64,000 bases of DNA, taken from an uncultured Lentisphaeria bacterium (GTDB lineage: Bacteria > Verrucomicrobiota > Lentisphaeria > Victivallales > UBA1829). The position numbers and the translations under genes were made by a program. The notes below the pieces were generated by a model, which was not told where the DNA came from, ran no database searches, and was given only the letters and a program-made list of their open reading frames with translations. The DNA lies in NCBI GenBank assembly GCA_949282305.1, contig CASDPB010000040.1, positions 1 to 64,000 of the forward strand. Reading direction: 5' to 3'. Below are positions 1 through 64,000 of the stretch, piece by piece (position 1 is the first letter of the stretch; each line of letters starts with the position of its first letter).

Positions 1-1530
1 CGAGCTGTTGCAGCTGTAGAACTCCGGCGCAAAGGGCAGTTTTCTGAACGTGCCGTCCGGCAGGATCTCAAGCATGCAGTCTGCCGTATGAATCACATTG
101 CGGCGCCGTCTTTCAAAGACCGAAGAATCAACGGTTTCGCCCTCCAGAAAGGATCGAATGTCACGACAGAGGTTTGCGGTGCGTTTCGAGGCGAGAGAGG
201 GCAGACCGTATTTGCGCGAGAAGTCCAGCAGCTGTTCGGAAATGAGGCCTTGCAATGTCTGCGGCGAGAGCTTTTCCCAAAGTCCGGTCCTCGGCTGATA
301 CATGCGCCAGTTGCCCAGCGGATCGCGTTTCAAATTGCATTTCCGCAGGGTGTAGGCTGCGAAGAATGACTGGTTGATGTTCACGATCTTTCCTTTCTGA
401 TCTTCCTCATACGGTGCGCCGTAACGTTCAATCAGCGATTGCAGCTCGTTATCCGACGGGTTCTGAGCTTTGGAAACTCCGGGAGCGGCAAGACAGACTG
501 CCGCGAACTCCTGCCATGTCTTCGGACCGAATTCCCCTGCCGCAAGATACTGAATATCATCGCCTCTGCGGACTCCCGGCAGACGTGTCAGGCGGCTCGG
601 ATTCTTGTTTGCCTTGTCATAGGGGAACTGCTGCCTGTCGAGATACTCATGCAGAGCTTTTACACGTGCATCATAGAGTCTGCGGTCTGTTCCTGCTTCG
701 ATTTTCACGATGACATGCAGACTCTTGCCGCCCGACCAGACCACCGACTGGATCGGCAGATGCAGCTGTTTGATTTTCGCCCACTGCTCCTCTTTCGTGA
801 GCTCGTCCGCCTCAATCAGAGTGTATCGGAAACTTGTCACATCGGCGTCGCAGGGAGCCTTGCCCGCGATCTCCGCTCTGATCGGGTTCAACGATATCCA
901 AGCGCCGCTTCTGCAGTCGGCAAGCTCCGAGAACAACTTTGTTATGTCCTCAGTATCTGTGCAGGAAAAGAGATTCTCTTTCGAGCGACTGGGGATACTG
1001 CGCCCATTGCTGTTACAGCTCTGTGTGATAATCTCAAAATACTCATCCGGCTTGAAGTTGGTGCTCAGAAACGTACGTGTCTGTTCCGCCATTTTCAGCT
1101 CATCTTGCGGCTCCGTAAACATTTCATTCGGAACGTTTTCCAGCTGTTTCGCAAGCCACTTCAGAGTGCCCAGCGAAATGGGATTCTCTTTGTCGTCGGC
1201 AATACTGTTCCATGTTCTGCGACAGTCGATTTCCTTGAACTTCTCCGGAGCAGTTGCCGACCAGTCGCGGAAGACCTCATACTTACAGCCTGAATGCTTC
1301 AGGGCGCAGGCTGCCTTGAACCACGTGTCATAATCGCAGTCTGCCGGAAACTGTCGGATCAGTTGTACTGCCGCTTTGACATCGTCGCCCTACTGCTTGA
1401 CGCTGCGCTCTTTGTGGTCATTTCCATTCTCCGGGTTCCGTTCCGTTTCTGCGGCGGGCGGAACTTCTTTCTTCCTAGCCGATTCAAAAAACAATTCGGG
1501 TTCAACATAACAATCTGTGTCTTGCATCAT
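1..1530 (-). CDS. D5-type phage/plasmid primase-helicase, 3' part beyond window edge, with in-frame TAG
   Basis: This is the replication primase of the integrated element. The ATG at 1530 overlaps the stop of the upstream HTH gene (ATGA). The frame stays open to the window edge except for a TAG at 1392-1390 (codon 47). After it comes a PriCT_2-like stretch (W-F-K-A-A-C-A-L-K, then D-W-S, then T-W-N-S). An archaeo-eukaryotic-type primase core follows, with SGGKSLHV and NPSRLTRLPG, and then a D5_N-like segment. The SF3 helicase part would lie outside the window. A decayed relative at 5729-6255 supports the family call. No credible start follows the TAG in frame, so the gene is either broken early or the codon is read through. 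Family call confident; functional state uncertain. Confidence 0.75.
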
Positions 1531-1787
1531 CTGTCACCTCGTGTTTCTGCTGCGCCATAGCTGGCGAGCTGTTCTACTTGTTCCTGTGCGAATCTCACCT
1601 TGCGTGAACTGATGTTGATCTGTGTCAGGAGTCCCTGACGGACATACGCCCGAAGTGTCGGACGGCTGATCCCCAGCAGTTCCATGGCTCTTTTCGCCGT
1701 TATGACTTCGCGCCGCTGTTTCATACGGCACGCCTTGAGTATCTGTTCTTTTTCCTGCGTGGTGACACCTGAATCACCATCCAGCAC
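1527..1787 (-). CDS. Small helix-turn-helix (excisionase/MerR-like) DNA-binding protein
   Basis: The readable frame has 86 codons from a GTG at 1787. It contains a winged-helix/MerR-type motif: ITAKRAMELLGISRPTLRAYV, followed by a basic wing (SSRKVRF). Such proteins next to a tyrosine integrase act as excision factors or regulators of the element. Its TGA overlaps the primase ATG, so the two are co-translated. The GTG has no Shine-Dalgarno site. A much better start, an ATG at 1823 with AAGGAG at 1838-1833, lies in the same frame but is separated by a TAG at 1793-1791. The true product may therefore be 12 codons longer by readthrough, or made by re-initiation. Confidence 0.65.
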   Translation of the reverse strand: MLDGDSGVTTQEKEQILKACRMKQRREVITAKRAMELLGISRPTLRAYVRQGLLTQINISSRKVRFAQEQVEQLASYGAAETRGDR

Positions 1788-1790
1788 ACG

Positions 1791-1823
1791 CTAAATAAAA
1801 GCGATTGTTTCCGGTTGCAACAT
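1791..1823 (-). other. 10-codon leader or amber-interrupted N-terminus of the HTH gene
   Basis: ATG at 1823, preceded by AAGGAG with a 9-nt spacer, encodes MLQPETIAFI and then TAG. The next in-frame start is the GTG at 1787, three bases after the stop. Either this is a translationally coupled leader peptide, or the real N-terminus of the HTH protein interrupted by an amber codon. The strong ribosome site and kept frame favour the second reading. Confidence 0.5.
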
Positions 1824-1865
1824 ATACAGCTGCTCCTTATTTATATTTTTTTTGACTATTCTCGC

Positions 1866-1878
1866 CGGAACCGTTCCG
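1866..1878. promoter_or_regulatory. 13-bp palindrome upstream of the HTH-primase operon
   Basis: CGGAACCGTTCCG is a perfect inverted repeat around one central base. A second half-site, GAACGG, lies at 1902-1907. Both are in the gap between the integrase stop and the HTH start, about 45 bp upstream of the HTH start codon. The position suits an operator for the element's early operon or an arm-type site for the recombinase. The function is inferred. Confidence 0.4.
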
Positions 1879-2019
1879 ACGATCTGTTACATTTAAGATA
1901 AGAACGGTTAAAAAGAAAAAAAGGCACGAAAGAATCGCTGTTCATAAAGAAAATGAGGAAATATCTGTAAAAAATGCTTTCTCCATTATTTTTCTACCGC
2001 GGAAAGGGTAAAAACTTTT

Positions 2020-3447
2020 TTATCCGGCTTTCAAATCCTTAGTGTCAGTAGAATTTGTTGTCGTATTGCTCACCAGTTTTGCCAGCTCTTCCGTGCTGAG
2101 TCCTGAAAGCTGTTTCAGCAGGAGTTCCCTGTCAGGGGCATGAACTTCTTCCTGTGCACTTTCCAGAACCGGCAGGGCTCCAATTGCCTTGCCTTTCGCC
2201 TCATCGGAGATGTGCGCATAATGGCGTGTCATCGCCGTGCTGCCGTGCCCGACAATCGAAGCAACCACATCCAGCGGAACACCCGCATTGGCGCAGAACG
2301 ACACAAACGTATGCCGGAAACTGTGCAGACTGTAAAGATTGGGATTCCGAACACGGTGTGCAGTCCGCTTTTTGCCTGTAGTTTCAAGACCTGTTGCACA
2401 GCGAATGATCTTCATCACGTCCTTCTGAATACCGGAGGGGTTGCTCTGATAACGATGCGCCACTTGTGGAATGATATAATCCTCGCCCTGCATGTTCCGG
2501 GACACCCATGATCTTGCTGTCTGCAAGGCTTCCAATAGATTGGGATGAATCGGCAGAGTCACCGAGCGATAAGATGTTTTTCTGGCAGTCTTTTGCGGAA
2601 TATACGTGATCTGCCGACGTTCCAGATCAATATTCTCCCATTTCATCAGGCACCCGTCCTGACCACGGCACCCAGTCCAGCAGCAGAGATTCAACAGAAC
2701 AAACATCTCATCCTTATACAGCGGCACATATTCCTGCGTGACCAGCTTCCGGACTCTTTTGCGTCCCGGTCCCAGTCCTTCCTGTTCCGATGTATAAAAG
2801 AACCCTGTCCTGAATCCATCAAAAATAGCCTGAACCTGTTCGGAGGTGAACTCATTGCGAGACTCCATTACTCCTGTTTTATGTGCTATCCCATCGAATG
2901 GATTGCAGAGCAGCCCGGCTGATTCAGTTATTACTTTGAAGATCAGATGCAGAGCTTGTTTATATGTATTATAGGTTTTTGCAGATACTTTGTGCTCATC
3001 CCAGAGCTCCTGAAAGTATTCTCCTGCAACATCGTTAATGATTTGTTCAGGCTTTTGGATTTCAGGATGTTTTTGAGACATCCAGTTCAAAAACAAATTA
3101 AGTGCTGACTGATAGCCAGACAGTGTTTTTGAAGCTGTTTCTGAATTTTTAGATTCCCTTAAAAAGATTTTCCATATCTGAGCAAGATCTAGTGACACCT
3201 GCTTTCTCATCTTTCTTGCATCTGCAATATATAAGGCAATTTCTTCTTTTTGTTCCGCACGGAGAACCGGGCGCAGTAATGCTGCTGCTTTTTCAGCCTC
3301 TATTCTTGTTGTTACCGGAGCATCATTTTTGTCCCTTAGAATATAAGATTTTGCTTTCCCATTGATTCTGATCTTCAAATAAAATCTATCTCCCTTTTTA
3401 TAGATAGATCCTGTTCCACGTTCTCTGTAATGATTTTTGCGAGCCAT
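2020..3447 (-). CDS. Tyrosine recombinase/integrase
   Basis: A 475-residue site-specific integrase, the expected length for the family. The N-terminus (GTGSIYKKGDRFYLKIRING) resembles the AP2-like arm-binding domain. A SAM-like core-binding domain follows at about 95-190 and the catalytic domain at about 210-430. Catalytic residues are visible: Arg in WTGCRGQDG, HSFRHTF (H-x-x-R), GHGS and the nucleophile Tyr in TRHYAHIS. It sits about 140 bp from the tRNA-Arg fragment that forms the element's attachment site, and upstream of the HTH and primase genes on the same strand. No in-frame stop interrupts it and it ends in TAA, so integration ability looks intact. Confidence 0.95.
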   Translation of the reverse strand: MARKNHYRERGTGSIYKKGDRFYLKIRINGKAKSYILRDKNDAPVTTRIEAEKAAALLRPVLRAEQKEEIALYIADARKMRKQVSLDLAQIWKIFLRESKNSETASKTLSGYQSALNLFLNWMSQKHPEIQKPEQIINDVAGEYFQELWDEHKVSAKTYNTYKQALHLIFKVITESAGLLCNPFDGIAHKTGVMESRNEFTSEQVQAIFDGFRTGFFYTSEQEGLGPGRKRVRKLVTQEYVPLYKDEMFVLLNLCCWTGCRGQDGCLMKWENIDLERRQITYIPQKTARKTSYRSVTLPIHPNLLEALQTARSWVSRNMQGEDYIIPQVAHRYQSNPSGIQKDVMKIIRCATGLETTGKKRTAHRVRNPNLYSLHSFRHTFVSFCANAGVPLDVVASIVGHGSTAMTRHYAHISDEAKGKAIGALPVLESAQEEVHAPDRELLLKQLSGLSTEELAKLVSNTTTNSTDTKDLKAG

Positions 3448-3583
3448 TTATCTCTCCACTTTTTTACTGAAAGCTGCCGATCTTTGTCGATAATCCTTAC
3501 AAAAAGCATTGAAGGTCAAATGAAGGTCTACCAAATAAAATGTAAAGCCTGTATTTTGAATACAAACGGTAAGAGAGATACTG

Positions 3584-3632
3584 CTGGCTACGGACCAGAA
3601 GGTTGCAGGTTCAAGTCCTACCGGGTGCACCA
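3584..3632 (+). repeat. tRNA-Arg(ACG) 3' fragment: probable attachment site (attR) of the element
   Basis: The bases CTGG-CTACGGA-CCAG form an anticodon arm with anticodon ACG. A variable loop, a T-arm around TTCAAGT, a 3' acceptor strand and encoded CCA follow. There is no matching 5' half upstream (no D-arm or GCACCCG acceptor strand), and the T-stem carries a C-A mismatch. It is therefore a 3' copy, not a working tRNA gene. Integrases that target tRNA 3' ends leave such a copy at the far end of the element. The orientation predicts that the intact tRNA-Arg lies beyond the left edge of this window. Confidence 0.75.
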
Positions 3633-4155
3633 TTTTATTTATATGTAAATTCTTCTCAGCAAGATACTTATGAATTTTAATCATCTGTTTCCTTGCTTCG
3701 TTGTTTTATTATTATGCCTCTTCGACGAACCTTGACACAGCTTATAGCTCCTTTACGCTTGAGATTTCCGGCAACTGATAAATTTTCAGTTGAAGTATTC
3801 GCGATCTCTGAACCCGCATGCTTGCTTGAACAGCTGCGGAAAGGACACATGGATTCTGACAGGCTAAAGGCTCTCTGTGGATGCACACCGGGAACCGCCG
3901 GAATTTGAGCATGGCACCCGCCAACAGCAAAAAAATATCAGTCAGATACAATTTTATCAGTTGGTTTTTAAATTGGAAATGATGATTTTTCATAGTAACA
4001 CTCTTTGATAATGTCCTAAATTTTGTGCAGGAAAAGATTGTTTAAGGCCATGAATGTTTTATGTGTCTGGAATTGGTCACTGGATTTTCAGCAATGATCT
4101 GCAGAAGATTTCCGGAAACTCTTTGAAGAAGAAATGAAAAGAATGTCTGGTTGAC
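3633..4155. other. Intergenic region without a recognisable gene
   Basis: About 520 bp between the attachment site and the promoter of the esterase gene. Short open frames occur on both strands, but none has a ribosome-binding site, a recognisable motif or a plausible composition. It may hold scars of an older insertion, given the decayed primase on the far side of the esterase. I could not assign any part of it. Confidence 0.5.
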
Positions 4156-4184
4156 TTGAAAAATGTAATCCAGTGTGTTATTAT
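4156..4184 (+). promoter_or_regulatory. Candidate sigma-70 promoter of the tannase-family gene
   Basis: TTGAAA (4156-4161) and TATTAT (4179-4184) are separated by 17 bp. This would give a leader of roughly 105 nt before the ATG at 4298. It is a sequence match only. Confidence 0.4.
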
Positions 4185-4297
4185 GCTCGGGAGCAAATCA
4201 ATGCTCATTGACAAGACATTCATTCTCACAAAATTTGAGACAGAATCTGGATTTTTTATCATATATACAAATAGCTTAAATAAGGAGACGCAACGCA

Positions 4298-5728
4298 ATG
4301 ATTAAACCATTGTTGGCCGGATTGCTCGGAGGATTGTTTTGTATTTGCACAACTAGAGCGGATGACTTGCAGGCAATCCGCGATTTGAAACTGGAAAACG
4401 GCAGAATATTGTCGGTAAAGCGGATTACGCGTCCTTACCACATTGACAAACAGGACCGGAAAATCGGCAAAATACCGTCCCGCATTATCGTGAAACTGGT
4501 GCTTATGCCGGCGAAAGGATCATGTATCAATGTGGAGATCTGGCTGCCGGAGCGGGACAAATGGGATGGTCGTTTTGTCGGACGCGGAAACGGCGGTGCA
4601 GGCGGACATATCGATCCGGACGGCTTTATCGGCAGCATCCGGATGGGATGTGCAAGCGCTACAACCGATATGGGAACGGCACCCGCTCCGGATATTGGAA
4701 TCGGCAATCCTGAGGTCTGGAAGGATTTCGGCTTCCGTTCCACGCATCTGATGACTGTTGCGGCAAAAAAGGTCATTACGGCGTTTTACGGCAAGCCGCC
4801 GACATATTCTTATTTTCTGGGGCACTCCACCGGTGGACAGCAGGCTTTGCAGGAGGCACAGCGATATCCGGAGGATTATGACGGCATCGGTGCGGGCGTT
4901 CCTGCGCACTGCCGGACTCCGCTTCATGCGTATTTCCTTTGGAACTACCAGCTGGTGGAGCGGTGTCGTCTGACCAAAGAGCAGGATCGGAATCTGATTG
5001 CGGCTGCGGTGGAATATTTTGCTGCAAGAGAGAAAAAGCCTTATGCCGGGAAAGTCATCTCCGACCCGCGCTGTACCATGCAGGACATTGAGGCTGTGAT
5101 TGCACTGGCGCGGAAGAAAGACCCGTCCCTGACAGAGCAGCATGCGGAAATCCTGAAAAAAATCTTTGACGGACCGAAGAACTCCAAAGGCGAACGCATT
5201 TTTGGCGGAGTTCCGCTTGGCAGTTCGATTTTTCCGGCGACCGGAAATCGCTATCTGTTCCAATGGGTGACGGAAAAAAATATTGATTACAATGCAATCA
5301 ATTTTGATGGTGATATAGACGCTTATACCCGGAAAATGGGAAAATACCTGAATGCCGAGGATCCCGATCTATCCCGGTTCCGGGCACGGGGCGGAAAACT
5401 GCTGATGGTTTCGGGAACGGCAGATTCGGTCGTGCCGTTTCATGCCACTCTGGATTATTATGAGCGCTGTGCGGAGAAAGTCGGCTCCATGGAGCAGCTG
5501 CAGGAGTTTTTCCGTTACTACTTGTTCCCCGGCGGACCGCATAGTATCGGACTGCCGGGCACGCTGGAAAAACTCATCGCCTGGAGGGAGAAGGGAATCG
5601 CTCCGGAAGGTATCGACATAAAACTGAAAGACGGAACCGGAGTGACGATTTATCCCTATCCGACGGGTGTGAAGCGCGGCGGAGTGGAACCGGTCAATCC
5701 CAGATTTTCTCCTGCGGCGGAAGAATAA
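4298..5728 (+). CDS. Secreted tannase/feruloyl esterase family hydrolase
   Basis: A 476-residue alpha/beta hydrolase of the tannase/feruloyl esterase family (PF07519 type), predicted to cleave phenolic esters such as feruloyl or galloyl groups from plant polymers. Residues 1-21 form a signal peptide, so it acts outside the cytoplasm. The nucleophile is Ser177 in GHSTGG. The acid is probably the Asp in GTADSVVP near 373, and the base the His in GPHSIG near 417. AAGGAG precedes the ATG. The two cysteines that normally flank the catalytic Ser and His (CS-D-HC motif) are His and Ser here. The gene stands alone between the att site and a decayed primase, so it may be cargo of an older element. Confidence 0.88.
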   Translation: MIKPLLAGLLGGLFCICTTRADDLQAIRDLKLENGRILSVKRITRPYHIDKQDRKIGKIPSRIIVKLVLMPAKGSCINVEIWLPERDKWDGRFVGRGNGGAGGHIDPDGFIGSIRMGCASATTDMGTAPAPDIGIGNPEVWKDFGFRSTHLMTVAAKKVITAFYGKPPTYSYFLGHSTGGQQALQEAQRYPEDYDGIGAGVPAHCRTPLHAYFLWNYQLVERCRLTKEQDRNLIAAAVEYFAAREKKPYAGKVISDPRCTMQDIEAVIALARKKDPSLTEQHAEILKKIFDGPKNSKGERIFGGVPLGSSIFPATGNRYLFQWVTEKNIDYNAINFDGDIDAYTRKMGKYLNAEDPDLSRFRARGGKLLMVSGTADSVVPFHATLDYYERCAEKVGSMEQLQEFFRYYLFPGGPHSIGLPGTLEKLIAWREKGIAPEGIDIKLKDGTGVTIYPYPTGVKRGGVEPVNPRFSPAAEE

Positions 5729-6255
5729 TCGTCAGGCACAAGACATGTCTCCACAAAAGCGTTGACGGAATTGCTCTCCATCAGCAGATCATTGATCCGC
5801 TGCAACTGCTTCTCTGAACGCGGAATCCTGCACTTATTCCGGAGCAGTTTACAAGCTCCCTCAATTGGGAATTCGCCGTGATGATCACGTTGCAGTCGCC
5901 GCTTACATCATAGGTTTCGCTGCATCCTTTTGCTTCTGTCGTCAGCGTGTTCCTGCCGGTCAGAGCTTTGAGTTTGCAGACACCTTTGGTGTTCAGAAAA
6001 TAGGGCTTCACATCTTTTGCCGTGAGGAGGGCTTGTCCCAGTAGACGGTGCATTTCAAAACGTTCCGCCATGTGTTCCAGCCGCAGTGCCGTGCAGTTGG
6101 AACGCCCGATGATCCGTTCCGGATATTCACAGGCGTGGACTTGCCGGATTGGATTCTTGTTCGCCTGTCATGGGGATGCTGTGTCTGTCGAAAGACTCAC
6201 GCGGAGCTTTCACGCGCGCATTATAGAGGTTGCGGTCTGTCCCGGCTTCCGGAGC
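5729..6255 (-). pseudogene. Decayed, internally deleted D5-type primase-helicase
   Basis: Three fragments in different frames read as parts of the primase family at the left edge. About 6250-6140 aligns base by base with 705-600 of the intact copy (peptide EAGTDRNLYNARVKA against EAGTDRRLYDARVKA). About 6127-5850 encodes a helicase segment (RLLGQALLTAKDV, LKALTGRNTLTTEAKG, NVIITANSQLR). About 5825-5729, frameshifted, encodes a C-terminal helicase motif (INDLLMESNSVNAFVETC). The middle of the gene is missing at about 6130. This is a relic of an earlier element of the same family in the same orientation. Confidence 0.8.
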
Positions 6256-6463
6256 CGCGGCGGTGTTGCCTTTCGGAAAGGAAAAGAGAAAATACGAAGT
6301 CAACGGAACCAAAAGAAGTTAATTTTCCTGTGAAAGAAGGGGAAACCGTAATTTCCTTTTCGCAAAAAATATCCGCTTTATTCGGAAAAGATTTTGCAAG
6401 CTGTGGAAAACGGATTAGAGTATCTCCACCATACGAACAGGATTAAGTTTGAAGGATGATTTT

Positions 6464-7081
6464 ATGCAGACAAAACCATTTGCCACTGTTGTCGTCGGAG
6501 CGTTTGAAGTAAACTGCTACCTGGTGCCGTCGCCGGACAAGAAGACTCTTTACATCATTGATCCCGGCGGCGATGCGCAGGATATCATTGCCACGGCTTC
6601 CGCATTTTCCTATGAGAAGGCGGTTATTCTTCTGACGCACTGCCATGCGGATCATATCGGCGCAGTGGGAGAAGTTGCAAAAAAGCTGCATATCACCGAA
6701 CTTTACATCGATCCCGCCGACAGTGTAATGTATGCGAGTCCGGCGAACTGTTTCCTGCCGTATCTCCCCGCGTCGAAAAATCTCCTTGCGCCTTCCCAAT
6801 GGCCTCCGCAGACCTCCGATTTTGAGATTCTCCATACGCCCGGACATACCCCCGGAGGCGTTTGCTATTATTTCAGGGAATACAACGCGCTGTTTACCGG
6901 AGACACGCTGTTCCGTGCCTCGGTCGGCCGAACCGATTTCCCCGGCGGTGACACTGCAGTCCTGATGGAGTCCATTTCCAGCAGGCTGATGACACTTCCC
7001 GATTCGCTGGAGATCTATCCCGGGCACGGTTATCCGAGCACAATCGGATTCGAGAAACAGAACAATCCGTATATCCGCTGA
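6464..7081 (+). CDS. Metallo-beta-lactamase-fold hydrolase (glyoxalase II-like)
   Basis: A 205-residue MBL-fold hydrolase. The zinc-binding motif THCHADH is followed by further ligands in HTPGHTPGG, FTGDTLF and YPGHG. The size and the SVGRTDFPGG segment fit the YcbL-type subgroup related to hydroxyacylglutathione hydrolases. It is probably a cytosolic thioesterase; the substrate is unknown. I prefer the ATG at 6464, with GAAGGA 7 nt upstream, to the in-frame TTG at 6449. It is followed by a hairpin and then alr. Confidence 0.88.
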   Translation: MQTKPFATVVVGAFEVNCYLVPSPDKKTLYIIDPGGDAQDIIATASAFSYEKAVILLTHCHADHIGAVGEVAKKLHITELYIDPADSVMYASPANCFLPYLPASKNLLAPSQWPPQTSDFEILHTPGHTPGGVCYYFREYNALFTGDTLFRASVGRTDFPGGDTAVLMESISSRLMTLPDSLEIYPGHGYPSTIGFEKQNNPYIR

Positions 7082-7101
7082 AAGAGATTTTCCCGTGCAC
7101 A

Positions 7102-7131
7102 TTCCTGCCGGGCACGCGGTTCCGGCAGGAA
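7102..7131 (+). terminator. Hairpin downstream of the MBL-fold gene
   Basis: TTCCTGCCGG and CCGGCAGGAA form a 10-bp stem with a 10-nt loop, 20 bp after the stop codon. A short T run follows at 7137-7141. It is a plausible intrinsic terminator. Confidence 0.5.
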
Positions 7132-7350
7132 AGGAGTTTTCCCATATCTGTCTCTTGAGAGAACCTCAGGAAAATCAGCATACGGGTGCTGCAGATTTTA
7201 CAGCCGCTTCATTTTCCTGTTTCCCGTGAAATGGAAAATTTTTCGTGAATTTTTCGGCGGGAAACTGTTTTCCGTGTGCATTTCCGCGAAAACGGGTTAT
7301 ATTCCCATGACAGTATTTCCAAAATCAATGATTTGAGGGACATGAGGGTC

Positions 7351-8502
7351 ATGGACAGCAGTAAGATACGCAGTCGCGTCTGGGTTGAAGTCAATCTGGA
7401 TACTCTGGAGGAGAATTTCAATAAAATCAGAACCGCAGTCGATCCGGCAAAGGTGCTTGCCGTGCTCAAGGCGAATGCTTACGGGCTCGGAGTCGAAAAG
7501 ATCGCGGAGCGGCTGAACCGTGCCGGTGCCGCCGGATTTTGCGTTGCGGAACTCAAAGAGGCGCTGCCGCTGATCCGTTTCGGCAAACCTGTCCAGATTC
7601 TCGGCGGCGTATTGGATTATGAAATTCCGGAAGCCGTTGCCAACGGGATCATCCTCGGGATTACGGACATGGAGACCGCGAAAAAAATCAGCGCGGAAGC
7701 TGTCCGTCAGGGGAAAACCGCGGAGTGCCATTTCAAACTCGATACCGGCATGGGGCGTCTCGGCATTCTCGCAAAAGATGCCGTCGGGCTCATTCCCGAA
7801 GTCCTGAAACTGCCGAATCTGGACTGCTGCGGCATCTATTCCCACTTTCCCGTGGCGTATCGCGGCGAGGACAACTTCAGCACGCGCCAGGCGGATAAAT
7901 TCTACCGGATTCTGGAAGCCATGCGCGAAAAGGGCATTTATTTCCGGAAGATTCACATGGCGAACAGCGACGGGATCAACAACTGTCCGTTCTCCTTCCG
8001 CTATCCGTTCAACTATGTCCGGACCGGGATCAATCTTCACGGTTCATTTGACAGCGAGGGGCAGCGCGCACTGGACTTGAAATCCATCCTGACGCTGAAA
8101 ACCCGCGTTGTCGCGGTGCGCAATATGCCTGCCGGACACACGATCGGCTACGGGGGAACGTGCCGTCTGGTGAAGGATACGCGCGTCGGAACCATCTGTG
8201 CGGGATATGCGGACGGTCTGCCGCTGAATCTTTCCAACCGCGGATATGTGGTGATCAAGGATCGCCTCTGTCCGATTCTCGGACGTCTTTCGATGGATTA
8301 TGCGACGGTTTCCCTGGATCAGTTTGAAGACGGCGAAGTCAAAACCGGCGATGATGTGATCTGTCTTGGAGGCGAAGGCATGAATGCGGTTCCCGTGGAG
8401 AACTGGGCGCAGCTCAAGGGGACGCATCCCTATGATGTGATCTGTTCCCTCGGGACTCGTGTGGAGCGGGTTTTTGTAAGCAGAGAATTCAACAATTTAT
8501 AA
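7351..8502 (+). CDS. alr: Alanine racemase
   Basis: PLP-dependent interconversion of L- and D-alanine in the cytoplasm, supplying D-Ala for peptidoglycan. The PLP-binding Lys40 lies in AVLKANAYGLG. The C-terminal domain has the catalytic Tyr region (GHTIGYGGTC) and ICAGYADGLP. The length (383) is typical. The reading frame extends upstream to 7276, but the ATG at 7351, with GAGGGA about 10 nt upstream, matches the family's N-terminus; the ATG at 7342 is possible. A lipoprotein-like gene follows after about 20 bp, and a D-aminopeptidase lies further downstream. Confidence 0.95.
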   Translation: MDSSKIRSRVWVEVNLDTLEENFNKIRTAVDPAKVLAVLKANAYGLGVEKIAERLNRAGAAGFCVAELKEALPLIRFGKPVQILGGVLDYEIPEAVANGIILGITDMETAKKISAEAVRQGKTAECHFKLDTGMGRLGILAKDAVGLIPEVLKLPNLDCCGIYSHFPVAYRGEDNFSTRQADKFYRILEAMREKGIYFRKIHMANSDGINNCPFSFRYPFNYVRTGINLHGSFDSEGQRALDLKSILTLKTRVVAVRNMPAGHTIGYGGTCRLVKDTRVGTICAGYADGLPLNLSNRGYVVIKDRLCPILGRLSMDYATVSLDQFEDGEVKTGDDVICLGGEGMNAVPVENWAQLKGTHPYDVICSLGTRVERVFVSREFNNL

Positions 8503-8521
8503 AAAACGGAGAGAGTATCAC

Positions 8522-9079
8522 ATGAACAGAACAGCAAAGATATTGACGTTGCTGCTGACGTCTGCCGTGCTCGGCATGACAACCGCGTGTATCAGTGTTA
8601 CCTACGAGGGAGTCGAGGACTTGCAGCCGCTGCCTTCCGATGCGAAAGTCGGGGTTTATTATGAGAAATCCCTGATTCCGGTTCCCGAGTCACAGTACAC
8701 CAGAATCGGGGAAGTGACCGCGAGCGGTTCCACGTCCAGTTACACGTTGACGCAGATCAAGGCGCGTGTTGTCAAGGAGGCGAGGGAAAAGGGGGCGAAC
8801 GGCGTCCTGATTCAGTCCGTGGACATGAAGAAGACCGGCGAAGTCCGCGGCGATCAGGTTAAAAACCTGAATGCGCCGACATGGACCACGGTGGATAATT
8901 CCGCAAGCAATATTACACAGGCACGTGACGCTTTGATCTATTCCAGCGGGCAGGATCCTGATATTCCGACTTATACGATCACGATCAAGGCAATGCTGTT
9001 CAGCATGCCGGAAACCGCTCTGAAGGCTTCTCTCGAAAGAGCGCGGGGCACTGATGTGGAAAAAAAGACGGAAAAATGA
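8522..9079 (+). CDS. Putative exported lipoprotein, function unknown
   Basis: A 185-residue protein with an N-terminal hydrophobic segment ending GMTTAC, a weak lipobox; Cys22 would be the lipidated residue. The mature part has a compact domain (VGVYYEKS, RIGEVTAS, KEAREKGANGVLIQSV). It resembles small outer-membrane lipoprotein domains in which an RxGE strand is followed by a helix and G-A-N-G-V. It lies 20 bp after alr with a GGAGAG ribosome site and is probably co-transcribed. No enzymatic motif is visible. Confidence 0.7.
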   Translation: MNRTAKILTLLLTSAVLGMTTACISVTYEGVEDLQPLPSDAKVGVYYEKSLIPVPESQYTRIGEVTASGSTSSYTLTQIKARVVKEAREKGANGVLIQSVDMKKTGEVRGDQVKNLNAPTWTTVDNSASNITQARDALIYSSGQDPDIPTYTITIKAMLFSMPETALKASLERARGTDVEKKTEK

Positions 9080-9200
9080 GGTCCTGCCTGGAAAGAGTGC
9101 CGGGTGCGGGAGGGGAATCCTGATCCGTTTCGTCTCGTATGCCCCGCTTCCATATCCGTAAAGACGTATATTCAGCAGAAAATCTGGGAGAGGTTCCAAT

Positions 9201-9980
9201 ATGAAAATTTATATCTTCGTTGACATTGAGGGAATCAGTGGAGTCAGCAGCCGGAAATACATCAGCATGGATGAAGGCAGACCGGATCTGGTCGCCCTGG
9301 CGCGCAAATACATGGCGGAGGATGCCAACGCCTGTATTGAAGGATGTTTCCGGGGCGGGGCGGACGAGGTGATCGTGAGGGACGGACACGGGGGAAGTTC
9401 CAATATGACCCGTGAGCAGATCGACCCGCGTGCGGATTTCATCGACGGCATGACGCCGGGAATCCGTTTTGCGGACATGGACGGCGCGGACGGTCTGATT
9501 CTGCTCGGCTATCATGCGATGGCTGGAACGGCGGGCGCGATTCTGGAGCATACTTACAGTTCCGTTGAAATCCAGAATGTCTGGCTGAACGGCAGAAAGG
9601 CGGGCGAGGTCGGGATTGATGCCGCGATTGCGGCGGAACATCAGGTGCCGGTAATTCTGGTTTCCGGCGATGACAAGGTCTGCGCCGAGGCTGAGGACTG
9701 GATACCGGGTGTCGTGACGTGCGAAGTGAAGAAAGGATTCAGCTCTTTCGGCGCGCGTATGCCTTCCCTGGAAAAGACGCGTCAGTTGATTACGCGGAAA
9801 GCGGAGGAGGCGGTCCGCAAGGTGAAGCAGATCCCCTGCATCCGTCTGGAATATCCGGTGAAATACCGTGTGGAACTTGTCGAGCGCCGTCAGCCGAATC
9901 CGTGGGCGGAACGCATCGACGGCAGAACTTATGAAGTGGAGACGAATTCCGTGGAGCAGACACTTCTGGGCAAAGTCTGA
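9201..9980 (+). CDS. M55 family D-aminopeptidase (DppA-like)
   Basis: A 259-residue zinc aminopeptidase of the DppA family, which removes N-terminal D-amino acids from peptides such as D-Ala-D-Ala. Metal ligands sit where the family has them: Asp8 and Glu10 in VDIEG, His63 in DGHGG, and His104 in LGYHAMAG. The putative nucleophile is His116 in LEHTYSS. GAGAGG lies upstream of the ATG. Its place downstream of alr suggests cell-wall D-Ala recycling. A strong bidirectional hairpin follows. Confidence 0.93.
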   Translation: MKIYIFVDIEGISGVSSRKYISMDEGRPDLVALARKYMAEDANACIEGCFRGGADEVIVRDGHGGSSNMTREQIDPRADFIDGMTPGIRFADMDGADGLILLGYHAMAGTAGAILEHTYSSVEIQNVWLNGRKAGEVGIDAAIAAEHQVPVILVSGDDKVCAEAEDWIPGVVTCEVKKGFSSFGARMPSLEKTRQLITRKAEEAVRKVKQIPCIRLEYPVKYRVELVERRQPNPWAERIDGRTYEVETNSVEQTLLGKV

Positions 9981-10001
9981 AACATTGGATTTTTACTGTA
10001 A

Positions 10002-10046
10002 AAATATTCCCCTGTCATCGGGATTACCGGCGACAGGGGAATATTT
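10002..10046. terminator. Bidirectional intrinsic terminator
   Basis: AAATATTCCCCTGTC (10002-10016) and GACAGGGGAATATTT (10032-10046) form a 15-bp perfect stem with T runs on both strands. It lies between the converging dppA-like gene and the large secreted protein gene. Confidence 0.88.
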
Positions 10047-10060
10047 GTTGTGGTTTGCCG

Positions 10061-13000
10061 TTATTCCGCTTTGAATTGCGCGCTGAATGAGATGTCTCCG
10101 CCGGGAGCGATCAGCGCCGGACGGTAGAAGGGTTCAAAGGTTGCCGCGAGCATATTGGCGGTATCCCAGACCGCGACTCCGGCGAACTGTTCCGCAGGGA
10201 GGAATGTTGCCTGCATGACGCCTTTTCCGGGGATGGCAAGACGGAAAAGATTGCCTTTGATTTTGAGCGTCGGGTTCTTGACGTTGAAAAGACGGCGCAT
10301 GATCTGCTCGGATGCCGGATCACAGTTCGCGCTGAGCAGGGTATAAGTGTTCGGACGCTGGAATTTCCGTCCGTTGTTTTCGACCGTTCCCCTGTTCAGA
10401 TTGTTCCATGCCGCAGGGATAAAAGACCAGCGGTAGCCGACATCATTCATGGCGACCGCCTGTGTATTATTCAGCTTCACCTCAAAAGCAACCTGTTTCA
10501 GATCGGAGGACAGAGAAACTGTCTTGATGATTTTCAGTCCGGCGAGCTGCGGATAACTGCGGACCGTCGTCGTGAATTCCGCCGTGACCCGCAATCCCTC
10601 CGCGGAAATCTTCTGGTCTGTGACGCGGTAGTTGCTGTTCACGACCATGCCGTTTTTTCCGGGTGTCCAGAATGCCGACTGTCCGAAGTTCGCACTGCAT
10701 TGCTCCGTTCCGTCCACCGTCCAGGATTCCAGTGCCATGCCGCAGGGATTCAAGAGCAGGGTGTTTTTCCCGGAAACGACCTCCAGCATGGGCTTGCCGT
10801 TTTTTGTGACAGGCTTGCAGGAGAGTGCGCCGGAACTCATGCTTTTGAGTTCGCCGATGTCGTTTTCCGCATGGAGCGCCTTGTCGCGGGCGGCTTCTTC
10901 ATCGGCGGCGCGCCGGTTCTCCTTCTGACAGCGTTCCAGTTCCCTGCGCATCTCCGCAGTGGTTACGGTTTCCGCCGGAATCTTTGTCGCGGGGGCGATC
11001 TCGAAGAACGCCCAGCGCATGGCTCCGGCGTGAAGCAGAATTCCGTCCGCAAGCATTCTCCCCGTGAAGAATTTCCCCTGTTCCGGCACGAACTGACGGC
11101 GGAACGCCTTTTCCTGAACGGTATATTCCTGATCCGGTTTCAGCCCCGGAACGCGAAGCTGGAACACGACATCGCCTTTTTCCCAGAAGTTGCCGGCGGC
11201 GACAAGAATCCGCCCGTCCTTTTCAAATGCGGCGACCTGAAGCAGATCGCTTTTCCTGACATCCGGCAGGAATCTCGGTTCAATGTTTTCCACGGGAGCG
11301 GGAAATGGCGTCTGCGGGACAACGGTTACATCGTCTTTCTTTTTCCCGTTCATGACGATATCCTCATTCGCCGCGATCAAGGCATTGCTGTCCGCAAGCG
11401 CTTTCCAGAAGCGGTGATCGTAACCGCGCGGGAAGAAGTAGAGGATCGAAGCATCGTAACCGGCAAGGAAAGAGCTGATCTGATCCATCGCCATGCCTTC
11501 GGGCTGTCCCAGCCCCGTCATATTGAGCTGGCTTCCGTGCGGCATCGCCATGAGCTTTGCACGTTTTGCCGGATTCGGGAAATGCTTCCGGTAGTCGCGG
11601 ATGACACGCTGTGCCATTTCCCAGGTAAGCAGGTTCGCTCCTTTCGTGTAGGCGTAGGGCTGATCGGCAATGAACCAGACATAGGGACCCCACACATTCA
11701 GCCATTTCAGGTCTCCGGCATATTCATACGGCGTGAACTCCCACTGTTCGTTGAAATGATTCGGATAGCGGATGATCTGATCCGTGCCGACCTCGGGGCA
11801 GAAACCGATTTCCGCCGCACCGAGTTTCAGGCTGTCTTCATGCAGTGTTTTGACGAGCCGCCCGTGCTGCCAGGCGCGGAAACGGATCGCCTGATCCCGG
11901 TAAGGCATTCCCGGCTGCATCTGCGCGGGCCAGATCTCCTTCACTTTTTCCGGGGAAAGTTTTGCGAACTTCGCGAACTCCTCACGGCAGTTGTCGCAGA
12001 AACAGCCCTTGTTGACGAATGTGTAAGGTTCCCAGTTCGGCTGGATGCCGTCTTTTCCCGCAAGAGCGTCCTTGAGTTGCGGGAGGACGGTATCTTTGTA
12101 ATACTGTGTCCGGTTGTAGACTGCCATCGGGCATGTCGCAAGAGCGGAATGGTTCATGACCGGCTTTCCATCCTTGTCCAGATAGTTGGAATCAGCGGGT
12201 TTTTTCTTTGCGTCCATGATCCCGATGCGGAATCCGTTGGCGATATTATAGCCTTCCGAAGTGATGAGGCGGATGCCGTTTTCGCGCAGTTGTTTTGCAT
12301 ATTCGGGTTTGACTCCGGCGGTCACGAGAGTGGAACCGGTCTTTCCGGCGAATTCTGCAAAACGCCGGTTTGCCTCCGGCTGCTGGAATATAATGTCATT
12401 TGTGACGGAACTGAAACCGGGATAGAATTGTTTCGGCGCCGGAGTTCTCGGCAGCGGGGGCATCATCTTCAGGGAAAACGTTTCGGGGGAGCTGACCATT
12501 TTTCCGTCTTCCGTGAGATAATAGCGGCAGTTGTTCCAGACCGTTCCCGCCGGAGCGTTGCCGGTCATCATGGCGCATGCGATATTCCAGCCATTGAAAC
12601 CTTGCAGATTGCGGATGAGGCTGATAATCGCATCATTGACGCCAAGTTCCCATCGTTTCCATTGTTTGCCCCCGACAGTGATATCGGTGTTCCTGATTTC
12701 CTTTCCGAAATACAGGTTTGTTCCATTGACGGAGATTTCCGCCGGCAGTTCCAGATTCATTGTGACCCTGCCGACATTCAGCGTGCCTTTCGGCTGGTTG
12801 TTTTTGAACTTGAAAGCGATGACTCCAGGTTCACCGGAGGCGAGGGCGAACGTGTTGTCCAGAAGTTTCCCGGGAGCGAGTTCAACGGTAACGGGAGTCT
12901 TGACTGCGTCCAGTTTCACGAGTTTCAGGTTTCGTATCTGAATCCTGCCGCAGCCGTCCGCGCGGATTGAGATTGCAAGGTCGCGTGTTTTCGGCGGGGC

Positions 13001-13606
13001 TGTGAACTCATAACTGTAAGGATGCCACTGCGGACCTGCGCTGATTTTGCTGTAAATGTAATTCCGTGTTGTTTTGCCCCTTCCCGGGCGCGGATCGCTG
13101 CCGTCGTGGAAGTTCAGCAGAACCATCTGGTCGTAACGGTTCTGTCCGATGACCTGATTGCGGCTGTCGAATGCAAGCCGATAGGTTCCACCGTTTTCAT
13201 CCGGCAGTTTCACGGTCTGGTTGAATGCAATCGTGAATTTGTCGGAAGCCTTTCCCATCAACTTTTCCAAGCCGATTCTGCGGTTCAGCTCCAAGGCTTT
13301 TTCTGCTTCCGTATTCACAATTCGTGCGGAAACATGGGGTTCGCACAGGTCATTGTATTTTTCCCGGTTTTCCTGTCCGAAAATCCAGATGCCGCTGTTC
13401 CAGCCATCGGCGGCGGAACGAACCAACGGAGCGGATAAATCACTGTTTTTCAAAAGATTTGTTTCCGTTCCTTTTGAGATATCAAAACGTTCTGCGGAAA
13501 TTTTTTCCATTGGGAATGTGACTCCGCCTTTCTCAAACTCGAAGGCAAAAACCGCAGTAGAACACAACAGTGCCGGGAAAATAATATGCTGCAATATTTT
13601 TGTCAT
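10061..13606 (-). CDS. Very large secreted glycosidase-like protein
   Basis: An 1181-residue exported protein and last gene of a regulator-pseudopilin cassette. Residues 1-21 are a signal peptide (cleavage after STAVFA). About 40-200 is a beta-rich carbohydrate-binding-like domain. About 390-770 looks like a TIM barrel. It includes WEPY followed by CFCDNCREEFAKF, which parallels the NE and CYCGLCRKEF region of the GH42 enzyme at 16548-18584, so the Glu in WEPY may be the acid/base. A long beta-sandwich C-terminus follows. I chose the ATG at 13606 because the longer frame would run into the upstream gene. Exact family and substrate unknown. Confidence 0.75.
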   Translation of the reverse strand: MTKILQHIIFPALLCSTAVFAFEFEKGGVTFPMEKISAERFDISKGTETNLLKNSDLSAPLVRSAADGWNSGIWIFGQENREKYNDLCEPHVSARIVNTEAEKALELNRRIGLEKLMGKASDKFTIAFNQTVKLPDENGGTYRLAFDSRNQVIGQNRYDQMVLLNFHDGSDPRPGRGKTTRNYIYSKISAGPQWHPYSYEFTAPPKTRDLAISIRADGCGRIQIRNLKLVKLDAVKTPVTVELAPGKLLDNTFALASGEPGVIAFKFKNNQPKGTLNVGRVTMNLELPAEISVNGTNLYFGKEIRNTDITVGGKQWKRWELGVNDAIISLIRNLQGFNGWNIACAMMTGNAPAGTVWNNCRYYLTEDGKMVSSPETFSLKMMPPLPRTPAPKQFYPGFSSVTNDIIFQQPEANRRFAEFAGKTGSTLVTAGVKPEYAKQLRENGIRLITSEGYNIANGFRIGIMDAKKKPADSNYLDKDGKPVMNHSALATCPMAVYNRTQYYKDTVLPQLKDALAGKDGIQPNWEPYTFVNKGCFCDNCREEFAKFAKLSPEKVKEIWPAQMQPGMPYRDQAIRFRAWQHGRLVKTLHEDSLKLGAAEIGFCPEVGTDQIIRYPNHFNEQWEFTPYEYAGDLKWLNVWGPYVWFIADQPYAYTKGANLLTWEMAQRVIRDYRKHFPNPAKRAKLMAMPHGSQLNMTGLGQPEGMAMDQISSFLAGYDASILYFFPRGYDHRFWKALADSNALIAANEDIVMNGKKKDDVTVVPQTPFPAPVENIEPRFLPDVRKSDLLQVAAFEKDGRILVAAGNFWEKGDVVFQLRVPGLKPDQEYTVQEKAFRRQFVPEQGKFFTGRMLADGILLHAGAMRWAFFEIAPATKIPAETVTTAEMRRELERCQKENRRAADEEAARDKALHAENDIGELKSMSSGALSCKPVTKNGKPMLEVVSGKNTLLLNPCGMALESWTVDGTEQCSANFGQSAFWTPGKNGMVVNSNYRVTDQKISAEGLRVTAEFTTTVRSYPQLAGLKIIKTVSLSSDLKQVAFEVKLNNTQAVAMNDVGYRWSFIPAAWNNLNRGTVENNGRKFQRPNTYTLLSANCDPASEQIMRRLFNVKNPTLKIKGNLFRLAIPGKGVMQATFLPAEQFAGVAVWDTANMLAATFEPFYRPALIAPGGDISFSAQFKAE

Positions 13607-13631
13607 AAAAACTTTTGTCCCTGTTATTGAT

Positions 13632-14264
13632 TCAGTCCTGCTCGTAAACCTGGACATCTTTGAAATTCAGTTCTCCAATGCCGTCAATCCTGACTACAAG
13701 TTCCAGCCAGTTTGCTTTTTCCGGGACTGTTACCACCTTGCTGACTTGTTTCCATTCGTCGCCTGCAGTATTCTGGAAAGATAAAACGCGCAACTCCCCG
13801 CGCGGAGCTTTGTCAAGAGACTGGTTTTCCGCACGTTCAATCGGATAGATCAGGAGATAACCTCGGGTGGCATCCGTGCCTTTCATACGATATTTGAAGC
13901 TGAAGACATAACTGCCTCCTTTTGCATGAGACAATTTGACCAATTTTTGGAAACCACCGGATACACAGGACGCAAGTTTTTTATCGCCTCCGCAGATTTT
14001 TTCCAGTTCCGGGCTTTTTGTGATAATTCCCATGCCATCGCGGATTTCCCACTTGACGCCTTTTTTTACTTCGTTCCTCATTGCATCATTTGGAACGCTG
14101 GGAGCGTGAATAAAGCAATAACCGGCTTTCCAGGCTGTTTCTTCTTTGGGATTTTCCACTTGTTTGAAGTCCCCGTTTACAACCAGATTTCCGGCATTCT
14201 GTGCGGCGGCACAGAGGGAACCGAGAATGAGCGTTGTCAACAATGCGGTGGTCATTTTTTTCAT
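13632..14264 (-). CDS. Small secreted lectin-like protein
   Basis: A 210-residue protein with a signal peptide (cleavage near LCAAAQN). The mature part starts NLVVNGDFKQVENP, the usual opening of a carbohydrate-binding jelly-roll domain, and ends with a typical strand pattern (WLELVVRIDGIG, FKDVQVYE). The ATG at 14264 has AGGA 8 nt upstream; the frame's TTG at 14270 is less likely. It is third in the cassette, 25 bp before the large glycosidase-like gene. A protein of the same type occupies the same place in the second cassette (27013-27555). Binding partner unknown. Confidence 0.65.
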   Translation of the reverse strand: MKKMTTALLTTLILGSLCAAAQNAGNLVVNGDFKQVENPKEETAWKAGYCFIHAPSVPNDAMRNEVKKGVKWEIRDGMGIITKSPELEKICGGDKKLASCVSGGFQKLVKLSHAKGGSYVFSFKYRMKGTDATRGYLLIYPIERAENQSLDKAPRGELRVLSFQNTAGDEWKQVSKVVTVPEKANWLELVVRIDGIGELNFKDVQVYEQD

Positions 14265-14369
14265 TTTCAAGATCCTTTCTTTTATGGTTTATTTTTTCTG
14301 TTTGGTTTTGATATCTCAATAAGGCGGATTGGGGAAATGACAAGAATTTAATGTATGGTTGCCAATGAA

Positions 14370-15164
14370 TCAGTTACATTCATAACCTGAACAGTTGCCT
14401 CTTCCTCCCGCATGCCACGATGGTGCATTACTACACCCTTTCCAGTCTACATTTTCCGCCATTCTCAAATCGCCGAAATGCAGATTTTCCACGTTGCCGC
14501 CCAGACAGACAAAATTGGTGGATCTGTTATGCCTCCAAGTTTGATATGTCGCGGGAGATGTCGTAGATGCAGCAGGTCTGAAATGGAAATCTCCATTGCC
14601 GTTTGTATCAACCTTCAAAGCATTTCTGTCTCCGATGATGAATAGTTTGGAAGGTTGCGGGAAATTGACTGTTTTCAGAGAGGAATACCCGGATATAAAT
14701 AAATTGTAGCCCAGTGTATTGAATTCCTTACCATTTTCAGAAGGATAATTTGATTCTGCCGGACACGCGAACTTTGATCTGCGGATGTTTCCGGTATTAC
14801 TTCGCGAAATCGCGCCAATTCCGCGTTTATCCTTGATTTGAAGATAATCTGTTAACCCGTATCCCGCTTGATCTGTTGCAAAAAATGGCGCTACACCGAC
14901 TGCCCAGCTTCCATATCCGGTATATCCAAGTTTACCTTGCATGCCTGTTCCGGAATTATAATATGCTGATATATAGCCATTATTATCATCAATATACATA
15001 TTGACGGCTTTGCCGATATTGGAAAGATTATTGATACAGGCGATTCGTTGTGCCGTCAGTTTTGCTTTGTTCAATGCCGGCAGGAGCATTGCCGCCAGGA
15101 TCGCAATGATCGCGATCACGATAAGGAGCTCGATCAGGGTGAAAATTCCCTTATCATACTTCAT
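14370..15164 (-). CDS. Type II secretion-like pseudopilin (DUF1559 type)
   Basis: A 264-residue protein. The prepilin peptidase site and hydrophobic helix are at the N-terminus: [10 protein letters not shown], then [12 protein letters not shown]. Cleavage would fall after Gly6. The rest is a DUF1559-like globular domain with TCS-like Cys residues and a C-terminal [11 protein letters not shown] segment. The ATG overlaps the regulator's stop (ATGA) and is preceded by AAGGAAA. Such proteins are numerous in Lentisphaerota and Planctomycetota; their function is not settled. Genetic linkage to secreted carbohydrate-acting proteins suggests a role at the cell surface. Confidence 0.9.
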
Positions 15165-16267
15165 AATTGATTTCCTTTCCTGTATTTCTGCTGATATATT
15201 AATTTTCTCGTACTTTCCCGTTCGACAATGCGGTGTGGACTGGTGATAAAAGGAACCGGATGGCGTTTCCCGCAGATGATTTCCAGCAGATAACGAATTG
15301 CATTACGCCCGATCTCCATACTGTTGAAATCAATTGCGGAAAGCGTTGGATTCATGAAATTGCATCCGATTTGTCCGCCGATGGAAAGCACCGCGATGTC
15401 ATCAGGTATTCTGATCTTCCGCGCACTGCAATATTCATATACATAAACTGCAAAGAAATCGGAAAAACATAACAGTGCACTCGGCGGCTGTTCCAGCCTT
15501 CTCATCAGGAAATCAATACCGCACAGGACCTGTTCCTTATGCAGGTGGTCATCCGTCAGATATAAAAGTCCGGTATCTTCATCCAGACCTGCCATGCGTA
15601 CACATTGAAAATATTCTTCCAAAGTCACTCCGCGCATATCCTTTGAAGCAATGTGTGCCACACGCTGATGCCCCTGCCGGGCAAGATAACGCAAGCCATC
15701 CTCAATAACTTTGCGGAAGTCCACTCCCATTACATGAAATCCGGTCATATTCCGGTCTTTTCTTATTGCATGGGGCAGAAGAATGGGCAGTCCTGTTTTT
15801 CTGAATATCGGGAGCTGCGGCTCGTTTCCATTGAAATTATTGGCGAACCAGATAATTCCCTGAAAACCGCATTTGAGAATTCTTGTTGCGCTTTTGTCTT
15901 CAGACTGTGATAAAATAGACGGAGATGAGCAGAGTTCAAGATTTACATTCAAGGTCTCTGCCCCGATTTGAACGCCAGGAAAAATATAGTGAAAGGGATT
16001 GGATATGTCCTGTTCGTCATTCAGAACCAGAATCTTTGTCCGGGAATCCTCCGCATCGCGTATGAAGGTGCCCTTGCCCTTGATTCGTTCGATCAGATTT
16101 TCCATCGCGAGCTGTTCCAGAGCCGGACGCAGAGTCTTGCGGGAGACGCCGAGTTCGGCGGAAAGCTCCACCTCTTTCGGCAGACGGCTTCCCGGAACGT
16201 AAATGCGTTTCTCAATCCGTTCTTTCAGCAGTTTGTAAATCTGTTCTTTTTTCGTGTTCTGAATCAT
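15161..16267 (-). CDS. GntR-LacI hybrid transcriptional regulator
   Basis: A 368-residue regulator. Residues 1-70 are a GntR-type winged helix ([40 protein letters not shown]). About 75-360 is a LacI/periplasmic-binding sugar-sensor domain ([33 protein letters not shown]). This AraR-like architecture responds to sugars. It starts the pseudopilin cassette and overlaps the next gene by 4 bp. Two 16-bp direct repeats and a matching promoter lie just upstream, which points to autoregulation and possibly control of the divergent GH42 gene. Confidence 0.9.
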
Positions 16268-16273
16268 ATGCAG

Positions 16274-16322
16274 GTATCCATCAGGTATCTTGACTGTCTG
16301 CTATAAGTATCTATCAGGTATC
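16274..16322 (-). promoter_or_regulatory. Paired direct-repeat operator upstream of the GntR-LacI regulator
   Basis: Two copies of GATACCTGATRGATAC (minus strand) lie at 16322-16307 and 16289-16274. They match at 15 of 16 bases with a 33-bp period, about three helical turns. The first copy covers the spacer and -10 of the promoter; the second lies in the leader. This is a good candidate binding site for the adjacent regulator. Confidence 0.65.
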
Positions 16323-16334
16323 CTCAAATGTCAA
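16306..16334 (-). promoter_or_regulatory. Sigma-70 promoter of the GntR-LacI regulator cassette
   Basis: TTGACA at 16334-16329, a 17-bp spacer and GATACT at 16311-16306. The -10 is part of the first operator repeat, so bound regulator would block transcription. The start site would fall about 30 nt upstream of the ATG. Confidence 0.6.
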
Positions 16335-16547
16335 GGGGGAAAATCTGAAAAAACGGAATTTTTTCCGGAAAACAGGAGACGGAGGGGCGGAAAATACCCG
16401 AAAACGGGGTTGACCGGCGCCGCAGGTGTCTTCTGAATTTCCGCCGCTGTTATTTTTGGTATTTTTCCATATGCTTTCCGGTATCGGGCTTGATTTGGCA
16501 TTCCTTCCGGATAAATTTTTTATAAAACAACAGGAAAGGATTTGATT

Positions 16548-18584
16548 ATGAGCATCATAAAGGATTTTTCGCATTTTCTTCACGGCGGTGACTACAACCC
16601 CGATCAGTGGCTGAAGAGCCCCGGCATTATCGACGACGATTTCAGGCTGATGGACGAGGCGCACTGCAACACCTTTTCCATCGGCATTTTCTCCTGGTCG
16701 CAATATGAACCGGAAGAGGGAAAATTCGATTTTACATGGCTCGACGATATTATGGAGCGCTGCCGTGTCCACGGGAAAAAGGTCTTTCTGGCAACTCCGT
16801 CCGGCGCCCGTCCCGCATGGCTCGGACACAAATATGCGGAAACGAACCGCGTCAACGAAAAAGGGGAACGGATGCCGTGGGGCGGACGGCACAATCACTG
16901 CTGGACATCCCCCGTCATGCGCGAAAAACTGTCTGCGATCATACGCAGACTTGCGGAGCGCTATGCTTCTCATCCGGCGCTCGGCAGCTGGCATGTCAGC
17001 AACGAATACAACGGAGCGTGCTACTGCGGACTCTGCCGGAAGGAGTTTGTCGATTTCCTGAAACAGCGCTACGGATCTCTCGAAAGACTGAATGAAGTCT
17101 ACTGGTCCGCCTTCTGGGGACACCGCTATTCCGCATGGGAGCAGGTGGACCCGAATGACCGTGCCATGGATCTGGCACGGGTCGATTTCCTGCGGTTCAA
17201 CACGCAGCAGGCTGTGGACTTCATGCGTTTTGAGGTGGAGGCGCTGCGGGATTTTTCCGATGCGCCCGTCACAACCAATATGATGGGGGTATATGAAGGA
17301 CTGGACTACTGGCGCATCGCGGAGGTCTGCGATTTTATTTCCGATGACTGTTATCCCACGTGGTACAAAGGAGAAACGGAGCTGACCGCCGCACAGTTCT
17401 CCATGAATCACGACATGCACTATTCGATGAAGGGCAGGCCGTTCCTGATGATGGAGTCCTGCCCCGGAATCCCGAATACCAAGCCTTACTGCAAGATGCG
17501 CCGTCCGCGGGAGTTCGAGCGTGAAATGCTCCTTGCGCTTGCGCACGGCGCCGACGGAACCATGTATTTCCAATGGCGGAAGGGACGCGGCAACTGCGAA
17601 AAAATCCACGGCGCCGTGGTCGGGCATGACGGCACGGACAAGACCCTGATGTTTCAGTGCGTTGCCGACTACGGGGCGCGCCTGGAGCGGATCGGCGAGA
17701 TTGCGGACAGCGTGATCCGCCCTGAAATCGCGGTGATTTACGACTGGGAGTCTGTCTGGGCGTTGCACAGCACGAAAGGATTTGGCGAACGGGGCGGCGA
17801 TGTACAGGAGCAGCAGATGATTGAAACGGCGAGGAAACATTACCAGTCTCTCTGGACGCACAGCGTCCCGCTGGCTGTCATCGAAAGCACATGCGACTTT
17901 TCCGGATACAAACTGCTGGTCGCGCCGATGCTGTTCATGATAAAGCCGGGAGTCATGGAACGCCTGATTCGTTTTGTGGAGAACGGCGGAATTCTGGTCA
18001 TGACGTTTCTTTCGGCATACGTCGACGAGAACAATCTCTGTTTTTTCGGCGGCAATCCCGGAGGCGGGGAACTGCGCCGTCTTTTCGGCGTCTGGAACGA
18101 GGACATCGACCTTTTCGAGCCGGAAACGGAACAGACTTTGCGGCTTGACGGGTGGACGCTGAATGGAAGAGACGAGTTTCCGGTGGTCCGCCGCTGCGAG
18201 TATCTCCATGCGGAGGGCGCGGAGGTGCTCGGCGTCTGCGGCAATGATTTCTACGCCGGTTCTCCGGCTCTGACGGTAAACCGGCGGGGCAGGGGAAAGG
18301 CGTATTACATCGGAGCGGACACGAATCCTGATTTCCTGGAACTGTTTTACGGGCAGCTGCTTGAACAGAACGGAATCGAGCCGGTTCTGCCCGGACTGCC
18401 TTCCGCCGTCAAAGCCGCGCGGCGGGAAAAAGACGGCGCCGCTTATTATTTTGTGCAGAATATGAGCGACGAACCGCAGACTGTCCGGCTGCCGCATGAA
18501 ATGGAGGATCTCTGGAACGGAATCTCCGCCGCGGGCGCAGTGACTCTGCCTCCGTGCGGAAGCGCGGTTCTGAAATCAAGATGA
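16548..18584 (+). CDS. GH42 beta-galactosidase
   Basis: A 678-residue glycoside hydrolase family 42 enzyme, expected to release beta-D-galactose from oligosaccharides. It has no signal peptide, so it is cytoplasmic. The GGDYNPDQW opening, the acid/base Glu in WHVSNEYNG, the Cys-rich CYCGLCRKEF metal-site region and the nucleophile Glu in FLMMESCPG are all visible. The trimerisation domain (about 400-600) and a small C-terminal beta domain follow. The ATG at 16548 has AGGAAAGGA upstream and is preferred to a TTG at 16542. It is divergent from the GntR-LacI cassette. Confidence 0.93.
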   Translation: MSIIKDFSHFLHGGDYNPDQWLKSPGIIDDDFRLMDEAHCNTFSIGIFSWSQYEPEEGKFDFTWLDDIMERCRVHGKKVFLATPSGARPAWLGHKYAETNRVNEKGERMPWGGRHNHCWTSPVMREKLSAIIRRLAERYASHPALGSWHVSNEYNGACYCGLCRKEFVDFLKQRYGSLERLNEVYWSAFWGHRYSAWEQVDPNDRAMDLARVDFLRFNTQQAVDFMRFEVEALRDFSDAPVTTNMMGVYEGLDYWRIAEVCDFISDDCYPTWYKGETELTAAQFSMNHDMHYSMKGRPFLMMESCPGIPNTKPYCKMRRPREFEREMLLALAHGADGTMYFQWRKGRGNCEKIHGAVVGHDGTDKTLMFQCVADYGARLERIGEIADSVIRPEIAVIYDWESVWALHSTKGFGERGGDVQEQQMIETARKHYQSLWTHSVPLAVIESTCDFSGYKLLVAPMLFMIKPGVMERLIRFVENGGILVMTFLSAYVDENNLCFFGGNPGGGELRRLFGVWNEDIDLFEPETEQTLRLDGWTLNGRDEFPVVRRCEYLHAEGAEVLGVCGNDFYAGSPALTVNRRGRGKAYYIGADTNPDFLELFYGQLLEQNGIEPVLPGLPSAVKAARREKDGAAYYFVQNMSDEPQTVRLPHEMEDLWNGISAAGAVTLPPCGSAVLKSR

Positions 18585-18716
18585 TCTGCCGGTGCGGTTC
18601 GGAACGTTAGGGCGGCGTCAGCTTTCCATGAGGAATCGGTGAACCGCATTGAAGAGCGGCGGTTTGCTCCTATAGTATGGATACTTCGTTAAATTATCAT
18701 GAAAGGAAGTATCCGA

Positions 18717-19064
18717 ATGAAGAAATTCCTGGAAAAGAAACTGGTCCGGGTAAGATGCAAGAAGAACTATGCCGAAGCGCACTGCCATGTGATCATCGGG
18801 GAGGTTCTTGACGAGAATGAAGCGTATGTGGTTATCAAGGGCAAGGCGTTCCATTTCAATAAGTTGGATGCGAATACCCAGCGTCAGCATATCGTGGTGG
18901 GCGCGGTCTGCGTGCGGATTATCCCGTGGCACAACATCGAGGTGATTCACTGGATTGGCCCCAGGTGCGACTACAGCGCGGATTTCCTGTTTGACGGCGA
19001 TCACAATCTCGTGCTGGACGACAAAAAGCACACGGTCATCTCCTTTGCCCGCGACAGCGAGTGA
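18717..19064 (+). CDS. Conserved-looking hypothetical protein
   Basis: A 115-residue protein that I do not recognise. The ATG at 18717 has AGGAAG 7 nt upstream, and codon use matches its neighbours. The sequence alternates short beta strands (VRVRCKKNY, HVIIGEVL, AYVVIKGKAFHF, HIVVGAVCVRIIPW), suggesting a small beta-barrel such as an SH3- or Sm-like fold. It has no signal peptide or membrane segment. It stands alone and ends at a strong hairpin. Confidence 0.6.
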   Translation: MKKFLEKKLVRVRCKKNYAEAHCHVIIGEVLDENEAYVVIKGKAFHFNKLDANTQRQHIVVGAVCVRIIPWHNIEVIHWIGPRCDYSADFLFDGDHNLVLDDKKHTVISFARDSE

Positions 19065-19088
19065 ATCCGACGCCCCCCGCTGAAGGAT

Positions 19089-19122
19089 AAACCCCTCCAC
19101 CGGATGTCCGGGAGAGGGGTTT
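19089..19122. terminator. Intrinsic terminator between converging genes
   Basis: AAACCCCTC (19089-19097) pairs with GAGGGGTTT (19114-19122). The stem has A/T-rich flanks and serves both the 18717-19064 gene and the minus-strand thioredoxin-like gene. Confidence 0.75.
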
Positions 19123-19138
19123 CTGCCGTTTCCGGAGA

Positions 19139-19600
19139 TTATTTTGCGGATTTCACTTTGGCGTCAAAATGTTCAAGGAACGTTTTGGCTGTCGTTCCCG
19201 GTGCAAAACCGCTTTCTTTTGCAAGGATGCGTTCACTGTTGGGATCAATCACGACGACAGTCGGGAAACTGTAAATGCTGTATTTTTCCGCAAGCGATTT
19301 ATTCTGTGCCTGAAGTTCCTGTCCGAGCTTCGTATTGATCGGATAATCCGCATTGAAGAGAATATACTTTTTCGAGGCTTCCTCAATAAAACTTTTCTTC
19401 TTGAGAATATCCCGGTCGAGGCTGATGCACGGGCGGCACCAGTCGGAACCGGAAAATACCATCAGGATCGGCAGTTTTTTCGCGCGTCCCTCTTCCTTTG
19501 CCTTTTTGAAATTGGTGCTCCAGCCTTCCGCCGCCATGAGTCCGGCGGACAGTATTACGGCAAATGCCGCAAACATTGTTTTCATCATTGAGTGTTTCAT
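19139..19600 (-). CDS. Exported thioredoxin-like protein
   Basis: A 153-residue thioredoxin-fold protein with a signal peptide (cleavage after GLMAA). The redox motif is WCRPC in FSGSDWCRPC, and the cis-Pro is in YSFPTVVVID. It resembles the DUF255/thioredoxin_7 group of periplasmic disulfide reductases. AGGGGGA lies upstream of the ATG. It follows the CYTH gene by 6 bp and is probably co-transcribed with it. The substrate is unknown. Confidence 0.85.
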   Translation of the reverse strand: MKHSMMKTMFAAFAVILSAGLMAAEGWSTNFKKAKEEGRAKKLPILMVFSGSDWCRPCISLDRDILKKKSFIEEASKKYILFNADYPINTKLGQELQAQNKSLAEKYSIYSFPTVVVIDPNSERILAKESGFAPGTTAKTFLEHFDAKVKSAK

Positions 19601-19606
19601 GTTGTC

Positions 19607-20119
19607 TTAATCCCCCTTGTCTTTTATTTTGGTTTCTGTTGTCTGTTTCCAGGTGCGGTATGGATTGCGCGCCAGGAACGAGTTGTAATATTCCGGCTTT
19701 CCGGTCACTTCCTCTCCCAGCCACGCGGGATGCTCAAACCGGCTGTCCTCGGACGCCAGTTCCAGCTCCGCGAGCACGAGTCCCCGGTTGTCTCCGAGAA
19801 ATTCGTCAATTTCCCAGCGGTCGGTGCCGTTCATGACGATGTTCCGGTATTTTTCCACTGCGGGACCTTCGCAGAAATCATCAATCAGAGTATTGGCATC
19901 GTGCCGCGGAATCTCATATTCGTATTCGCTGCGGGTGCAGCCCCGGACGGGACCCTTGAGCGTCAGATAGCCTTTTTCTCCGGCAACCCGGATGCGGAGC
20001 ACTCCGTTTTCCTGTTCCCGGAAATGAATATAAGCCTGCCGGAAGAGCGTGCGGGTCAGAACCCGGCTGCGCCATGAATCGTCTTTCAGCAGAAACTTGC
20101 GTTCGATTTCCGTTCCCAT
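19607..20119 (-). CDS. CYTH domain triphosphatase
   Basis: A 170-residue CYTH-fold protein. The signature EIERKFL is at residues 4-10. The alternating charged strands of the tunnel fold follow: RIRVAGEKGYLTLKGP, YEYEIP, WEIDEF and LVLAELEL. Members hydrolyse inorganic triphosphate or other triphosphates in a metal-dependent way. It lies 11 bp after the TM2 gene and 6 bp before the thioredoxin-like gene, on the same strand. Confidence 0.9.
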   Translation of the reverse strand: MGTEIERKFLLKDDSWRSRVLTRTLFRQAYIHFREQENGVLRIRVAGEKGYLTLKGPVRGCTRSEYEYEIPRHDANTLIDDFCEGPAVEKYRNIVMNGTDRWEIDEFLGDNRGLVLAELELASEDSRFEHPAWLGEEVTGKPEYYNSFLARNPYRTWKQTTETKIKDKGD

Positions 20120-20130
20120 TGCAGCACCGG

Positions 20131-20397
20131 TCAGAACCAGCCTTTCCTGTTCTTTATGTAGGTGTAGTAAAACTTGTCATCGGGTGTTGTAAGATAGATG
20201 ATGCCCTCGATCAGTCCGATAATTCCCATGACTGTGCCTGCGAGACCGCATGTCAGGAGGGTTACAAGAAGCATGATGATCCCTTCGATCGTGTAGCCGA
20301 GTATGAACTTGTGAATGCCGAGAGATCCCAGAATGATTCCGAGGATTCCGGCAAGTATCTTTTTCTGATTGACGTCGGGGGGAACCAGATATTCCAT
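20131..20397 (-). CDS. TM2 domain membrane protein
   Basis: An 88-residue inner-membrane protein with two hydrophobic helices. The TM2 signature is present: GILGIILGSLGIHKFILGY, then GLAGTVMGIIGLIEGIIYL. The second helix is preceded by a polar turn. The function of TM2 proteins in bacteria is not settled. AAGGAG precedes the ATG. It may form an operon with the downstream CYTH gene. Confidence 0.88.
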   Translation of the reverse strand: MEYLVPPDVNQKKILAGILGIILGSLGIHKFILGYTIEGIIMLLVTLLTCGLAGTVMGIIGLIEGIIYLTTPDDKFYYTYIKNRKGWF

Positions 20398-20533
20398 TGT
20401 AATGCTCCTTTGTGTTGTTGAATATTATAAAGTTACTCTGCAATGGCGGAAAGTCAATCTGAAAACGGGAATTTTCCGCAGGAAACCGGATTTCGGCGCC
20501 ATATATTCTGCCGAAAAGAGCTGAAACAGGAAC

Positions 20534-22768
20534 TTACAGCATGGAAATCGCGTCCACATCCACGTAGATTTCGACGTTCGGACGGCGGACGGAATAGATT
20601 TCACGGCGCAGGGCGCGGCGGAGCGGAGCCAGCCTGCCGCCGCGGAAAGTTGCCATGTAGCGGTATTTGCCCTTGACGCGCTCAATTGGCGCGGGGGCGG
20701 GCTCGGAAACGATGGTTTCCGGGTCGAGACAGGGCTGGATCTTTTTCATCAGCGCGGTCGCCTCCGCCATGATTTCCGCAGGGTCTTCTCCCCGGAAATG
20801 CACAATCATCATGTGTCCGAACGGCGGATATTTCAGCTCCTCGCGGACGGTGATCTCCTCCTGGTAGAAGCCCTCGTAATCATGCTCCGCGGCGAATATG
20901 ATCGGAGGATTGAACGGGGAACAGGTCTGCACGAGAACTTCTCCCTTGACTTCTCCCCGTCCGGCGCGCCCGGCAACCTGCGTGAGGAGCTGGAACGAGC
21001 GTTCCGCCGCGCGGAAATCCGGCATGAACAGCCCCATGTCCGCGTTCACGATTCCGACCAGCGTCACATTCGGGAAGTGCAGCCCCTTGGCGATCATCTG
21101 AGTGCCGATCAGAATGTCCAGTTCGCCGCGCCGGAACTGCGACAACACTTTCGCATAGAGGCTCGGGCGCGTCATGCTGTCGGAATCCATACGGGCGATC
21201 CGGGCGTTTTTGAATACCTCCAGAGAGATGTTTTCAATCCGTTCCGTTCCCGCGCCGGAGTAACGGATGTGCTCCGACCCGCAGTTCGGGCAGACGGACG
21301 GAGCTTCCACGGAGGAGGCGCACAGGTGACAGGTCAGCATCTGTGTTTTGCGGTGGTAGGTGTAAGCCACGGAACAGTCCGGACACATTGCGACATATCC
21401 GCAGAGATCACATGCCATCTGCCTTGCATATCCGCGGCGGTTCAGGAAGATAATGCTCTGTTCCCCGCGCGCGATGCGTTCCCGCACCGCCTGCACCAGA
21501 AATTTGGAAAGGAACGGCAGCTTGCCTTCCTCCGTGCCTTCCAGGCGCATGTCGATGATCTTCACTTCCGGCATCAGAATGGTGGGATCGCTCCGTCTGG
21601 TGAGTTTGCAGAGCAGATACTTTCCGGTTTTCGCGTTGTAGTATGACTCCATGGACGGCGTTGCGGAACCGAGGATCACGAGCGCGTTTTCAAGTTTTCC
21701 GCGCATGACCGCCACGTCGCGGGCGTTGTAGCGCGGAGCTTCGGACTGTTTGTAGGAGGAGTCATGCTCCTCGTCCACGATGATCAGAGCGAGGTTGCGG
21801 AACGGCGCAAACAGTGCCGACCGTGCCCCGACCGCGATTTTGACCTTGCCGCGATGCACTTTCATCCACTCGTCATACCGCTCGCCGTCGGTAAGCCCGC
21901 TGTGAAGCACGCTGACCATGTCCCCGAACCGTGCGCGGAACCGTTCGACGGTCTGCGGAGTCAGCGAGATTTCCGGGACAAGCACGATTGCCTCCTTCCC
22001 GTTCTCGACCGCGCGCGCAATCGCCTGAAGGTAGACTTCGGTTTTTCCGCTTCCGGTTACGCCGTGGAGCAGGATCACATGCGGGTCTGCGGATTCCGGG
22101 TGTTCCATGCGTTTGTAAATCAGGTTCAGCGCCTCCGCCTGTTCTTCTGTGGGCGTGAGCGGCTTTGTGCGGAGGAGCTCCGTTCCGGCAAACGGATTGC
22201 GTTCCACGGCGCGGTCTTCAATTGAGACCAGCCCCAGTTTGACCAGTTCGTTCAGGACGGCCTTTGAAGCGCCGGATTCCGCGGCAAGGGTTTCCGCCTC
22301 GACGCCCGGATGGAGCATCAGGGCCTTCAGAACCGCGCATTTCCCCCTTGCCCGTGCGTTTCTGGTGATATAATCCGCGGCTTTCTGCTGGTCGTTCAGG
22401 AAGTAACAGGCTTTCGTCTTTGCCTTGATCTTGCCGCTCCTGACCGCTCCGGGAAGCAGAGTCCGGACAGCCAGTTCCCGCGCGCAGCAGTAGTAATCCG
22501 CCATCCATTCCCCGATTTTCAGCAGGGATTCTGGCAGCGCCGGATGTTCCGTGCAGACGGAATGAATCTCCTTGAGATCGTCGCGGTCCGAGGCGGAACC
22601 GACAGCCACGACGTAAGCCTGCCGTTCGCCGTCGCCGCGCCCGAAGGGAACGTTGACGCGCATTCCGGCTTTGACCTGTCCGCGGAGACGCTCCGGTATC
22701 CGGTAATCGAAGCTCCGGTTGAGCGAAAGGTTCAGAAGCACACGGGCGATGTTGGGCAAATCTTCCAT
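20534..22768 (-). CDS. priA: Primosomal replication protein N' (PriA helicase)
   Basis: A 744-residue SF2 DNA helicase that restarts stalled replication forks. An N-terminal DNA-binding domain (about 1-105) precedes the helicase core: Walker A GVTGSGKTE, DEEH box in IIVDEEHDSSYKQ, and motif VI in TQVAGRAGRG. Eight cysteines form the two zinc sites (CDLC, CPDC, CHLC, CPNC). The start at 22768 gives the family N-terminus; the frame continues upstream without resemblance. It is divergent from pyrK, about 130 bp away. Confidence 0.96.
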   Translation of the reverse strand: MEDLPNIARVLLNLSLNRSFDYRIPERLRGQVKAGMRVNVPFGRGDGERQAYVVAVGSASDRDDLKEIHSVCTEHPALPESLLKIGEWMADYYCCARELAVRTLLPGAVRSGKIKAKTKACYFLNDQQKAADYITRNARARGKCAVLKALMLHPGVEAETLAAESGASKAVLNELVKLGLVSIEDRAVERNPFAGTELLRTKPLTPTEEQAEALNLIYKRMEHPESADPHVILLHGVTGSGKTEVYLQAIARAVENGKEAIVLVPEISLTPQTVERFRARFGDMVSVLHSGLTDGERYDEWMKVHRGKVKIAVGARSALFAPFRNLALIIVDEEHDSSYKQSEAPRYNARDVAVMRGKLENALVILGSATPSMESYYNAKTGKYLLCKLTRRSDPTILMPEVKIIDMRLEGTEEGKLPFLSKFLVQAVRERIARGEQSIIFLNRRGYARQMACDLCGYVAMCPDCSVAYTYHRKTQMLTCHLCASSVEAPSVCPNCGSEHIRYSGAGTERIENISLEVFKNARIARMDSDSMTRPSLYAKVLSQFRRGELDILIGTQMIAKGLHFPNVTLVGIVNADMGLFMPDFRAAERSFQLLTQVAGRAGRGEVKGEVLVQTCSPFNPPIIFAAEHDYEGFYQEEITVREELKYPPFGHMMIVHFRGEDPAEIMAEATALMKKIQPCLDPETIVSEPAPAPIERVKGKYRYMATFRGGRLAPLRRALRREIYSVRRPNVEIYVDVDAISML

Positions 22769-22899
22769 AATTCTGCTGAAAACCGTCTTTCTTTCATTTG
22801 AGTAATCACTGTTTATGAGGTATAATATAAAGCATACATGTGCAAATGAAAAGAGACAAGACCGAAAAACAATCAATCTGACAGTTTCCCGGAGAAAAT

Positions 22900-23685
22900 A
22901 TGGATTCAGACTGCATAATTTTGAAAAACGAATGCCTGAAGGGGCTCTACCGGAGAATCGTCTTCTCCGCGCCCGATATTGCAAAACAGGCGCAGGCGGG
23001 ACAGTTTGTCCACGTCAAGATCACGGCGATGCGGGACCGCATTCTGCGGCGTCCGTTCAGCATCAGCGATGCCGACCCCGAGGCGGGCACGCTGACGCTC
23101 GTTTACAAGATCGTCGGGCACGGAACGGAGGAGCTCAGCCGCATGCGTCCCGGCGAGCACTGCCTGATTCTCGGCCCCCTCGGCAGGCCTTACTCCGCAC
23201 CGCGGAAAGGAATCAGACCCGTTCTCGTTGCCGGGGGCTACGGTTCCGCGGCGACTTATCTTCTGGCGAAACGGTGTCCGGAAAAGGGGGTGTTGCTGCT
23301 TGGCGCGCGTTCGGATGCCGATCTGATTCTCATGGAAGATTATCAGAAGCTCGGCTTCGAGGTGCGGGTTGCCACGAATGACGGAACGGCCGGGCACAGG
23401 GGATTCGTGACGGAGCTCCTGGAAGATGCACTTCCTGTAGACAGAAAGGCATGTTTCGTATATGGCTGCGGGCCTGAGCCCATGCTTCTTGCGCTGGGAA
23501 AAAAGGCGCTGTCGCTCGGCGTCGGCGCGGAATTGAGCCTTGACCAGCACATGTGCTGCGGCGTCGGCGCATGTTTTGCCTGCGTCGTAAAAGTCAAAGA
23601 CGCCGCGTCGCCGGACGGCTGGCGTTATTCGAGAAGCTGCAAGGAAGGACCCGTTTACAACGCAGAAGAGGTTTACTATGGCTGA
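22900..23685 (+). CDS. pyrK: Dihydroorotate dehydrogenase electron transfer subunit
   Basis: The FAD and [2Fe-2S] subunit of class 1B dihydroorotate dehydrogenase, which passes electrons to NAD+ in pyrimidine synthesis. The FAD motif RRPFSIS, a nucleotide-binding region (VLVAGGYGSAATYLL) and FVYGCGPEPML are visible. The cluster cysteines are in MCCGVGACFACV plus the later RSCKEGP. GGAG precedes the ATG. It overlaps pyrD by 8 bp, as expected for a two-subunit enzyme. Confidence 0.94.
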   Translation: MDSDCIILKNECLKGLYRRIVFSAPDIAKQAQAGQFVHVKITAMRDRILRRPFSISDADPEAGTLTLVYKIVGHGTEELSRMRPGEHCLILGPLGRPYSAPRKGIRPVLVAGGYGSAATYLLAKRCPEKGVLLLGARSDADLILMEDYQKLGFEVRVATNDGTAGHRGFVTELLEDALPVDRKACFVYGCGPEPMLLALGKKALSLGVGAELSLDQHMCCGVGACFACVVKVKDAASPDGWRYSRSCKEGPVYNAEEVYYG

Positions 23686-24598
23686 TTTGAGAGTCGATCT
23701 GGGCAGAATACAGTTGAAGAATCCCGTCATGACCGCTTCCGGAACGTTCGGTTACGGCGCGGAGTATGAGGAGTTTTTCCCCGTGTCGGAGCTGGGGGCG
23801 GTTGTCGTGAAGGGCGTTGCCCCGTGGCAGTCCCACGGCAATCCGACCCCGCGCGTGGCGGAAGTCACGTCCGGCATGTTGAATGCGATCGGACTTCAGG
23901 GACCCGGCATTGAAAAATTCCTGCATGATGAACACTATATGCCGTTTCTCCGCAAGTCCGAAGCGACGACGATTGTCAATATCTGGGGAAAAAAGATTGA
24001 GGACTACTGCGAAGTCGCGCGCCGTCTTGACGAAGATTCCGAAGGAATCGCCGCACTGGAGATCAATGTATCCTGTCCGAATGTCAAGGAGGGCGGCATC
24101 GCATTCGGAACCGATACGAAAATGATGGGCAAGGTCGTTTCCGCGGTCAGAAAGGCGACCGGACTGCCGCTGATTACGAAATTGAGCCCGAACGTGACGA
24201 AGATCGCGGATTTTGCGAAAGCCGCCGAGGACGCGGGGAGCGATATGGTTTCCCTGATTAATACGATTCCCGCCATGGCGATCGACATTGAGACGTTCCG
24301 CCCGAAAATAGCAAACGTCACCGGCGGTTTTTCCGGCCCGGCGATCAAGCCGATTGCCGTGCGAATGGTCTATGAGGCGGCGCACGCGGTCAGGATTCCG
24401 GTGATCGGCATGGGCGGCATCACGACAGGCGAGGATGCGGTTGAATTTCTCCTTGCCGGAGCGAAAGCGGTTGCCGTCGGAACCGCGATTTTTGCCGACC
24501 CGATGGCGCCGGTCAAAGTGATCCGGGGCATCAATGATTATCTTGACCGGAAGGGATTCAAGTCCGTCAACGATATTATCGGATTGTTCGGCAGATAA
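23678..24598 (+). CDS. pyrD: Dihydroorotate dehydrogenase, class 1B catalytic subunit
   Basis: A 306-residue FMN enzyme oxidising dihydroorotate to orotate. It has NPVMTASGTFGYG at the N-terminus and the class 1 catalytic Cys in NVSCPNVKEGG. FMN-binding segments include GGFSGPAIKPIAV and IPVIGMGGI, with AVAVGTAIF near the end. It is translationally coupled to pyrK. A GC-rich stem (24602-24608 with 24639-24645) just after the stop could end transcription, but there is no T run. Confidence 0.95.
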   Translation: MADLRVDLGRIQLKNPVMTASGTFGYGAEYEEFFPVSELGAVVVKGVAPWQSHGNPTPRVAEVTSGMLNAIGLQGPGIEKFLHDEHYMPFLRKSEATTIVNIWGKKIEDYCEVARRLDEDSEGIAALEINVSCPNVKEGGIAFGTDTKMMGKVVSAVRKATGLPLITKLSPNVTKIADFAKAAEDAGSDMVSLINTIPAMAIDIETFRPKIANVTGGFSGPAIKPIAVRMVYEAAHAVRIPVIGMGGITTGEDAVEFLLAGAKAVAVGTAIFADPMAPVKVIRGINDYLDRKGFKSVNDIIGLFGR

Positions 24599-24972
24599 AC
24601 ATCCCCGGCTGTTTCCGGACGGCGGAAATGCCCGCTGCCCGGGGACAATGATTCATGGCGAATTGATGATCGGTGTTTTCCGGTGAAGCCGCGGACGTTG
24701 CTGTCAGGAGTGTCGGCGTCCTGTCCGGCTTCAGTGCGGCAGGTGTTGATATGGAAAAACGTTTCCGTTTTTCCATGCGCCCGGGACAATCCGGGGATTC
24801 CGCAGACTCCGGTGGAATTCCCATTCCCCCTTGCAGAAAGCGAGTTGCCGCTTGTTCCCAATCCGTTTTCGCACTCTCCATACTGTTGCGTAAAATTGTC
24901 CTGGAATCCTGTGGGATGTCGGCATTCGGCTGTTTTTTTTGGGAAAAATCCGGCTTTTTTTATTTGAAAGCA
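24599..24972. other. Intergenic region with a perfect hairpin, no gene recognised
   Basis: About 370 bp between pyrD and the LacI-type regulator promoter. No open frame has a ribosome site or family resemblance. It contains a GC-rich stem just after pyrD and a perfect 11-bp inverted repeat, ATGGAAAAACG (24751-24761) with CGTTTTTCCAT (24766-24776). No T run follows the repeat, so a regulatory role is as likely as termination. Confidence 0.5.
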
Positions 24973-25000
24973 TTGACAAAGAGGAGTTTTTGACTATAAT
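24973..25000 (+). promoter_or_regulatory. Consensus sigma-70 promoter of the LacI cassette
   Basis: TTGACA (24973-24978), a 16-bp spacer and TATAAT (24995-25000). Both hexamers are perfect consensus. The ATG of the regulator is at 25032. Confidence 0.85.
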
Positions 25001-25020
25001 TATATTAATCGGTTAATATA
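25001..25020. promoter_or_regulatory. LacI-family operator over the transcription start
   Basis: TATATTAATCGGTTAATATA is an 8-bp inverted repeat around TCGG with a central CG, the usual layout for LacI-family sites (TTAAyCGrTTAA). It begins immediately after the -10 box and covers the expected start site. The adjacent LacI-type protein probably represses its own cassette here. Confidence 0.75.
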
Positions 25021-25031
25021 AGGACGAGCGG

Positions 25032-26045
25032 ATGTCGAAAGTGACGTTGAAAATGATTGCGGAGCGCTGCGGTGTGTCGTCGGCAGTGGTTTCCGCGTGC
25101 CTGAGCGGGAGAAACAAAAAGATCGGCTGCTCTTCTGCCAAGGCGGAGGAAATCCGGAAAGCGGTTGCCGAGATGAATTATGTGCCCAGCGTCTTCGCCC
25201 GTTCAATCCGGACCAAGGAAGTTCCCATCATCGGGGCACTGTTTTATGCGGAATCCGAGACATGGCAGCTGCACCAGCGGTATTTTCAGGCTCATCTCAT
25301 GGAAATGACGTTTCTGTTCAACCGGGAGGATCTTGAGGTGGCATTTATTCCCTATCATTCCGAAGAGGAACAGCTGAAACGTCTTCAGAGAGTGGTTTCC
25401 AGGGGGATGATCGGAGGCGTCGTCTCCAATATCATGACGCATTCCCATGTCGCTTTCTGCAGTTACCTGAAGGAATGCGGACTGCCGCACATGGTCATGG
25501 GAAAGCCTTCCGTGGAGGGGGTGTATTCTGTGGATTACGATTTGAATGATATGATTTCCGTTCTGAAGCGTCTTTTCCTGGCAAGCGGTCTGAAGCACTG
25601 CTTCCGTGTTTTTGCAAGAAACGGGGAGGTGGTCTTTTTTTCCGGAATATCCGATGCTTTTTCCTGGAATCCCGACAGGATGTTCACTTTGCATGATGTC
25701 ATGGGAATTGCCGATGACGCTTATTTCATCATTCCGGGGCATGAGATTCTGAATTATATGCGTTACAGGGGATTTTCGCCGCCCCATATCCTGCTCTGCG
25801 AACAGGCGTCGGAGTTTCTGATGCCTTCGGCGGAATATGATCTTGTCGTGGCTGATGTTCAGTCGAACCGGATCCATTACATTGCCGCTGCGCTCTCCCG
25901 CTGGATGAAGCACGGGGAAAAACCGGAGAATATTTCCCATATTGTTTCGGATTACGGTTCGATCGAAGTTTTTCCCAGACTGCGCGGGGATGCGCGGACA
26001 CGGGGAAAGAGACGGAATGAAAAAAAACTTGGCGGAAAAAGGTGA
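25032..26045 (+). CDS. LacI family transcriptional regulator
   Basis: A 337-residue regulator. Residues 3-55 are a LacI HTH plus hinge (VTLKMIAERCGVSSAVVSACLSG, then VAEMNYVPSVFARSIRT). The rest is a periplasmic-binding-like effector domain that lacks the most typical LacI motifs, so its ligand cannot be guessed. The C-terminus is basic (RTRGKRRNEKKLGGKR). AAGGA precedes the ATG. It heads the second pseudopilin cassette, with the pseudopilin starting 11 bp downstream, and has a consensus promoter with an operator directly upstream. Confidence 0.88.
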   Translation: MSKVTLKMIAERCGVSSAVVSACLSGRNKKIGCSSAKAEEIRKAVAEMNYVPSVFARSIRTKEVPIIGALFYAESETWQLHQRYFQAHLMEMTFLFNREDLEVAFIPYHSEEEQLKRLQRVVSRGMIGGVVSNIMTHSHVAFCSYLKECGLPHMVMGKPSVEGVYSVDYDLNDMISVLKRLFLASGLKHCFRVFARNGEVVFFSGISDAFSWNPDRMFTLHDVMGIADDAYFIIPGHEILNYMRYRGFSPPHILLCEQASEFLMPSAEYDLVVADVQSNRIHYIAAALSRWMKHGEKPENISHIVSDYGSIEVFPRLRGDARTRGKRRNEKKLGGKR

Positions 26046-26055
26046 GGAAAAAGCA

Positions 26056-26847
26056 ATGCGCCGGAAAACGGATTCATTTACATTGATGGAACTGCTGATT
26101 GTGATTGCGATCATCGCGATTCTGGCGGCGATGCTGCTGCCGGTATTGAGCAGGACGCGGGCGGCGGCATATGGCGTATCCTGCAAAAACACATTGCGCC
26201 AGCTTGCGTTGTGGTCGCAGGGATATCAGGATTTATATCATGACTATATCATGCCGACTGCAAAACGCGGGTATCTGGAGGGATATGCAAGTTCTTATCC
26301 GAACGGCATAATCCGGCGTTGGTTCGAGCTGATGATCTCGCCGAATACGGGGCTTGGAATCCCCGGAATCAGGAGCGGCGTCGGAATCAATCATGCTTAT
26401 GATGCGGGAAATCTGAAAGCGGCGCCGGTTAAATTCTTCATGTGCCCCGCCCATGTCGCGGAATTTGACAGAACCCCGAGACGGTCGGAAGGGGCGGATT
26501 ACATGTATTACTGGCTGACCCCGTTTTCCACTTCATATTCCTACAGTTATTATCTGGGGGCGAACGATGAGTATTCGGGGAGCGACAAGAGGACGCTGAT
26601 TCTTGGAAAATATTCGGGGACTCGCATATCTCCCTCGCGCATCCTGACCTTTTCCGAACAATGGAAGGCGTTGAATATGCTTGGAATTTATGACGGATAC
26701 GGAATTTATCTGATGGAGTCGCAGGGACATAAGTTCAATCCCGCCTGCTATCCGCACAGCGACGGCATGACAAGCGCTTACGGGGACGGGCACGTCGCGT
26801 CTGCAAGGCTGCTGCCGACGGAAAAACTGCATCCGTGGTCGGAATGA
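26056..26847 (+). CDS. Type II secretion-like pseudopilin (DUF1559 type)
   Basis: A 263-residue pseudopilin. The N-terminus has the prepilin peptidase site and helix (DSFTLMELLIV, then [12 protein letters not shown]), with Ser where the residue before the cleavage point is usually Gly. The globular part has CKNTLRQLALW, FFMCPAHVAEF and the family's late HSDGMTSAYGDGHV segment. The start at 26056 is set by GAGGA 7 nt upstream. It is second in its cassette, like its counterpart at 14370-15164. Confidence 0.9.
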   Translation: MRRKTDSFTLMELLIVIAIIAILAAMLLPVLSRTRAAAYGVSCKNTLRQLALWSQGYQDLYHDYIMPTAKRGYLEGYASSYPNGIIRRWFELMISPNTGLGIPGIRSGVGINHAYDAGNLKAAPVKFFMCPAHVAEFDRTPRRSEGADYMYYWLTPFSTSYSYSYYLGANDEYSGSDKRTLILGKYSGTRISPSRILTFSEQWKALNMLGIYDGYGIYLMESQGHKFNPACYPHSDGMTSAYGDGHVASARLLPTEKLHPWSE

Positions 26848-27012
26848 AACGGGGCGCACAGCCAGATTCATTACGGAAAGTGAAAACACCCTGCCGGACA
26901 GGGGGAAAGGAGATTCGGAACGGAGATTGGCATGTTTTCCCGCAGAGAAAAACGGAGCTGAAACGAAAAAGAGAAAATGCCGGTGCTTCCGGCTGAAGGA
27001 GGAGTTTTTTAT

Positions 27013-27555
27013 ATGAATGTTTCCTTGATTCGAGTGATGGCAACCGCGGCCGGACTGTTTCCGGGAATTCTGTTCAGTGCAGACAATCTGCTGAAGAACG
27101 GAAATGTGGAGGAGGTAAAAGACGGACAGCCCCTGTGCTGGTTCAAAGGCAGCACCGGAGGCTCTGTCGCATCCGTTGTGAAAGATGGGGAGAATCACCG
27201 GCTTCACCTGAAGAAAGTCAATGACGGCAAAAGTACATTTGCCGCCTGGATACAGGATGTGACGGTCAGACCCGGTACGGAATACCGGCTTTCCGGCATT
27301 GCCGAAGGGGAGGGGCGGCTTTTCTGGTATGAACTGGATGAAAACAGGAAATTTTTAAAACAGATACGCGGCGTGACCTTTAAGAACAGTGCGAAATCAC
27401 CGGTTTCCACTGTGTTCCGGACGTCCCCGAAAACCGGAATCTGCCAGATCCGGTTCGAGATTTACGGCAGGGAACGTGCCGCGGAAGGTTTTCTGGATGA
27501 CGTCTGTTTCGAGGAACTGCAGGGCGATTCAGACGGTAAGTCAAAGGGCATGTGA
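27013..27555 (+). CDS. Small secreted lectin-like protein
   Basis: A 180-residue protein with a signal peptide (cleavage near ILFSA). The mature part begins NLLKNGNVEEVKDGQPLCWF, a carbohydrate-binding jelly-roll opening. It continues with strands typical of such domains (VTVRPGTEYRLSGIAEG, CQIRFEIYGRERAAEGFLDDV). AAGGAGG lies 9 nt before the ATG. It is the equivalent of the 13632-14264 gene in the other cassette and is followed after 18 bp by a large secreted protein. Confidence 0.65.
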   Translation: MNVSLIRVMATAAGLFPGILFSADNLLKNGNVEEVKDGQPLCWFKGSTGGSVASVVKDGENHRLHLKKVNDGKSTFAAWIQDVTVRPGTEYRLSGIAEGEGRLFWYELDENRKFLKQIRGVTFKNSAKSPVSTVFRTSPKTGICQIRFEIYGRERAAEGFLDDVCFEELQGDSDGKSKGM

Positions 27556-27573
27556 GCTTCAGGAGGTTTTGAT

Positions 27574-30234
27574 ATGAAAAACAGCATCTTGCCGCTGCTT
27601 GTTCTGTCGGCGTTGTGTTCCGGGGGGATTGCGGAGGAGCGTTTTGCGGAGAAGCCGCGGTCTGTCGATCTGCCGCAGATACGGCTTCAGCCGGCAGAAC
27701 CCGGAAAATCATGGAAAGAACTGCCCTATGTCGAAGACAATCCGCTTCCGGAGTTTACGGAGGAGGAGAAGCGAGTCGGGATGATGCTGTTCACACGTCC
27801 GCTGACGGCTCCGGTTTACCCACAGACACGTCCGGCGCCCTGGGAGCGGACAAGCCGGCTCTGCACCTTTGCCGCGCAAGGACAGACCGCCACGCTGAAT
27901 TTTGCCGTGTTTCCCGTACATGCTCTCAATGGATTGACGGCGGTTGCCGAATATCCGTTCAGGGACGGGGGGGAACTGCGGCAGATTGTTTATGCCGACT
28001 ACCGGTATCCGCATTACACTACAACGGGAACCTTCCGCCGCTCGCCGGGCTGGATGGTGCCCGCGGGACGCTGTGATGTCCCCGGGCTGGAACCGCAGCG
28101 CTATGTCCTGAATCTCCGGATCCCGGAGGAGGCGGAACCGGGAATTTATCCGGGCAGAATTCTGCTCTGGCATTCCGGGTTTGACAAGGCGCTGGTGCTT
28201 CCTTACAGCATACGGGTTCTTCCCTACCGGCTTTCCCGCGATCCGGGGAAACATATCAGTGCTTATGCGTATGGAGTCCGTCAGCTCGGGAATGGACGCG
28301 AACACGGCGGCGATCCCGCATGGCTGGAAAAGGCTTCGGTGAACGATTTCCGGAGAATGAAGGAATACGGATTCACGCATCCGCCGACGCTGTTCATCAA
28401 CTATACTCCGGCGGACGGCGGCGGCTTTTACATTCAGGACTTTGAAAAACTCCGGGACGAATGGCAGAAGGCGGGACTTTCCGCGCCCCGCCTGATTGCC
28501 CTCGGGGCTTTTACATCGCAGCTGTATCAGAAATACATGGGCGGAGCTCCGGTAAAAAGCCAGCTTGAAATGCCGCCGGATACATTCTTCGCGGAGCTGG
28601 AGCGGCTCGCCCGGAAGTTCAAGAAAGCGTATGACAAGGCGGGACTGCCGGAGCTGTATGTGCTTGCCGTGGATGAGCCGATGCCGGACGGAGTGGAATA
28701 TGTGAAGCGGATTTACCGTGCATTGAAAAATGCCGGTCTGAAGACCTTTATCACATCCTGCCCGTTCCGGAAAGAGATTGACGAATATGTCGATGTCTGG
28801 CTGGATCAGGGATTTGATCCGCTGGAAACGGTTCGGAATTCGGAGAAAGCGGAGTTCTGGTGTTACCCGAATCATAATGTCTACGAGCTCAGGAACACGG
28901 CAGTCATGACACGCGGCGGGCGCATGACCTACGGATTCGGATTCTGGCGCAGTGGCTACTCTGCGATGATTCCCTGGATGTGGAGCTGGAACGAAAGCAA
29001 GCCGGTTCCCGGGATTGCTTTCGGCGGGCAGAGGCTGACGGATTCCGGGGATGAACTGATCGAATGGGAATGGGAGTCCATCCGGGAGGGAATTGTCGAC
29101 GGGATGTATCTGTACACGCTGCAGGAGGCGATCGTCCGGCGTGAGGATACAGACAGTCCGCAGCTGCGTTCTTTGCTGAAAGACGCCCGGAACCTGCTTC
29201 AGAAAATATGGAATTCCATTCCCCCGGAACCGAAGTATTTTGCAGACAACCACTGGGCGGACGGAGAGTTTGATTCCCGCCGTGCCGAACTTGCCTCCAT
29301 GATCCTCAGACTGAAAAAATATCCGGAGACCAGCCGGAAAAATGCTCCGTCGATTCTGGCGGATGTCTCCGGCAGGTTTGTGCCGCAGGACGCAGCGGCG
29401 TTTTTTGAAGCCGAAGAGAAGGCAGGCAACCTCTTCCGTATGCCGGTTCCGCTGTCCGCATGGGGAAGCAACGGCGAGGACGAAGGGAGTGTTTCCGTTG
29501 CGCCGGATGGTATTGTCGATTTCCGGATCAATGTGGATCACAAGCACATCGGAAATTCCAACGGCTATTACCGGGGAACGCCGTCTCTTGTTGCTGCGTT
29601 TCCCGGAAAACTTGATATGACGAATTACGGTTTCCTTTCCTACAGGATGAAAGTCTCTTCCAGCCGTCATATTGTCCAGGGGGTGAAATGGCCGTATCAG
29701 CTTCTCTTCTTTTCCGTGGATGACGCCGGAAGAACGACGCAGGGGTCGATTGATCCCGTTACGACGATCGAGCCGGGAATATGGCATCACAATCTGTATC
29801 TGCTCAATACCTCCCTCGGCTCCGGGGAGATGAGCAGGATTGCAGGATTCTGGTTTTATTTCAGAGAGGTGAATTATGACCACGGCGACAGGCTTGCTGT
29901 GCAGCTCCGCGATGTCTGCCTCATCGGGGCGAAAAGGCCGCTGGTGCAGACGATGTCCGCCGATACCGCGGCTGCTCCGGCGCGGGAAATCCGCTGGCGT
30001 GCAGGTCTGTTTGGAAAAATGGAAAAACCAGTGAATGCCAGACTTGTCCTCTCCGATTCGGACGGCAACAGGATTGTGGCGGAACAAATCATGATTGACC
30101 GCAGTTCCATGGGAGGAAGGTTTGCCTGTGAACGGGCGCTGAAACCGGGAGACTATGTTCTCGGAATCGACCTGCTTGAGTCCGGCAGAACATATCAGAG
30201 GCAGACATGCCGGTTCAAGGTCGTGGAGCTGTGA
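27574..30234 (+). CDS. Large secreted glycoside hydrolase-like protein (DUF4091 type)
   Basis: An 886-residue exported protein with a signal peptide of about 20 residues. An N-terminal beta-sandwich (about 60-220) precedes a TIM-barrel region (about 230-540). The barrel ends in the DUF4091-like pattern ELIEWEWESIREGIVDGMYLY. Candidate acidic residues lie in VLAVDEPMPDGVEY. The C-terminal third (about 600-886) looks like carbohydrate-binding and Ig-like domains. AGGAGG precedes the ATG. It is the last gene of the second cassette. Substrate unknown. Confidence 0.78.
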   Translation: MKNSILPLLVLSALCSGGIAEERFAEKPRSVDLPQIRLQPAEPGKSWKELPYVEDNPLPEFTEEEKRVGMMLFTRPLTAPVYPQTRPAPWERTSRLCTFAAQGQTATLNFAVFPVHALNGLTAVAEYPFRDGGELRQIVYADYRYPHYTTTGTFRRSPGWMVPAGRCDVPGLEPQRYVLNLRIPEEAEPGIYPGRILLWHSGFDKALVLPYSIRVLPYRLSRDPGKHISAYAYGVRQLGNGREHGGDPAWLEKASVNDFRRMKEYGFTHPPTLFINYTPADGGGFYIQDFEKLRDEWQKAGLSAPRLIALGAFTSQLYQKYMGGAPVKSQLEMPPDTFFAELERLARKFKKAYDKAGLPELYVLAVDEPMPDGVEYVKRIYRALKNAGLKTFITSCPFRKEIDEYVDVWLDQGFDPLETVRNSEKAEFWCYPNHNVYELRNTAVMTRGGRMTYGFGFWRSGYSAMIPWMWSWNESKPVPGIAFGGQRLTDSGDELIEWEWESIREGIVDGMYLYTLQEAIVRREDTDSPQLRSLLKDARNLLQKIWNSIPPEPKYFADNHWADGEFDSRRAELASMILRLKKYPETSRKNAPSILADVSGRFVPQDAAAFFEAEEKAGNLFRMPVPLSAWGSNGEDEGSVSVAPDGIVDFRINVDHKHIGNSNGYYRGTPSLVAAFPGKLDMTNYGFLSYRMKVSSSRHIVQGVKWPYQLLFFSVDDAGRTTQGSIDPVTTIEPGIWHHNLYLLNTSLGSGEMSRIAGFWFYFREVNYDHGDRLAVQLRDVCLIGAKRPLVQTMSADTAAAPAREIRWRAGLFGKMEKPVNARLVLSDSDGNRIVAEQIMIDRSSMGGRFACERALKPGDYVLGIDLLESGRTYQRQTCRFKVVEL

Positions 30235-30290
30235 CGGTACGCTGTCCCCTGCGCAGATGCGGAGGCCGCCGCGGCATGGAGACATGATGT

Positions 30291-31082
30291 TTACAGACGG
30301 ATGTTGTTGCGGTATGCCGAGGGGGGACAGCCGATTCTTTTCCGGAAGAAACGGGTGAAGTCCGAGGCATCCCGGAAACCGCACCTGTCCGCGATTTCCT
30401 TGATGCTTTCCACGCCGGTGGAAAGCATTTCCAGCGCGGCGTCGAGACGTGCCGTCAGGCAGAATTCATGGAGCGGACAGCCGCAGAGTTCATGAAAAAG
30501 AAAACGGAAGTGGTCGTAGGAGATCCCGAGCCTGGAGGCAATCCTGCGGAAATCGTAAGTGACGGCGGGATTTTCCCGTATTTCCCGGGCCAGTTCCAGA
30601 ATCGTCTGAGAGAATCTGTTCCGGTTTTGCCTGGAATAGTGAAGACGGTGGATTTCCGCAACAAACTGTTCCGCCAGAATGGCGGTTTCCACCTGTATTT
30701 CCGGCCGGCGGTCCTGTCTGTTCCTGAGCTTTTCCAGTTTTTTCACAATGTCAAGAAACGGAAGTGGATTGACCAGAGGAAGGAGGTCATATTCGGAAAG
30801 TTCCTGCAGTCCTTCCAGCATTCTCCGGAAACGTTCTCCTGTGGCTCCGAACCAGGTGTTGGTGCGGACCGTCCCCGGCAGGGTCTGCCAGGCGCAGACG
30901 CGGTCCGGCACAGACCAGTAGACAAACGGAGTATCCACTTTTATTGTTTTTCCGTCGAGGATGCGGACTGCGCTGTCCTGCATGATTCCGAGGGCACCGA
31001 TTTCCACACGGACAGGCTTTCGGTTTTCACTGGTCGTCAGAGACGAGACGCCGAGAATGCTGATGTCAGAAAAGTATGTCAT
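30291..31082 (-). CDS. AraC family transcriptional regulator
   Basis: A 263-residue regulator. The C-terminal domain (about 165-260) has both AraC helix-turn-helix motifs: FRRIASRLGISYDHFRFLF, then SIKEIADRCGFRDASDFTRFF and a C-terminal IGCPPSAYR. The N-terminal part is a sensor domain of unknown ligand, probably cupin-like. It converges on the DUF4091-type gene and is divergent from the amidohydrolase, about 125 bp apart. It may control either. Confidence 0.92.
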   Translation of the reverse strand: MTYFSDISILGVSSLTTSENRKPVRVEIGALGIMQDSAVRILDGKTIKVDTPFVYWSVPDRVCAWQTLPGTVRTNTWFGATGERFRRMLEGLQELSEYDLLPLVNPLPFLDIVKKLEKLRNRQDRRPEIQVETAILAEQFVAEIHRLHYSRQNRNRFSQTILELAREIRENPAVTYDFRRIASRLGISYDHFRFLFHELCGCPLHEFCLTARLDAALEMLSTGVESIKEIADRCGFRDASDFTRFFRKRIGCPPSAYRNNIRL

Positions 31083-31207
31083 ATTTTATTCTGATTTTCC
31101 ATAAAAATGCATGGAATTCCCTGTTTCTGCTTCTTGATGAACGGATGAAACCGCTGCATAATATAATAGAGATTCCGCATAAAAACAATGGAGAAGGAGA
31201 AAAGAAA

Positions 31208-32023
31208 ATGAAAGAGACGTTTGTTGAGACACATGCACACCTGGCACATGAATTTGCATATTCGGAACTGGACAAGGTCGCTGAATCGGGATTGTTTGAG
31301 AAGATATGGCTTCATTCCATCGAATGCGTCAATTCTCCCCGCCATTCCGGAAACAAGGCGGTGCTTGAAGTCGCCCGGCACTATCCCGGCCTGTTCGAGC
31401 CGTTTGCATTCTGCCGTCTGGATGGTTCTCCCGATCAGGTCGCCGCTTTCAAGGACGCGGGATTTACAGGGCTGAAACTGATCTATCCCCCCATGGATTA
31501 TGATGACCCCGCCTGTTTCCCGATTTACGAACAGGCGGAAAAATATGAAATGCCCTGCTTCTTCCATGTGGGCATCATCGCGAAACGCACCTCCGGAGAA
31601 CTGCTTTTCCCGGGGCAGCTTGCGACTCCCCGCAGGATGCGGCCCAGTATGCTTGATACCATTTCCGCCGAGTTTCCCCGGCTGAAGCTGGTTGCCGGGC
31701 ACATGGGGGTTCCGTGGTGCGGCGAACTCTTTGAAACTCTCTGGTATTATCCGAATGTCCGTTGCTGCGTATGCGGACTTTCCGACTACAAATGGCTGGT
31801 CGAGTTTCTCGGCGCCTCTTCCTCCGAACAGGTGCCTTATTATAGGAAAATGATGTTTGCAAGTGATGCCGCATATGGTTTGCCGGGCGTCCTTGAGAGC
31901 GTTGTGAAAAGAGCGGTGTTTTTCAGGATGTTCTTTGAGGAGGTCGGTGCCTGCTGTCCTTGGGGAACTCATGGGGAGGAGTTCATGAGGGAAAACGCAC
32001 TGGATTTCCTGAACCGCGGGTAA
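31208..32023 (+). CDS. Amidohydrolase-family TIM-barrel metal hydrolase
   Basis: A 271-residue protein of the amidohydrolase_2 type. Metal ligands are HxH in ETHAHLAHE, a His in CFFHVGI, a His in AGHMGVPW and an Asp in FASDAAYG. Related enzymes hydrolyse or decarboxylate small cyclic acids and lactones; the substrate here is not apparent. The start at 31208 has AAGGAG upstream. A TATAAT box at 31162-31167 without a good -35 suggests an activated promoter, which would suit the divergent AraC regulator. Confidence 0.85.
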   Translation: MKETFVETHAHLAHEFAYSELDKVAESGLFEKIWLHSIECVNSPRHSGNKAVLEVARHYPGLFEPFAFCRLDGSPDQVAAFKDAGFTGLKLIYPPMDYDDPACFPIYEQAEKYEMPCFFHVGIIAKRTSGELLFPGQLATPRRMRPSMLDTISAEFPRLKLVAGHMGVPWCGELFETLWYYPNVRCCVCGLSDYKWLVEFLGASSSEQVPYYRKMMFASDAAYGLPGVLESVVKRAVFFRMFFEEVGACCPWGTHGEEFMRENALDFLNRG

Positions 32024-32037
32024 ACGGCGTTTTTTCT

Positions 32038-33855
32038 TCAGTGCCGGCGGACTTCGGTGCCGTCCAGTCTGCGGGTGCCGAGAAGAGTCCGGGCTTTGTC
32101 GAACGGCATTTCATAGGAGGGCAGGGCGATTCGGATTTGAGGAGAACCGAAGGAATGCTGAATGCCCATGAGGTCGAGCAGGAGCTCAAAAGTCAGATCG
32201 TTGGTAAAGATGCGGTCTGCATTGGCGCGTAGTGTCGCTTCCAGTTCAGGACGTTCCCTGCGCAGGGACACGGAAAGATAGAGCAGCATCGGAATTTCTG
32301 CGATTTCCTGCTCATAGGCATCCGCGCCATGACCGATTCCGGGTTTCTCCGAATGATCCGACAGATAGACTGCGGCTTTCACACGCGGATTCCGACGCAG
32401 GATTGAAAAGATTTTTTCAAGGACGCCGTCCACATACAGAACGCTCTTGTCATAGGGATGCCATGGGAGATCCTTCCTGAATCCCCTTGGATAGCGGCGT
32501 GCGTAAGGGCCGTGATTGCCCATGAGGTGAAGGACGATGAAAGAACGCTTTGAATTCAGATGCTGCGAAAGCGGTTCGAGCAGTGCTTCGTCCGGACGTG
32601 TCCGCCAGAGAATGAAGTCTTCCATGGTGTTGAGCCATAGACATTGGTCAGCCCCGGAGGCCAGCGCTGCGACGGGCGAATCGAAACGTCCGTGCGGATA
32701 CTGGTTGCTCAGGAAGACCGTGCGGTAGGAACAGTAGTTCAGAACGTCGAAAATGCTTGGAGGAATTCCCGTTTTCGATTTGACATACTGGTTGCGGGCT
32801 GTCAGCAGACAGGAAATGACCTGCATGGTCTGCACGTGGCACGAAAATGCGTTTTTCATAAGAATGAAATCCGGATTCCGTGCCGCGGCTTTCATGAACG
32901 GCGTGGTGTCGTGCTCATAGCCGTATGCGCTGCAGCGGTTTTTGTTGTGGGATTCTCCGATAATCAGGACGTAAATCCCATCCTCGCCGCTGTTCTTCCG
33001 GACGTGTCTTCTTACGGCATCCCGGCGTTTTTCTTCGGATGCGGCATATTCCTCAATGACGGTGAAATACTGCAGACTGTCTGTAAAAAGAACTTTTGTG
33101 CGGTTCAGGGCGTCAATTCCCGTAAGCTCATTGTACAGAGCCGGGGAAATGCACAGGAGAATCAGGACAATGCAGCAGGAGGTCTCCCGGGAATTTTTCC
33201 GGACTGCTCCGATCCGGTTCAGCAGGAACAGCCCCGCGGCGGCGAGAATCAGGAGAAGGAACAGCAGCAGACAGAAGGAGTGCGTGAAAAAATAATGGAT
33301 GCCTTCCGCCAGTTCCGTCTGATAGACCGCCTGAATGGAGTCATAAGTGAACTTGCGTCCGTTTACAATGTGATGCGCGATGACTGCCAGGGGAAGCAGA
33401 TACAGAGGGAATCCGAGGAGCAGCGTCGGCAGAATCCGGAGAATGCGGTGAATGCGTCCCAGAAGATCGCCGCATACTGTGTCGACTCCCCAGCACCAGA
33501 CGGCAAGGAGCATTGCAAAATACAGCTGGTAGACGGCATAAAACCGTTCGATCGGAGAAAAATTGAGCCATTCGCAGAGCAGAAGAACCGGAGGAAAGGC
33601 AAAATAAATCATCCGGTTCCATGCGTCGCGGCGGATCAGTGCGCCGGACAGTGCGCCGGCATAAAGCGCCGCGGTGATGAAAAAGGGGAGGATCGTGCGG
33701 GGATCAATATAGTATCTCCGGCAGAGGAGAACATAGATTGCACTCAGAAGACAGACCGCGCCGAAGACCCTGCCGAAGATGTTCCGATGCTTCCGGATCA
33801 TTCCGTTCAGAGAAATCCGGAATTTTTTGACGGCTGTGAGGCAACGGTTCAACAT
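32038..33855 (-). CDS. Membrane sulfatase-fold phosphoethanolamine transferase (EptA-like)
   Basis: A 605-residue inner-membrane enzyme with about five N-terminal helices (about 25-235) and an exported alkaline-phosphatase-fold catalytic domain (about 290-590). Metal and catalytic features are IIGESHNKNRCSAYGY, the probable nucleophile Thr in SCHVQTMQV, HLMGNHGPYA and LSDHSEKPG. Relatives move phosphoethanolamine from phosphatidylethanolamine to lipid A or other glycans. The target here is unknown. It begins 14 bp after coaB ends upstream on the same strand. Confidence 0.87.
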   Translation of the reverse strand: MLNRCLTAVKKFRISLNGMIRKHRNIFGRVFGAVCLLSAIYVLLCRRYYIDPRTILPFFITAALYAGALSGALIRRDAWNRMIYFAFPPVLLLCEWLNFSPIERFYAVYQLYFAMLLAVWCWGVDTVCGDLLGRIHRILRILPTLLLGFPLYLLPLAVIAHHIVNGRKFTYDSIQAVYQTELAEGIHYFFTHSFCLLLFLLLILAAAGLFLLNRIGAVRKNSRETSCCIVLILLCISPALYNELTGIDALNRTKVLFTDSLQYFTVIEEYAASEEKRRDAVRRHVRKNSGEDGIYVLIIGESHNKNRCSAYGYEHDTTPFMKAAARNPDFILMKNAFSCHVQTMQVISCLLTARNQYVKSKTGIPPSIFDVLNYCSYRTVFLSNQYPHGRFDSPVAALASGADQCLWLNTMEDFILWRTRPDEALLEPLSQHLNSKRSFIVLHLMGNHGPYARRYPRGFRKDLPWHPYDKSVLYVDGVLEKIFSILRRNPRVKAAVYLSDHSEKPGIGHGADAYEQEIAEIPMLLYLSVSLRRERPELEATLRANADRIFTNDLTFELLLDLMGIQHSFGSPQIRIALPSYEMPFDKARTLLGTRRLDGTEVRRH

Positions 33856-33868
33856 GCGGCACCTCTTT

Positions 33869-34504
33869 TCACCGCAGGTTCAGTATCAATGCCAGAAGTT
33901 CCGCCGCGAGTTCCTTTTTGGGTTTGAGCTCCAGATTGAAACGGCGTCCGTCGGAGGCATAAAGCGTAATTGCATTGTTGTCGGACGCAAAGCCGCGTCC
34001 GGGTCTGCCGACTTCGTTTGCCGCAATCCAGTCGAAATTTTTTGCCTTCATTTTCTTGAGCGCGTTGGCTTCCAGATCATCTGTTTCCGCCGCAAATCCG
34101 ACGAGTATCTGATTGCCGCGCTTGCGCTTGCCGAGGGAAAGCGCAATGTCTTCCGTCCGTTCCAGTTCCAGAAAGAGATTGCCCTCCGTTTTCTTGAGTT
34201 TGGTCCGGGCGCAGGCGACCGGGCGGTAATCCGCAACGGCTGCGGAGAGAATGATTAGTTCCGCATCCGCCATGGCGCGTTTCATTGCCTGTGCCATCTG
34301 TGCGGCGGTCTCTATCCCGACGAATCCGGCGAGACCTTCCGGCGGCGGAATGGCAACGGGTCCCGAAACTAAAGTGACGGCATGTCCGAGCCTGACCGCG
34401 GCTTCCGCGATGGCATATCCCATTTTGCCGGAAGAATGGTTGGTGATGAAACGCACCGGATCGATGCTTTCGCGCGTCGGCCCCGCATTGATCAGAACGT
34501 TCAT
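33869..34504 (-). CDS. coaB: Phosphopantothenate-cysteine ligase, stand-alone CoaB
   Basis: A 211-residue protein matching the C-terminal half of CoaBC, which joins cysteine to phosphopantothenate in coenzyme A synthesis. It shows [37 protein letters not shown] and [10 protein letters not shown]. The flavin-dependent decarboxylase half (CoaC) is absent, so it must be encoded elsewhere. The ATG at 34504 overlaps the nadK stop (ATGA), which fixes the start. Confidence 0.92.
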
Positions 34505-35259
34505 AGCGGAGTGTCCTCGAAGCCTATGGCGCGCTGCTCCCGGCGGATGCGGCGGCACTCGGGACACATGAATATCTCAAGTCCGAGCATCCGGGCTGTC
34601 TTGTCCGATTTACGGATCGTGACGATGTCGCCTTCGCTGAGCTTGACACTTTCCGGCGAATTGTCGAAGACCAGCTCGGAGGGACCGCGCAGAATTCTGA
34701 CTTTGATGACGGATTCTTCTTTCAGCACCAGATGATTCAGCAGTTCCGTGCTGTTGCTGAACGCGATTCCGATTCCTACGCGGAAGCTGCCGTGCGTGAT
34801 GCTCCGGTAGTAGGCTGTGCTGCCGTGTACCGTGGAGACTCCCACGCCGTCCCCGACCACTTCACGCGCGTAAATGTCATCGTCAATCTTGACCTGATAG
34901 CGCAATGCGCTGACGTTGTTTATGTTGTGGATGAAAATATCGTTGATGGCGTAACGTTTGACATTTCCGATCATTCCGGCGAGTTTCATCATGTTCGTGA
35001 TTTTGAGTTTCCCGGAAAGCATGGCGTCGATCTGGTTCTCGACGGAATGAAGCGGGCAGTGCGGGGCGGTCTCCACATCCCGGACAGGCATTTTCAGCCG
35101 CTGGGGATATGCGAGCTCGGCACCGAGCATGGCGCCGTCCCCGCCGTAGCTGATCAGCAGGTCGAAGTCCTCCTTGTGTCTGTCTACGACCGTGACCCCT
35201 TTGCCGAGCAGTATTTTTTCAAGCGATTCCGCATTTTTTCCGTAAAGCGCGACTTTCAT
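34501..35259 (-). CDS. nadK: NAD kinase
   Basis: A 252-residue ATP-NAD kinase making NADP+. It has the GGDG motif ([14 protein letters not shown]), the NAD-binding segment around INDIFIHN and the STAYYRS region of the central beta domain. The C-terminus carries an unusual [12 protein letters not shown] tail with two cysteines. It overlaps the SpoU gene upstream and coaB downstream by 4 bp each, so the three form one operon. Confidence 0.92.
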
Positions 35260-35741
35260 TTCGCCGGACTCCTGAACTGATATTTTTCAATGATGGAATA
35301 TAGCACGGCAGCCGCGCAATTTCCAACATTGACTGATGTCTTTGCGCCGAACATGGGCAGAGAGACGATCCCGTCGCATTCCGCGACTGCCTCCGGAGCG
35401 ACTCCCAGCGCTTCGTTGCCGAAAATCAGGGCAAGCGGAAAACGGCAGTCATAGTCCCATACATGCTGTGACCGGTCGGAGACTTCCACCGCAAGAACGC
35501 AATATCCTTCGGATTTCAGCGCACGGACGGCGTCAACGGTTCGCTCGAACCTGCGGAACGGAACAGTCCTGTCCGCCCCCATGGCGGATTTCGCAAGTTT
35601 TGGATGGGGCGGTGCGGGCGTGTAGCCGCAGCAAATCACTTCTCTGGCGCCGACCGCATCCGCAAGACGGAAAATATTTCCGGTATTGAAGGAGCTCCTG
35701 AGACGGTCCAGTACAATCGTGATTTCCGGATGAACGCCCAT
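35256..35741 (-). CDS. SpoU/TrmH-family RNA 2'-O-methyltransferase
   Basis: A 161-residue SPOUT methyltransferase using S-adenosylmethionine to modify the ribose of tRNA or rRNA. The three SpoU motifs are visible: NTGNIFRLADAVGA, FGNEALGV and LPMFGAKTSVNVGNCAA. It lacks an extra RNA-binding domain, as in TrmH-like minimal enzymes. It overlaps nadK by 4 bp and lies 13 bp after the DEAD-box helicase gene. The exact RNA target cannot be told. Confidence 0.9.
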   Translation of the reverse strand: MGVHPEITIVLDRLRSSFNTGNIFRLADAVGAREVICCGYTPAPPHPKLAKSAMGADRTVPFRRFERTVDAVRALKSEGYCVLAVEVSDRSQHVWDYDCRFPLALIFGNEALGVAPEAVAECDGIVSLPMFGAKTSVNVGNCAAAVLYSIIEKYQFRSPAK

Positions 35742-35754
35742 GAGGAACCTCCGC

Positions 35755-37356
35755 TTACCGTCTCGGACGGGAGGAGGGTCTGCGCCCGCCGCTCCTGTGC
35801 TTGGAGTTTCCGCGGGAACGGGAATGTTTCACCGGCGCATTGACACGCTCCGGCAGGACAAGCATCTCTTCTTCCGGCTGAACTGTCCTGATTTCGATCT
35901 GTGCGTATTTTTCAATTTCGGGCATGACATACGCTCCGTATTCGCAGACAAAACTGATGGACTTGCCTGTCGCTCCGGCGCGTCCTGTCCGACCGATGCG
36001 GTGGACGTAGTCTTCCGGATGATCCGGCAGATCGTAGTTGACGACATGCGAGATGCCCGCAATGTGGATTCCGCGCGCGGCGACATCGGTTGCAACGACA
36101 ATCCTGGTCTCGCCCGACTTGAATTTCTCCAGGATTTTCAGCCGTTTTGCCTGTGGAATGTCGCCGGAAAGAAGCTCCGCCTTGATTCCATATTCATAGA
36201 GATGATCCACCAGGTCGATGTTTTTTTCCTTCCAGTTGCCGAAGATGATCATGCGCTCGAAGGGTTCATTCCGGAGGAGCCACAGCAGCATGGGAAGTTT
36301 CTGGTGATTCATCACCGCATAGAAATGCTGATCAATGAGATCGGTCACGACGTGTTCGGGCTCCGCTTCGAGAGAGACCGGATTGACAAGCCAGCGGTCT
36401 ACCAGAGCCAGTACCTCCGGCTCCAGCGTGGCGCTGAACAGCATGGTCTGGCGCTTGCCCGCGGGGGGGAGCTTGGAGACGATGCGGCGGACATCGGGAA
36501 TGAATCCCATGTCCAGCATGCGGTCCGCTTCGTCGATCACGAGAATTTCTGTGGACGAAAGATCAAGATGCCCGCTGCGCGAGTAGTCTATGATTCTGCC
36601 GGGGGTTCCGACGAGGATGTCAATCGGATCCGCAAGCGAATCGCGCTGTCCCTGATGATCCATGCCGCCGAAGATGACAAGATTGTTCAGCGAAGTGTAT
36701 TTTCCGAGCGCAAGCGCGTCATTGTGAATCTGGATTGCCAGTTCCCGGGTCGGGGAAAGCACCAGCACACGGCAGGAACCGGAACGTCTCGACTCCGGCG
36801 GAAGCGGATTCTTAATCAGGCGTGTCATGGCGGACGCCAGAAACGCCGCGGTTTTTCCCGTGCCGGTCTGCGCCTTTGCCGCAAGATCCCTGCCAGCCAG
36901 CGCATAGGGCAGACACTTTTCCTGAATCACGGTGCAGTATTGAAATCCGAGAGTCTGCGCTCCCGCGAGGATTTCGGGTGCGAGGTCAAGATCACAGAAT
37001 CTTGTTTTCCCTTCCTCCAAGGGCGGTGCCACCAGCTCCGGCATCGGCGGCGGAGCCGGTTTCGCGTTTTTCTTCTGAGGAGAGGCGGAGGATGTTCTCC
37101 CTGTTTTGCGTTCCTGCCTTGCCTTTGCCGCGGATGGTTTTGCATCCGTTTTTCTTGCGGAGGAACGACGCTGTACAGACTGTTCCCGCTTCGGGCTTCT
37201 GGCGGAAGCCGGTTTCCGGGAAGGTTTCGTAGGTTTCTGCTTTTCCCCTTCTTCCGTGGAAGCGGTTCCGAAAATGGATTTTCTTAGAAGTCTGAGTCTT
37301 GCCTTGAGACTGAGTCGGAAGGGACGGTCTGATTTTTTCTGAGTTTTCTTTAACAC
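35755..37356 (-). CDS. DEAD-box RNA helicase (RhlE-like)
   Basis: A 533-residue ATP-dependent RNA helicase. A basic, Lys/Arg/Ser-rich N-terminal extension of about 110 residues precedes the core: Q motif region, AQTGTGKT, PTRELA, VIDEADRMLD, FSAT, and HRIGRTGRAG. The C-terminus is again basic (SRSRGNSKHRSGGRRPSSRPRR split by few other residues). It likely acts in ribosome assembly or RNA turnover. The start is a GTG at 37356 without a clear ribosome site, so the N-terminus is uncertain. Confidence 0.92.
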   Translation of the reverse strand: MLKKTQKKSDRPFRLSLKARLRLLRKSIFGTASTEEGEKQKPTKPSRKPASARSPKREQSVQRRSSARKTDAKPSAAKARQERKTGRTSSASPQKKNAKPAPPPMPELVAPPLEEGKTRFCDLDLAPEILAGAQTLGFQYCTVIQEKCLPYALAGRDLAAKAQTGTGKTAAFLASAMTRLIKNPLPPESRRSGSCRVLVLSPTRELAIQIHNDALALGKYTSLNNLVIFGGMDHQGQRDSLADPIDILVGTPGRIIDYSRSGHLDLSSTEILVIDEADRMLDMGFIPDVRRIVSKLPPAGKRQTMLFSATLEPEVLALVDRWLVNPVSLEAEPEHVVTDLIDQHFYAVMNHQKLPMLLWLLRNEPFERMIIFGNWKEKNIDLVDHLYEYGIKAELLSGDIPQAKRLKILEKFKSGETRIVVATDVAARGIHIAGISHVVNYDLPDHPEDYVHRIGRTGRAGATGKSISFVCEYGAYVMPEIEKYAQIEIRTVQPEEEMLVLPERVNAPVKHSRSRGNSKHRSGGRRPSSRPRR

Positions 37357-37479
37357 GACAGTAATGGAAGTTTCTTTTGTTTAGTGATTCACGGTTGAAA
37401 TGTTCGAGCTCATAAATTACATCTGAAATGGCGATAATACAAGTTTTTTTGTGAAATAACGGCAGTTTTTGCTCCGTTT

Positions 37480-38208
37480 TCACAAGGGGCCGTGACTGCC
37501 GGGGCGATGCTGTTCCTGAACCTGATCGGGGAGAACGGCGCCGGCGCTGACAATCAGGCGCATGGCGTCTGCAACGGACATGTCAAGGAAAATGCACCGT
37601 TCCTTCGGAATCAGAAGCAGGAAACCGCTGGTCGGGTTCGGCGTCGTCGGCATGAAGACGCTTACGATCGGCTTTCCCAGTTTTTCTGTAGCTTCAAAGG
37701 GTTCCGTGTTTTCGCTTGTCATGAATCCGATTGCGTAGGAGCCTGCACAGGGGTATTCAAACATCACGACTTTGCTGAACATGCTTCCGCCGCTTGAAGT
37801 CCAGAGCGCATCGCCGATCTGCTTGCAGGTGGAGTAGATGAAGTTGATGATCGGCAGCCGGAGCAGAATCTTCTGCGCCAGTGTGATCAGCCTGCTGCCG
37901 AGCGTCATTCTGGTGAGCTGCCCGATGGCAATCAGGAGCACAACAATGATGACGAGCGAGACGACACGGATTCCCTGCTGAACCCAGAAGGAGCCGATCT
38001 CATTCTGGAAAATATGGAAATGCCTGATGATCGCAAGCGCCCAGGTCGTCAGGAGATTGTAGATAAACCATGCGACCCAGAGTGTTACGAAAATCGGAAT
38101 TACGACGAACAGCCCTGTGATCAGCAGTCCTTTCGCCTGGGAAAGGACAAAACGTCTGCTTCGCCTCGCCATCAGGGACAGGTGCAGGTTAAGTTTGCTT
38201 TTCTTCAT
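37480..38208 (-). CDS. DUF502 family membrane protein
   Basis: A 242-residue inner-membrane protein. Two long hydrophobic segments (about 27-55 and 80-110) are followed by the DUF502 pattern: LPIINFIYSTCKQIGDALW, VVMFEYPCAGSYAIGF and VFMPTTPNPTSGFLLLIP. The family's role is unknown, though some members affect membrane or ion homeostasis. The ATG lies 20 bp inside the end of the CorC-like gene, so the two are translationally coupled. Confidence 0.9.
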   Translation of the reverse strand: MKKSKLNLHLSLMARRSRRFVLSQAKGLLITGLFVVIPIFVTLWVAWFIYNLLTTWALAIIRHFHIFQNEIGSFWVQQGIRVVSLVIIVVLLIAIGQLTRMTLGSRLITLAQKILLRLPIINFIYSTCKQIGDALWTSSGGSMFSKVVMFEYPCAGSYAIGFMTSENTEPFEATEKLGKPIVSVFMPTTPNPTSGFLLLIPKERCIFLDMSVADAMRLIVSAGAVLPDQVQEQHRPGSHGPL

Positions 38209-39478
38209 CTTCGCCCTTGTACATCAGTTTCAGTTGGAGAATCTTGCGTTTGTCTGCCTTCAGGACAAGCGCCGAGAGCGGATTGTTCTCAAAATGAAAA
38301 ACTTCCCCCTCTTCGGGTATGCGTCCGAGTTCATAGCAGATGTAGCCGCCGATGGTATCCGCCGCCTCCGTGTCGGGAATGTCCGAATCCATGATTTCAT
38401 TTACATCGGAAATCATGGTTCTGGCTTCCAGCACGATTGAGCCGTCCGGCATCAGCTGCGGTTTGGTCTTTTCCTCTTCTTCGTTGTCATATTCGTCCTG
38501 AACGTCTCCGACGATTTCCTCGATGATGTCTTCAAAGGTGATGATGCCGGAGGTGCCGCCGTATTCATCAATGATGACGGCGAAATGATTGTGTTTCCTC
38601 TTGAACTCTTCCAGCAGTTCGCCGACTTCCTTGGATTCGGGAATGAAGATCGGCTTGTGCGCGAGCTGGTCAAGCGTCTTTCCGGCAATCTTCCGGTCGT
38701 CAATGAAGTCTTTGGCGTAAATGATGCCTCTGATTTCATCGACGGTGCGGTTGTAGACCGGAATACGGCTGTGTCCGGTTTCAATGAACATCTTCTTGGC
38801 ATCCTCGATAGAGGCGCCCGCGGGGAGGGCGGAAAGGTCGACTCGCGGAGTCATGATCTCGCGGACGGACATGTCGCCGAGGTCAAGGATTCCCTTGATC
38901 ATCCGCTTTTCCTCTTCCTCAAGGTTGTCGTTTTCATTGTCGCTGTAGTTCTCCACGAAAGAGAGAATTTCGTCTTCGGTGCTGACCTTCTGATCCGGCG
39001 CTTCCTCGTCACGCCAGTCCTCGGCGTTTTTCCTGAGCCGTCTTGCCAGAAGAGTGAACGGGAGCAGAACCGTATTGGCGAGCAGGGAGACGAACGGAAG
39101 CGTGGTCCGCAGAATGAACGTGTCGTAACGGTAAAGCACAAGGCGCGAAATGATTTCGCCGAGATACCAGGAACAGATAATTGCGGCGATAATGATGAGC
39201 ATGCGCCAGGTTTGAAGGTCGTTGCCGAATTTTTCCTGAAGAACCGAATAGGAAAGCATGCCCATGAGCGATGAGAGAATGAAGAGCATCAGCTTGAATA
39301 CGCCGCGGATTGAATCGGAACGATCCATCCATCCGCTTAATTTTTCCGCCAGTTCAGGTTCGGTGTTTTCCAGTTTCATAATCTGTCCGCCGGAAAGACG
39401 GTCGAATGCCTCGAAAGCGCAGAACAGCATCAGAAAGAGGATGAAACTTGCGATCAGCATTTCCAGTTCCAGAAACAT
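38189..39478 (-). CDS. CNNM/CorC-type transporter-associated protein (hemolysin C family)
   Basis: A 429-residue protein with a DUF21/CNNM-like N-terminal membrane region of about four helices (about 5-160). Two CBS domains (about 205-330; REIMTPRVDLSALP and the later IYAKDFIDD and IIDEYGGTSGIITFEDIIEEIVG) and a C-terminal CorC/HlyC domain follow. Related proteins act in magnesium or cobalt export. Its ATG overlaps the ybeY stop (TAATG). It sits in the phoH-pgpH-ybeY run. Confidence 0.9.
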   Translation of the reverse strand: MFLELEMLIASFILFLMLFCAFEAFDRLSGGQIMKLENTEPELAEKLSGWMDRSDSIRGVFKLMLFILSSLMGMLSYSVLQEKFGNDLQTWRMLIIIAAIICSWYLGEIISRLVLYRYDTFILRTTLPFVSLLANTVLLPFTLLARRLRKNAEDWRDEEAPDQKVSTEDEILSFVENYSDNENDNLEEEEKRMIKGILDLGDMSVREIMTPRVDLSALPAGASIEDAKKMFIETGHSRIPVYNRTVDEIRGIIYAKDFIDDRKIAGKTLDQLAHKPIFIPESKEVGELLEEFKRKHNHFAVIIDEYGGTSGIITFEDIIEEIVGDVQDEYDNEEEEKTKPQLMPDGSIVLEARTMISDVNEIMDSDIPDTEAADTIGGYICYELGRIPEEGEVFHFENNPLSALVLKADKRKILQLKLMYKGEDEEKQT

Positions 39479-40002
39479 TATGTATGAGTACCTCCCATCA
39501 GAACAGGTTCAGGAAAGATGTCACTGAAAGTGAACAGCTTCTCCAGTTCGTTCATTGTTTTACGTTCCCTGCGCCTCATTTTCCTCTTGAGGTCAGGTTT
39601 CAGGTCGTCCTCTCCCGAAGCGTGAAGCAGTCCGTGCACCAGATACAGAACCACTTCCCGCGAATAGGGGAGGGAACGTTTTTCCGCTTCCCGTCTCGCG
39701 ATCTCCGGACAGATGATGATTTCCACTTCCACGGAATTCCCGTCGTCTTCATCCGGCAGCTCGCTTTTCGATTCACGGTAATCAAAACAGATCACATCCG
39801 TCGGCCCCTGATGCCCCACGAAAGCTTCATTGATCTCCGCCATCTCTCCCGCGCTGACGAAGTTCAGCGAAAGTTCGTCTGCAATCCCGCTTCCGGTGAT
39901 CCCGGCTGCCTTTTCAGACAGTCTTTTCAGGCGTGCCATTGCCGGACGCGGATACATCTTTTCCGCTCTCCATGAACAAATCGTCTTCATCGTTACTGTC
40001 AT
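39478..40002 (-). CDS. ybeY: Endoribonuclease YbeY (16S rRNA maturation)
   Basis: A single-domain metal-dependent RNase needed for 16S rRNA 3' processing. The fold landmarks are VSAGEMAEINEAFVG, PTDVICFDY and the metal site VHGLLHASGEDD. The first two His ligands are present, but the third position of HGxLHLxGYDH is Asp. The frame's first ATG (40002) lies 89 bp inside the end of pgpH; ATGs at 39990, 39957 and 39939 are alternatives and the start is unsure. Clustering with phoH and pgpH supports the call. Confidence 0.87.
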   Translation of the reverse strand: MTVTMKTICSWRAEKMYPRPAMARLKRLSEKAAGITGSGIADELSLNFVSAGEMAEINEAFVGHQGPTDVICFDYRESKSELPDEDDGNSVEVEIIICPEIARREAEKRSLPYSREVVLYLVHGLLHASGEDDLKPDLKRKMRRRERKTMNELEKLFTFSDIFPEPVLMGGTHT

Positions 40003-42226
40003 CCTTGGGATATGCTATGCGTCCGTGCATCATGGACGAAAGCGTTTTTATAAAACTTTTGCGGATGCCCGCAAGCTCTTTCATTGTCAGATTGGCTTCG
40101 TCGAGCTGGCCGTCGCGGATCTTCTTGCGGAATATTTCCCTGACCAGTGCGTCAATGGACGCCGGCGTCGGCTTCTCCAGACTCCGCGAGGCCGCTTCAC
40201 AGCAGTCCGCCAGCATAATCAGCACGATTTCCTTTTCCGACGGCAGAGGTCCCTGATAGCGGAATTCGTTTTCCCCGACATTGTGCTCGCCGTGAATTTC
40301 CTGCGCCCGCCGGTAAAAATAAATAATCAGATCCGTGCCGTGATGCTGCATGATCGTGTCGCGGATGATCTTTTTCAATTGATACTTGCGTGCAAGCTCC
40401 AGACCGTACTTCACATGATTCAGGATAATCATGGCGCTCATGGTGGGATTCAGTTCCCGGTGCATGTCCGCGCCCGGGCTGTTTTCAATGAAGTAACTCG
40501 GCTGCGAAAGTTTGCCGACGTCATGAAAGAGGGCACACACCCGCGCCTTGATGTGGTTGAGTCCGACCTCCTGCGCCGCCTGTTCCGCAAGGGTCGATAC
40601 CATCAGACTGTGGTGATAGGTTCCCGGCGCTTCAAATTGCAGACGCTTGAGAAGCGGGTGATTGTAGTCACTGTAAATCAGCAGGGACATCGTAGTGCTG
40701 ACATCGAAGAGAAATTCAATGACGAACAGCGCCAGCTGGGCAAGGATTGCCGTCAGCAGCCCCGTGAAAAGCGGAAAGACGGGAATCCAGAAACAGACGT
40801 CATTCCCTTCCGTGTCCTTCCATAGAAAAATGAATGCCACGATCAGGGTGGAAATCATGGTGCCCAGGAATGCCCGGACAAAGAAATTGCGGTAGTTGGT
40901 GGCATAACGCACTGCAAAACCGGCACCGCCGTTGACGATCAGCCCTGTCAGCATCATTTGGAAGGGGTTGTTCATCTGAAGGGAAACGATAGTTGTCACC
41001 AGCAGCCCTACGAACAGTGCCGCGCGGATGCCGTAAATGACGGATACGACGATTGCGGAGAATCCCAGGGGCAGAGCAAAGTAGATGACGTTTGGCGGAA
41101 TGCTGTACTGTTCGCTTATGATTTTGAATAGGTCAAGAAATACCCGGTTCAGCAGAATCGAGGCGATGGTGATCAGCCCCAGAAGCCAGATGGTGCGGTT
41201 GCTGCGGACCATTTCCGGATGGACGTGATAGATGTAGATTCCGGTGAAAATGATGATTGCGAGACAGAGAAACACGTTTTCAAGGATGACCCGGTAGGGC
41301 CCCGACTGCGCCTTGGTCTTCCGAAGCTCTTTGTTATAGGCTTCCAGAATCATGAGATCCTTGTCCGTGACGACGCTGTTTTTTTCGAGGATGGGCTGTC
41401 CTTTATGGATTTCAAACATGATGGGACGCACCATGTTTGCCGTTTCTTCCCTTTTGGCTTCTGTGAAATCCTGATCGTATGCCAGATTGCCGCCGCCTAT
41501 GATGGCGGTCAGTATTTTTTCGAGTGAATCGACTACCGCATCCTTGTTCGGATCATTGTAATATTCCAGGGTCGCGTTCACGATTGATTTTGCGGCTTCA
41601 AGAGGCGTCATGATTTCACGCATCGGCACACTGTCCCGGAGGCGTTTGTATGCGTCGATGATACGGATGTGTTTGTCCCAGGTCAGGCTGCCTTTCTGCT
41701 CATTGTCGATGATCCCGTTGTTCAACGAGTTTTCGAGAAGAGTGTGCATCTTCTTCATTTGCAGGGGATTGTCCATGATTTGAAGAAGACAGTCCAGCGC
41801 ATTTTTGTTCAGACCCGCGACAAGTGTCCCACGGGCGTTTCCGGGGGGCGGCAGGTATTTCGCCCCTTTGTTTTCCGCGTTTCCCCGTTTCCGCAGTTCT
41901 GCAAGGAATTCCTGAAAATGTTCCGTGATCCGCGCCGTGGCTTCCGGCTGGATATTGAAATAGTAGGGGGCCTGGGATGCCACCTGATCGCGCAGGGATT
42001 TGGTTTTCAGCTTGTCCACGCCGGAAAAGTTGAATTTGGAGAAAAGAGTGTAAGGAGAATACTGTCCCGCGACGAAATGAATATCCGCGTCATCCTCCGG
42101 AATGATCATAACGATCAGACTGACGGCAAGCACCATCAGGAGCATTAGGACCAGTACAAACTTTGAATGCTCCAGCTTTTCCCCGAAAGAAGGAGGTTTT
42201 TCCGTCACCTTATTCTGTTCCGCCAT
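39914..42226 (-). CDS. 7TM-HD phosphodiesterase (PgpH/YqfF-like)
   Basis: A 770-residue membrane protein. After one N-terminal helix comes an extracytoplasmic domain (about 50-300), then about seven helices (about 310-500) and a cytosolic HD domain. The HD motif is in [12 protein letters not shown], with nearby [16 protein letters not shown] and [10 protein letters not shown]. PgpH proteins degrade cyclic di-AMP. The ATG at 42226 has GGAGGTGA upstream and lies 17 bp inside phoH. The order phoH-pgpH-ybeY matches that in Firmicutes. Confidence 0.92.
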
Positions 42227-43232
42227 TTTCGTCACCTCCGGATGCTGTCTCTTTTTTCTGGTATGCGTTGACGATTTTTTCCACAAGGGAATGGCGCACC
42301 ACGTCGCGTGTCGAGAATCTGCAGATTGCGATTTCCGGAATCTGTTCCAGTCTGCGGACCGCCTCCGGCAGACCTGACGTCCGCTTATTCGGCAGGTCGA
42401 TCTGGGTTGGATCGCCCGCAACCACGCACCTGGAATGGAAACCGAGGCGCGTAAGGAACATCAGCATCTGTTCATTGCTTGCATTCTGGGCTTCGTCAAG
42501 GATGATGAAAGAGTTGTTGAGCGTGCGTCCGCGCATGAAGGCAAGCGGCGCCACTTCAATGATATTGCGTTCCATCAGAGCCGCGGCTTCTTCAAAATCC
42601 AGCATGTCATACAGCGCATCATACAACGGGCGCAGATACGGGTTGATCTTTTCCTCTATTTTTCCCGGCAGGAAACCGAGATTCTCCCCCGCTTCCACCG
42701 CGGGACGTGTCAACACGATGCGGTCGACTTTTCCCGCAAGCAGTTCAGAGACCGCAAGCGCCATTGCCAGATAGGTTTTCCCCGTTCCCGCCGGCCCGAT
42801 TCCGAACACCACATCTTTGGCACGGACCGCCTTTACATAAGCGAGCTGATTGGGGGTGCGCGGCACGATTTCCTGTTTTTTGGGGCTGACCTTGATTCTC
42901 TGCGAGAAGAAATTCTGCAATTCCGTTTCGCGGGATTCCTGAAATGCCGAAAGAGTCATCTGGAAATCCCGCTGGTCGATCCGTTTTTTCGTCGCGGAAT
43001 GAAGTTTGTTCAGCTCCTCCAGGAAAGCGATGGCTTTTGCGACATTTTCCTTTTTGGCAGATGAAATCTTGAACCAGAGATCACGGGCGGTAACGGTGAC
43101 GCCGAGCCGTTTTTCAGTTTCTTTCAGATTTTCTGTAAAACGCCCTGCGAAAAGCAGTTCCATTTCGGCTGCGCTGCTGAAAAAATACTTGTCGGAGACT
43201 ATGTCTCCGGGACTTTCATTTTCGTTACTCAT
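42210..43232 (-). CDS. phoH: PhoH family ATPase
   Basis: A 340-residue P-loop ATPase of the PhoH type. It has an N-terminal KH-like/nuclease-linked region (about 15-110), Walker [28 protein letters not shown], Walker [11 protein letters not shown] and [12 protein letters not shown]. The family is tied to RNA metabolism, consistent with ybeY nearby. Its start codon overlaps the LysM gene's stop (TAATG). Confidence 0.94.
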
Positions 43233-43732
43233 TATTTCCCAGCCGGAGGAATCAGAAGCTCAAGACCGGGTTTCAGTTTATTCGGATCTTTGATCTTCTC
43301 TTTGTTCGCCTCAAAGATAACAGTCCATTTTCCGCCTTTGCCGTAGACGGCTTTGGCGATATTCCAGAGATTGTCGTTTTCCCTGACAATATAGGAGGAC
43401 GGAATTTCCGGCTCTTCCTTTACTTCTTTCTGCACGGCGTCATCTTTCGTTGCAACATCATCGGGAACGACAGCTTCTTCCGTCTTGGCGTCCGGCTCTG
43501 CTTCAGGAGCCTTCTGTTCCTGTTCACTTTTCAACGCAGCCTGATACGTCGCGGAACCTTCCGGCATTTCATGAGGAGGCTGCCAGTCGGGATAGCTGGA
43601 CTTGATTTTGGCCGACCATTCTTCACCCTCCGGGGGCGGGGGGACGTCGCTCCCGCTCTCGAAAATACCGCAGGAACAAAGAAAAAACGACAAAAGGGAA
43701 GCTGTTCCCGCAACAAAAATATGCTTGTTCAT
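43232..43732 (-). CDS. LysM-domain lipoprotein
   Basis: A 166-residue exported protein. The signal peptide ends in a lipobox-like FFLCSC. A Pro/Glu/Ala/Lys-rich linker (about 25-115) leads to one C-terminal LysM domain ([29 protein letters not shown]) that would bind peptidoglycan. GGAG is 8 nt before the ATG at 43732; ATGs at 43735 and 43738 are possible. It is the first gene of the phoH-pgpH-ybeY-corC-DUF502 run. Confidence 0.85.
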
Positions 43733-43818
43733 CATCATAACTCCAAGTAACGGATTTTGACGAAACCGCATTTTATCCGGCAGGAAGCCTCCCTTTGCCT
43801 GTTCCGACTGACTGGATG

Positions 43819-45078
43819 TCAGTCAGAGAACCGCTTGAGAAGAATCACTCCGTTATGTCCGCCAAAACCGAGATTAATATTCATGGCAACATCGACCTTC
43901 TTTTCGACGGCGGTGTTGACCGTATAATTCAAATCACAATCCGGGTCGGGCGTCTCATAGTTGATCGTGGGGGGAATGACGCCTTTCTGGATGGTCAGAG
44001 CGCAGATGACGGTTTCAAAACCTCCTGCGGCGCCGAGTCCATGGCCCATTGTGCCCTTCGTACTGCTGATTGCCGTTTTATATGCATGGCTGCCCAAAGA
44101 CGTTTTTATCGCCATGGTCTCGAATTTGTCATTCAGGGAAGTACTGGTGCCGTGCGCATTGATGTAGTCAACACAATCCGCATTCAGCCCTGCATTTCCG
44201 AGTGCCATATTCATTGCACGCGCCATGCCTTCTCCGCCCGGAGCGGGAGAAGTGATATGATATGCGTCGCCTGTTGCACCGTAGCCGACTACTTCGGCAT
44301 AGATTCTGGCGCCGCGTTTTTTCGCATGTTCAAGTTCTTCGAGGATCAGAATACCGGATCCTTCGGACATGACAAAGCCGTCTCTGTCCTTGTCGAAAGG
44401 ACGGCTTGCATGTTTCGGGTCATCATTTCTCTGACTCATCGCCTTCATGGAGCAGAATCCTGCGAGGCCGAGTTTGGAAACGGAGGCTTCCGCGCCGCCG
44501 CTGATCATGATGTCCGCATCTCCGCGCTGAACCGCACAGAACGATTCACCGAGAGAATGAGATGCTGTCGAGCATGCCGTGACAGCTGCAAAGTTGGGCC
44601 CCTTGGCTCCATATCGGATGGAGAGGGAACCTGATGCCATGTCGATGATCATCATCGGGATCAGGAAAGGGGAAATTCTGCCCGGCCCTTTTTCCAGCAG
44701 CACTTCACACTGCTGTTCCATTGTCCGCATTCCGCCGATTCCGCTGCCGACGCAAACGCCGACGCGATCGGGGTTGACGACTGAACCGTCTCTCATATCC
44801 AGAGGGAGTCCCGCATCTTTGAGAGCTTCATCCGCCGCGGCAACCGCATACAGGCAGAAGTCATCCATTCTTCTTGCCTCTTTTTCAGACATATATTTCG
44901 TGGGATCGAAATCTTTGACTTCGCCCGCGATCTGAGTACGGTAAGCGCTGACATCGAATCTCGTAATTTTATCCAGTCCGCATTTGCCGTTCACCAGCGC
45001 ATCCCACATCGAATTCACATCGTGACCGATACAGGAAACAGCACCGACTCCGGTAATTACTACGCGTCTTTTATCCAT
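43819..45078 (-). CDS. fabF: 3-oxoacyl-ACP synthase II
   Basis: A 419-residue condensing enzyme elongating acyl chains with malonyl-ACP. The Cys-His-His triad is visible: TACSTASHS, NAHGTSTSLNDKFE and GTMGHGLGAAGG. GGAGG precedes the ATG. It lies about 80 bp downstream of acpP, the usual pair. Confidence 0.96.
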   Translation of the reverse strand: MDKRRVVITGVGAVSCIGHDVNSMWDALVNGKCGLDKITRFDVSAYRTQIAGEVKDFDPTKYMSEKEARRMDDFCLYAVAAADEALKDAGLPLDMRDGSVVNPDRVGVCVGSGIGGMRTMEQQCEVLLEKGPGRISPFLIPMMIIDMASGSLSIRYGAKGPNFAAVTACSTASHSLGESFCAVQRGDADIMISGGAEASVSKLGLAGFCSMKAMSQRNDDPKHASRPFDKDRDGFVMSEGSGILILEELEHAKKRGARIYAEVVGYGATGDAYHITSPAPGGEGMARAMNMALGNAGLNADCVDYINAHGTSTSLNDKFETMAIKTSLGSHAYKTAISSTKGTMGHGLGAAGGFETVICALTIQKGVIPPTINYETPDPDCDLNYTVNTAVEKKVDVAMNINLGFGGHNGVILLKRFSD

Positions 45079-45155
45079 TCAAGCCTCCGTGGATATACAA
45101 AAAAGCGGGGCATTCTTTTACGGGAATGTCCCGCTCTGATCAGCACAAATCAGAA

Positions 45156-45395
45156 TTATGCTTTCTGTTTGCCTTCAATATACTTGATGGCATCACCGAC
45201 AGTTGTCAGTTTCTCGGCGTCTTCATCCGGAATATCGGATCCGAATTCTTCTTCGAGAGCCATAACAAGCTCCACCTGGTCCAGAGAATCTGCACCGAGG
45301 TCCTCGATGAATTTTGCGTCTTCAGTCACCTGGTCTTCAGCAACTCCGAGCTGCTCGACAACGATCTTTTTCACTTTTTCTGCTATTGTGGACAT
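45156..45395 (-). CDS. acpP: Acyl carrier protein
   Basis: A 79-residue acidic carrier protein of fatty acid synthesis. The phosphopantetheine attachment Ser is in [26 protein letters not shown] lies upstream of the ATG. It sits between fabG and fabF. A terminator after fabG and the 170-bp gap suggest it also has its own promoter, as expected for a highly expressed gene. Confidence 0.97.
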
Positions 45396-45516
45396 TACGA
45401 ACCCTTTCTGTAAGTTAATTCGCAGTTGAGTTTTGACTACACTAGCACATTAATATTGTGCTTTTTTAAAATTTTTCAAGTGTTATTTGGAAAAAAGACA
45501 CTCTAAAAAATTTTCA

Positions 45517-45534
45517 GGGGAAGTTTCCTTCCCC
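45517..45534 (-). terminator. Intrinsic terminator after fabG
   Basis: On the minus strand GGGGAAG-GAAA-CTTCCCC forms a 7-bp stem closed by a GAAA tetraloop. It is followed by TGAAAATTTTTT, ending about 70 bp after the fabG stop. Confidence 0.65.
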
Positions 45535-45568
45535 TTTTGAATTCATTTTCCTGAAGGGGGAACCCTTG

Positions 45569-46321
45569 TCAGGACATCAGGAATCCGCCGTCGACGTTCA
45601 ACACCTGACCGGTGACATAATCGGATTCCGGGCCGCAGAGGAAGCAGACCACATTCGCCACGTCTTCCGGTTTGCCGCCGCGTTTCAGCGGAATGTTCAC
45701 GAGGAACGCATCGCGTGCCGCCTGCGGAAGTTTTTCCGTCATGTCCGTGATGATGTAGCCGGGGGCGATCGCATTGGCGCAGATGTTGCGGCTGCCGAAT
45801 TCGCGCGCCGTGGTCTTGGTCAGCCCGATTACACCGGCTTTGGAGGCGGAATAGTTCGCCTGTCCCGCATTGCCCATTCTGCCGACGACGGATGCGATGT
45901 TGACGATCTTGCCGTAGCGCGCCTTCATCATGTAACGGGTTGCCGCCTTGGTGAAGTTGAACGTGCCCTTGAGGTTGACGGAGAGGACCATGTCCCAGTC
46001 CTGTTCGGTCATTTTCATCATGAGCGTATCGCGTGTGATGCCGGCGTTGTTGACGAGAATGTCAAGTTTGCCGTATTTGTCAACAACAGCCTTGACGGCG
46101 GCTTCCGCCTCTTCGGGTTTTGCCACATTTGCGGCGATTGCCATTGCTTCATAACCCTGAGCTTTGAATTCCTCAGCGGTCTTCTCCGCTACATCAAGAA
46201 GAATGTCGACCATTGCAACGGTCGCGCCCTCCGACGCCAGTTTTTCGCAGATTGCCCTGCCGATACCGCGTGCTCCGCCTGTCACCAGTGCGACACGCCC
46301 TTCGAGTTTCTTGCATCCCAT
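45569..46321 (-). CDS. fabG: 3-oxoacyl-ACP reductase
   Basis: A 250-residue short-chain dehydrogenase reducing beta-ketoacyl-ACP with NADPH. It shows the Rossmann motif TGGARGIGRAI, NNAGITRD, the catalytic Ser of IASVVGRMG, and YSASKAG (Tyr-x-x-x-Lys). The C-terminus GQVLNVDGGF is typical. It follows fabD by about 30 bp. Confidence 0.96.
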   Translation of the reverse strand: MGCKKLEGRVALVTGGARGIGRAICEKLASEGATVAMVDILLDVAEKTAEEFKAQGYEAMAIAANVAKPEEAEAAVKAVVDKYGKLDILVNNAGITRDTLMMKMTEQDWDMVLSVNLKGTFNFTKAATRYMMKARYGKIVNIASVVGRMGNAGQANYSASKAGVIGLTKTTAREFGSRNICANAIAPGYIITDMTEKLPQAARDAFLVNIPLKRGGKPEDVANVVCFLCGPESDYVTGQVLNVDGGFLMS

Positions 46322-46353
46322 AGTTTTTTCTCCCTTACTAGGTTTTGGGTATT

Positions 46354-47283
46354 TTAGAGTTGAATCTTTCCGAGGTCTTCGCAGGAAGAGACATTGAACA
46401 GCGCCTTTGCGGGGTCGATCTGTTTGACCAGCCCTGTGAGAACGGTTCCCGGACCGAACTCAATGAAAGTGTCCGCCCCGAGTGCCGACAGCGCGTTTAC
46501 GCAGTCAACCCAGCGGACGCTGCCTGCGACCTGGCTGACGAGGTTTGCCTTGATCTGCGTGTAATCTTCCGTGATTCCGCCTGTGACATTCTGTGCAACA
46601 GGGACGGCATTCTGCCGGACCGTCACGCCGTCAAGAACGTCTTTGAGCTGTTCTCCCGCTTTCGCCATCAGCCTGGAGTGATAGGCGCCCGCGACTTTCA
46701 GCGGAATGATCTTGCGGATGCCTTCCAGCGTTTTGATCTGTTCGGACGCTTTGGCGACGCCGTCCACCACCCCGCTGATGACGATTTGTCCGGGGGAATT
46801 GTAGTTTGCCACGTCGATCCCGCAGTCAGCACAGATTTTCCGGATGGCATCCGCGGGAGCGGCGCCTTTGGTGAGGACACATGCCATGGTGCCGTGAGTT
46901 TCCCTGCACGCCGCATCCATCAGTTCGGCGCGTCTGGCGACAAGCCGGAGACCGTCCGCAAAGCTGAAATAGTCCGCGCAGCACAGGGCGCCGTATTCCC
47001 CGAGGCTGAGTCCTGCCGCGCCGACGGGCTTGACGGCGTCGCCGAATTTTTCATGGAACGCCGCGAGACACGCCATGCTGGTCACGAAAATCGCCACCTG
47101 ACAGTATCTGCTTTCCGTCAGTTTCTCTTCCGGGCCGTTGAAGCAGACATCCGAGACGCTCCATCCGAGAACGGAATCCGCCTCCCTGTAGACCGCAGCT
47201 CCCGCCGGACTGTTGTCATAGATGTCTTTTCCCATTCCGACGCGCTGTGCGCCCTGTCCTGAAAAAATAAAAGCAGCTTTCAT
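46354..47283 (-). CDS. fabD: Malonyl-CoA:ACP transacylase
   Basis: A 309-residue acyltransferase loading malonyl onto ACP. The nucleophile Ser is in GLSLGEYGAL, with FIFSGQGAQRVGMG at the N-terminus and the catalytic His in VAGAYHSRLM. The ATG overlaps the stop of the upstream Ser/Thr kinase gene (ATGA), which puts fatty acid synthesis in one transcription unit with the kinase. Confidence 0.95.
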   Translation of the reverse strand: MKAAFIFSGQGAQRVGMGKDIYDNSPAGAAVYREADSVLGWSVSDVCFNGPEEKLTESRYCQVAIFVTSMACLAAFHEKFGDAVKPVGAAGLSLGEYGALCCADYFSFADGLRLVARRAELMDAACRETHGTMACVLTKGAAPADAIRKICADCGIDVANYNSPGQIVISGVVDGVAKASEQIKTLEGIRKIIPLKVAGAYHSRLMAKAGEQLKDVLDGVTVRQNAVPVAQNVTGGITEDYTQIKANLVSQVAGSVRWVDCVNALSALGADTFIEFGPGTVLTGLVKQIDPAKALFNVSSCEDLGKIQL

Positions 47284-49718
47284 TTTTTACCTTTTGTTGT
47301 TTTCTGTTTTTGCTTCGCCGGAGACGATTTCCCGGCATGGTTTTCTATATTTTCCTGAAGTTCCTCTTTGTATTTCGCGAACTCCGGCATTGTTCCATAC
47401 GCGGCAAGAAGCCGTTTCGCTTCCTCCTTTGAGCCGTTGTGCCATTTCTGCGCCGCGTCTTTGACCGCATTGGAAAAATATATATTTATCATAGACTCTA
47501 TTTCCGTTTTTTCAAATCCGTTTGACGCAGTTTGCCTTGCATCCTTCCATCTGCCGAGTGACGCAAAGAATGCCGGAACGGAGAAATCCTGTTTTCTCTT
47601 TTTTGACGCATGTTGTTCCAGTGAAAGAAGTTCCGAAGATTGAAAACGGCTGAACGGCAGGTTTTCGCTCATCATGCCTTCCATGTAAAGAAGAATATAA
47701 TCTTTTTTGATGCGCCCCACTTTCATTTTTCTGCCTGTGACGGGACTTGTCAACTGGAATCCGGCATATTCCAGGCGGGAATCGTAGATCAGGGCATGGG
47801 CGGATTTCATTTCCCGCGCAAATTTCACGACGGCACGGAACCAGTTCAGGAAAGCCGCCGTGACGTTCTTATAATTGCCTATCTTATTCAGTCCCGGCGG
47901 CAGAGACAGTTTCCTGTCGCATGACGCAAAGTCTTGTGTCAGGACTGCTTCTGCAATGGCATTCCGCAGATCATTTTTGTATGTTTCAAGCTGTTGCCGA
48001 TAGGATTTGAGCTTTCTTTGCTCTTCCGCAAGCCGTTTTTTCCGGAGTTCTTCCTGTTTCCTGAGCCGTGCCGCCTCCTCCTGCTTCCGCTTTTGTTCGA
48101 GGAGCTGCGCCTCGCGTTCTTTCCTGAGTCTGGCGATTTGGGCGTCGCGTTCCTTCATCAGCGCGTCGATCTTCTGCATCTCCTCATGATTGAGTCTGAT
48201 CCGTTCGTCAATGACGGAACGCAGACGCGGGTCCTTCGCCGTGATGCCGTTCAGATGGATTGCCGCCCGGTTCAACAGTTTCCGGGCGCGGGTGTAATGA
48301 TTGTCGTCGGCGTGTTTCTGTTCCACCAGTTTTCTGCCCAGAGCGATTTCCTTCTGCGCCTGCACCTTCAGTTTCTCCGCCTGATTGATAGCTTCGTTGA
48401 TCTTTGCCTGAAGTGCCAGAAATTCATTTTCAAATTGCTTCAGACGGTCATAAGCCTCATCGACCGATTTGCGGGTTTTTGCCGACACTCCGAACTTCTG
48501 CGCAGCGAGATAGGCACGGTCCAGAGCCTTTTTATATTCCTGCGGATTGGTGGTGTAGGGATCGAACTTGCAGCTTTCCAGCGCCTGTTCCGCGAGACGG
48601 TTGTTGTGCCAGAGGAACAGTGCGGCGAGAATCAGCAGGAAAAGGATCAGGATGAATCCGTAAAACAGCAGCACCCAGTGTTTTTTCATGGGATGCTTCG
48701 GCAGGGGGTGCGAAACTGTGGCAACCGGAGTCAGTTTGATCGGCGGATGGAGGAACGCCTGTTCTTCCGCCAGCTGCTCCTCATAGATGGCGGATGCTTC
48801 CTGAAGAAATTCCTCCCATGAGGAAAAACGCTTTCGCGGAGTCTTGCCGAGCATCCGTTTCATCAGGCCGGAGAGTTCCGGGGAGATATTGGAGCCCGGT
48901 GCCCGTTCCGATGGTTCCGGGTAGGGGGTGTTGTTGTGCATTTCAAGAATCCGGTCGATGGATTTGTCATAAAACGGGACACAGCCCGTTACCATGTGGT
49001 AGAGAGTTGCTCCGAGCGAATAAAGGTCAGTGCTCCATGTCAGTGTCTTGCCCTGAATCTGCTCCGGGCTCATGTAGAACGGCGAGCCTTCCACTTCTCC
49101 GTTGACGAGCGATTCCTCGCCCGCCTGCTGTGCGATTCCCATATCAAGAAGCATGGCTTCATTGTCGGAATCGAGCATGATGTTTGCCGGTTTGATGTCC
49201 TTGTGAAACATCCGGTGTTTGTTCCAGATCAACTGAAGGGCGCCCGCGATCTTGATGATGATGGAAAGCGCCTCCGGTTCTGAAAAGATTTTTCCTTCGT
49301 CAAGCAGTTTTTCCACCGTCTCGCCGTTGACATACTGCATTGCGATGTAATAAAGCCCGCCGGCTTTCCCCGCTTCAAGAGTCGTTACGATATTGGGATA
49401 CTGAAACTTGGCGGCATTGCGCGCTTCATTGATGAAGCGTTCCGCCGCCTCTTCCTGCGCGGCAAGAGACTGCTTGAGAATCTTGATGGCGACCTGCCGT
49501 TCCATGGCGACCTGTTCGGCAAGATAGACCCGCCCGCATCCGCCCGACGCCAGCAGACGGATGATCCGGAACCCGTTGATCCGGTATCCTTCCGGAAGAA
49601 GATCGGCGGCATTGTCGAGCGCGAGTTCCTCCCCGCAATACGGACAGGCAATGCGGTCGGTCTCTTCCTCCCCGCAGGAAAAGCTGTTACCGCATCTGCT
49701 GCAAATATATTCGCTCAT
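47280..49718 (-). CDS. Membrane serine/threonine protein kinase with zinc ribbon and coiled coil
   Basis: An 812-residue Hanks-type kinase. Residues 4-30 are a zinc ribbon (CSRC, CPYC). The kinase domain spans about 50-310: GGCGRVYLAE, VAIKIL, and HKDIKPANIM with Lys in place of the usual Arg. LLDMGIA replaces the usual DFG, and SPFYMSPEQ follows. A single membrane helix (about 352-375) leads to a long charged coiled coil (about 390-600) outside the membrane and an alpha-helical C-terminus. It probably senses envelope state and phosphorylates cytosolic partners. It overlaps fabD by 4 bp. Confidence 0.9.
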   Translation of the reverse strand: MSEYICSRCGNSFSCGEEETDRIACPYCGEELALDNAADLLPEGYRINGFRIIRLLASGGCGRVYLAEQVAMERQVAIKILKQSLAAQEEAAERFINEARNAAKFQYPNIVTTLEAGKAGGLYYIAMQYVNGETVEKLLDEGKIFSEPEALSIIIKIAGALQLIWNKHRMFHKDIKPANIMLDSDNEAMLLDMGIAQQAGEESLVNGEVEGSPFYMSPEQIQGKTLTWSTDLYSLGATLYHMVTGCVPFYDKSIDRILEMHNNTPYPEPSERAPGSNISPELSGLMKRMLGKTPRKRFSSWEEFLQEASAIYEEQLAEEQAFLHPPIKLTPVATVSHPLPKHPMKKHWVLLFYGFILILFLLILAALFLWHNNRLAEQALESCKFDPYTTNPQEYKKALDRAYLAAQKFGVSAKTRKSVDEAYDRLKQFENEFLALQAKINEAINQAEKLKVQAQKEIALGRKLVEQKHADDNHYTRARKLLNRAAIHLNGITAKDPRLRSVIDERIRLNHEEMQKIDALMKERDAQIARLRKEREAQLLEQKRKQEEAARLRKQEELRKKRLAEEQRKLKSYRQQLETYKNDLRNAIAEAVLTQDFASCDRKLSLPPGLNKIGNYKNVTAAFLNWFRAVVKFAREMKSAHALIYDSRLEYAGFQLTSPVTGRKMKVGRIKKDYILLYMEGMMSENLPFSRFQSSELLSLEQHASKKRKQDFSVPAFFASLGRWKDARQTASNGFEKTEIESMINIYFSNAVKDAAQKWHNGSKEEAKRLLAAYGTMPEFAKYKEELQENIENHAGKSSPAKQKQKTTKGKK

Positions 49719-49770
49719 TCGGCTGTGACCTCGGTACAGCGTCCGGAACGCTGTCTACCCCCGTGAAGTT

Positions 49771-50355
49771 TTAAAGAGAACCTTTCGTGGACGGAATTCC
49801 TTTTTCCCGGGGGTCGAGCTCGACCGCCTGCGCGAGCGCCCTGCCAAGTCCTTTGAAAACCGCTTCAAAAACATGATGCACTTCGGCGCCTTCGAGCATG
49901 CGGATATGAAGATTGATGCTGCCCTTGACGCAGAACGCCTGGAAGAACTCCTTGAACAGCGCGGTGTCCAGCTCCCTGATCCGCGCAGCCGGAGGGACAA
50001 GGTTATAGACAAGATAAGGTCTGCCGGAAAGGTCCAGCGCGGTCAATGCAAGCGCCTCGTCCATCGGAAGCAGAAAGCTGCCGTAGCGCCGGATGCCCTT
50101 TTTGTCGCCGAGCGCCTGTGCGACCGCTTCGCCGAGAACCAGTCCGAGATCCTCCATGGTGTGATGGCAGTCCACTTCCAGATCGCCTTTTGCAGAGACT
50201 TCCAGATCGAATTTACCGTGTTTTGCGAACAGGGTAAGCATGTGATCCATGAAGGCTATTCCCGTGGAGATGTCGGATCTGCCCTCTCCGTCGAGGTTGA
50301 TGGATGCCTTGATGTCTGTTTCCCGGGTGGTGCGTGTTACGCTGCCTTGTCTCAT
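49771..50355 (-). CDS. hisB: Imidazoleglycerol-phosphate dehydratase
   Basis: A 194-residue enzyme of histidine synthesis that dehydrates imidazole glycerol phosphate. The manganese-binding repeats are FMDHMLTLFAKHG, DCHHTMEDLG, PMDEALA and EVHHVFEA. It is a monofunctional form. GGAGG lies upstream of the ATG. It is divergent from gmd and is followed 50 bp later by the kinase gene. No other his gene is in the window. Confidence 0.95.
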   Translation of the reverse strand: MRQGSVTRTTRETDIKASINLDGEGRSDISTGIAFMDHMLTLFAKHGKFDLEVSAKGDLEVDCHHTMEDLGLVLGEAVAQALGDKKGIRRYGSFLLPMDEALALTALDLSGRPYLVYNLVPPAARIRELDTALFKEFFQAFCVKGSINLHIRMLEGAEVHHVFEAVFKGLGRALAQAVELDPREKGIPSTKGSL

Positions 50356-50590
50356 AAATGCTCCTCCAAAATTGTTTGCTGTGACAATTTACCTTGTTAA
50401 GGGGCGTTTGTCAACATTTCCCGCAAATAATTATGCAATGCGGCGGCGGAAAAGGAAAAAGACGGGGAACCGCGCCGGCGTTTGCCGAAAAAAAGCCGGA
50501 TACGCCGGAGATGAAATTTGTATTCTCGTGTTTCAATGGTATCTTAGCAGGGTGTGATTACAGAAAAGAACAGAGCAACAGGATATGGTT

Positions 50591-51640
50591 ATGAAAAGGG
50601 CGTTGATTACAGGCATTACCGGGCAGGACGGCTCCTATCTTACGGAGCTTTTGCTGGAAAAAGGGTATGAGGTTCACGGGATTATCCGGCGGGCGAGCAA
50701 TTTCAATACGAAGCGGATTGACCATCTTTACGAAGACCCGCACAAGGAGGGGTGCCGCCTGTTTCTGCATTACGGCGACATGACGGATTCCAGCAATCTG
50801 AACCGTCTGCTTGAGAAGATCCAGCCGGCGGAAATCTACAATCTGGCGGCGCAGTCCCATGTCGGGGTCTCCTTTCAGGTGCCGGAATACACGGGCGATG
50901 TTGATGCGCTCGGCACTCTGCGGCTTCTCGACGCGGTGAAGGAGACGCGGATTCCGACCCGTTTCTACCAGGCGTCCACTTCCGAACTTTACGGACAGGT
51001 CGAGGAGGTGCCCCAGACCGAGAAGACGCCGTTTCATCCGTGTTCCCCTTATGCCGCTGCAAAACTCTATGCGTTCTGGCTGGTGAAAATCTACCGCGAA
51101 TCCTACGGGATTCATGCCTCCAACGGCATTCTGTTCAACCATGAATCGCCCCGCCGGGGAGAGACTTTCATCACAAGGAAGATCACGATGGCGGCGGCGC
51201 GGATTCACCTCGGGCTGCAGGACTGCCTGTATCTCGGCAATCTGAACAGTCTGCGCGACTGGGGATATGCCCCGGATTATGTGAGGCTGATGTGGCTGAT
51301 GCTTCAGCAGGAACAGCCCGATGACTATGTGGCTGCGACCGGGGAATCGCACAGCGTCCGCGAATTTGCGGAGCGGGCGTTCGGTCTGCTCGGACATCGT
51401 CTTGAATGGAGAGGCGCGGGAGTGGACGAGTGCGGAATTGATGCGGATACCGGAAAAGTCCTGATCCGTATTGATCCGGTTTACTACCGCCCGCTGGAGG
51501 TCGAGGCACTGCTCGGCGATGCGTCCAAGGCGGAGCGTCTGCTTCACTGGAAGCCGACTGTGACGTTTGAAAAGCTCGTGGAGATCATGGTGGAAAGCGA
51601 TCTGCGCCTGGTGCGCGGCGAAAAGCGGGGAGCATGTTGA
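50591..51640 (+). CDS. gmd: GDP-mannose 4,6-dehydratase
   Basis: A 349-residue SDR enzyme converting GDP-mannose to GDP-4-keto-6-deoxymannose, the first step to GDP-L-fucose. It has [27 protein letters not shown], the STSELYGQV catalytic segment, [10 protein letters not shown] (Tyr-x-x-x-Lys) and [13 protein letters not shown]. The ATG at 50591 has AGG 8 nt upstream; an ATG two codons earlier is possible. fcl starts 1 nt after its stop. Confidence 0.96.
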
Positions 51641-51641
51641 G

Positions 51642-52580
51642 ATGATTGCGAAGGATGCCCGGATTTTCATCGCAGGACACAGGGGAATGGTCGGCAGCGC
51701 GATTCTGCGCTGTTTTGAGAAAAACGGTTTTCACAATATCCTGACGCGCACACATGAGGAGCTGGATCTGCGCAATGAGAATGAGGTCAGGGCGTTTTAT
51801 GATGCGGAAAAGCCGGAATATGTGGTGATTGCCGCCGCAAAGGTCGGCGGAATTGCGGCGAACGACCGTTTCAAGGCGGAATTCCTGCTGGAAAATCTTC
51901 AGATTCAGAATAACCTGATCTGGCAGGCGTATCTTCACCAGGTGAAAAAGCTCTGCTTTCTCGGGAGCAGCTGCATTTATCCCTGCGAGGCTCCGCAGCC
52001 GATCAGGGAGGAATATCTCCTGACCGGACCGCTGGAACCGACGAACGAGGGGTATGCGCTGGCGAAAATCGCCGGATATAAACTCTGTTTGTATCTCTCA
52101 CAGCAGTACGGCTTCCATACGGTCAGCGCGATGCCCTGCAATCTGTACGGACGGAACGACCATTACGATCTTGAACGGTGTCATGTGCTTCCGGCTTTGA
52201 TCCGGCGTTTCTGCGACGCCGTTGTGGAGGGGAGACAGGAGGTCGTGTGCTGGGGAACGGGAGCTCCGCTGCGCGAGTTCCTGAATGTCGACGATATGGC
52301 GTCCGCGGTCTGTTTTCTTTTCATGAATCACGATGACCCGCAGATCGTCAATGTCGGGAGTTCCGAGGAAATTTCGATTCGCGAGCTTGCGGAGCTGATC
52401 GCCCGCCTTGCCGGTTTTCAAGGCAGAATTCTCTGGGACAGAACGAAGCCGGACGGCATGAAACGGAAGCTGATGGACAGTTCCCGGATCCGCAGTCTCG
52501 GGTGGAAGCCTGTCATTTCGCTGGAGGACGGCATTGCCGCCCAGATCGAAGAATACCGCAGCCGGGTGTCTGGCAGATGA
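51642..52580 (+). CDS. fcl: GDP-L-fucose synthase
   Basis: A 312-residue epimerase/reductase finishing GDP-L-fucose. It shows FIAGHRGMVGSAI, AAKVGGIAAND, LGSSCIYPCEAPQPI and YALAKIAGYK (catalytic Tyr and Lys), then MPCNLYGRND. It overlaps the next glycosyltransferase by 4 bp. Together with gmd it supplies fucose for the surface glycan made by this locus. Confidence 0.96.
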   Translation: MIAKDARIFIAGHRGMVGSAILRCFEKNGFHNILTRTHEELDLRNENEVRAFYDAEKPEYVVIAAAKVGGIAANDRFKAEFLLENLQIQNNLIWQAYLHQVKKLCFLGSSCIYPCEAPQPIREEYLLTGPLEPTNEGYALAKIAGYKLCLYLSQQYGFHTVSAMPCNLYGRNDHYDLERCHVLPALIRRFCDAVVEGRQEVVCWGTGAPLREFLNVDDMASAVCFLFMNHDDPQIVNVGSSEEISIRELAELIARLAGFQGRILWDRTKPDGMKRKLMDSSRIRSLGWKPVISLEDGIAAQIEEYRSRVSGR

Positions 52581-53308
52581 GTGATTTTTCCATTGTCACT
52601 GCGACGTTCAATGCCGGCGGAAGCATCCGCCGGTGCCTGCTGTCTGTGCAGGAAAACCGTCTGGCGGAAACGGAACATCTGGTGATCGACAATCAGTCTT
52701 CGGATGATACTCTGGAAAAAGTGCGTGCTTTCGGCAATGTGCGCGTGATATCGGAAAAAGACAACGGGATTTACGAGGCAATGAACAAGGGAATCCGGAA
52801 CGCGGGAAATGATCTGATCGCGTGTCTGAATGCGGACGACGCCTATCTTCCGGGGACGCTGAAGGCGGTGAAGGAGCGGTTTGAAGCCGTGCCGGAAAGC
52901 GATATTGTCTACGGAAATATCCTGGTAAACGGGCGTGAAGTGAAGCCTGCGCAGGGGATTGCATCGTTCGGAGGCGCCCGGATTTTTCATCCGGCGGTTT
53001 TCATCCGGCGCTCTCTGTTCGAGCGGATCGGGTATTTCGACGAATCCTGGCGGATCTGCGCCGACCTTGATTTTTTCCTGCGTGCGAAAGAGGCGGGAGC
53101 CGTCTTCACCTATCTGGACCGTCCGCTGACGGATTTTGCGCTCGGGGGGCTCAGCACGGTCCGCCGGAAGCAGACAGCCGCGGAGTTGCGCCGTATTCTG
53201 ATCCGTCACGGTTATCCGCGTCTTTTTGCATATTCCTACTATTGTGCAATGAGGCTGCGCGCCGCGTTGTCCCGGGTAATTTCAGGGAGACGGAACAAGG
53301 AGAACTGA
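52577..53308 (+). CDS. GT2 family glycosyltransferase
   Basis: A 243-residue GT-A-fold transferase (WcaA/SpsA type). The nucleotide-sugar site includes FSIVTATFNAGGSI, EHLVIDNQSSDDTLEKV and a DAD-like CLNADDAY. The acceptor-side YEAMNKGIRNAGNDLI and RICADLDFFLRA follow. Its ATG overlaps the fcl stop, so it may use GDP-fucose, although related sequences use several donors. Confidence 0.92.
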   Translation: MSDFSIVTATFNAGGSIRRCLLSVQENRLAETEHLVIDNQSSDDTLEKVRAFGNVRVISEKDNGIYEAMNKGIRNAGNDLIACLNADDAYLPGTLKAVKERFEAVPESDIVYGNILVNGREVKPAQGIASFGGARIFHPAVFIRRSLFERIGYFDESWRICADLDFFLRAKEAGAVFTYLDRPLTDFALGGLSTVRRKQTAAELRRILIRHGYPRLFAYSYYCAMRLRAALSRVISGRRNKEN

Positions 53309-53309
53309 A

Positions 53310-53414
53310 ATGTCATTGCATCGGAAGCTCAGAACCCGAATTGAAGATGTGATTTTCCCGGGCAAATACCGGGGGAAGACGGAATATGACTGTCCGTTTT
53401 TTGTCCTGCTGTAA
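53310..53414 (+). CDS. Possible 34-residue small protein
   Basis: A short frame starting 1 nt after the preceding transferase, with AAGGAG 7 nt upstream of the ATG, and ending in TAA at 53414. The product is basic at the N-terminus (MSLHRKLRTRIEDVIFPGKY) and hydrophobic at the end (CPFFVLL). It could be a genuine small protein or the surviving start of a transferase gene whose remainder was lost. Nothing else is known. Confidence 0.4.
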   Translation: MSLHRKLRTRIEDVIFPGKYRGKTEYDCPFFVLL

Positions 53415-53435
53415 ATGTAGAAGGAGGCATTGAGC

Positions 53436-54377
53436 ATGTTTAAGGATGAAGTTCCTCTTTTGTTTCTTCACAGGGGAAATGCTCCGTACCTGCCGTATGT
53501 TCTTCATCAGGCGGCGGAGAGCAATCCTTCCTCCCGGATTATTCTGATTGGTGATTGCGCCGCCTGTTCCTGCGGCTCCTTTGTCGAAACTTACAGGATC
53601 GGAGATTATTCTGAAAAAGCGGAACATTTTTCAGAATTGTATCGCCGGAACCATCGTTCGTTCAATTCTTTTTTCTTTGAAAACGCCTGTTTCCAGAGGA
53701 CTTTTATCATGGAAGCCTTTTGCCGCAGACACAAACTGGAAAGAATCTGGCATTTTGATTCGGATGTGCTTATTTTCTCCAGGCTGCATGATATTATGCC
53801 GGAACAGGCATTTCAATATGCCGTCCTGCTCCCGGAAAATGTGTCCTGTTCCGAGAGCTGCTCTGTTTCTCCTCATACCGCGTGCTGGACTTTAGAGGCT
53901 TTAATCCGGTACAATGAATTTCTGCATGAGTGCATTTCTCCCGGTTCAAGATTTTATCATGAACTTCAGCTGTTCTGGGAAAAATATAAGCAGACCCATT
54001 CCACGGGAGGAGTTTGCGATATGACGACTCTTTATCTGTTTACCAGATATTTTCCGCAGGGGCTGCTGAATCTTTCTGCAATATCCGGGACCGCCGGATT
54101 CAGCAGTTCCTATCAGGAGGATATCGGCAGAAACGGGGGCTCCTGCCGGATTTTGCGAGCGGGGAATCACTGGAAAACGGCTGATCGGAAGACGAATGAG
54201 GAATGGACTTTATGGAGTCTTCACATGCAGGGCGACGCCAAATGGAAAATCCCTGATTTTTACCTCGGGAAACCTTTCAGAAAACAGGCTGTCTATTTCT
54301 GGCTGATTTTGATTTTTCATATCAGGACATTGATTATGAAGAAGCTGAGAAATATTCTGCACGGCAGGAAAAAATAA
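53436..54377 (+). CDS. Putative glycosyltransferase-like protein
   Basis: A 313-residue protein. It begins PLLFLHRGNAPYLPYVLHQA and has a DxD-like motif in IWHFDSDVLIF, the pattern of GT-A-type proteins that act on nucleotide sugars. A later STGGVCDMTTLYLF segment fits the acceptor region. The C-terminus has one hydrophobic, basic-flanked helix (FWLILIFHIRTLIMKKLRN) that may bind the membrane. AAGGAGG precedes the ATG. It ends 4 bp from the converging gene. Family membership is uncertain. Confidence 0.65.
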   Translation: MFKDEVPLLFLHRGNAPYLPYVLHQAAESNPSSRIILIGDCAACSCGSFVETYRIGDYSEKAEHFSELYRRNHRSFNSFFFENACFQRTFIMEAFCRRHKLERIWHFDSDVLIFSRLHDIMPEQAFQYAVLLPENVSCSESCSVSPHTACWTLEALIRYNEFLHECISPGSRFYHELQLFWEKYKQTHSTGGVCDMTTLYLFTRYFPQGLLNLSAISGTAGFSSSYQEDIGRNGGSCRILRAGNHWKTADRKTNEEWTLWSLHMQGDAKWKIPDFYLGKPFRKQAVYFWLILIFHIRTLIMKKLRNILHGRKK

Positions 54378-54381
54378 AATA

Positions 54382-55131
54382 TTACATGCCGGGATGTTGT
54401 TTTGCAAGAAATTTCCAGAAACGGGCGGGCAGCAGTTTTCTCATGGCTTCCTTGAATAAGAACGGAATGGTGAAATACAGGGGGGCGTCGTGAATTATGA
54501 AACGTGTGAACTCTTTTTTCATCAGCGCCCGGTTGGTGGAACTGATCCCGGAACCATCGAAGAACGCAATGGGAAGGTCGATGATTGAATATGGTATTTT
54601 ATTCAATATGATCGTCTTGAAGAAAAAACTGGAGTCGGAGCGTATCTTGTAGGTTTCGTCATACATTCCGAAGGTATGAAAGAGATGCCTTGCGATGAAC
54701 GTGGCTTGATGCGGCAGTCCGATGGAAACGGCTGTGAAGATGTTGTATCTTCTTGTCGTAAGCCCTTCCGGGGCGTCGTCGCGCATGATTTTGCAGGAAA
54801 CGATTGGAGTTTTCATATCCAGGTGGGGGGCGATTTTTTCAAGAACATCCTTTTTGTACAGCCAGTCCCCGGAATTGAGAAACAGGCAGTAGTCCCCCTG
54901 GGCTTTCCGTATCCCTTTGTTCATTGCATTGTAGATGCCGGTATCCGGTTCCGAGATCCAGTATGTGATATTCTCTTCATATTTCCGGATGATTTCGGGG
55001 CTTCCGTCGGTCGAAGCGCCGTCTATGATGATGTATTCATAGTCATGGCTTGTCTGCCGGATGACGCTGAGTATTGTTTTTTCCAGACCGTCCCTGTTGT
55101 TTCTGTTGACCGTGATGATGGAGAGTTTCAT
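54382..55131 (-). CDS. GT2 family glycosyltransferase
   Basis: A 249-residue GT-A glycosyltransferase, related to the gene at 52577. Its N-terminus is LSIITVNRNNRDGLEKT, followed by YEYIIIDGASTDGS, GIYNAMNKGIRKAQGDY and LFLNSGDWLY, the last replacing the usual DxD. The late part KIRSDSSFFFKTIILNK fits the family. It overlaps the upstream gene by 4 bp and ends the minus-strand glycan operon. Donor and acceptor unknown. Confidence 0.92.
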   Translation of the reverse strand: MKLSIITVNRNNRDGLEKTILSVIRQTSHDYEYIIIDGASTDGSPEIIRKYEENITYWISEPDTGIYNAMNKGIRKAQGDYCLFLNSGDWLYKKDVLEKIAPHLDMKTPIVSCKIMRDDAPEGLTTRRYNIFTAVSIGLPHQATFIARHLFHTFGMYDETYKIRSDSSFFFKTIILNKIPYSIIDLPIAFFDGSGISSTNRALMKKEFTRFIIHDAPLYFTIPFLFKEAMRKLLPARFWKFLAKQHPGM

Positions 55132-56180
55132 TGAGAGTCCTTGCGAATACGGAAAAATGCAAACCAGGTATGACCGCGAAACAAAATCCTGCCTGTCAGA
55201 ATATAAAGAACATCTTTGACATAATCAATCAGCCTTTTTTTCCGCCGTCCTTTTTTCCGGTCCGCCGGAGCGACTCTGGCAAAGGTGAACTTTGATTTCA
55301 CCGCGGTTTTTCCGAGACTTTCTCTCAGAATGTCCCGTGTTCTGCAGAGTTCCGCATAATATCTGCCGGTGAAGAAGTTCAGCAGGTCGGACGGTATGTA
55401 GGGCAGCCAGATTCCTTCGCAGGGCGTGATCAGTCCGTATCTGAGCATTTTGGTTCCCTGATAATGGAAAGATATCAGAGGGACTCCGCAGAGTCTGGGG
55501 TTGTCGGAGAGCTCATATTGGTATTTGAAGCAGTTCCACGGCGCGACTCCTGCGCCGGACACCGCGTTCAAGGCGACGGCGCCGAATTCCTCCTGCCACG
55601 TGTCCAGATATTTCTGATCCGCGAATTTGCCGTCCTCCCAGAAATCATAGCACCATTCGATACATTGTCTTCTCCATTTTTCAAGGCATTTTTTCCCGGT
55701 TTCATCATTGCGGTAGAGCTGGAATGACATATTGTAGTATCCGACTTTTTTTGCGAAATCAGCCGAAGCCGGGGCAAAATCGTGCTCGAAAATGAGCAGT
55801 GAAGCCTGTCCCAGTCTGCGGTATACGGGTTCCGGAGAGGAAAAGAAATAGAGATCGGAATCCAGATATCCGAGAATGTCAATTTCCGGGAATTTCCGCA
55901 GAATGTAAAGAGGCAGCACCGGGCTCAAAGTGAAAATGTACTCCACCCGGTTCCGGTTCTCTTTGCAGGCGGAAAATTCCGGATCGTCCGCTTCGATGTC
56001 GGAAAGAGGAATTGGTATGATTTCCGGATGCCCCAGCGTCCGCAGATTTTGAAAGACCGCGTCGTCCAGACATGCCACATACAGTTTGAATTCGATTCCC
56101 GCTGCCTTCAGCGAACGGTAGAGAGTGTAGCCGTAGATCAGATAGTTGCTGTCGAAACAGGTGCAGAAGTGGAATGTCAT
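55128..56180 (-). CDS. Putative nucleotide-sugar glycosyltransferase
   Basis: A 350-residue protein that opens with FHFCTCFDSNYLIYGYTLYRSL and has the DxD motif in ILGYLDSDLYFFS, typical of GT8-like retaining transferases. Later DQKYLDTWQEEFG and an APWNCFKYQYEL segment resemble the same group. The C-terminus has a basic patch (KKGRRKKRLIDYVKD) that may face the membrane. It overlaps both neighbours by 4 bp, inside the glycan operon. Confidence 0.8.
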   Translation of the reverse strand: MTFHFCTCFDSNYLIYGYTLYRSLKAAGIEFKLYVACLDDAVFQNLRTLGHPEIIPIPLSDIEADDPEFSACKENRNRVEYIFTLSPVLPLYILRKFPEIDILGYLDSDLYFFSSPEPVYRRLGQASLLIFEHDFAPASADFAKKVGYYNMSFQLYRNDETGKKCLEKWRRQCIEWCYDFWEDGKFADQKYLDTWQEEFGAVALNAVSGAGVAPWNCFKYQYELSDNPRLCGVPLISFHYQGTKMLRYGLITPCEGIWLPYIPSDLLNFFTGRYYAELCRTRDILRESLGKTAVKSKFTFARVAPADRKKGRRKKRLIDYVKDVLYILTGRILFRGHTWFAFFRIRKDSQ

Positions 56181-57283
56181 GAAAAGAATCTCTGTATTTT
56201 TTCGATTACGTAATTCAGCTCCGTTTCCGTCAGTTCAGGAAACATCGGAAGACTCAGAATCATTTCATTGACCTGCTCCGTCACGGGCAGGGGAACCGCC
56301 ATTTCCCGGGAAGCATAGGCGGGCTGCCTGTGAACGGGGACGGGATAGTGAACGGCGGATGCAATTCCGTCTGCGGCAAGGCTGTCCCGGAGCCGGTCCC
56401 GTTCTGCACACCGGATGACATACTGATGATAGACATGCCGCCCTGCGGGGGGCTCTACGGGGAGCGTCAGTTCCTGAATTCTGCGGAACGCTTCATTGTA
56501 TTTCTGCGCAATGATCCGTCTGCGGTCATTGTTCTTCTCAAGAAACGGAAGTTTTACGGAGAGGATACCCGCCTGCAGTTCATCCAGACGGGAATTGATT
56601 CCGGGAAAACTGCTGATAAAACGTTTCTCCCAGCCGTATTGGCGCAACGCCCGGATCTTTCCGGCAAGTTCCGGACTGGAAGTGACAACCGCGCCGCCGT
56701 CCCCCAGACAGCCCAGGTTTTTGGTCGGGTAGAAGCTGAAGCATCCGGCGGTTCCGAGAGAACCGCAGACGCGCTCCTTATATCCGGCTCCGTGCGCCTG
56801 CGCGCAGTCCTCGATGACCGGGATGCCCGCTTTTTCCGCAACGGCGAGAATCCTGTCCATGTCCGCCGGACATCCGAAAAGATGTACAACGACGACTGCT
56901 TTTATCAGGGGGTCCTTTTTCAGCAGTTCCTCCAGGGAATCGGGGGACATCGTATAGGTTTCGGGGCGGATATCGGCAAAAACCGCTTTCGCTCCGGACC
57001 GCTCAATCCCGGCGACGGTGGCGACAGCCGTGTTGGCGACGGTTGCCACATGATTTCCGTTTCCGATGCCCAGCGCCCGCAGAACCAGCTCGATCGCATC
57101 CGTGCCATTGGCGCAGCCGATGCACTGTTCTGTTCCGCAAAAGGCGGCAAAAGCGGTCTCGAAGGCGTCCACTTCCTTGCCCAGAATGTACCATCCGCTG
57201 TTTAAGACGGAGGTTATTTTCTTTTCCAGGAGTTCCGCGTAGTGCTGCCGGGAACGCAGCGGGCTGGATTGAGGAATGTTCAT
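56177..57283 (-). CDS. DegT/DnrJ/EryC1-type sugar aminotransferase (FdtB-like)
   Basis: A 368-residue PLP enzyme that adds an amino group to a keto-sugar nucleotide. PLP-binding features are GCANGTDAIELVLRA, VIEDCAQAHGA and the Schiff-base Lys in SFYPTKNLGCLGDGG. It overlaps the FdtA-like isomerase by 4 bp, which suggests 3-amino-3,6-dideoxyhexose synthesis (Fuc3N or Qui3N as dTDP sugars). The acyltransferase FdtC and the rml genes are not seen here. Confidence 0.92.
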   Translation of the reverse strand: MNIPQSSPLRSRQHYAELLEKKITSVLNSGWYILGKEVDAFETAFAAFCGTEQCIGCANGTDAIELVLRALGIGNGNHVATVANTAVATVAGIERSGAKAVFADIRPETYTMSPDSLEELLKKDPLIKAVVVVHLFGCPADMDRILAVAEKAGIPVIEDCAQAHGAGYKERVCGSLGTAGCFSFYPTKNLGCLGDGGAVVTSSPELAGKIRALRQYGWEKRFISSFPGINSRLDELQAGILSVKLPFLEKNNDRRRIIAQKYNEAFRRIQELTLPVEPPAGRHVYHQYVIRCAERDRLRDSLAADGIASAVHYPVPVHRQPAYASREMAVPLPVTEQVNEMILSLPMFPELTETELNYVIEKIQRFFS

Positions 57284-57708
57284 TTTGTTCCTTTCACATA
57301 CTGCAGAAATGCGTCATAGTTCCGGATATAGTCGGACTCGTCATAGTAATCGGAGGCGGCGACAAGTAAAACGCATCCGCTGGAAAAGCTGTGCATTGTA
57401 TGCCAGAGACAAGGTCCCAGGATAACTCCTTCATTGTCTTTCCACATCAGGACGTCCTGCCGGTTGGTTCCATCGTCAAGGGAAAGCATGAAGCTGCCGT
57501 TGATGCAGAAGATCACCTGCCGGAGCGTTTTGTGGGCATGTTTGCCCCGGATGCTGGACTGATGTTCCAGATTGTTGATATAATAGACTCTCTTTATGTC
57601 AAATGGAATGTCCCTCCGGGCTTCCATGATGCACAATGCGCCGTCCCGTTCATCTATGATGCGCTTCAGCGTGACGATTCCGGAATTCTGAACAATGATT
57701 TTCTGCAT
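57280..57708 (-). CDS. Sugar 3,4-ketoisomerase (FdtA/QdtA-like cupin)
   Basis: A 142-residue cupin that shifts the keto group of dTDP-4-keto-6-deoxyglucose from C4 to C3. The conserved RGKHAHKTLRQVIFCINGSF and the later CLWHTMHSFSSGCVLLVAAS-YYDESDYIRNYD match FdtA/QdtA. It overlaps the aminotransferase gene. FdtA and QdtA differ in stereochemistry at C4 and cannot be told apart by eye. Confidence 0.92.
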   Translation of the reverse strand: MQKIIVQNSGIVTLKRIIDERDGALCIMEARRDIPFDIKRVYYINNLEHQSSIRGKHAHKTLRQVIFCINGSFMLSLDDGTNRQDVLMWKDNEGVILGPCLWHTMHSFSSGCVLLVAASDYYDESDYIRNYDAFLQYVKGTK

Positions 57709-57810
57709 TTCCCTTCTCCAGGTTGATTCCTCAATGACAGCATTATTATATCAGAAAAGCATAAAAAAGCAAATGGCATTTTCCGAGAAAAACGCGAATG
57801 AAACCTGATT

Positions 57811-58785
57811 TCAAAGGTAAGTCTCGATGAGCCTGTGCAGCCTGTCTTTCACTTTTCTCCTGAACGGACGGTGGAAGCTGCGGGAAATATTTTCTTCCGC
57901 CAGTTTGACGATGGAACTGAAAACTGTCTCCTCCGGATAGCGCCGGCTCATGGAAGACGCGAATTCATAGACCATTCCGAACTGCCGCCTGAGGATACAT
58001 GACAGAAGGAACAGCAGATTGTCTCTGAGTTCCCATTGCTCCGTGTTTTCCCCGGTGTTCAGAAAGAGCGCATTGACCCAGCCGGGGGATTGCTTGGCGA
58101 AGAAAGAATAACGTTCCGGCGACATTTCAGATGGCAGGAATGTCAGAACCGTGCTCATCCTGATTCTGTGGATGTGCTGAACTGCCAGGGAATCCAGGAA
58201 AAAAGGTTTGTCCGCCATCCATCGCAGCAGCGCGTCGAATTTGTCCTCCTGATGATATGCGTCGATGAGCCCCGGTTCAAACTCGGCGATTTTTACGGAA
58301 CGGATGATTTCATCTCCCAGACTCTTGAACAGTCTCAGATCCATCCCCTGGGAATCTGTCTTGAACCAGTCGACATAAGTGAAGCCGCTTTTCCGCAACG
58401 CCTTGGCGAGAGTGATGGATTTCAGCCTGACTGTCTTTTCCTCTTCAAACAGCGGTTGCAGACTCCAGGGCGCCAGTGCGGCATGATCCGGCTGAAGCAG
58501 ACTGGAGCAGTGCGGTGATTTTGTGAGATGGAAATCACTTTCCTCCACATCCTCCGGCGTTACAATATTATGAAACAGAATCAGTTTTTTATAACCGGAG
58601 TTTTCTTTTTCCGTCAGCTGGATGTCCCGTTCGTCTGCGTCAAATGCCAGGCAGACGGCATACGGCGCGACAGCCGCCCAGACACTGTGCATGGCTCCCG
58701 AGGCACCAATGTCGACCAGAACCGGGGGGCGAAGCCGGAATTCCTCGCGTTCCAAGATCTGAGTGATAAGTTCATTTTCCTTCAT
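57811..58785 (-). CDS. FkbM-like SAM-dependent methyltransferase
   Basis: A 324-residue protein. The SAM-binding motif is VLVDIGASGAMHSVW, followed by CLAFDADERDI. The FkbM-type DWFKTDSQGMDLRLFKSL is the acidic loop. Such enzymes O-methylate sugars or other groups in glycan loci. The C-terminal 120 residues have no clear parallel. About 100 bp separates it from the FdtA-like gene and 135 bp from the upstream fusion gene. Confidence 0.82.
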   Translation of the reverse strand: MKENELITQILEREEFRLRPPVLVDIGASGAMHSVWAAVAPYAVCLAFDADERDIQLTEKENSGYKKLILFHNIVTPEDVEESDFHLTKSPHCSSLLQPDHAALAPWSLQPLFEEEKTVRLKSITLAKALRKSGFTYVDWFKTDSQGMDLRLFKSLGDEIIRSVKIAEFEPGLIDAYHQEDKFDALLRWMADKPFFLDSLAVQHIHRIRMSTVLTFLPSEMSPERYSFFAKQSPGWVNALFLNTGENTEQWELRDNLLFLLSCILRRQFGMVYEFASSMSRRYPEETVFSSIVKLAEENISRSFHRPFRRKVKDRLHRLIETYL

Positions 58786-58920
58786 AAACGGTGCTGCGTC
58801 CTTCCATATTTCATATCGAGGGTATTATAATCCTGAAGCATGGAAAATCAAGCTGTTTCCATAAAACGCCTTTCCCCTGCTTTTCCTTTCATCCGCTCTT
58901 CCATCCTGTTTCCGGGGAAG

Positions 58921-60666
58921 TCAGGACTTCCTTTTCCAGAGCTGCCCTCTGTACTCCGCGTGATCCCGGGAGATTCCAAGCCTTATTGTAAGCCGGTAAC
59001 TGAGAAAATCGTCAAGCAGCTGGTAACGGGAATTCAGAATGTTGCCGAAATCGTTCTTTCCGAATATCTGCACGGCATAAGTCCCCTTGTAGATATTCGG
59101 TGACACATGCTGGATGCAGTAGCGGCGCTTTTCATTTTCCGTGAAGACCGGAGTCCGGTCGATCAGAATGTAATCGCACTCCGCATCCATTGCTTTCTGA
59201 AGGAGCGCCTGAAAGTCCGGAAGATACTGAAGCACGCTGGAGAAGAGCGCAATGTCCGGTTTTCCGTTTCGGAAAACCTCTTCCACGGATTGGCGGAAAC
59301 GGATTTCCGGGAAATCTTTCAGCAGCTCTCTGCCGGCTTCCGTGAAGTGTTTCTGTTCCACGATTTCCCATGAGATTTTCCGGAAGCAGGAGAGAAACTT
59401 CCGGTTTTGAAAATAGACGCTGCCCAGGGAGCCGCCGAAGTCAAGAAGACGCAGTTCCTCTTTCCCGTGCATGGCGAAAAGGAGCGAGGAGATCAGAGGG
59501 TAATTGGGCTCCTCGTGGAAAAACAGAACGGAATCCCGCTCGAAAACCGCGTTTCCCGCAATCACCTCTTTCGTCGCCTCCTTTACTTTTTCCAGGATAT
59601 TGGCGGCGTCATACCCGACCGCATCCTTTTGCGCACTTTCCAGACTCTCGTAATTTCCCTTCCATGTGTTTTCCTCTCCCAGACATCTGTGCAGAAAGCT
59701 CTTCAGAGAATCCGGCAGGATTTTTCCGGCGGCTCTGCGCAGCATACCGCTTATGCCGGACAGGGAGAAGGCGGGGGAGGCGGACTTGAAGAAATCGGCA
59801 TAAAGCCGATATGCCCGTTCGTCGGCCTTCACCGGAATTTCTGGAATCGGAAAAGAAAGGCGGTTTCCGGTAATCTTCGGGAAATGATCTTCTGTCCGGA
59901 TGTGGGTGCCGGCGAGTCCGATATTCTGAATCAGATTGTTTCCGCTGTGCAGAGTCAGCTTATCCGCGAGAAATGCGGAGGCTTGCCAGCGGATCGCCCA
60001 GGAATCCACAGTTCCCTTTTTCTGATTTTCCAGCATTTTGAAGTAGGGATAGGAACCGTTGAAATCAAAAAGCGGAATCAGTTCCGGTTTTGCCCGGAAG
60101 GATGCCAGCAGCTTTTCCGCTGACGGTTCAAACAGATCCCATCCGCGTTTCCAGGTAGCCCATCCCCAGCAGTCCGCGCCTCTCAGGAAAAAGGTGTCCG
60201 GAAGTTTTTCTTTTGTATTCCAGGAGAAGCCGTGAATGCAGCAGACCCGCTCCTCATCCTGATACAGATCCAGCGCCTCGTTCATGAAGCGGAGGAAACA
60301 GGGGGATGTCACCAGATCATCTTCCAGGACAATGACTTTTCCATAGCGGTTGACGACTTCCGTGACGCCCGCAATGACGGAATTCGCCAGACCTTTGTTG
60401 ACGGGACTCTCATGAATTTCCACCTTCCTGAATCCACGGATCAGGTGAATATATTCCCGGACAGCCCTGACTTTTTCCGCATCCTGTTCATTTTTCGGAC
60501 CGTCGGAAAAGATAATCAGATCGCTTTGATCCGCAAGTTCGTTGGCACGCAGAGCCATTACCGTCTGGATCAGATATTCGACCCGGTTGTAGCAGAACAG
60601 CACTACGGGACTCAATGTTTTTATTTTTTCTGCCATGGGCACATCGCTTTCGCCTTTTTCCATCAT
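58921..60666 (-). CDS. Glycosyltransferase-methyltransferase fusion protein
   Basis: A 581-residue two-domain protein. The N-terminal part (about 15-300) is a GT-A-like transferase (LFCYNRVEYLIQTVMALRAN, VIVLEDDLVTSPCFLRFMNEAL, RGADCWGWATWKRGWD). The C-terminal part (about 335-580) resembles the TIGR04325/LIC12133 methyltransferase group (LRLLDFGGSLGSVYFQNRKF, IALFSSVLQYLPD). Starts are uncertain: ATGs at 60666, 60663 and 60636 are all possible. It is in the glycan operon and could both add and methylate a residue. Confidence 0.85.
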   Translation of the reverse strand: MMEKGESDVPMAEKIKTLSPVVLFCYNRVEYLIQTVMALRANELADQSDLIIFSDGPKNEQDAEKVRAVREYIHLIRGFRKVEIHESPVNKGLANSVIAGVTEVVNRYGKVIVLEDDLVTSPCFLRFMNEALDLYQDEERVCCIHGFSWNTKEKLPDTFFLRGADCWGWATWKRGWDLFEPSAEKLLASFRAKPELIPLFDFNGSYPYFKMLENQKKGTVDSWAIRWQASAFLADKLTLHSGNNLIQNIGLAGTHIRTEDHFPKITGNRLSFPIPEIPVKADERAYRLYADFFKSASPAFSLSGISGMLRRAAGKILPDSLKSFLHRCLGEENTWKGNYESLESAQKDAVGYDAANILEKVKEATKEVIAGNAVFERDSVLFFHEEPNYPLISSLLFAMHGKEELRLLDFGGSLGSVYFQNRKFLSCFRKISWEIVEQKHFTEAGRELLKDFPEIRFRQSVEEVFRNGKPDIALFSSVLQYLPDFQALLQKAMDAECDYILIDRTPVFTENEKRRYCIQHVSPNIYKGTYAVQIFGKNDFGNILNSRYQLLDDFLSYRLTIRLGISRDHAEYRGQLWKRKS

Positions 60667-60723
60667 GTTCAATTTACGGCTTAATATAAGGGGTGAAGTG
60701 AATTTTACAAATTGCGGGGGGCT

Positions 60724-61734
60724 TCAGAAGAAGGATAGAATGTTTTCTACAATCATTCCCGCATCCAGAGTCGTAAGACACTCTCTGTCAGTGGGACATG
60801 TCTCATTTCTCTGCAGACAGCCATTGCAGTTGCGCGGCATTTTCTTCTCGATGATTTTTACGTTGGGAAGACCGTCCGGCGCGCATCGCCGTTTTTCCGT
60901 CGGTCCGAACAGTGCGATCACATTGCCGCCGGCGGCCGCGGCGAGGTGCATTGGACCGGAGTCCACGGAAAGCATTGCCCGGCAGCAGGACAGAAAGGCT
61001 GCCAGCAGACGGATGTCACGAATATTGTCGATCAGTTTCACGTCGTGATGTCTGTTCGCGAAGAAGCGACGCACTGCGGTTTTCTCCTCTTCCCCGCAGA
61101 GAACTGCCCTGGGAATGGACGGCGGCAGTTTCTGCAGGATTTCCTCCAGCAGTTTTGCGGGGAAGGCTTTTCTTTCCGTTCCTTTTCTCCAGCTGAGATG
61201 AATGACAAGGAATGGCTTGTGAAGGAGCCCGTATTCCTGCAGGATTGGGATGACGGCTTTCTTTTCGTCACAGGAGAGAAAGAGATTGGACTGTGCCTGA
61301 CTGTTGACAGGCAGTCCCAATGCTTCCAGTATTTTCAGATTCTGCAGTCTCTCGGAAATGAAGTCCTGCCGGGGCAGCAGGGTGGAAAAAAAGGGATCTC
61401 CCGGTGCGCCTGTTCCGATGGCGTTTTTTATGAATCCGGCTTTTCGCAGAAAGTCCAGGAAGTAATGGGGCTCGGAATAAGGAACGAGCGCATAATCGTA
61501 ATGCCGGATTAATTTCCAGCATCCTTTTCTGAGGATGTCACGGAAGCCGAGGATGCCTGTGACAGGAATTATCTCATCTGACAGCTGCGGGACGTGAAGC
61601 AGATTTATGTAAGGCGGAACGCCCGCGACAACACGTCGACAGTCCGGGAGAAGGCGTTTTAATTCCTGCAGCATCGGCGTCATCAGGACTGTATTGCCTA
61701 TGCCTGCACAGGCTGGAATGATGATCCGCTTCAT
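60724..61734 (-). CDS. Family 9 glycosyltransferase (heptosyltransferase-like)
   Basis: A 336-residue GT-B enzyme of the ADP-heptose:LPS heptosyltransferase family. It begins PACAGIGNTVLMTPMLQEL, has FLVIHLSWRKGTERKAF in the central region, and the donor-site pattern MLSVDSGPMHLAAAAGGNVIALFGPTEKRRCAP near the C-terminus, split by few variable residues. The tail has four cysteines (NCNGC, TCPT, ECLT), common in this subgroup. It overlaps the radical SAM gene by 4 bp. Confidence 0.92.
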   Translation of the reverse strand: MKRIIIPACAGIGNTVLMTPMLQELKRLLPDCRRVVAGVPPYINLLHVPQLSDEIIPVTGILGFRDILRKGCWKLIRHYDYALVPYSEPHYFLDFLRKAGFIKNAIGTGAPGDPFFSTLLPRQDFISERLQNLKILEALGLPVNSQAQSNLFLSCDEKKAVIPILQEYGLLHKPFLVIHLSWRKGTERKAFPAKLLEEILQKLPPSIPRAVLCGEEEKTAVRRFFANRHHDVKLIDNIRDIRLLAAFLSCCRAMLSVDSGPMHLAAAAGGNVIALFGPTEKRRCAPDGLPNVKIIEKKMPRNCNGCLQRNETCPTDRECLTTLDAGMIVENILSFF

Positions 61735-62552
61735 GACTCCACCGTCTCAACCACCTGCTCGATCAAGTTGTCGCAGTAGGAACAGGTTCCCCAATGGGAG
61801 CAGCGAGTCTCCACCGTTTCTCCGGACAATTCTTCCAGCAGCAGATTTTCTTTTCGCGAGGAATGTTCCAGCATGTGTCTCATGCAGGGATAGCGGAAAC
61901 CGTCCGGACCGACCAGAATGATTCTATTCCGGCAGAGAACGGATTTTTCAACTTTCTGGGAGACTTTTTCATTGGATGCTTTTCTCTGATCCTGTTCCAG
62001 AAAGAAGTTCCACGGAATATCGGAGAAGTCACGAAGCAGCTCTTCCTGTTCCCGGGCGGAATATCCGTTGTTCACGGTATGCACTACTCCGGAGAAATTT
62101 GAGCAGGAAGCCAGCTGGAGAACATGATCTTTAACCCTTTGTCTTGGAATATGGGACGGATGATAGGAGCCGAGGAAAAAGACCGGCCTTTTCACTGTCT
62201 CAATGAATTTCCGGGGCGAAAGGGTCATATTTGTGTAAATGCTGACATGAAGGCTGGACGGGATTGCCTGGACCAGCTCTTCAAGATGCGGGAAAAGGAA
62301 TGGTTCTCCCCCGGTAATGATGACATCGCGCTTGACTTTTTCAATGATTTTCAGCCAGTCATCCTTTGTCAGTTCATGATAGACATGTTTTGTATATTTT
62401 TCATTCAGGAAGTTGGAGCAGTAAGGACATTGCAGATTGCACCGCAGGGTGGGATAAATCCTGATCTTGCCGTCAAATTGGCTGGTTGGCTGTCTGCCCG
62501 AAAAGTTGAGCCCTATTTTTCGTATGCCTGCTTTTAACTGATGCCAGTTCAT
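61731..62552 (-). CDS. Radical SAM protein
   Basis: A 273-residue radical SAM enzyme. The [4Fe-4S] ligands are in LRCNLQCPYCSNF, followed by IITGGEPFLFPHLEEL (GGEP motif). C-terminal cysteines (YPCMRHM, TRCSHWGTCSYCDNL) suggest a second, SPASM-like cluster. The substrate is unknown; in this locus it may modify a sugar or lipid carrier. The ATG at 62552 is preferred to an in-frame TTG at 62567. Confidence 0.88.
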   Translation of the reverse strand: MNWHQLKAGIRKIGLNFSGRQPTSQFDGKIRIYPTLRCNLQCPYCSNFLNEKYTKHVYHELTKDDWLKIIEKVKRDVIITGGEPFLFPHLEELVQAIPSSLHVSIYTNMTLSPRKFIETVKRPVFFLGSYHPSHIPRQRVKDHVLQLASCSNFSGVVHTVNNGYSAREQEELLRDFSDIPWNFFLEQDQRKASNEKVSQKVEKSVLCRNRIILVGPDGFRYPCMRHMLEHSSRKENLLLEELSGETVETRCSHWGTCSYCDNLIEQVVETVES

Positions 62553-62556
62553 ATCA

Positions 62557-63849
62557 TCATCTCTCAATGGTTTTGGATTGGACTAAACGGAAAGCGGAAT
62601 CGTAGTTGATCGTCCCGTAAAAATTGCGGCTTTTGGGAAAGTCCGGTTTCTGCAGAATTTCAAGCTGTGCTGCATTGTAGATATTGTCACAGGTGTTTGA
62701 GGTCTCGCCATAAAAAATGTACAGACGGATGTTGTAGGTATTGGGACGCAGGTTGAGAGACGGAACTTCAAGCAGAAGCATATCCGCACCGTCCGTAAAG
62801 GAGTATTGCACTTCATCCGAGATGAAATACTGGGCAGGATTTTCTTTCTGATCGAAAAATGAGACTTCAAAGCCAAGTTTTGATAAATCAATATCTTCGG
62901 CGATATTCAGTGATATTGCGATTTTCAGATAATCCCCGGATAAAATGGACTGAACGCTTTCTCCCGCGTGATTGTAAAAAGTCAATGCTGTGGCTTTTAC
63001 CGCGAATGAACCGTTCCGGTCCGTTCGTTCGGATAATGCCTGGGTAAGAATTTTGTCTTGATAATACGACAGATAATGATTGACCATATCCATGGCGCTG
63101 CCTTCGCCTTTTTTATTTCCTCCCGATAAAAAAATGCCGCGGTTGCAGATTTGCGTGATCGCCCCCATATTGTGGCTGACGAAGAGGATGGTCCGCCCTT
63201 CGTTTTTTGAGATGTCGTCCATTTTTCCGAGGCATTTTTTCTGGAATTCGGCGTCGCCGACGGCAAGGACTTCGTCAATCAGGAGGATCTCTGATTCCAG
63301 GTGCGCGGCAACGGCAAAGGCGAGGCGCACATACATGCCGCTGGAATAACGCTTGACAGGGGTGTCCAGAAACTTTTCCACGCCGGAGAAATCCACGATC
63401 TCATCGAATTTGCGTTTGATTTCGGCACGTTTCATGCCCAGAATCGCACCGTTCAGATAGATGTTTTCCCGTCCGCTCAATTCGGGATGGAACCCGGTGC
63501 CGACTTCCAGAAGACTGGCGGCGCGTCCGCGCATTGTGATTCTGCCTTTTGTCGGTTCGGTGATCCGGCAGAGAAGTTTCAGCAGCGTTGATTTTCCTGC
63601 GCCGTTGCGTCCGATGATGCCGATCCGGTCGCCCTGTTCCACCTCGAATGAAACATCGTCCAATGCCTTGAACTCCTCCAGTTCCACCTGTTCCCGATTC
63701 GGGCTCAGCGGATGGCGCAGACGCTGGTACAGACTCCGTCCGGCGGACATCATGCTTTCGCGGAATGTCCTGTAACGGATTGCTCCGCTGTTCCGGTCGT
63801 GCCCGATCGTGTAGTATTTGGAAAGATGTTCTACGGTTATGATCTTCAT
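62557..63849 (-). CDS. ABC transporter ATP-binding protein for polysaccharide export (Wzt-like)
   Basis: A 430-residue ATPase. It shows Walker [10 protein letters not shown], the ABC signature region [14 protein letters not shown], Walker [13 protein letters not shown] and the H-loop [10 protein letters not shown]-terminal beta-sandwich (about 280-425) resembles the Wzt domain that reads the end of the glycan chain. The partner permease is not in the window. The ATG at 63849 has no ribosome site; repeated AATGAGC units lie right upstream, which is unusual. Confidence 0.93.
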
Positions 63850-63850
63850 A

Positions 63851-63876
63851 AATGAGTAATGAGCAATGAGCAATTA
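63851..63876. repeat. Short tandem repeat AATGAG(T/C)
   Basis: Three 7-bp units, AATGAGT-AATGAGC-AATGAGC, and a partial unit AATTA. They lie directly before the ABC ATPase start and beside the four-helix-bundle gene. Such repeats are often seen flanking genes of that family and may be a scar of its insertion. Confidence 0.6.
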
Positions 63877-63903
63877 AGACTCTATGCCGCTCCCCTTTTT
63901 CTG

Positions 63904-64000
63904 TTACAGTTTCCGTTTCATGGTTTTAGTCGTTGCCGACAGCAATCGCAAAAGCTCAAGACAATCCTGGTGCATGGAATCAAACTGTTCTTTGGTCAGA
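63904..64000 (-). CDS. Four-helix-bundle (23S rRNA intervening-sequence type) protein, C-terminal part
   Basis: The last 31 codons of a gene whose start lies beyond the right edge, ending in TAA at 63906-63904. The sequence LTKEQFDSMHQDC, then LELLRLLSATTKTMK, matches the C-terminal helix of the small four-helix-bundle family that is encoded in 23S rRNA intervening sequences and elsewhere in genomes. Its role is unknown. Confidence 0.7.
   Translation of the reverse strand, partial: LTKEQFDSMHQDCLELLRLLSATTKTMKRKL

Follow-up and report, generated by a model that had tools for sequence, protein, structure and literature searches.

Neighbouring in-frame amber codons in a tRNA-Arg integrative element of a Victivallales bacterium: ordinary nonsense or recoding?

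Two adjacent genes at the start of a contig from a Victivallales bacterium are each interrupted near the 5' end by a TAG codon, raising the question whether the element that carries them reads amber as an amino acid or holds ordinary nonsense mutations under the standard code. We analysed a 64,000-nucleotide stretch (the window) that starts at the first base of contig C40, and this contig end falls inside a tyrosine-integrase element. The element is an integrative element with a tyrosine integrase, an excisionase-like HTH protein and a primase-helicase, inserted in the 3' end of tRNA-Arg(ACG) (Table 1). A 55-bp repeat of the tRNA 3' end adjoins the integrase gene, placing the element among the tRNA-targeted integrative elements, and the left junction lies, together with the intact tRNA-Arg(ACG), at the end of contig C93. 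The primase matched Pfam PF08707 (E 1.7e-13) and phrog_2597, DNA primase (E 4.5e-58). The gene order, the tRNA target and the 55-bp att repeat resemble those of known tRNA-gene integrative elements that carry a tyrosine integrase, an excisionase-like HTH and a D5-type primase.

Table 1. Features of the element and its surroundings (positions in the window)
Feature	Position	Strand	Remarks
Primase-helicase gene (D5-type)	1..1530	-	Truncated by the contig end; PriCT_2 spans aa 56-127, primase domain begins at aa 136
In-frame TAG, primase codon 47	1390-1392	-	Variable linker before PriCT_2; gap or variable column in relatives
Excisionase/AlpA-like HTH gene	1527..1823	-	HTH_17, E 2.1e-7; phrog_66 excisionase, E 5.8e-8
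In-frame GTG, 2 codons past the HTH TAG	1785..1787	-	Possible restart; HTH domain kept
In-frame TAG, HTH codon 11	1791-1793	-	CAG at this site in the G001 relative
Tyrosine integrase, intact	2020..3447	-	PF00589, E 1.2e-20; in-frame TAG absent; stop is TAA
Right attachment repeat	3584..3638	+	55-bp copy of the tRNA-Arg(ACG) 3' part, without mismatch; the intact tRNA is at the end of contig C93
Remnant of a related primase, degraded and outside the element	5781..6258	-	Primase C-terminal region

The sequence-only reading of this DNA had described the two interrupted frames, and most of that description held. The HTH gene begins with an ATG at 1823 behind AAGGAG, meets TAG at codon 11 and is then open to the TGA at 1527-1529. 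The primase ATG at 1530 overlaps this TGA, and its frame reaches TAG at codon 47 and is then open to the contig end. The amber is the sole lesion in each gene, with no TAA, TGA or frameshift in the 608 codons of the HTH and primase genes, and the integrase is free of in-frame TAG, as had been noted. The statement that neither gene has a good start after its TAG is correct for the primase, whose first start codon past the amber is codon 137, but not for the HTH gene, where restart at the GTG at 1787 would give an 86-aa protein that includes the whole HTH domain. When 1.25 Mb of this genome was scanned for coding potential, no TAG apart from that of the primase was followed by a long, strongly coding stretch lacking a nearby start.

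The 141-bp left end of the element is present in two identical copies, one beside tRNA-Arg(ACG) (L053, 1572-1712) and one next to tRNA-Lys(CTT), where contig C84 begins (L037, 1-141), representing two insertions in one genome. The duplication of an element end within the genome suggests recent mobility, and the assembly may have broken at the element because this end is present twice. The remaining part of the element was absent from the contigs and contig starts that we examined. An open frame at the 141-bp left ends runs into the tRNA, stopping at TAG at one site and at TAA at the other, and gave no family match. Degraded copies of the primase C-terminal region occur at two places elsewhere in the genome, the remnant listed in Table 1 and a copy at 6390-7121 of L013 (contig C41), the latter running into IS66 sequence. 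The window primase itself looks chimeric, its N-terminal part resembling the primase of G001 and its C-terminal part (window 1-510, compared with L015) that of G014.

The closest relative was found in G001, a genome of the same genus (record CALXRI010000026.1), in an element 63% identical to that of the window and with the same gene order. Its target is tRNA-Arg(CCG), and because a different tRNA gene was used, the two insertions are independent. The G001 element also carries one TAG each in its HTH and primase genes, at positions that differ from those of the window. In the HTH gene, codon 85 is TAG in G001 against CAG in the window, and the window's amber site reads CAG in G001. The G001 primase amber is codon 136, a site occupied by Gln in the window and in several other primases. 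As to which residue replaces the TAG in relatives, the HTH gene has CAG in G001; the amber of the window primase, situated in a variable linker, is uninformative about the residue. All three informative ambers in these two full-frame elements stand opposite Gln in the relative. A third species of the genus (G003) contributed a primase fragment that has lost its 5' part. Its two TAGs each stand at a conserved Glu, in one case the invariant Glu of the LNLVEE motif, and neither is at a Gln site. Across the three elements of the genus all six stops are TAG, and no frameshift, TAA or TGA was present in the approximately 1780 codons of the amber-bearing frames. None of about 90 further primase matches from 137 genomes of the order contains an in-frame TAG, nor does any HTH gene outside the genus; the copies in the window's genus carry ambers, unlike the amber-free versions of the same gene set in other Victivallales (e.g. 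L241). Scans of IMG/VR returned no close relative, and phage and plasmid collections yielded only distant primases and HTH proteins.

Among related integrases, those of G001 (L302) and G002 (L303) differ elsewhere but share an identical C-terminal stretch of roughly 90 residues, which may point to recent recombination. The G002 contig ends directly past the integrase. Downstream of related integrases of other genera (L304, L305 and L309), reverse-transcriptase-like frames replace the HTH-primase pair.

These TAGs at Gln positions of a mobile element in a standard-code host recall the code-15 gut phages, including crAss-like phages and phAss-1 (PMC9523058, PMC10607447), and the element could likewise read amber as Gln, with a suppressor tRNA encoded in the part missing from both assemblies and an integrase kept amber-free so that it works without suppression. 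The occurrence of TAG as the only lesion in two independent insertions and a third fragment, as opposed to none in the approximately 90 matches outside the genus, is in line with this proposal, as are the Gln residues at the three informative sites, the purifying selection on the amber genes (see below) and the rarity of TAG as a host stop. Nevertheless, we found no tRNA with a CTA anticodon among 41 host and 45 sister-genome tRNAs, in two near-complete genomes in both of which the element is incomplete, and a degenerate CTA-tRNA pattern matched only tRNA-Arg(TCT) and chance sites. A suppressor tRNA on the element could have been missed, since both contigs break off within it, and some recoded phages have no suppressor tRNA of their own (PMC10607447). 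The density of ambers also speaks against recoding, since TAG makes up about 5% of the Gln codons of the amber genes and is absent from the integrases of the window and G001. The many TAGs across most genes that are expected under code 15 were not found; phAss-1 carries TAGs in 41 ORFs and encodes three suppressor tRNAs, unlike the present element, in which each affected gene contains a single TAG and for which no suppressor tRNA was found. Given also the G003 ambers at conserved Glu, one within LNLVEE, and the mostly near-harmless positions of the stops, we consider recoding by the element rather unlikely. Its broader form is more doubtful still: a genus-specific family of Victivallales elements in which TAG means Gln in the excisionase and primase but not in the integrase, so that production of the excision and replication proteins would require expression of a suppressor tRNA carried by the element.

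The host reads TAG as a stop. RF1 is present, its GGQ and P(V/A/T)T motifs are intact, and 50 of 833 sampled host genes (approximately 6%) end in TAG, ruling out host-wide reassignment. The integrase and HTH stops of both elements are TAA or TGA, too few to be judged against the host's TAG use. An apparently unusual host tRNA-Gln with a 4-bp anticodon stem was dismissed, both tRNA-Gln having normal 5-bp stems. Apparent multi-TAG genes in G014 (C76) turned out to be antisense frames of GC-rich genes, without a family match.

The amber genes are under purifying selection. Between the window and G001, dN/dS was 0.14-0.2 for the amber genes (0.17 for the HTH gene, 0.15-0.2 for the primase), similar to the 0.16 of the integrase; the HTH gene showed 23 changed codons against 23 expected from the integrase rate, and the N-terminal part of the window primase has no more broken conserved columns than an amber-free relative. 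The low dN/dS, the lack of excess HTH changes and the intact primase columns indicate that the window and G001 amber genes are not long dead. We estimated the chance that all six stops are TAG under decay by single mutations at roughly 1-2.5%, or 5-9% if the first two are set aside and only the four discovered later count; these are rough figures from a test that the first two stops had prompted. Three of the four ambers of the window and G001 are nearly harmless as stops, a grouping that we drew up post hoc with the data already seen: the window HTH TAG lies 2 codons before a GTG, the G001 HTH TAG 14 codons from the end of the gene, and the G001 primase TAG at a domain boundary, 2 codons before a TTG and 5 before an ATG. 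A TAG was also seen in an IS66 TnpA-like frame (L192, contig C45, 2893) where three paralogous copies of the same genome have CAG, indicating that CAG-to-TAG changes also occur in unrelated mobile genes. We discarded a count of in-frame stops across paralogues, which consisted mostly of alignment noise.

The ambers might alternatively lower expression without abolishing it, through readthrough or termination-reinitiation, and so act as a brake on the excision and replication genes. The HTH and primase genes look translationally coupled, overlapping by ATGA, two of the four TAGs have a restart codon 2-5 codons further on, and regulation by in-frame stops has been proposed in a survey of bacterial genes (PMC7918605). 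A programmed signal would, however, be conserved, and the TAG positions differ between the two elements; no 3' context common to the TAGs was found, and the window primase offers no restart for 90 codons. We regard such leaky or coupled translation as improbable. Errors of sequencing or assembly in these metagenome-assembled contigs are the least credible source of the ambers. Both contigs do end within a few kilobases of them, and the genome has a second copy of the element end; yet errors would not favour what two independent assemblies show, namely clean single-base changes to TAG, most of them at Gln sites, and not one indel.

We therefore favour ordinary nonsense, because no suppressor tRNA was found, RF1 is normal, TAG works as a stop in the host, amber density is low, three of the four stops are near-harmless and TAGs also occur in dead copies of the genus such as the G003 fragment. 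The element probably uses the standard code, and its TAGs are probably recent or tolerated nonsense mutations; ordinary or tolerated nonsense is more likely than readthrough or recoding. The restriction of the lesions to TAG, the lack of frameshifts, TAA and TGA, and the low dN/dS count against this reading. The sequence-only reading had offered readthrough or recoding, or else simple decay; the former is weakened by the missing suppressor tRNA, the normal RF1 and the low amber density, and is kept alive by the amber-only lesions at Gln sites in an independent element. Under ordinary nonsense, the two window TAGs would be separate point mutations. Restart at the GTG two codons past the HTH amber would keep the DNA-binding domain, and the primase amber would remove PriCT_2, probably inactivating or lowering the primase in the window copy. 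The reading agrees with the survey cited above, which found in-frame stops to be frequent in bacterial genes, with an excess in the mobilome (PMC7918605), and whose own example is a TAG/CAG pair. As in that survey, the genes with single stops are otherwise conserved and have a dN/dS below 1; unlike there, all stops are TAG, the relatives are far apart (dS above 1) and the stop positions differ.

If the element is recoded, stop-codon reassignment would reach beyond lytic gut phages to an integrative element, which would suggest that the choice between residence and excision is switched through the code. If the ambers are ordinary, the locus carries a caution: neighbouring ambers, even at Gln sites and in genes under purifying selection, would be insufficient evidence of recoding unless accompanied by a suppressor tRNA or peptides.
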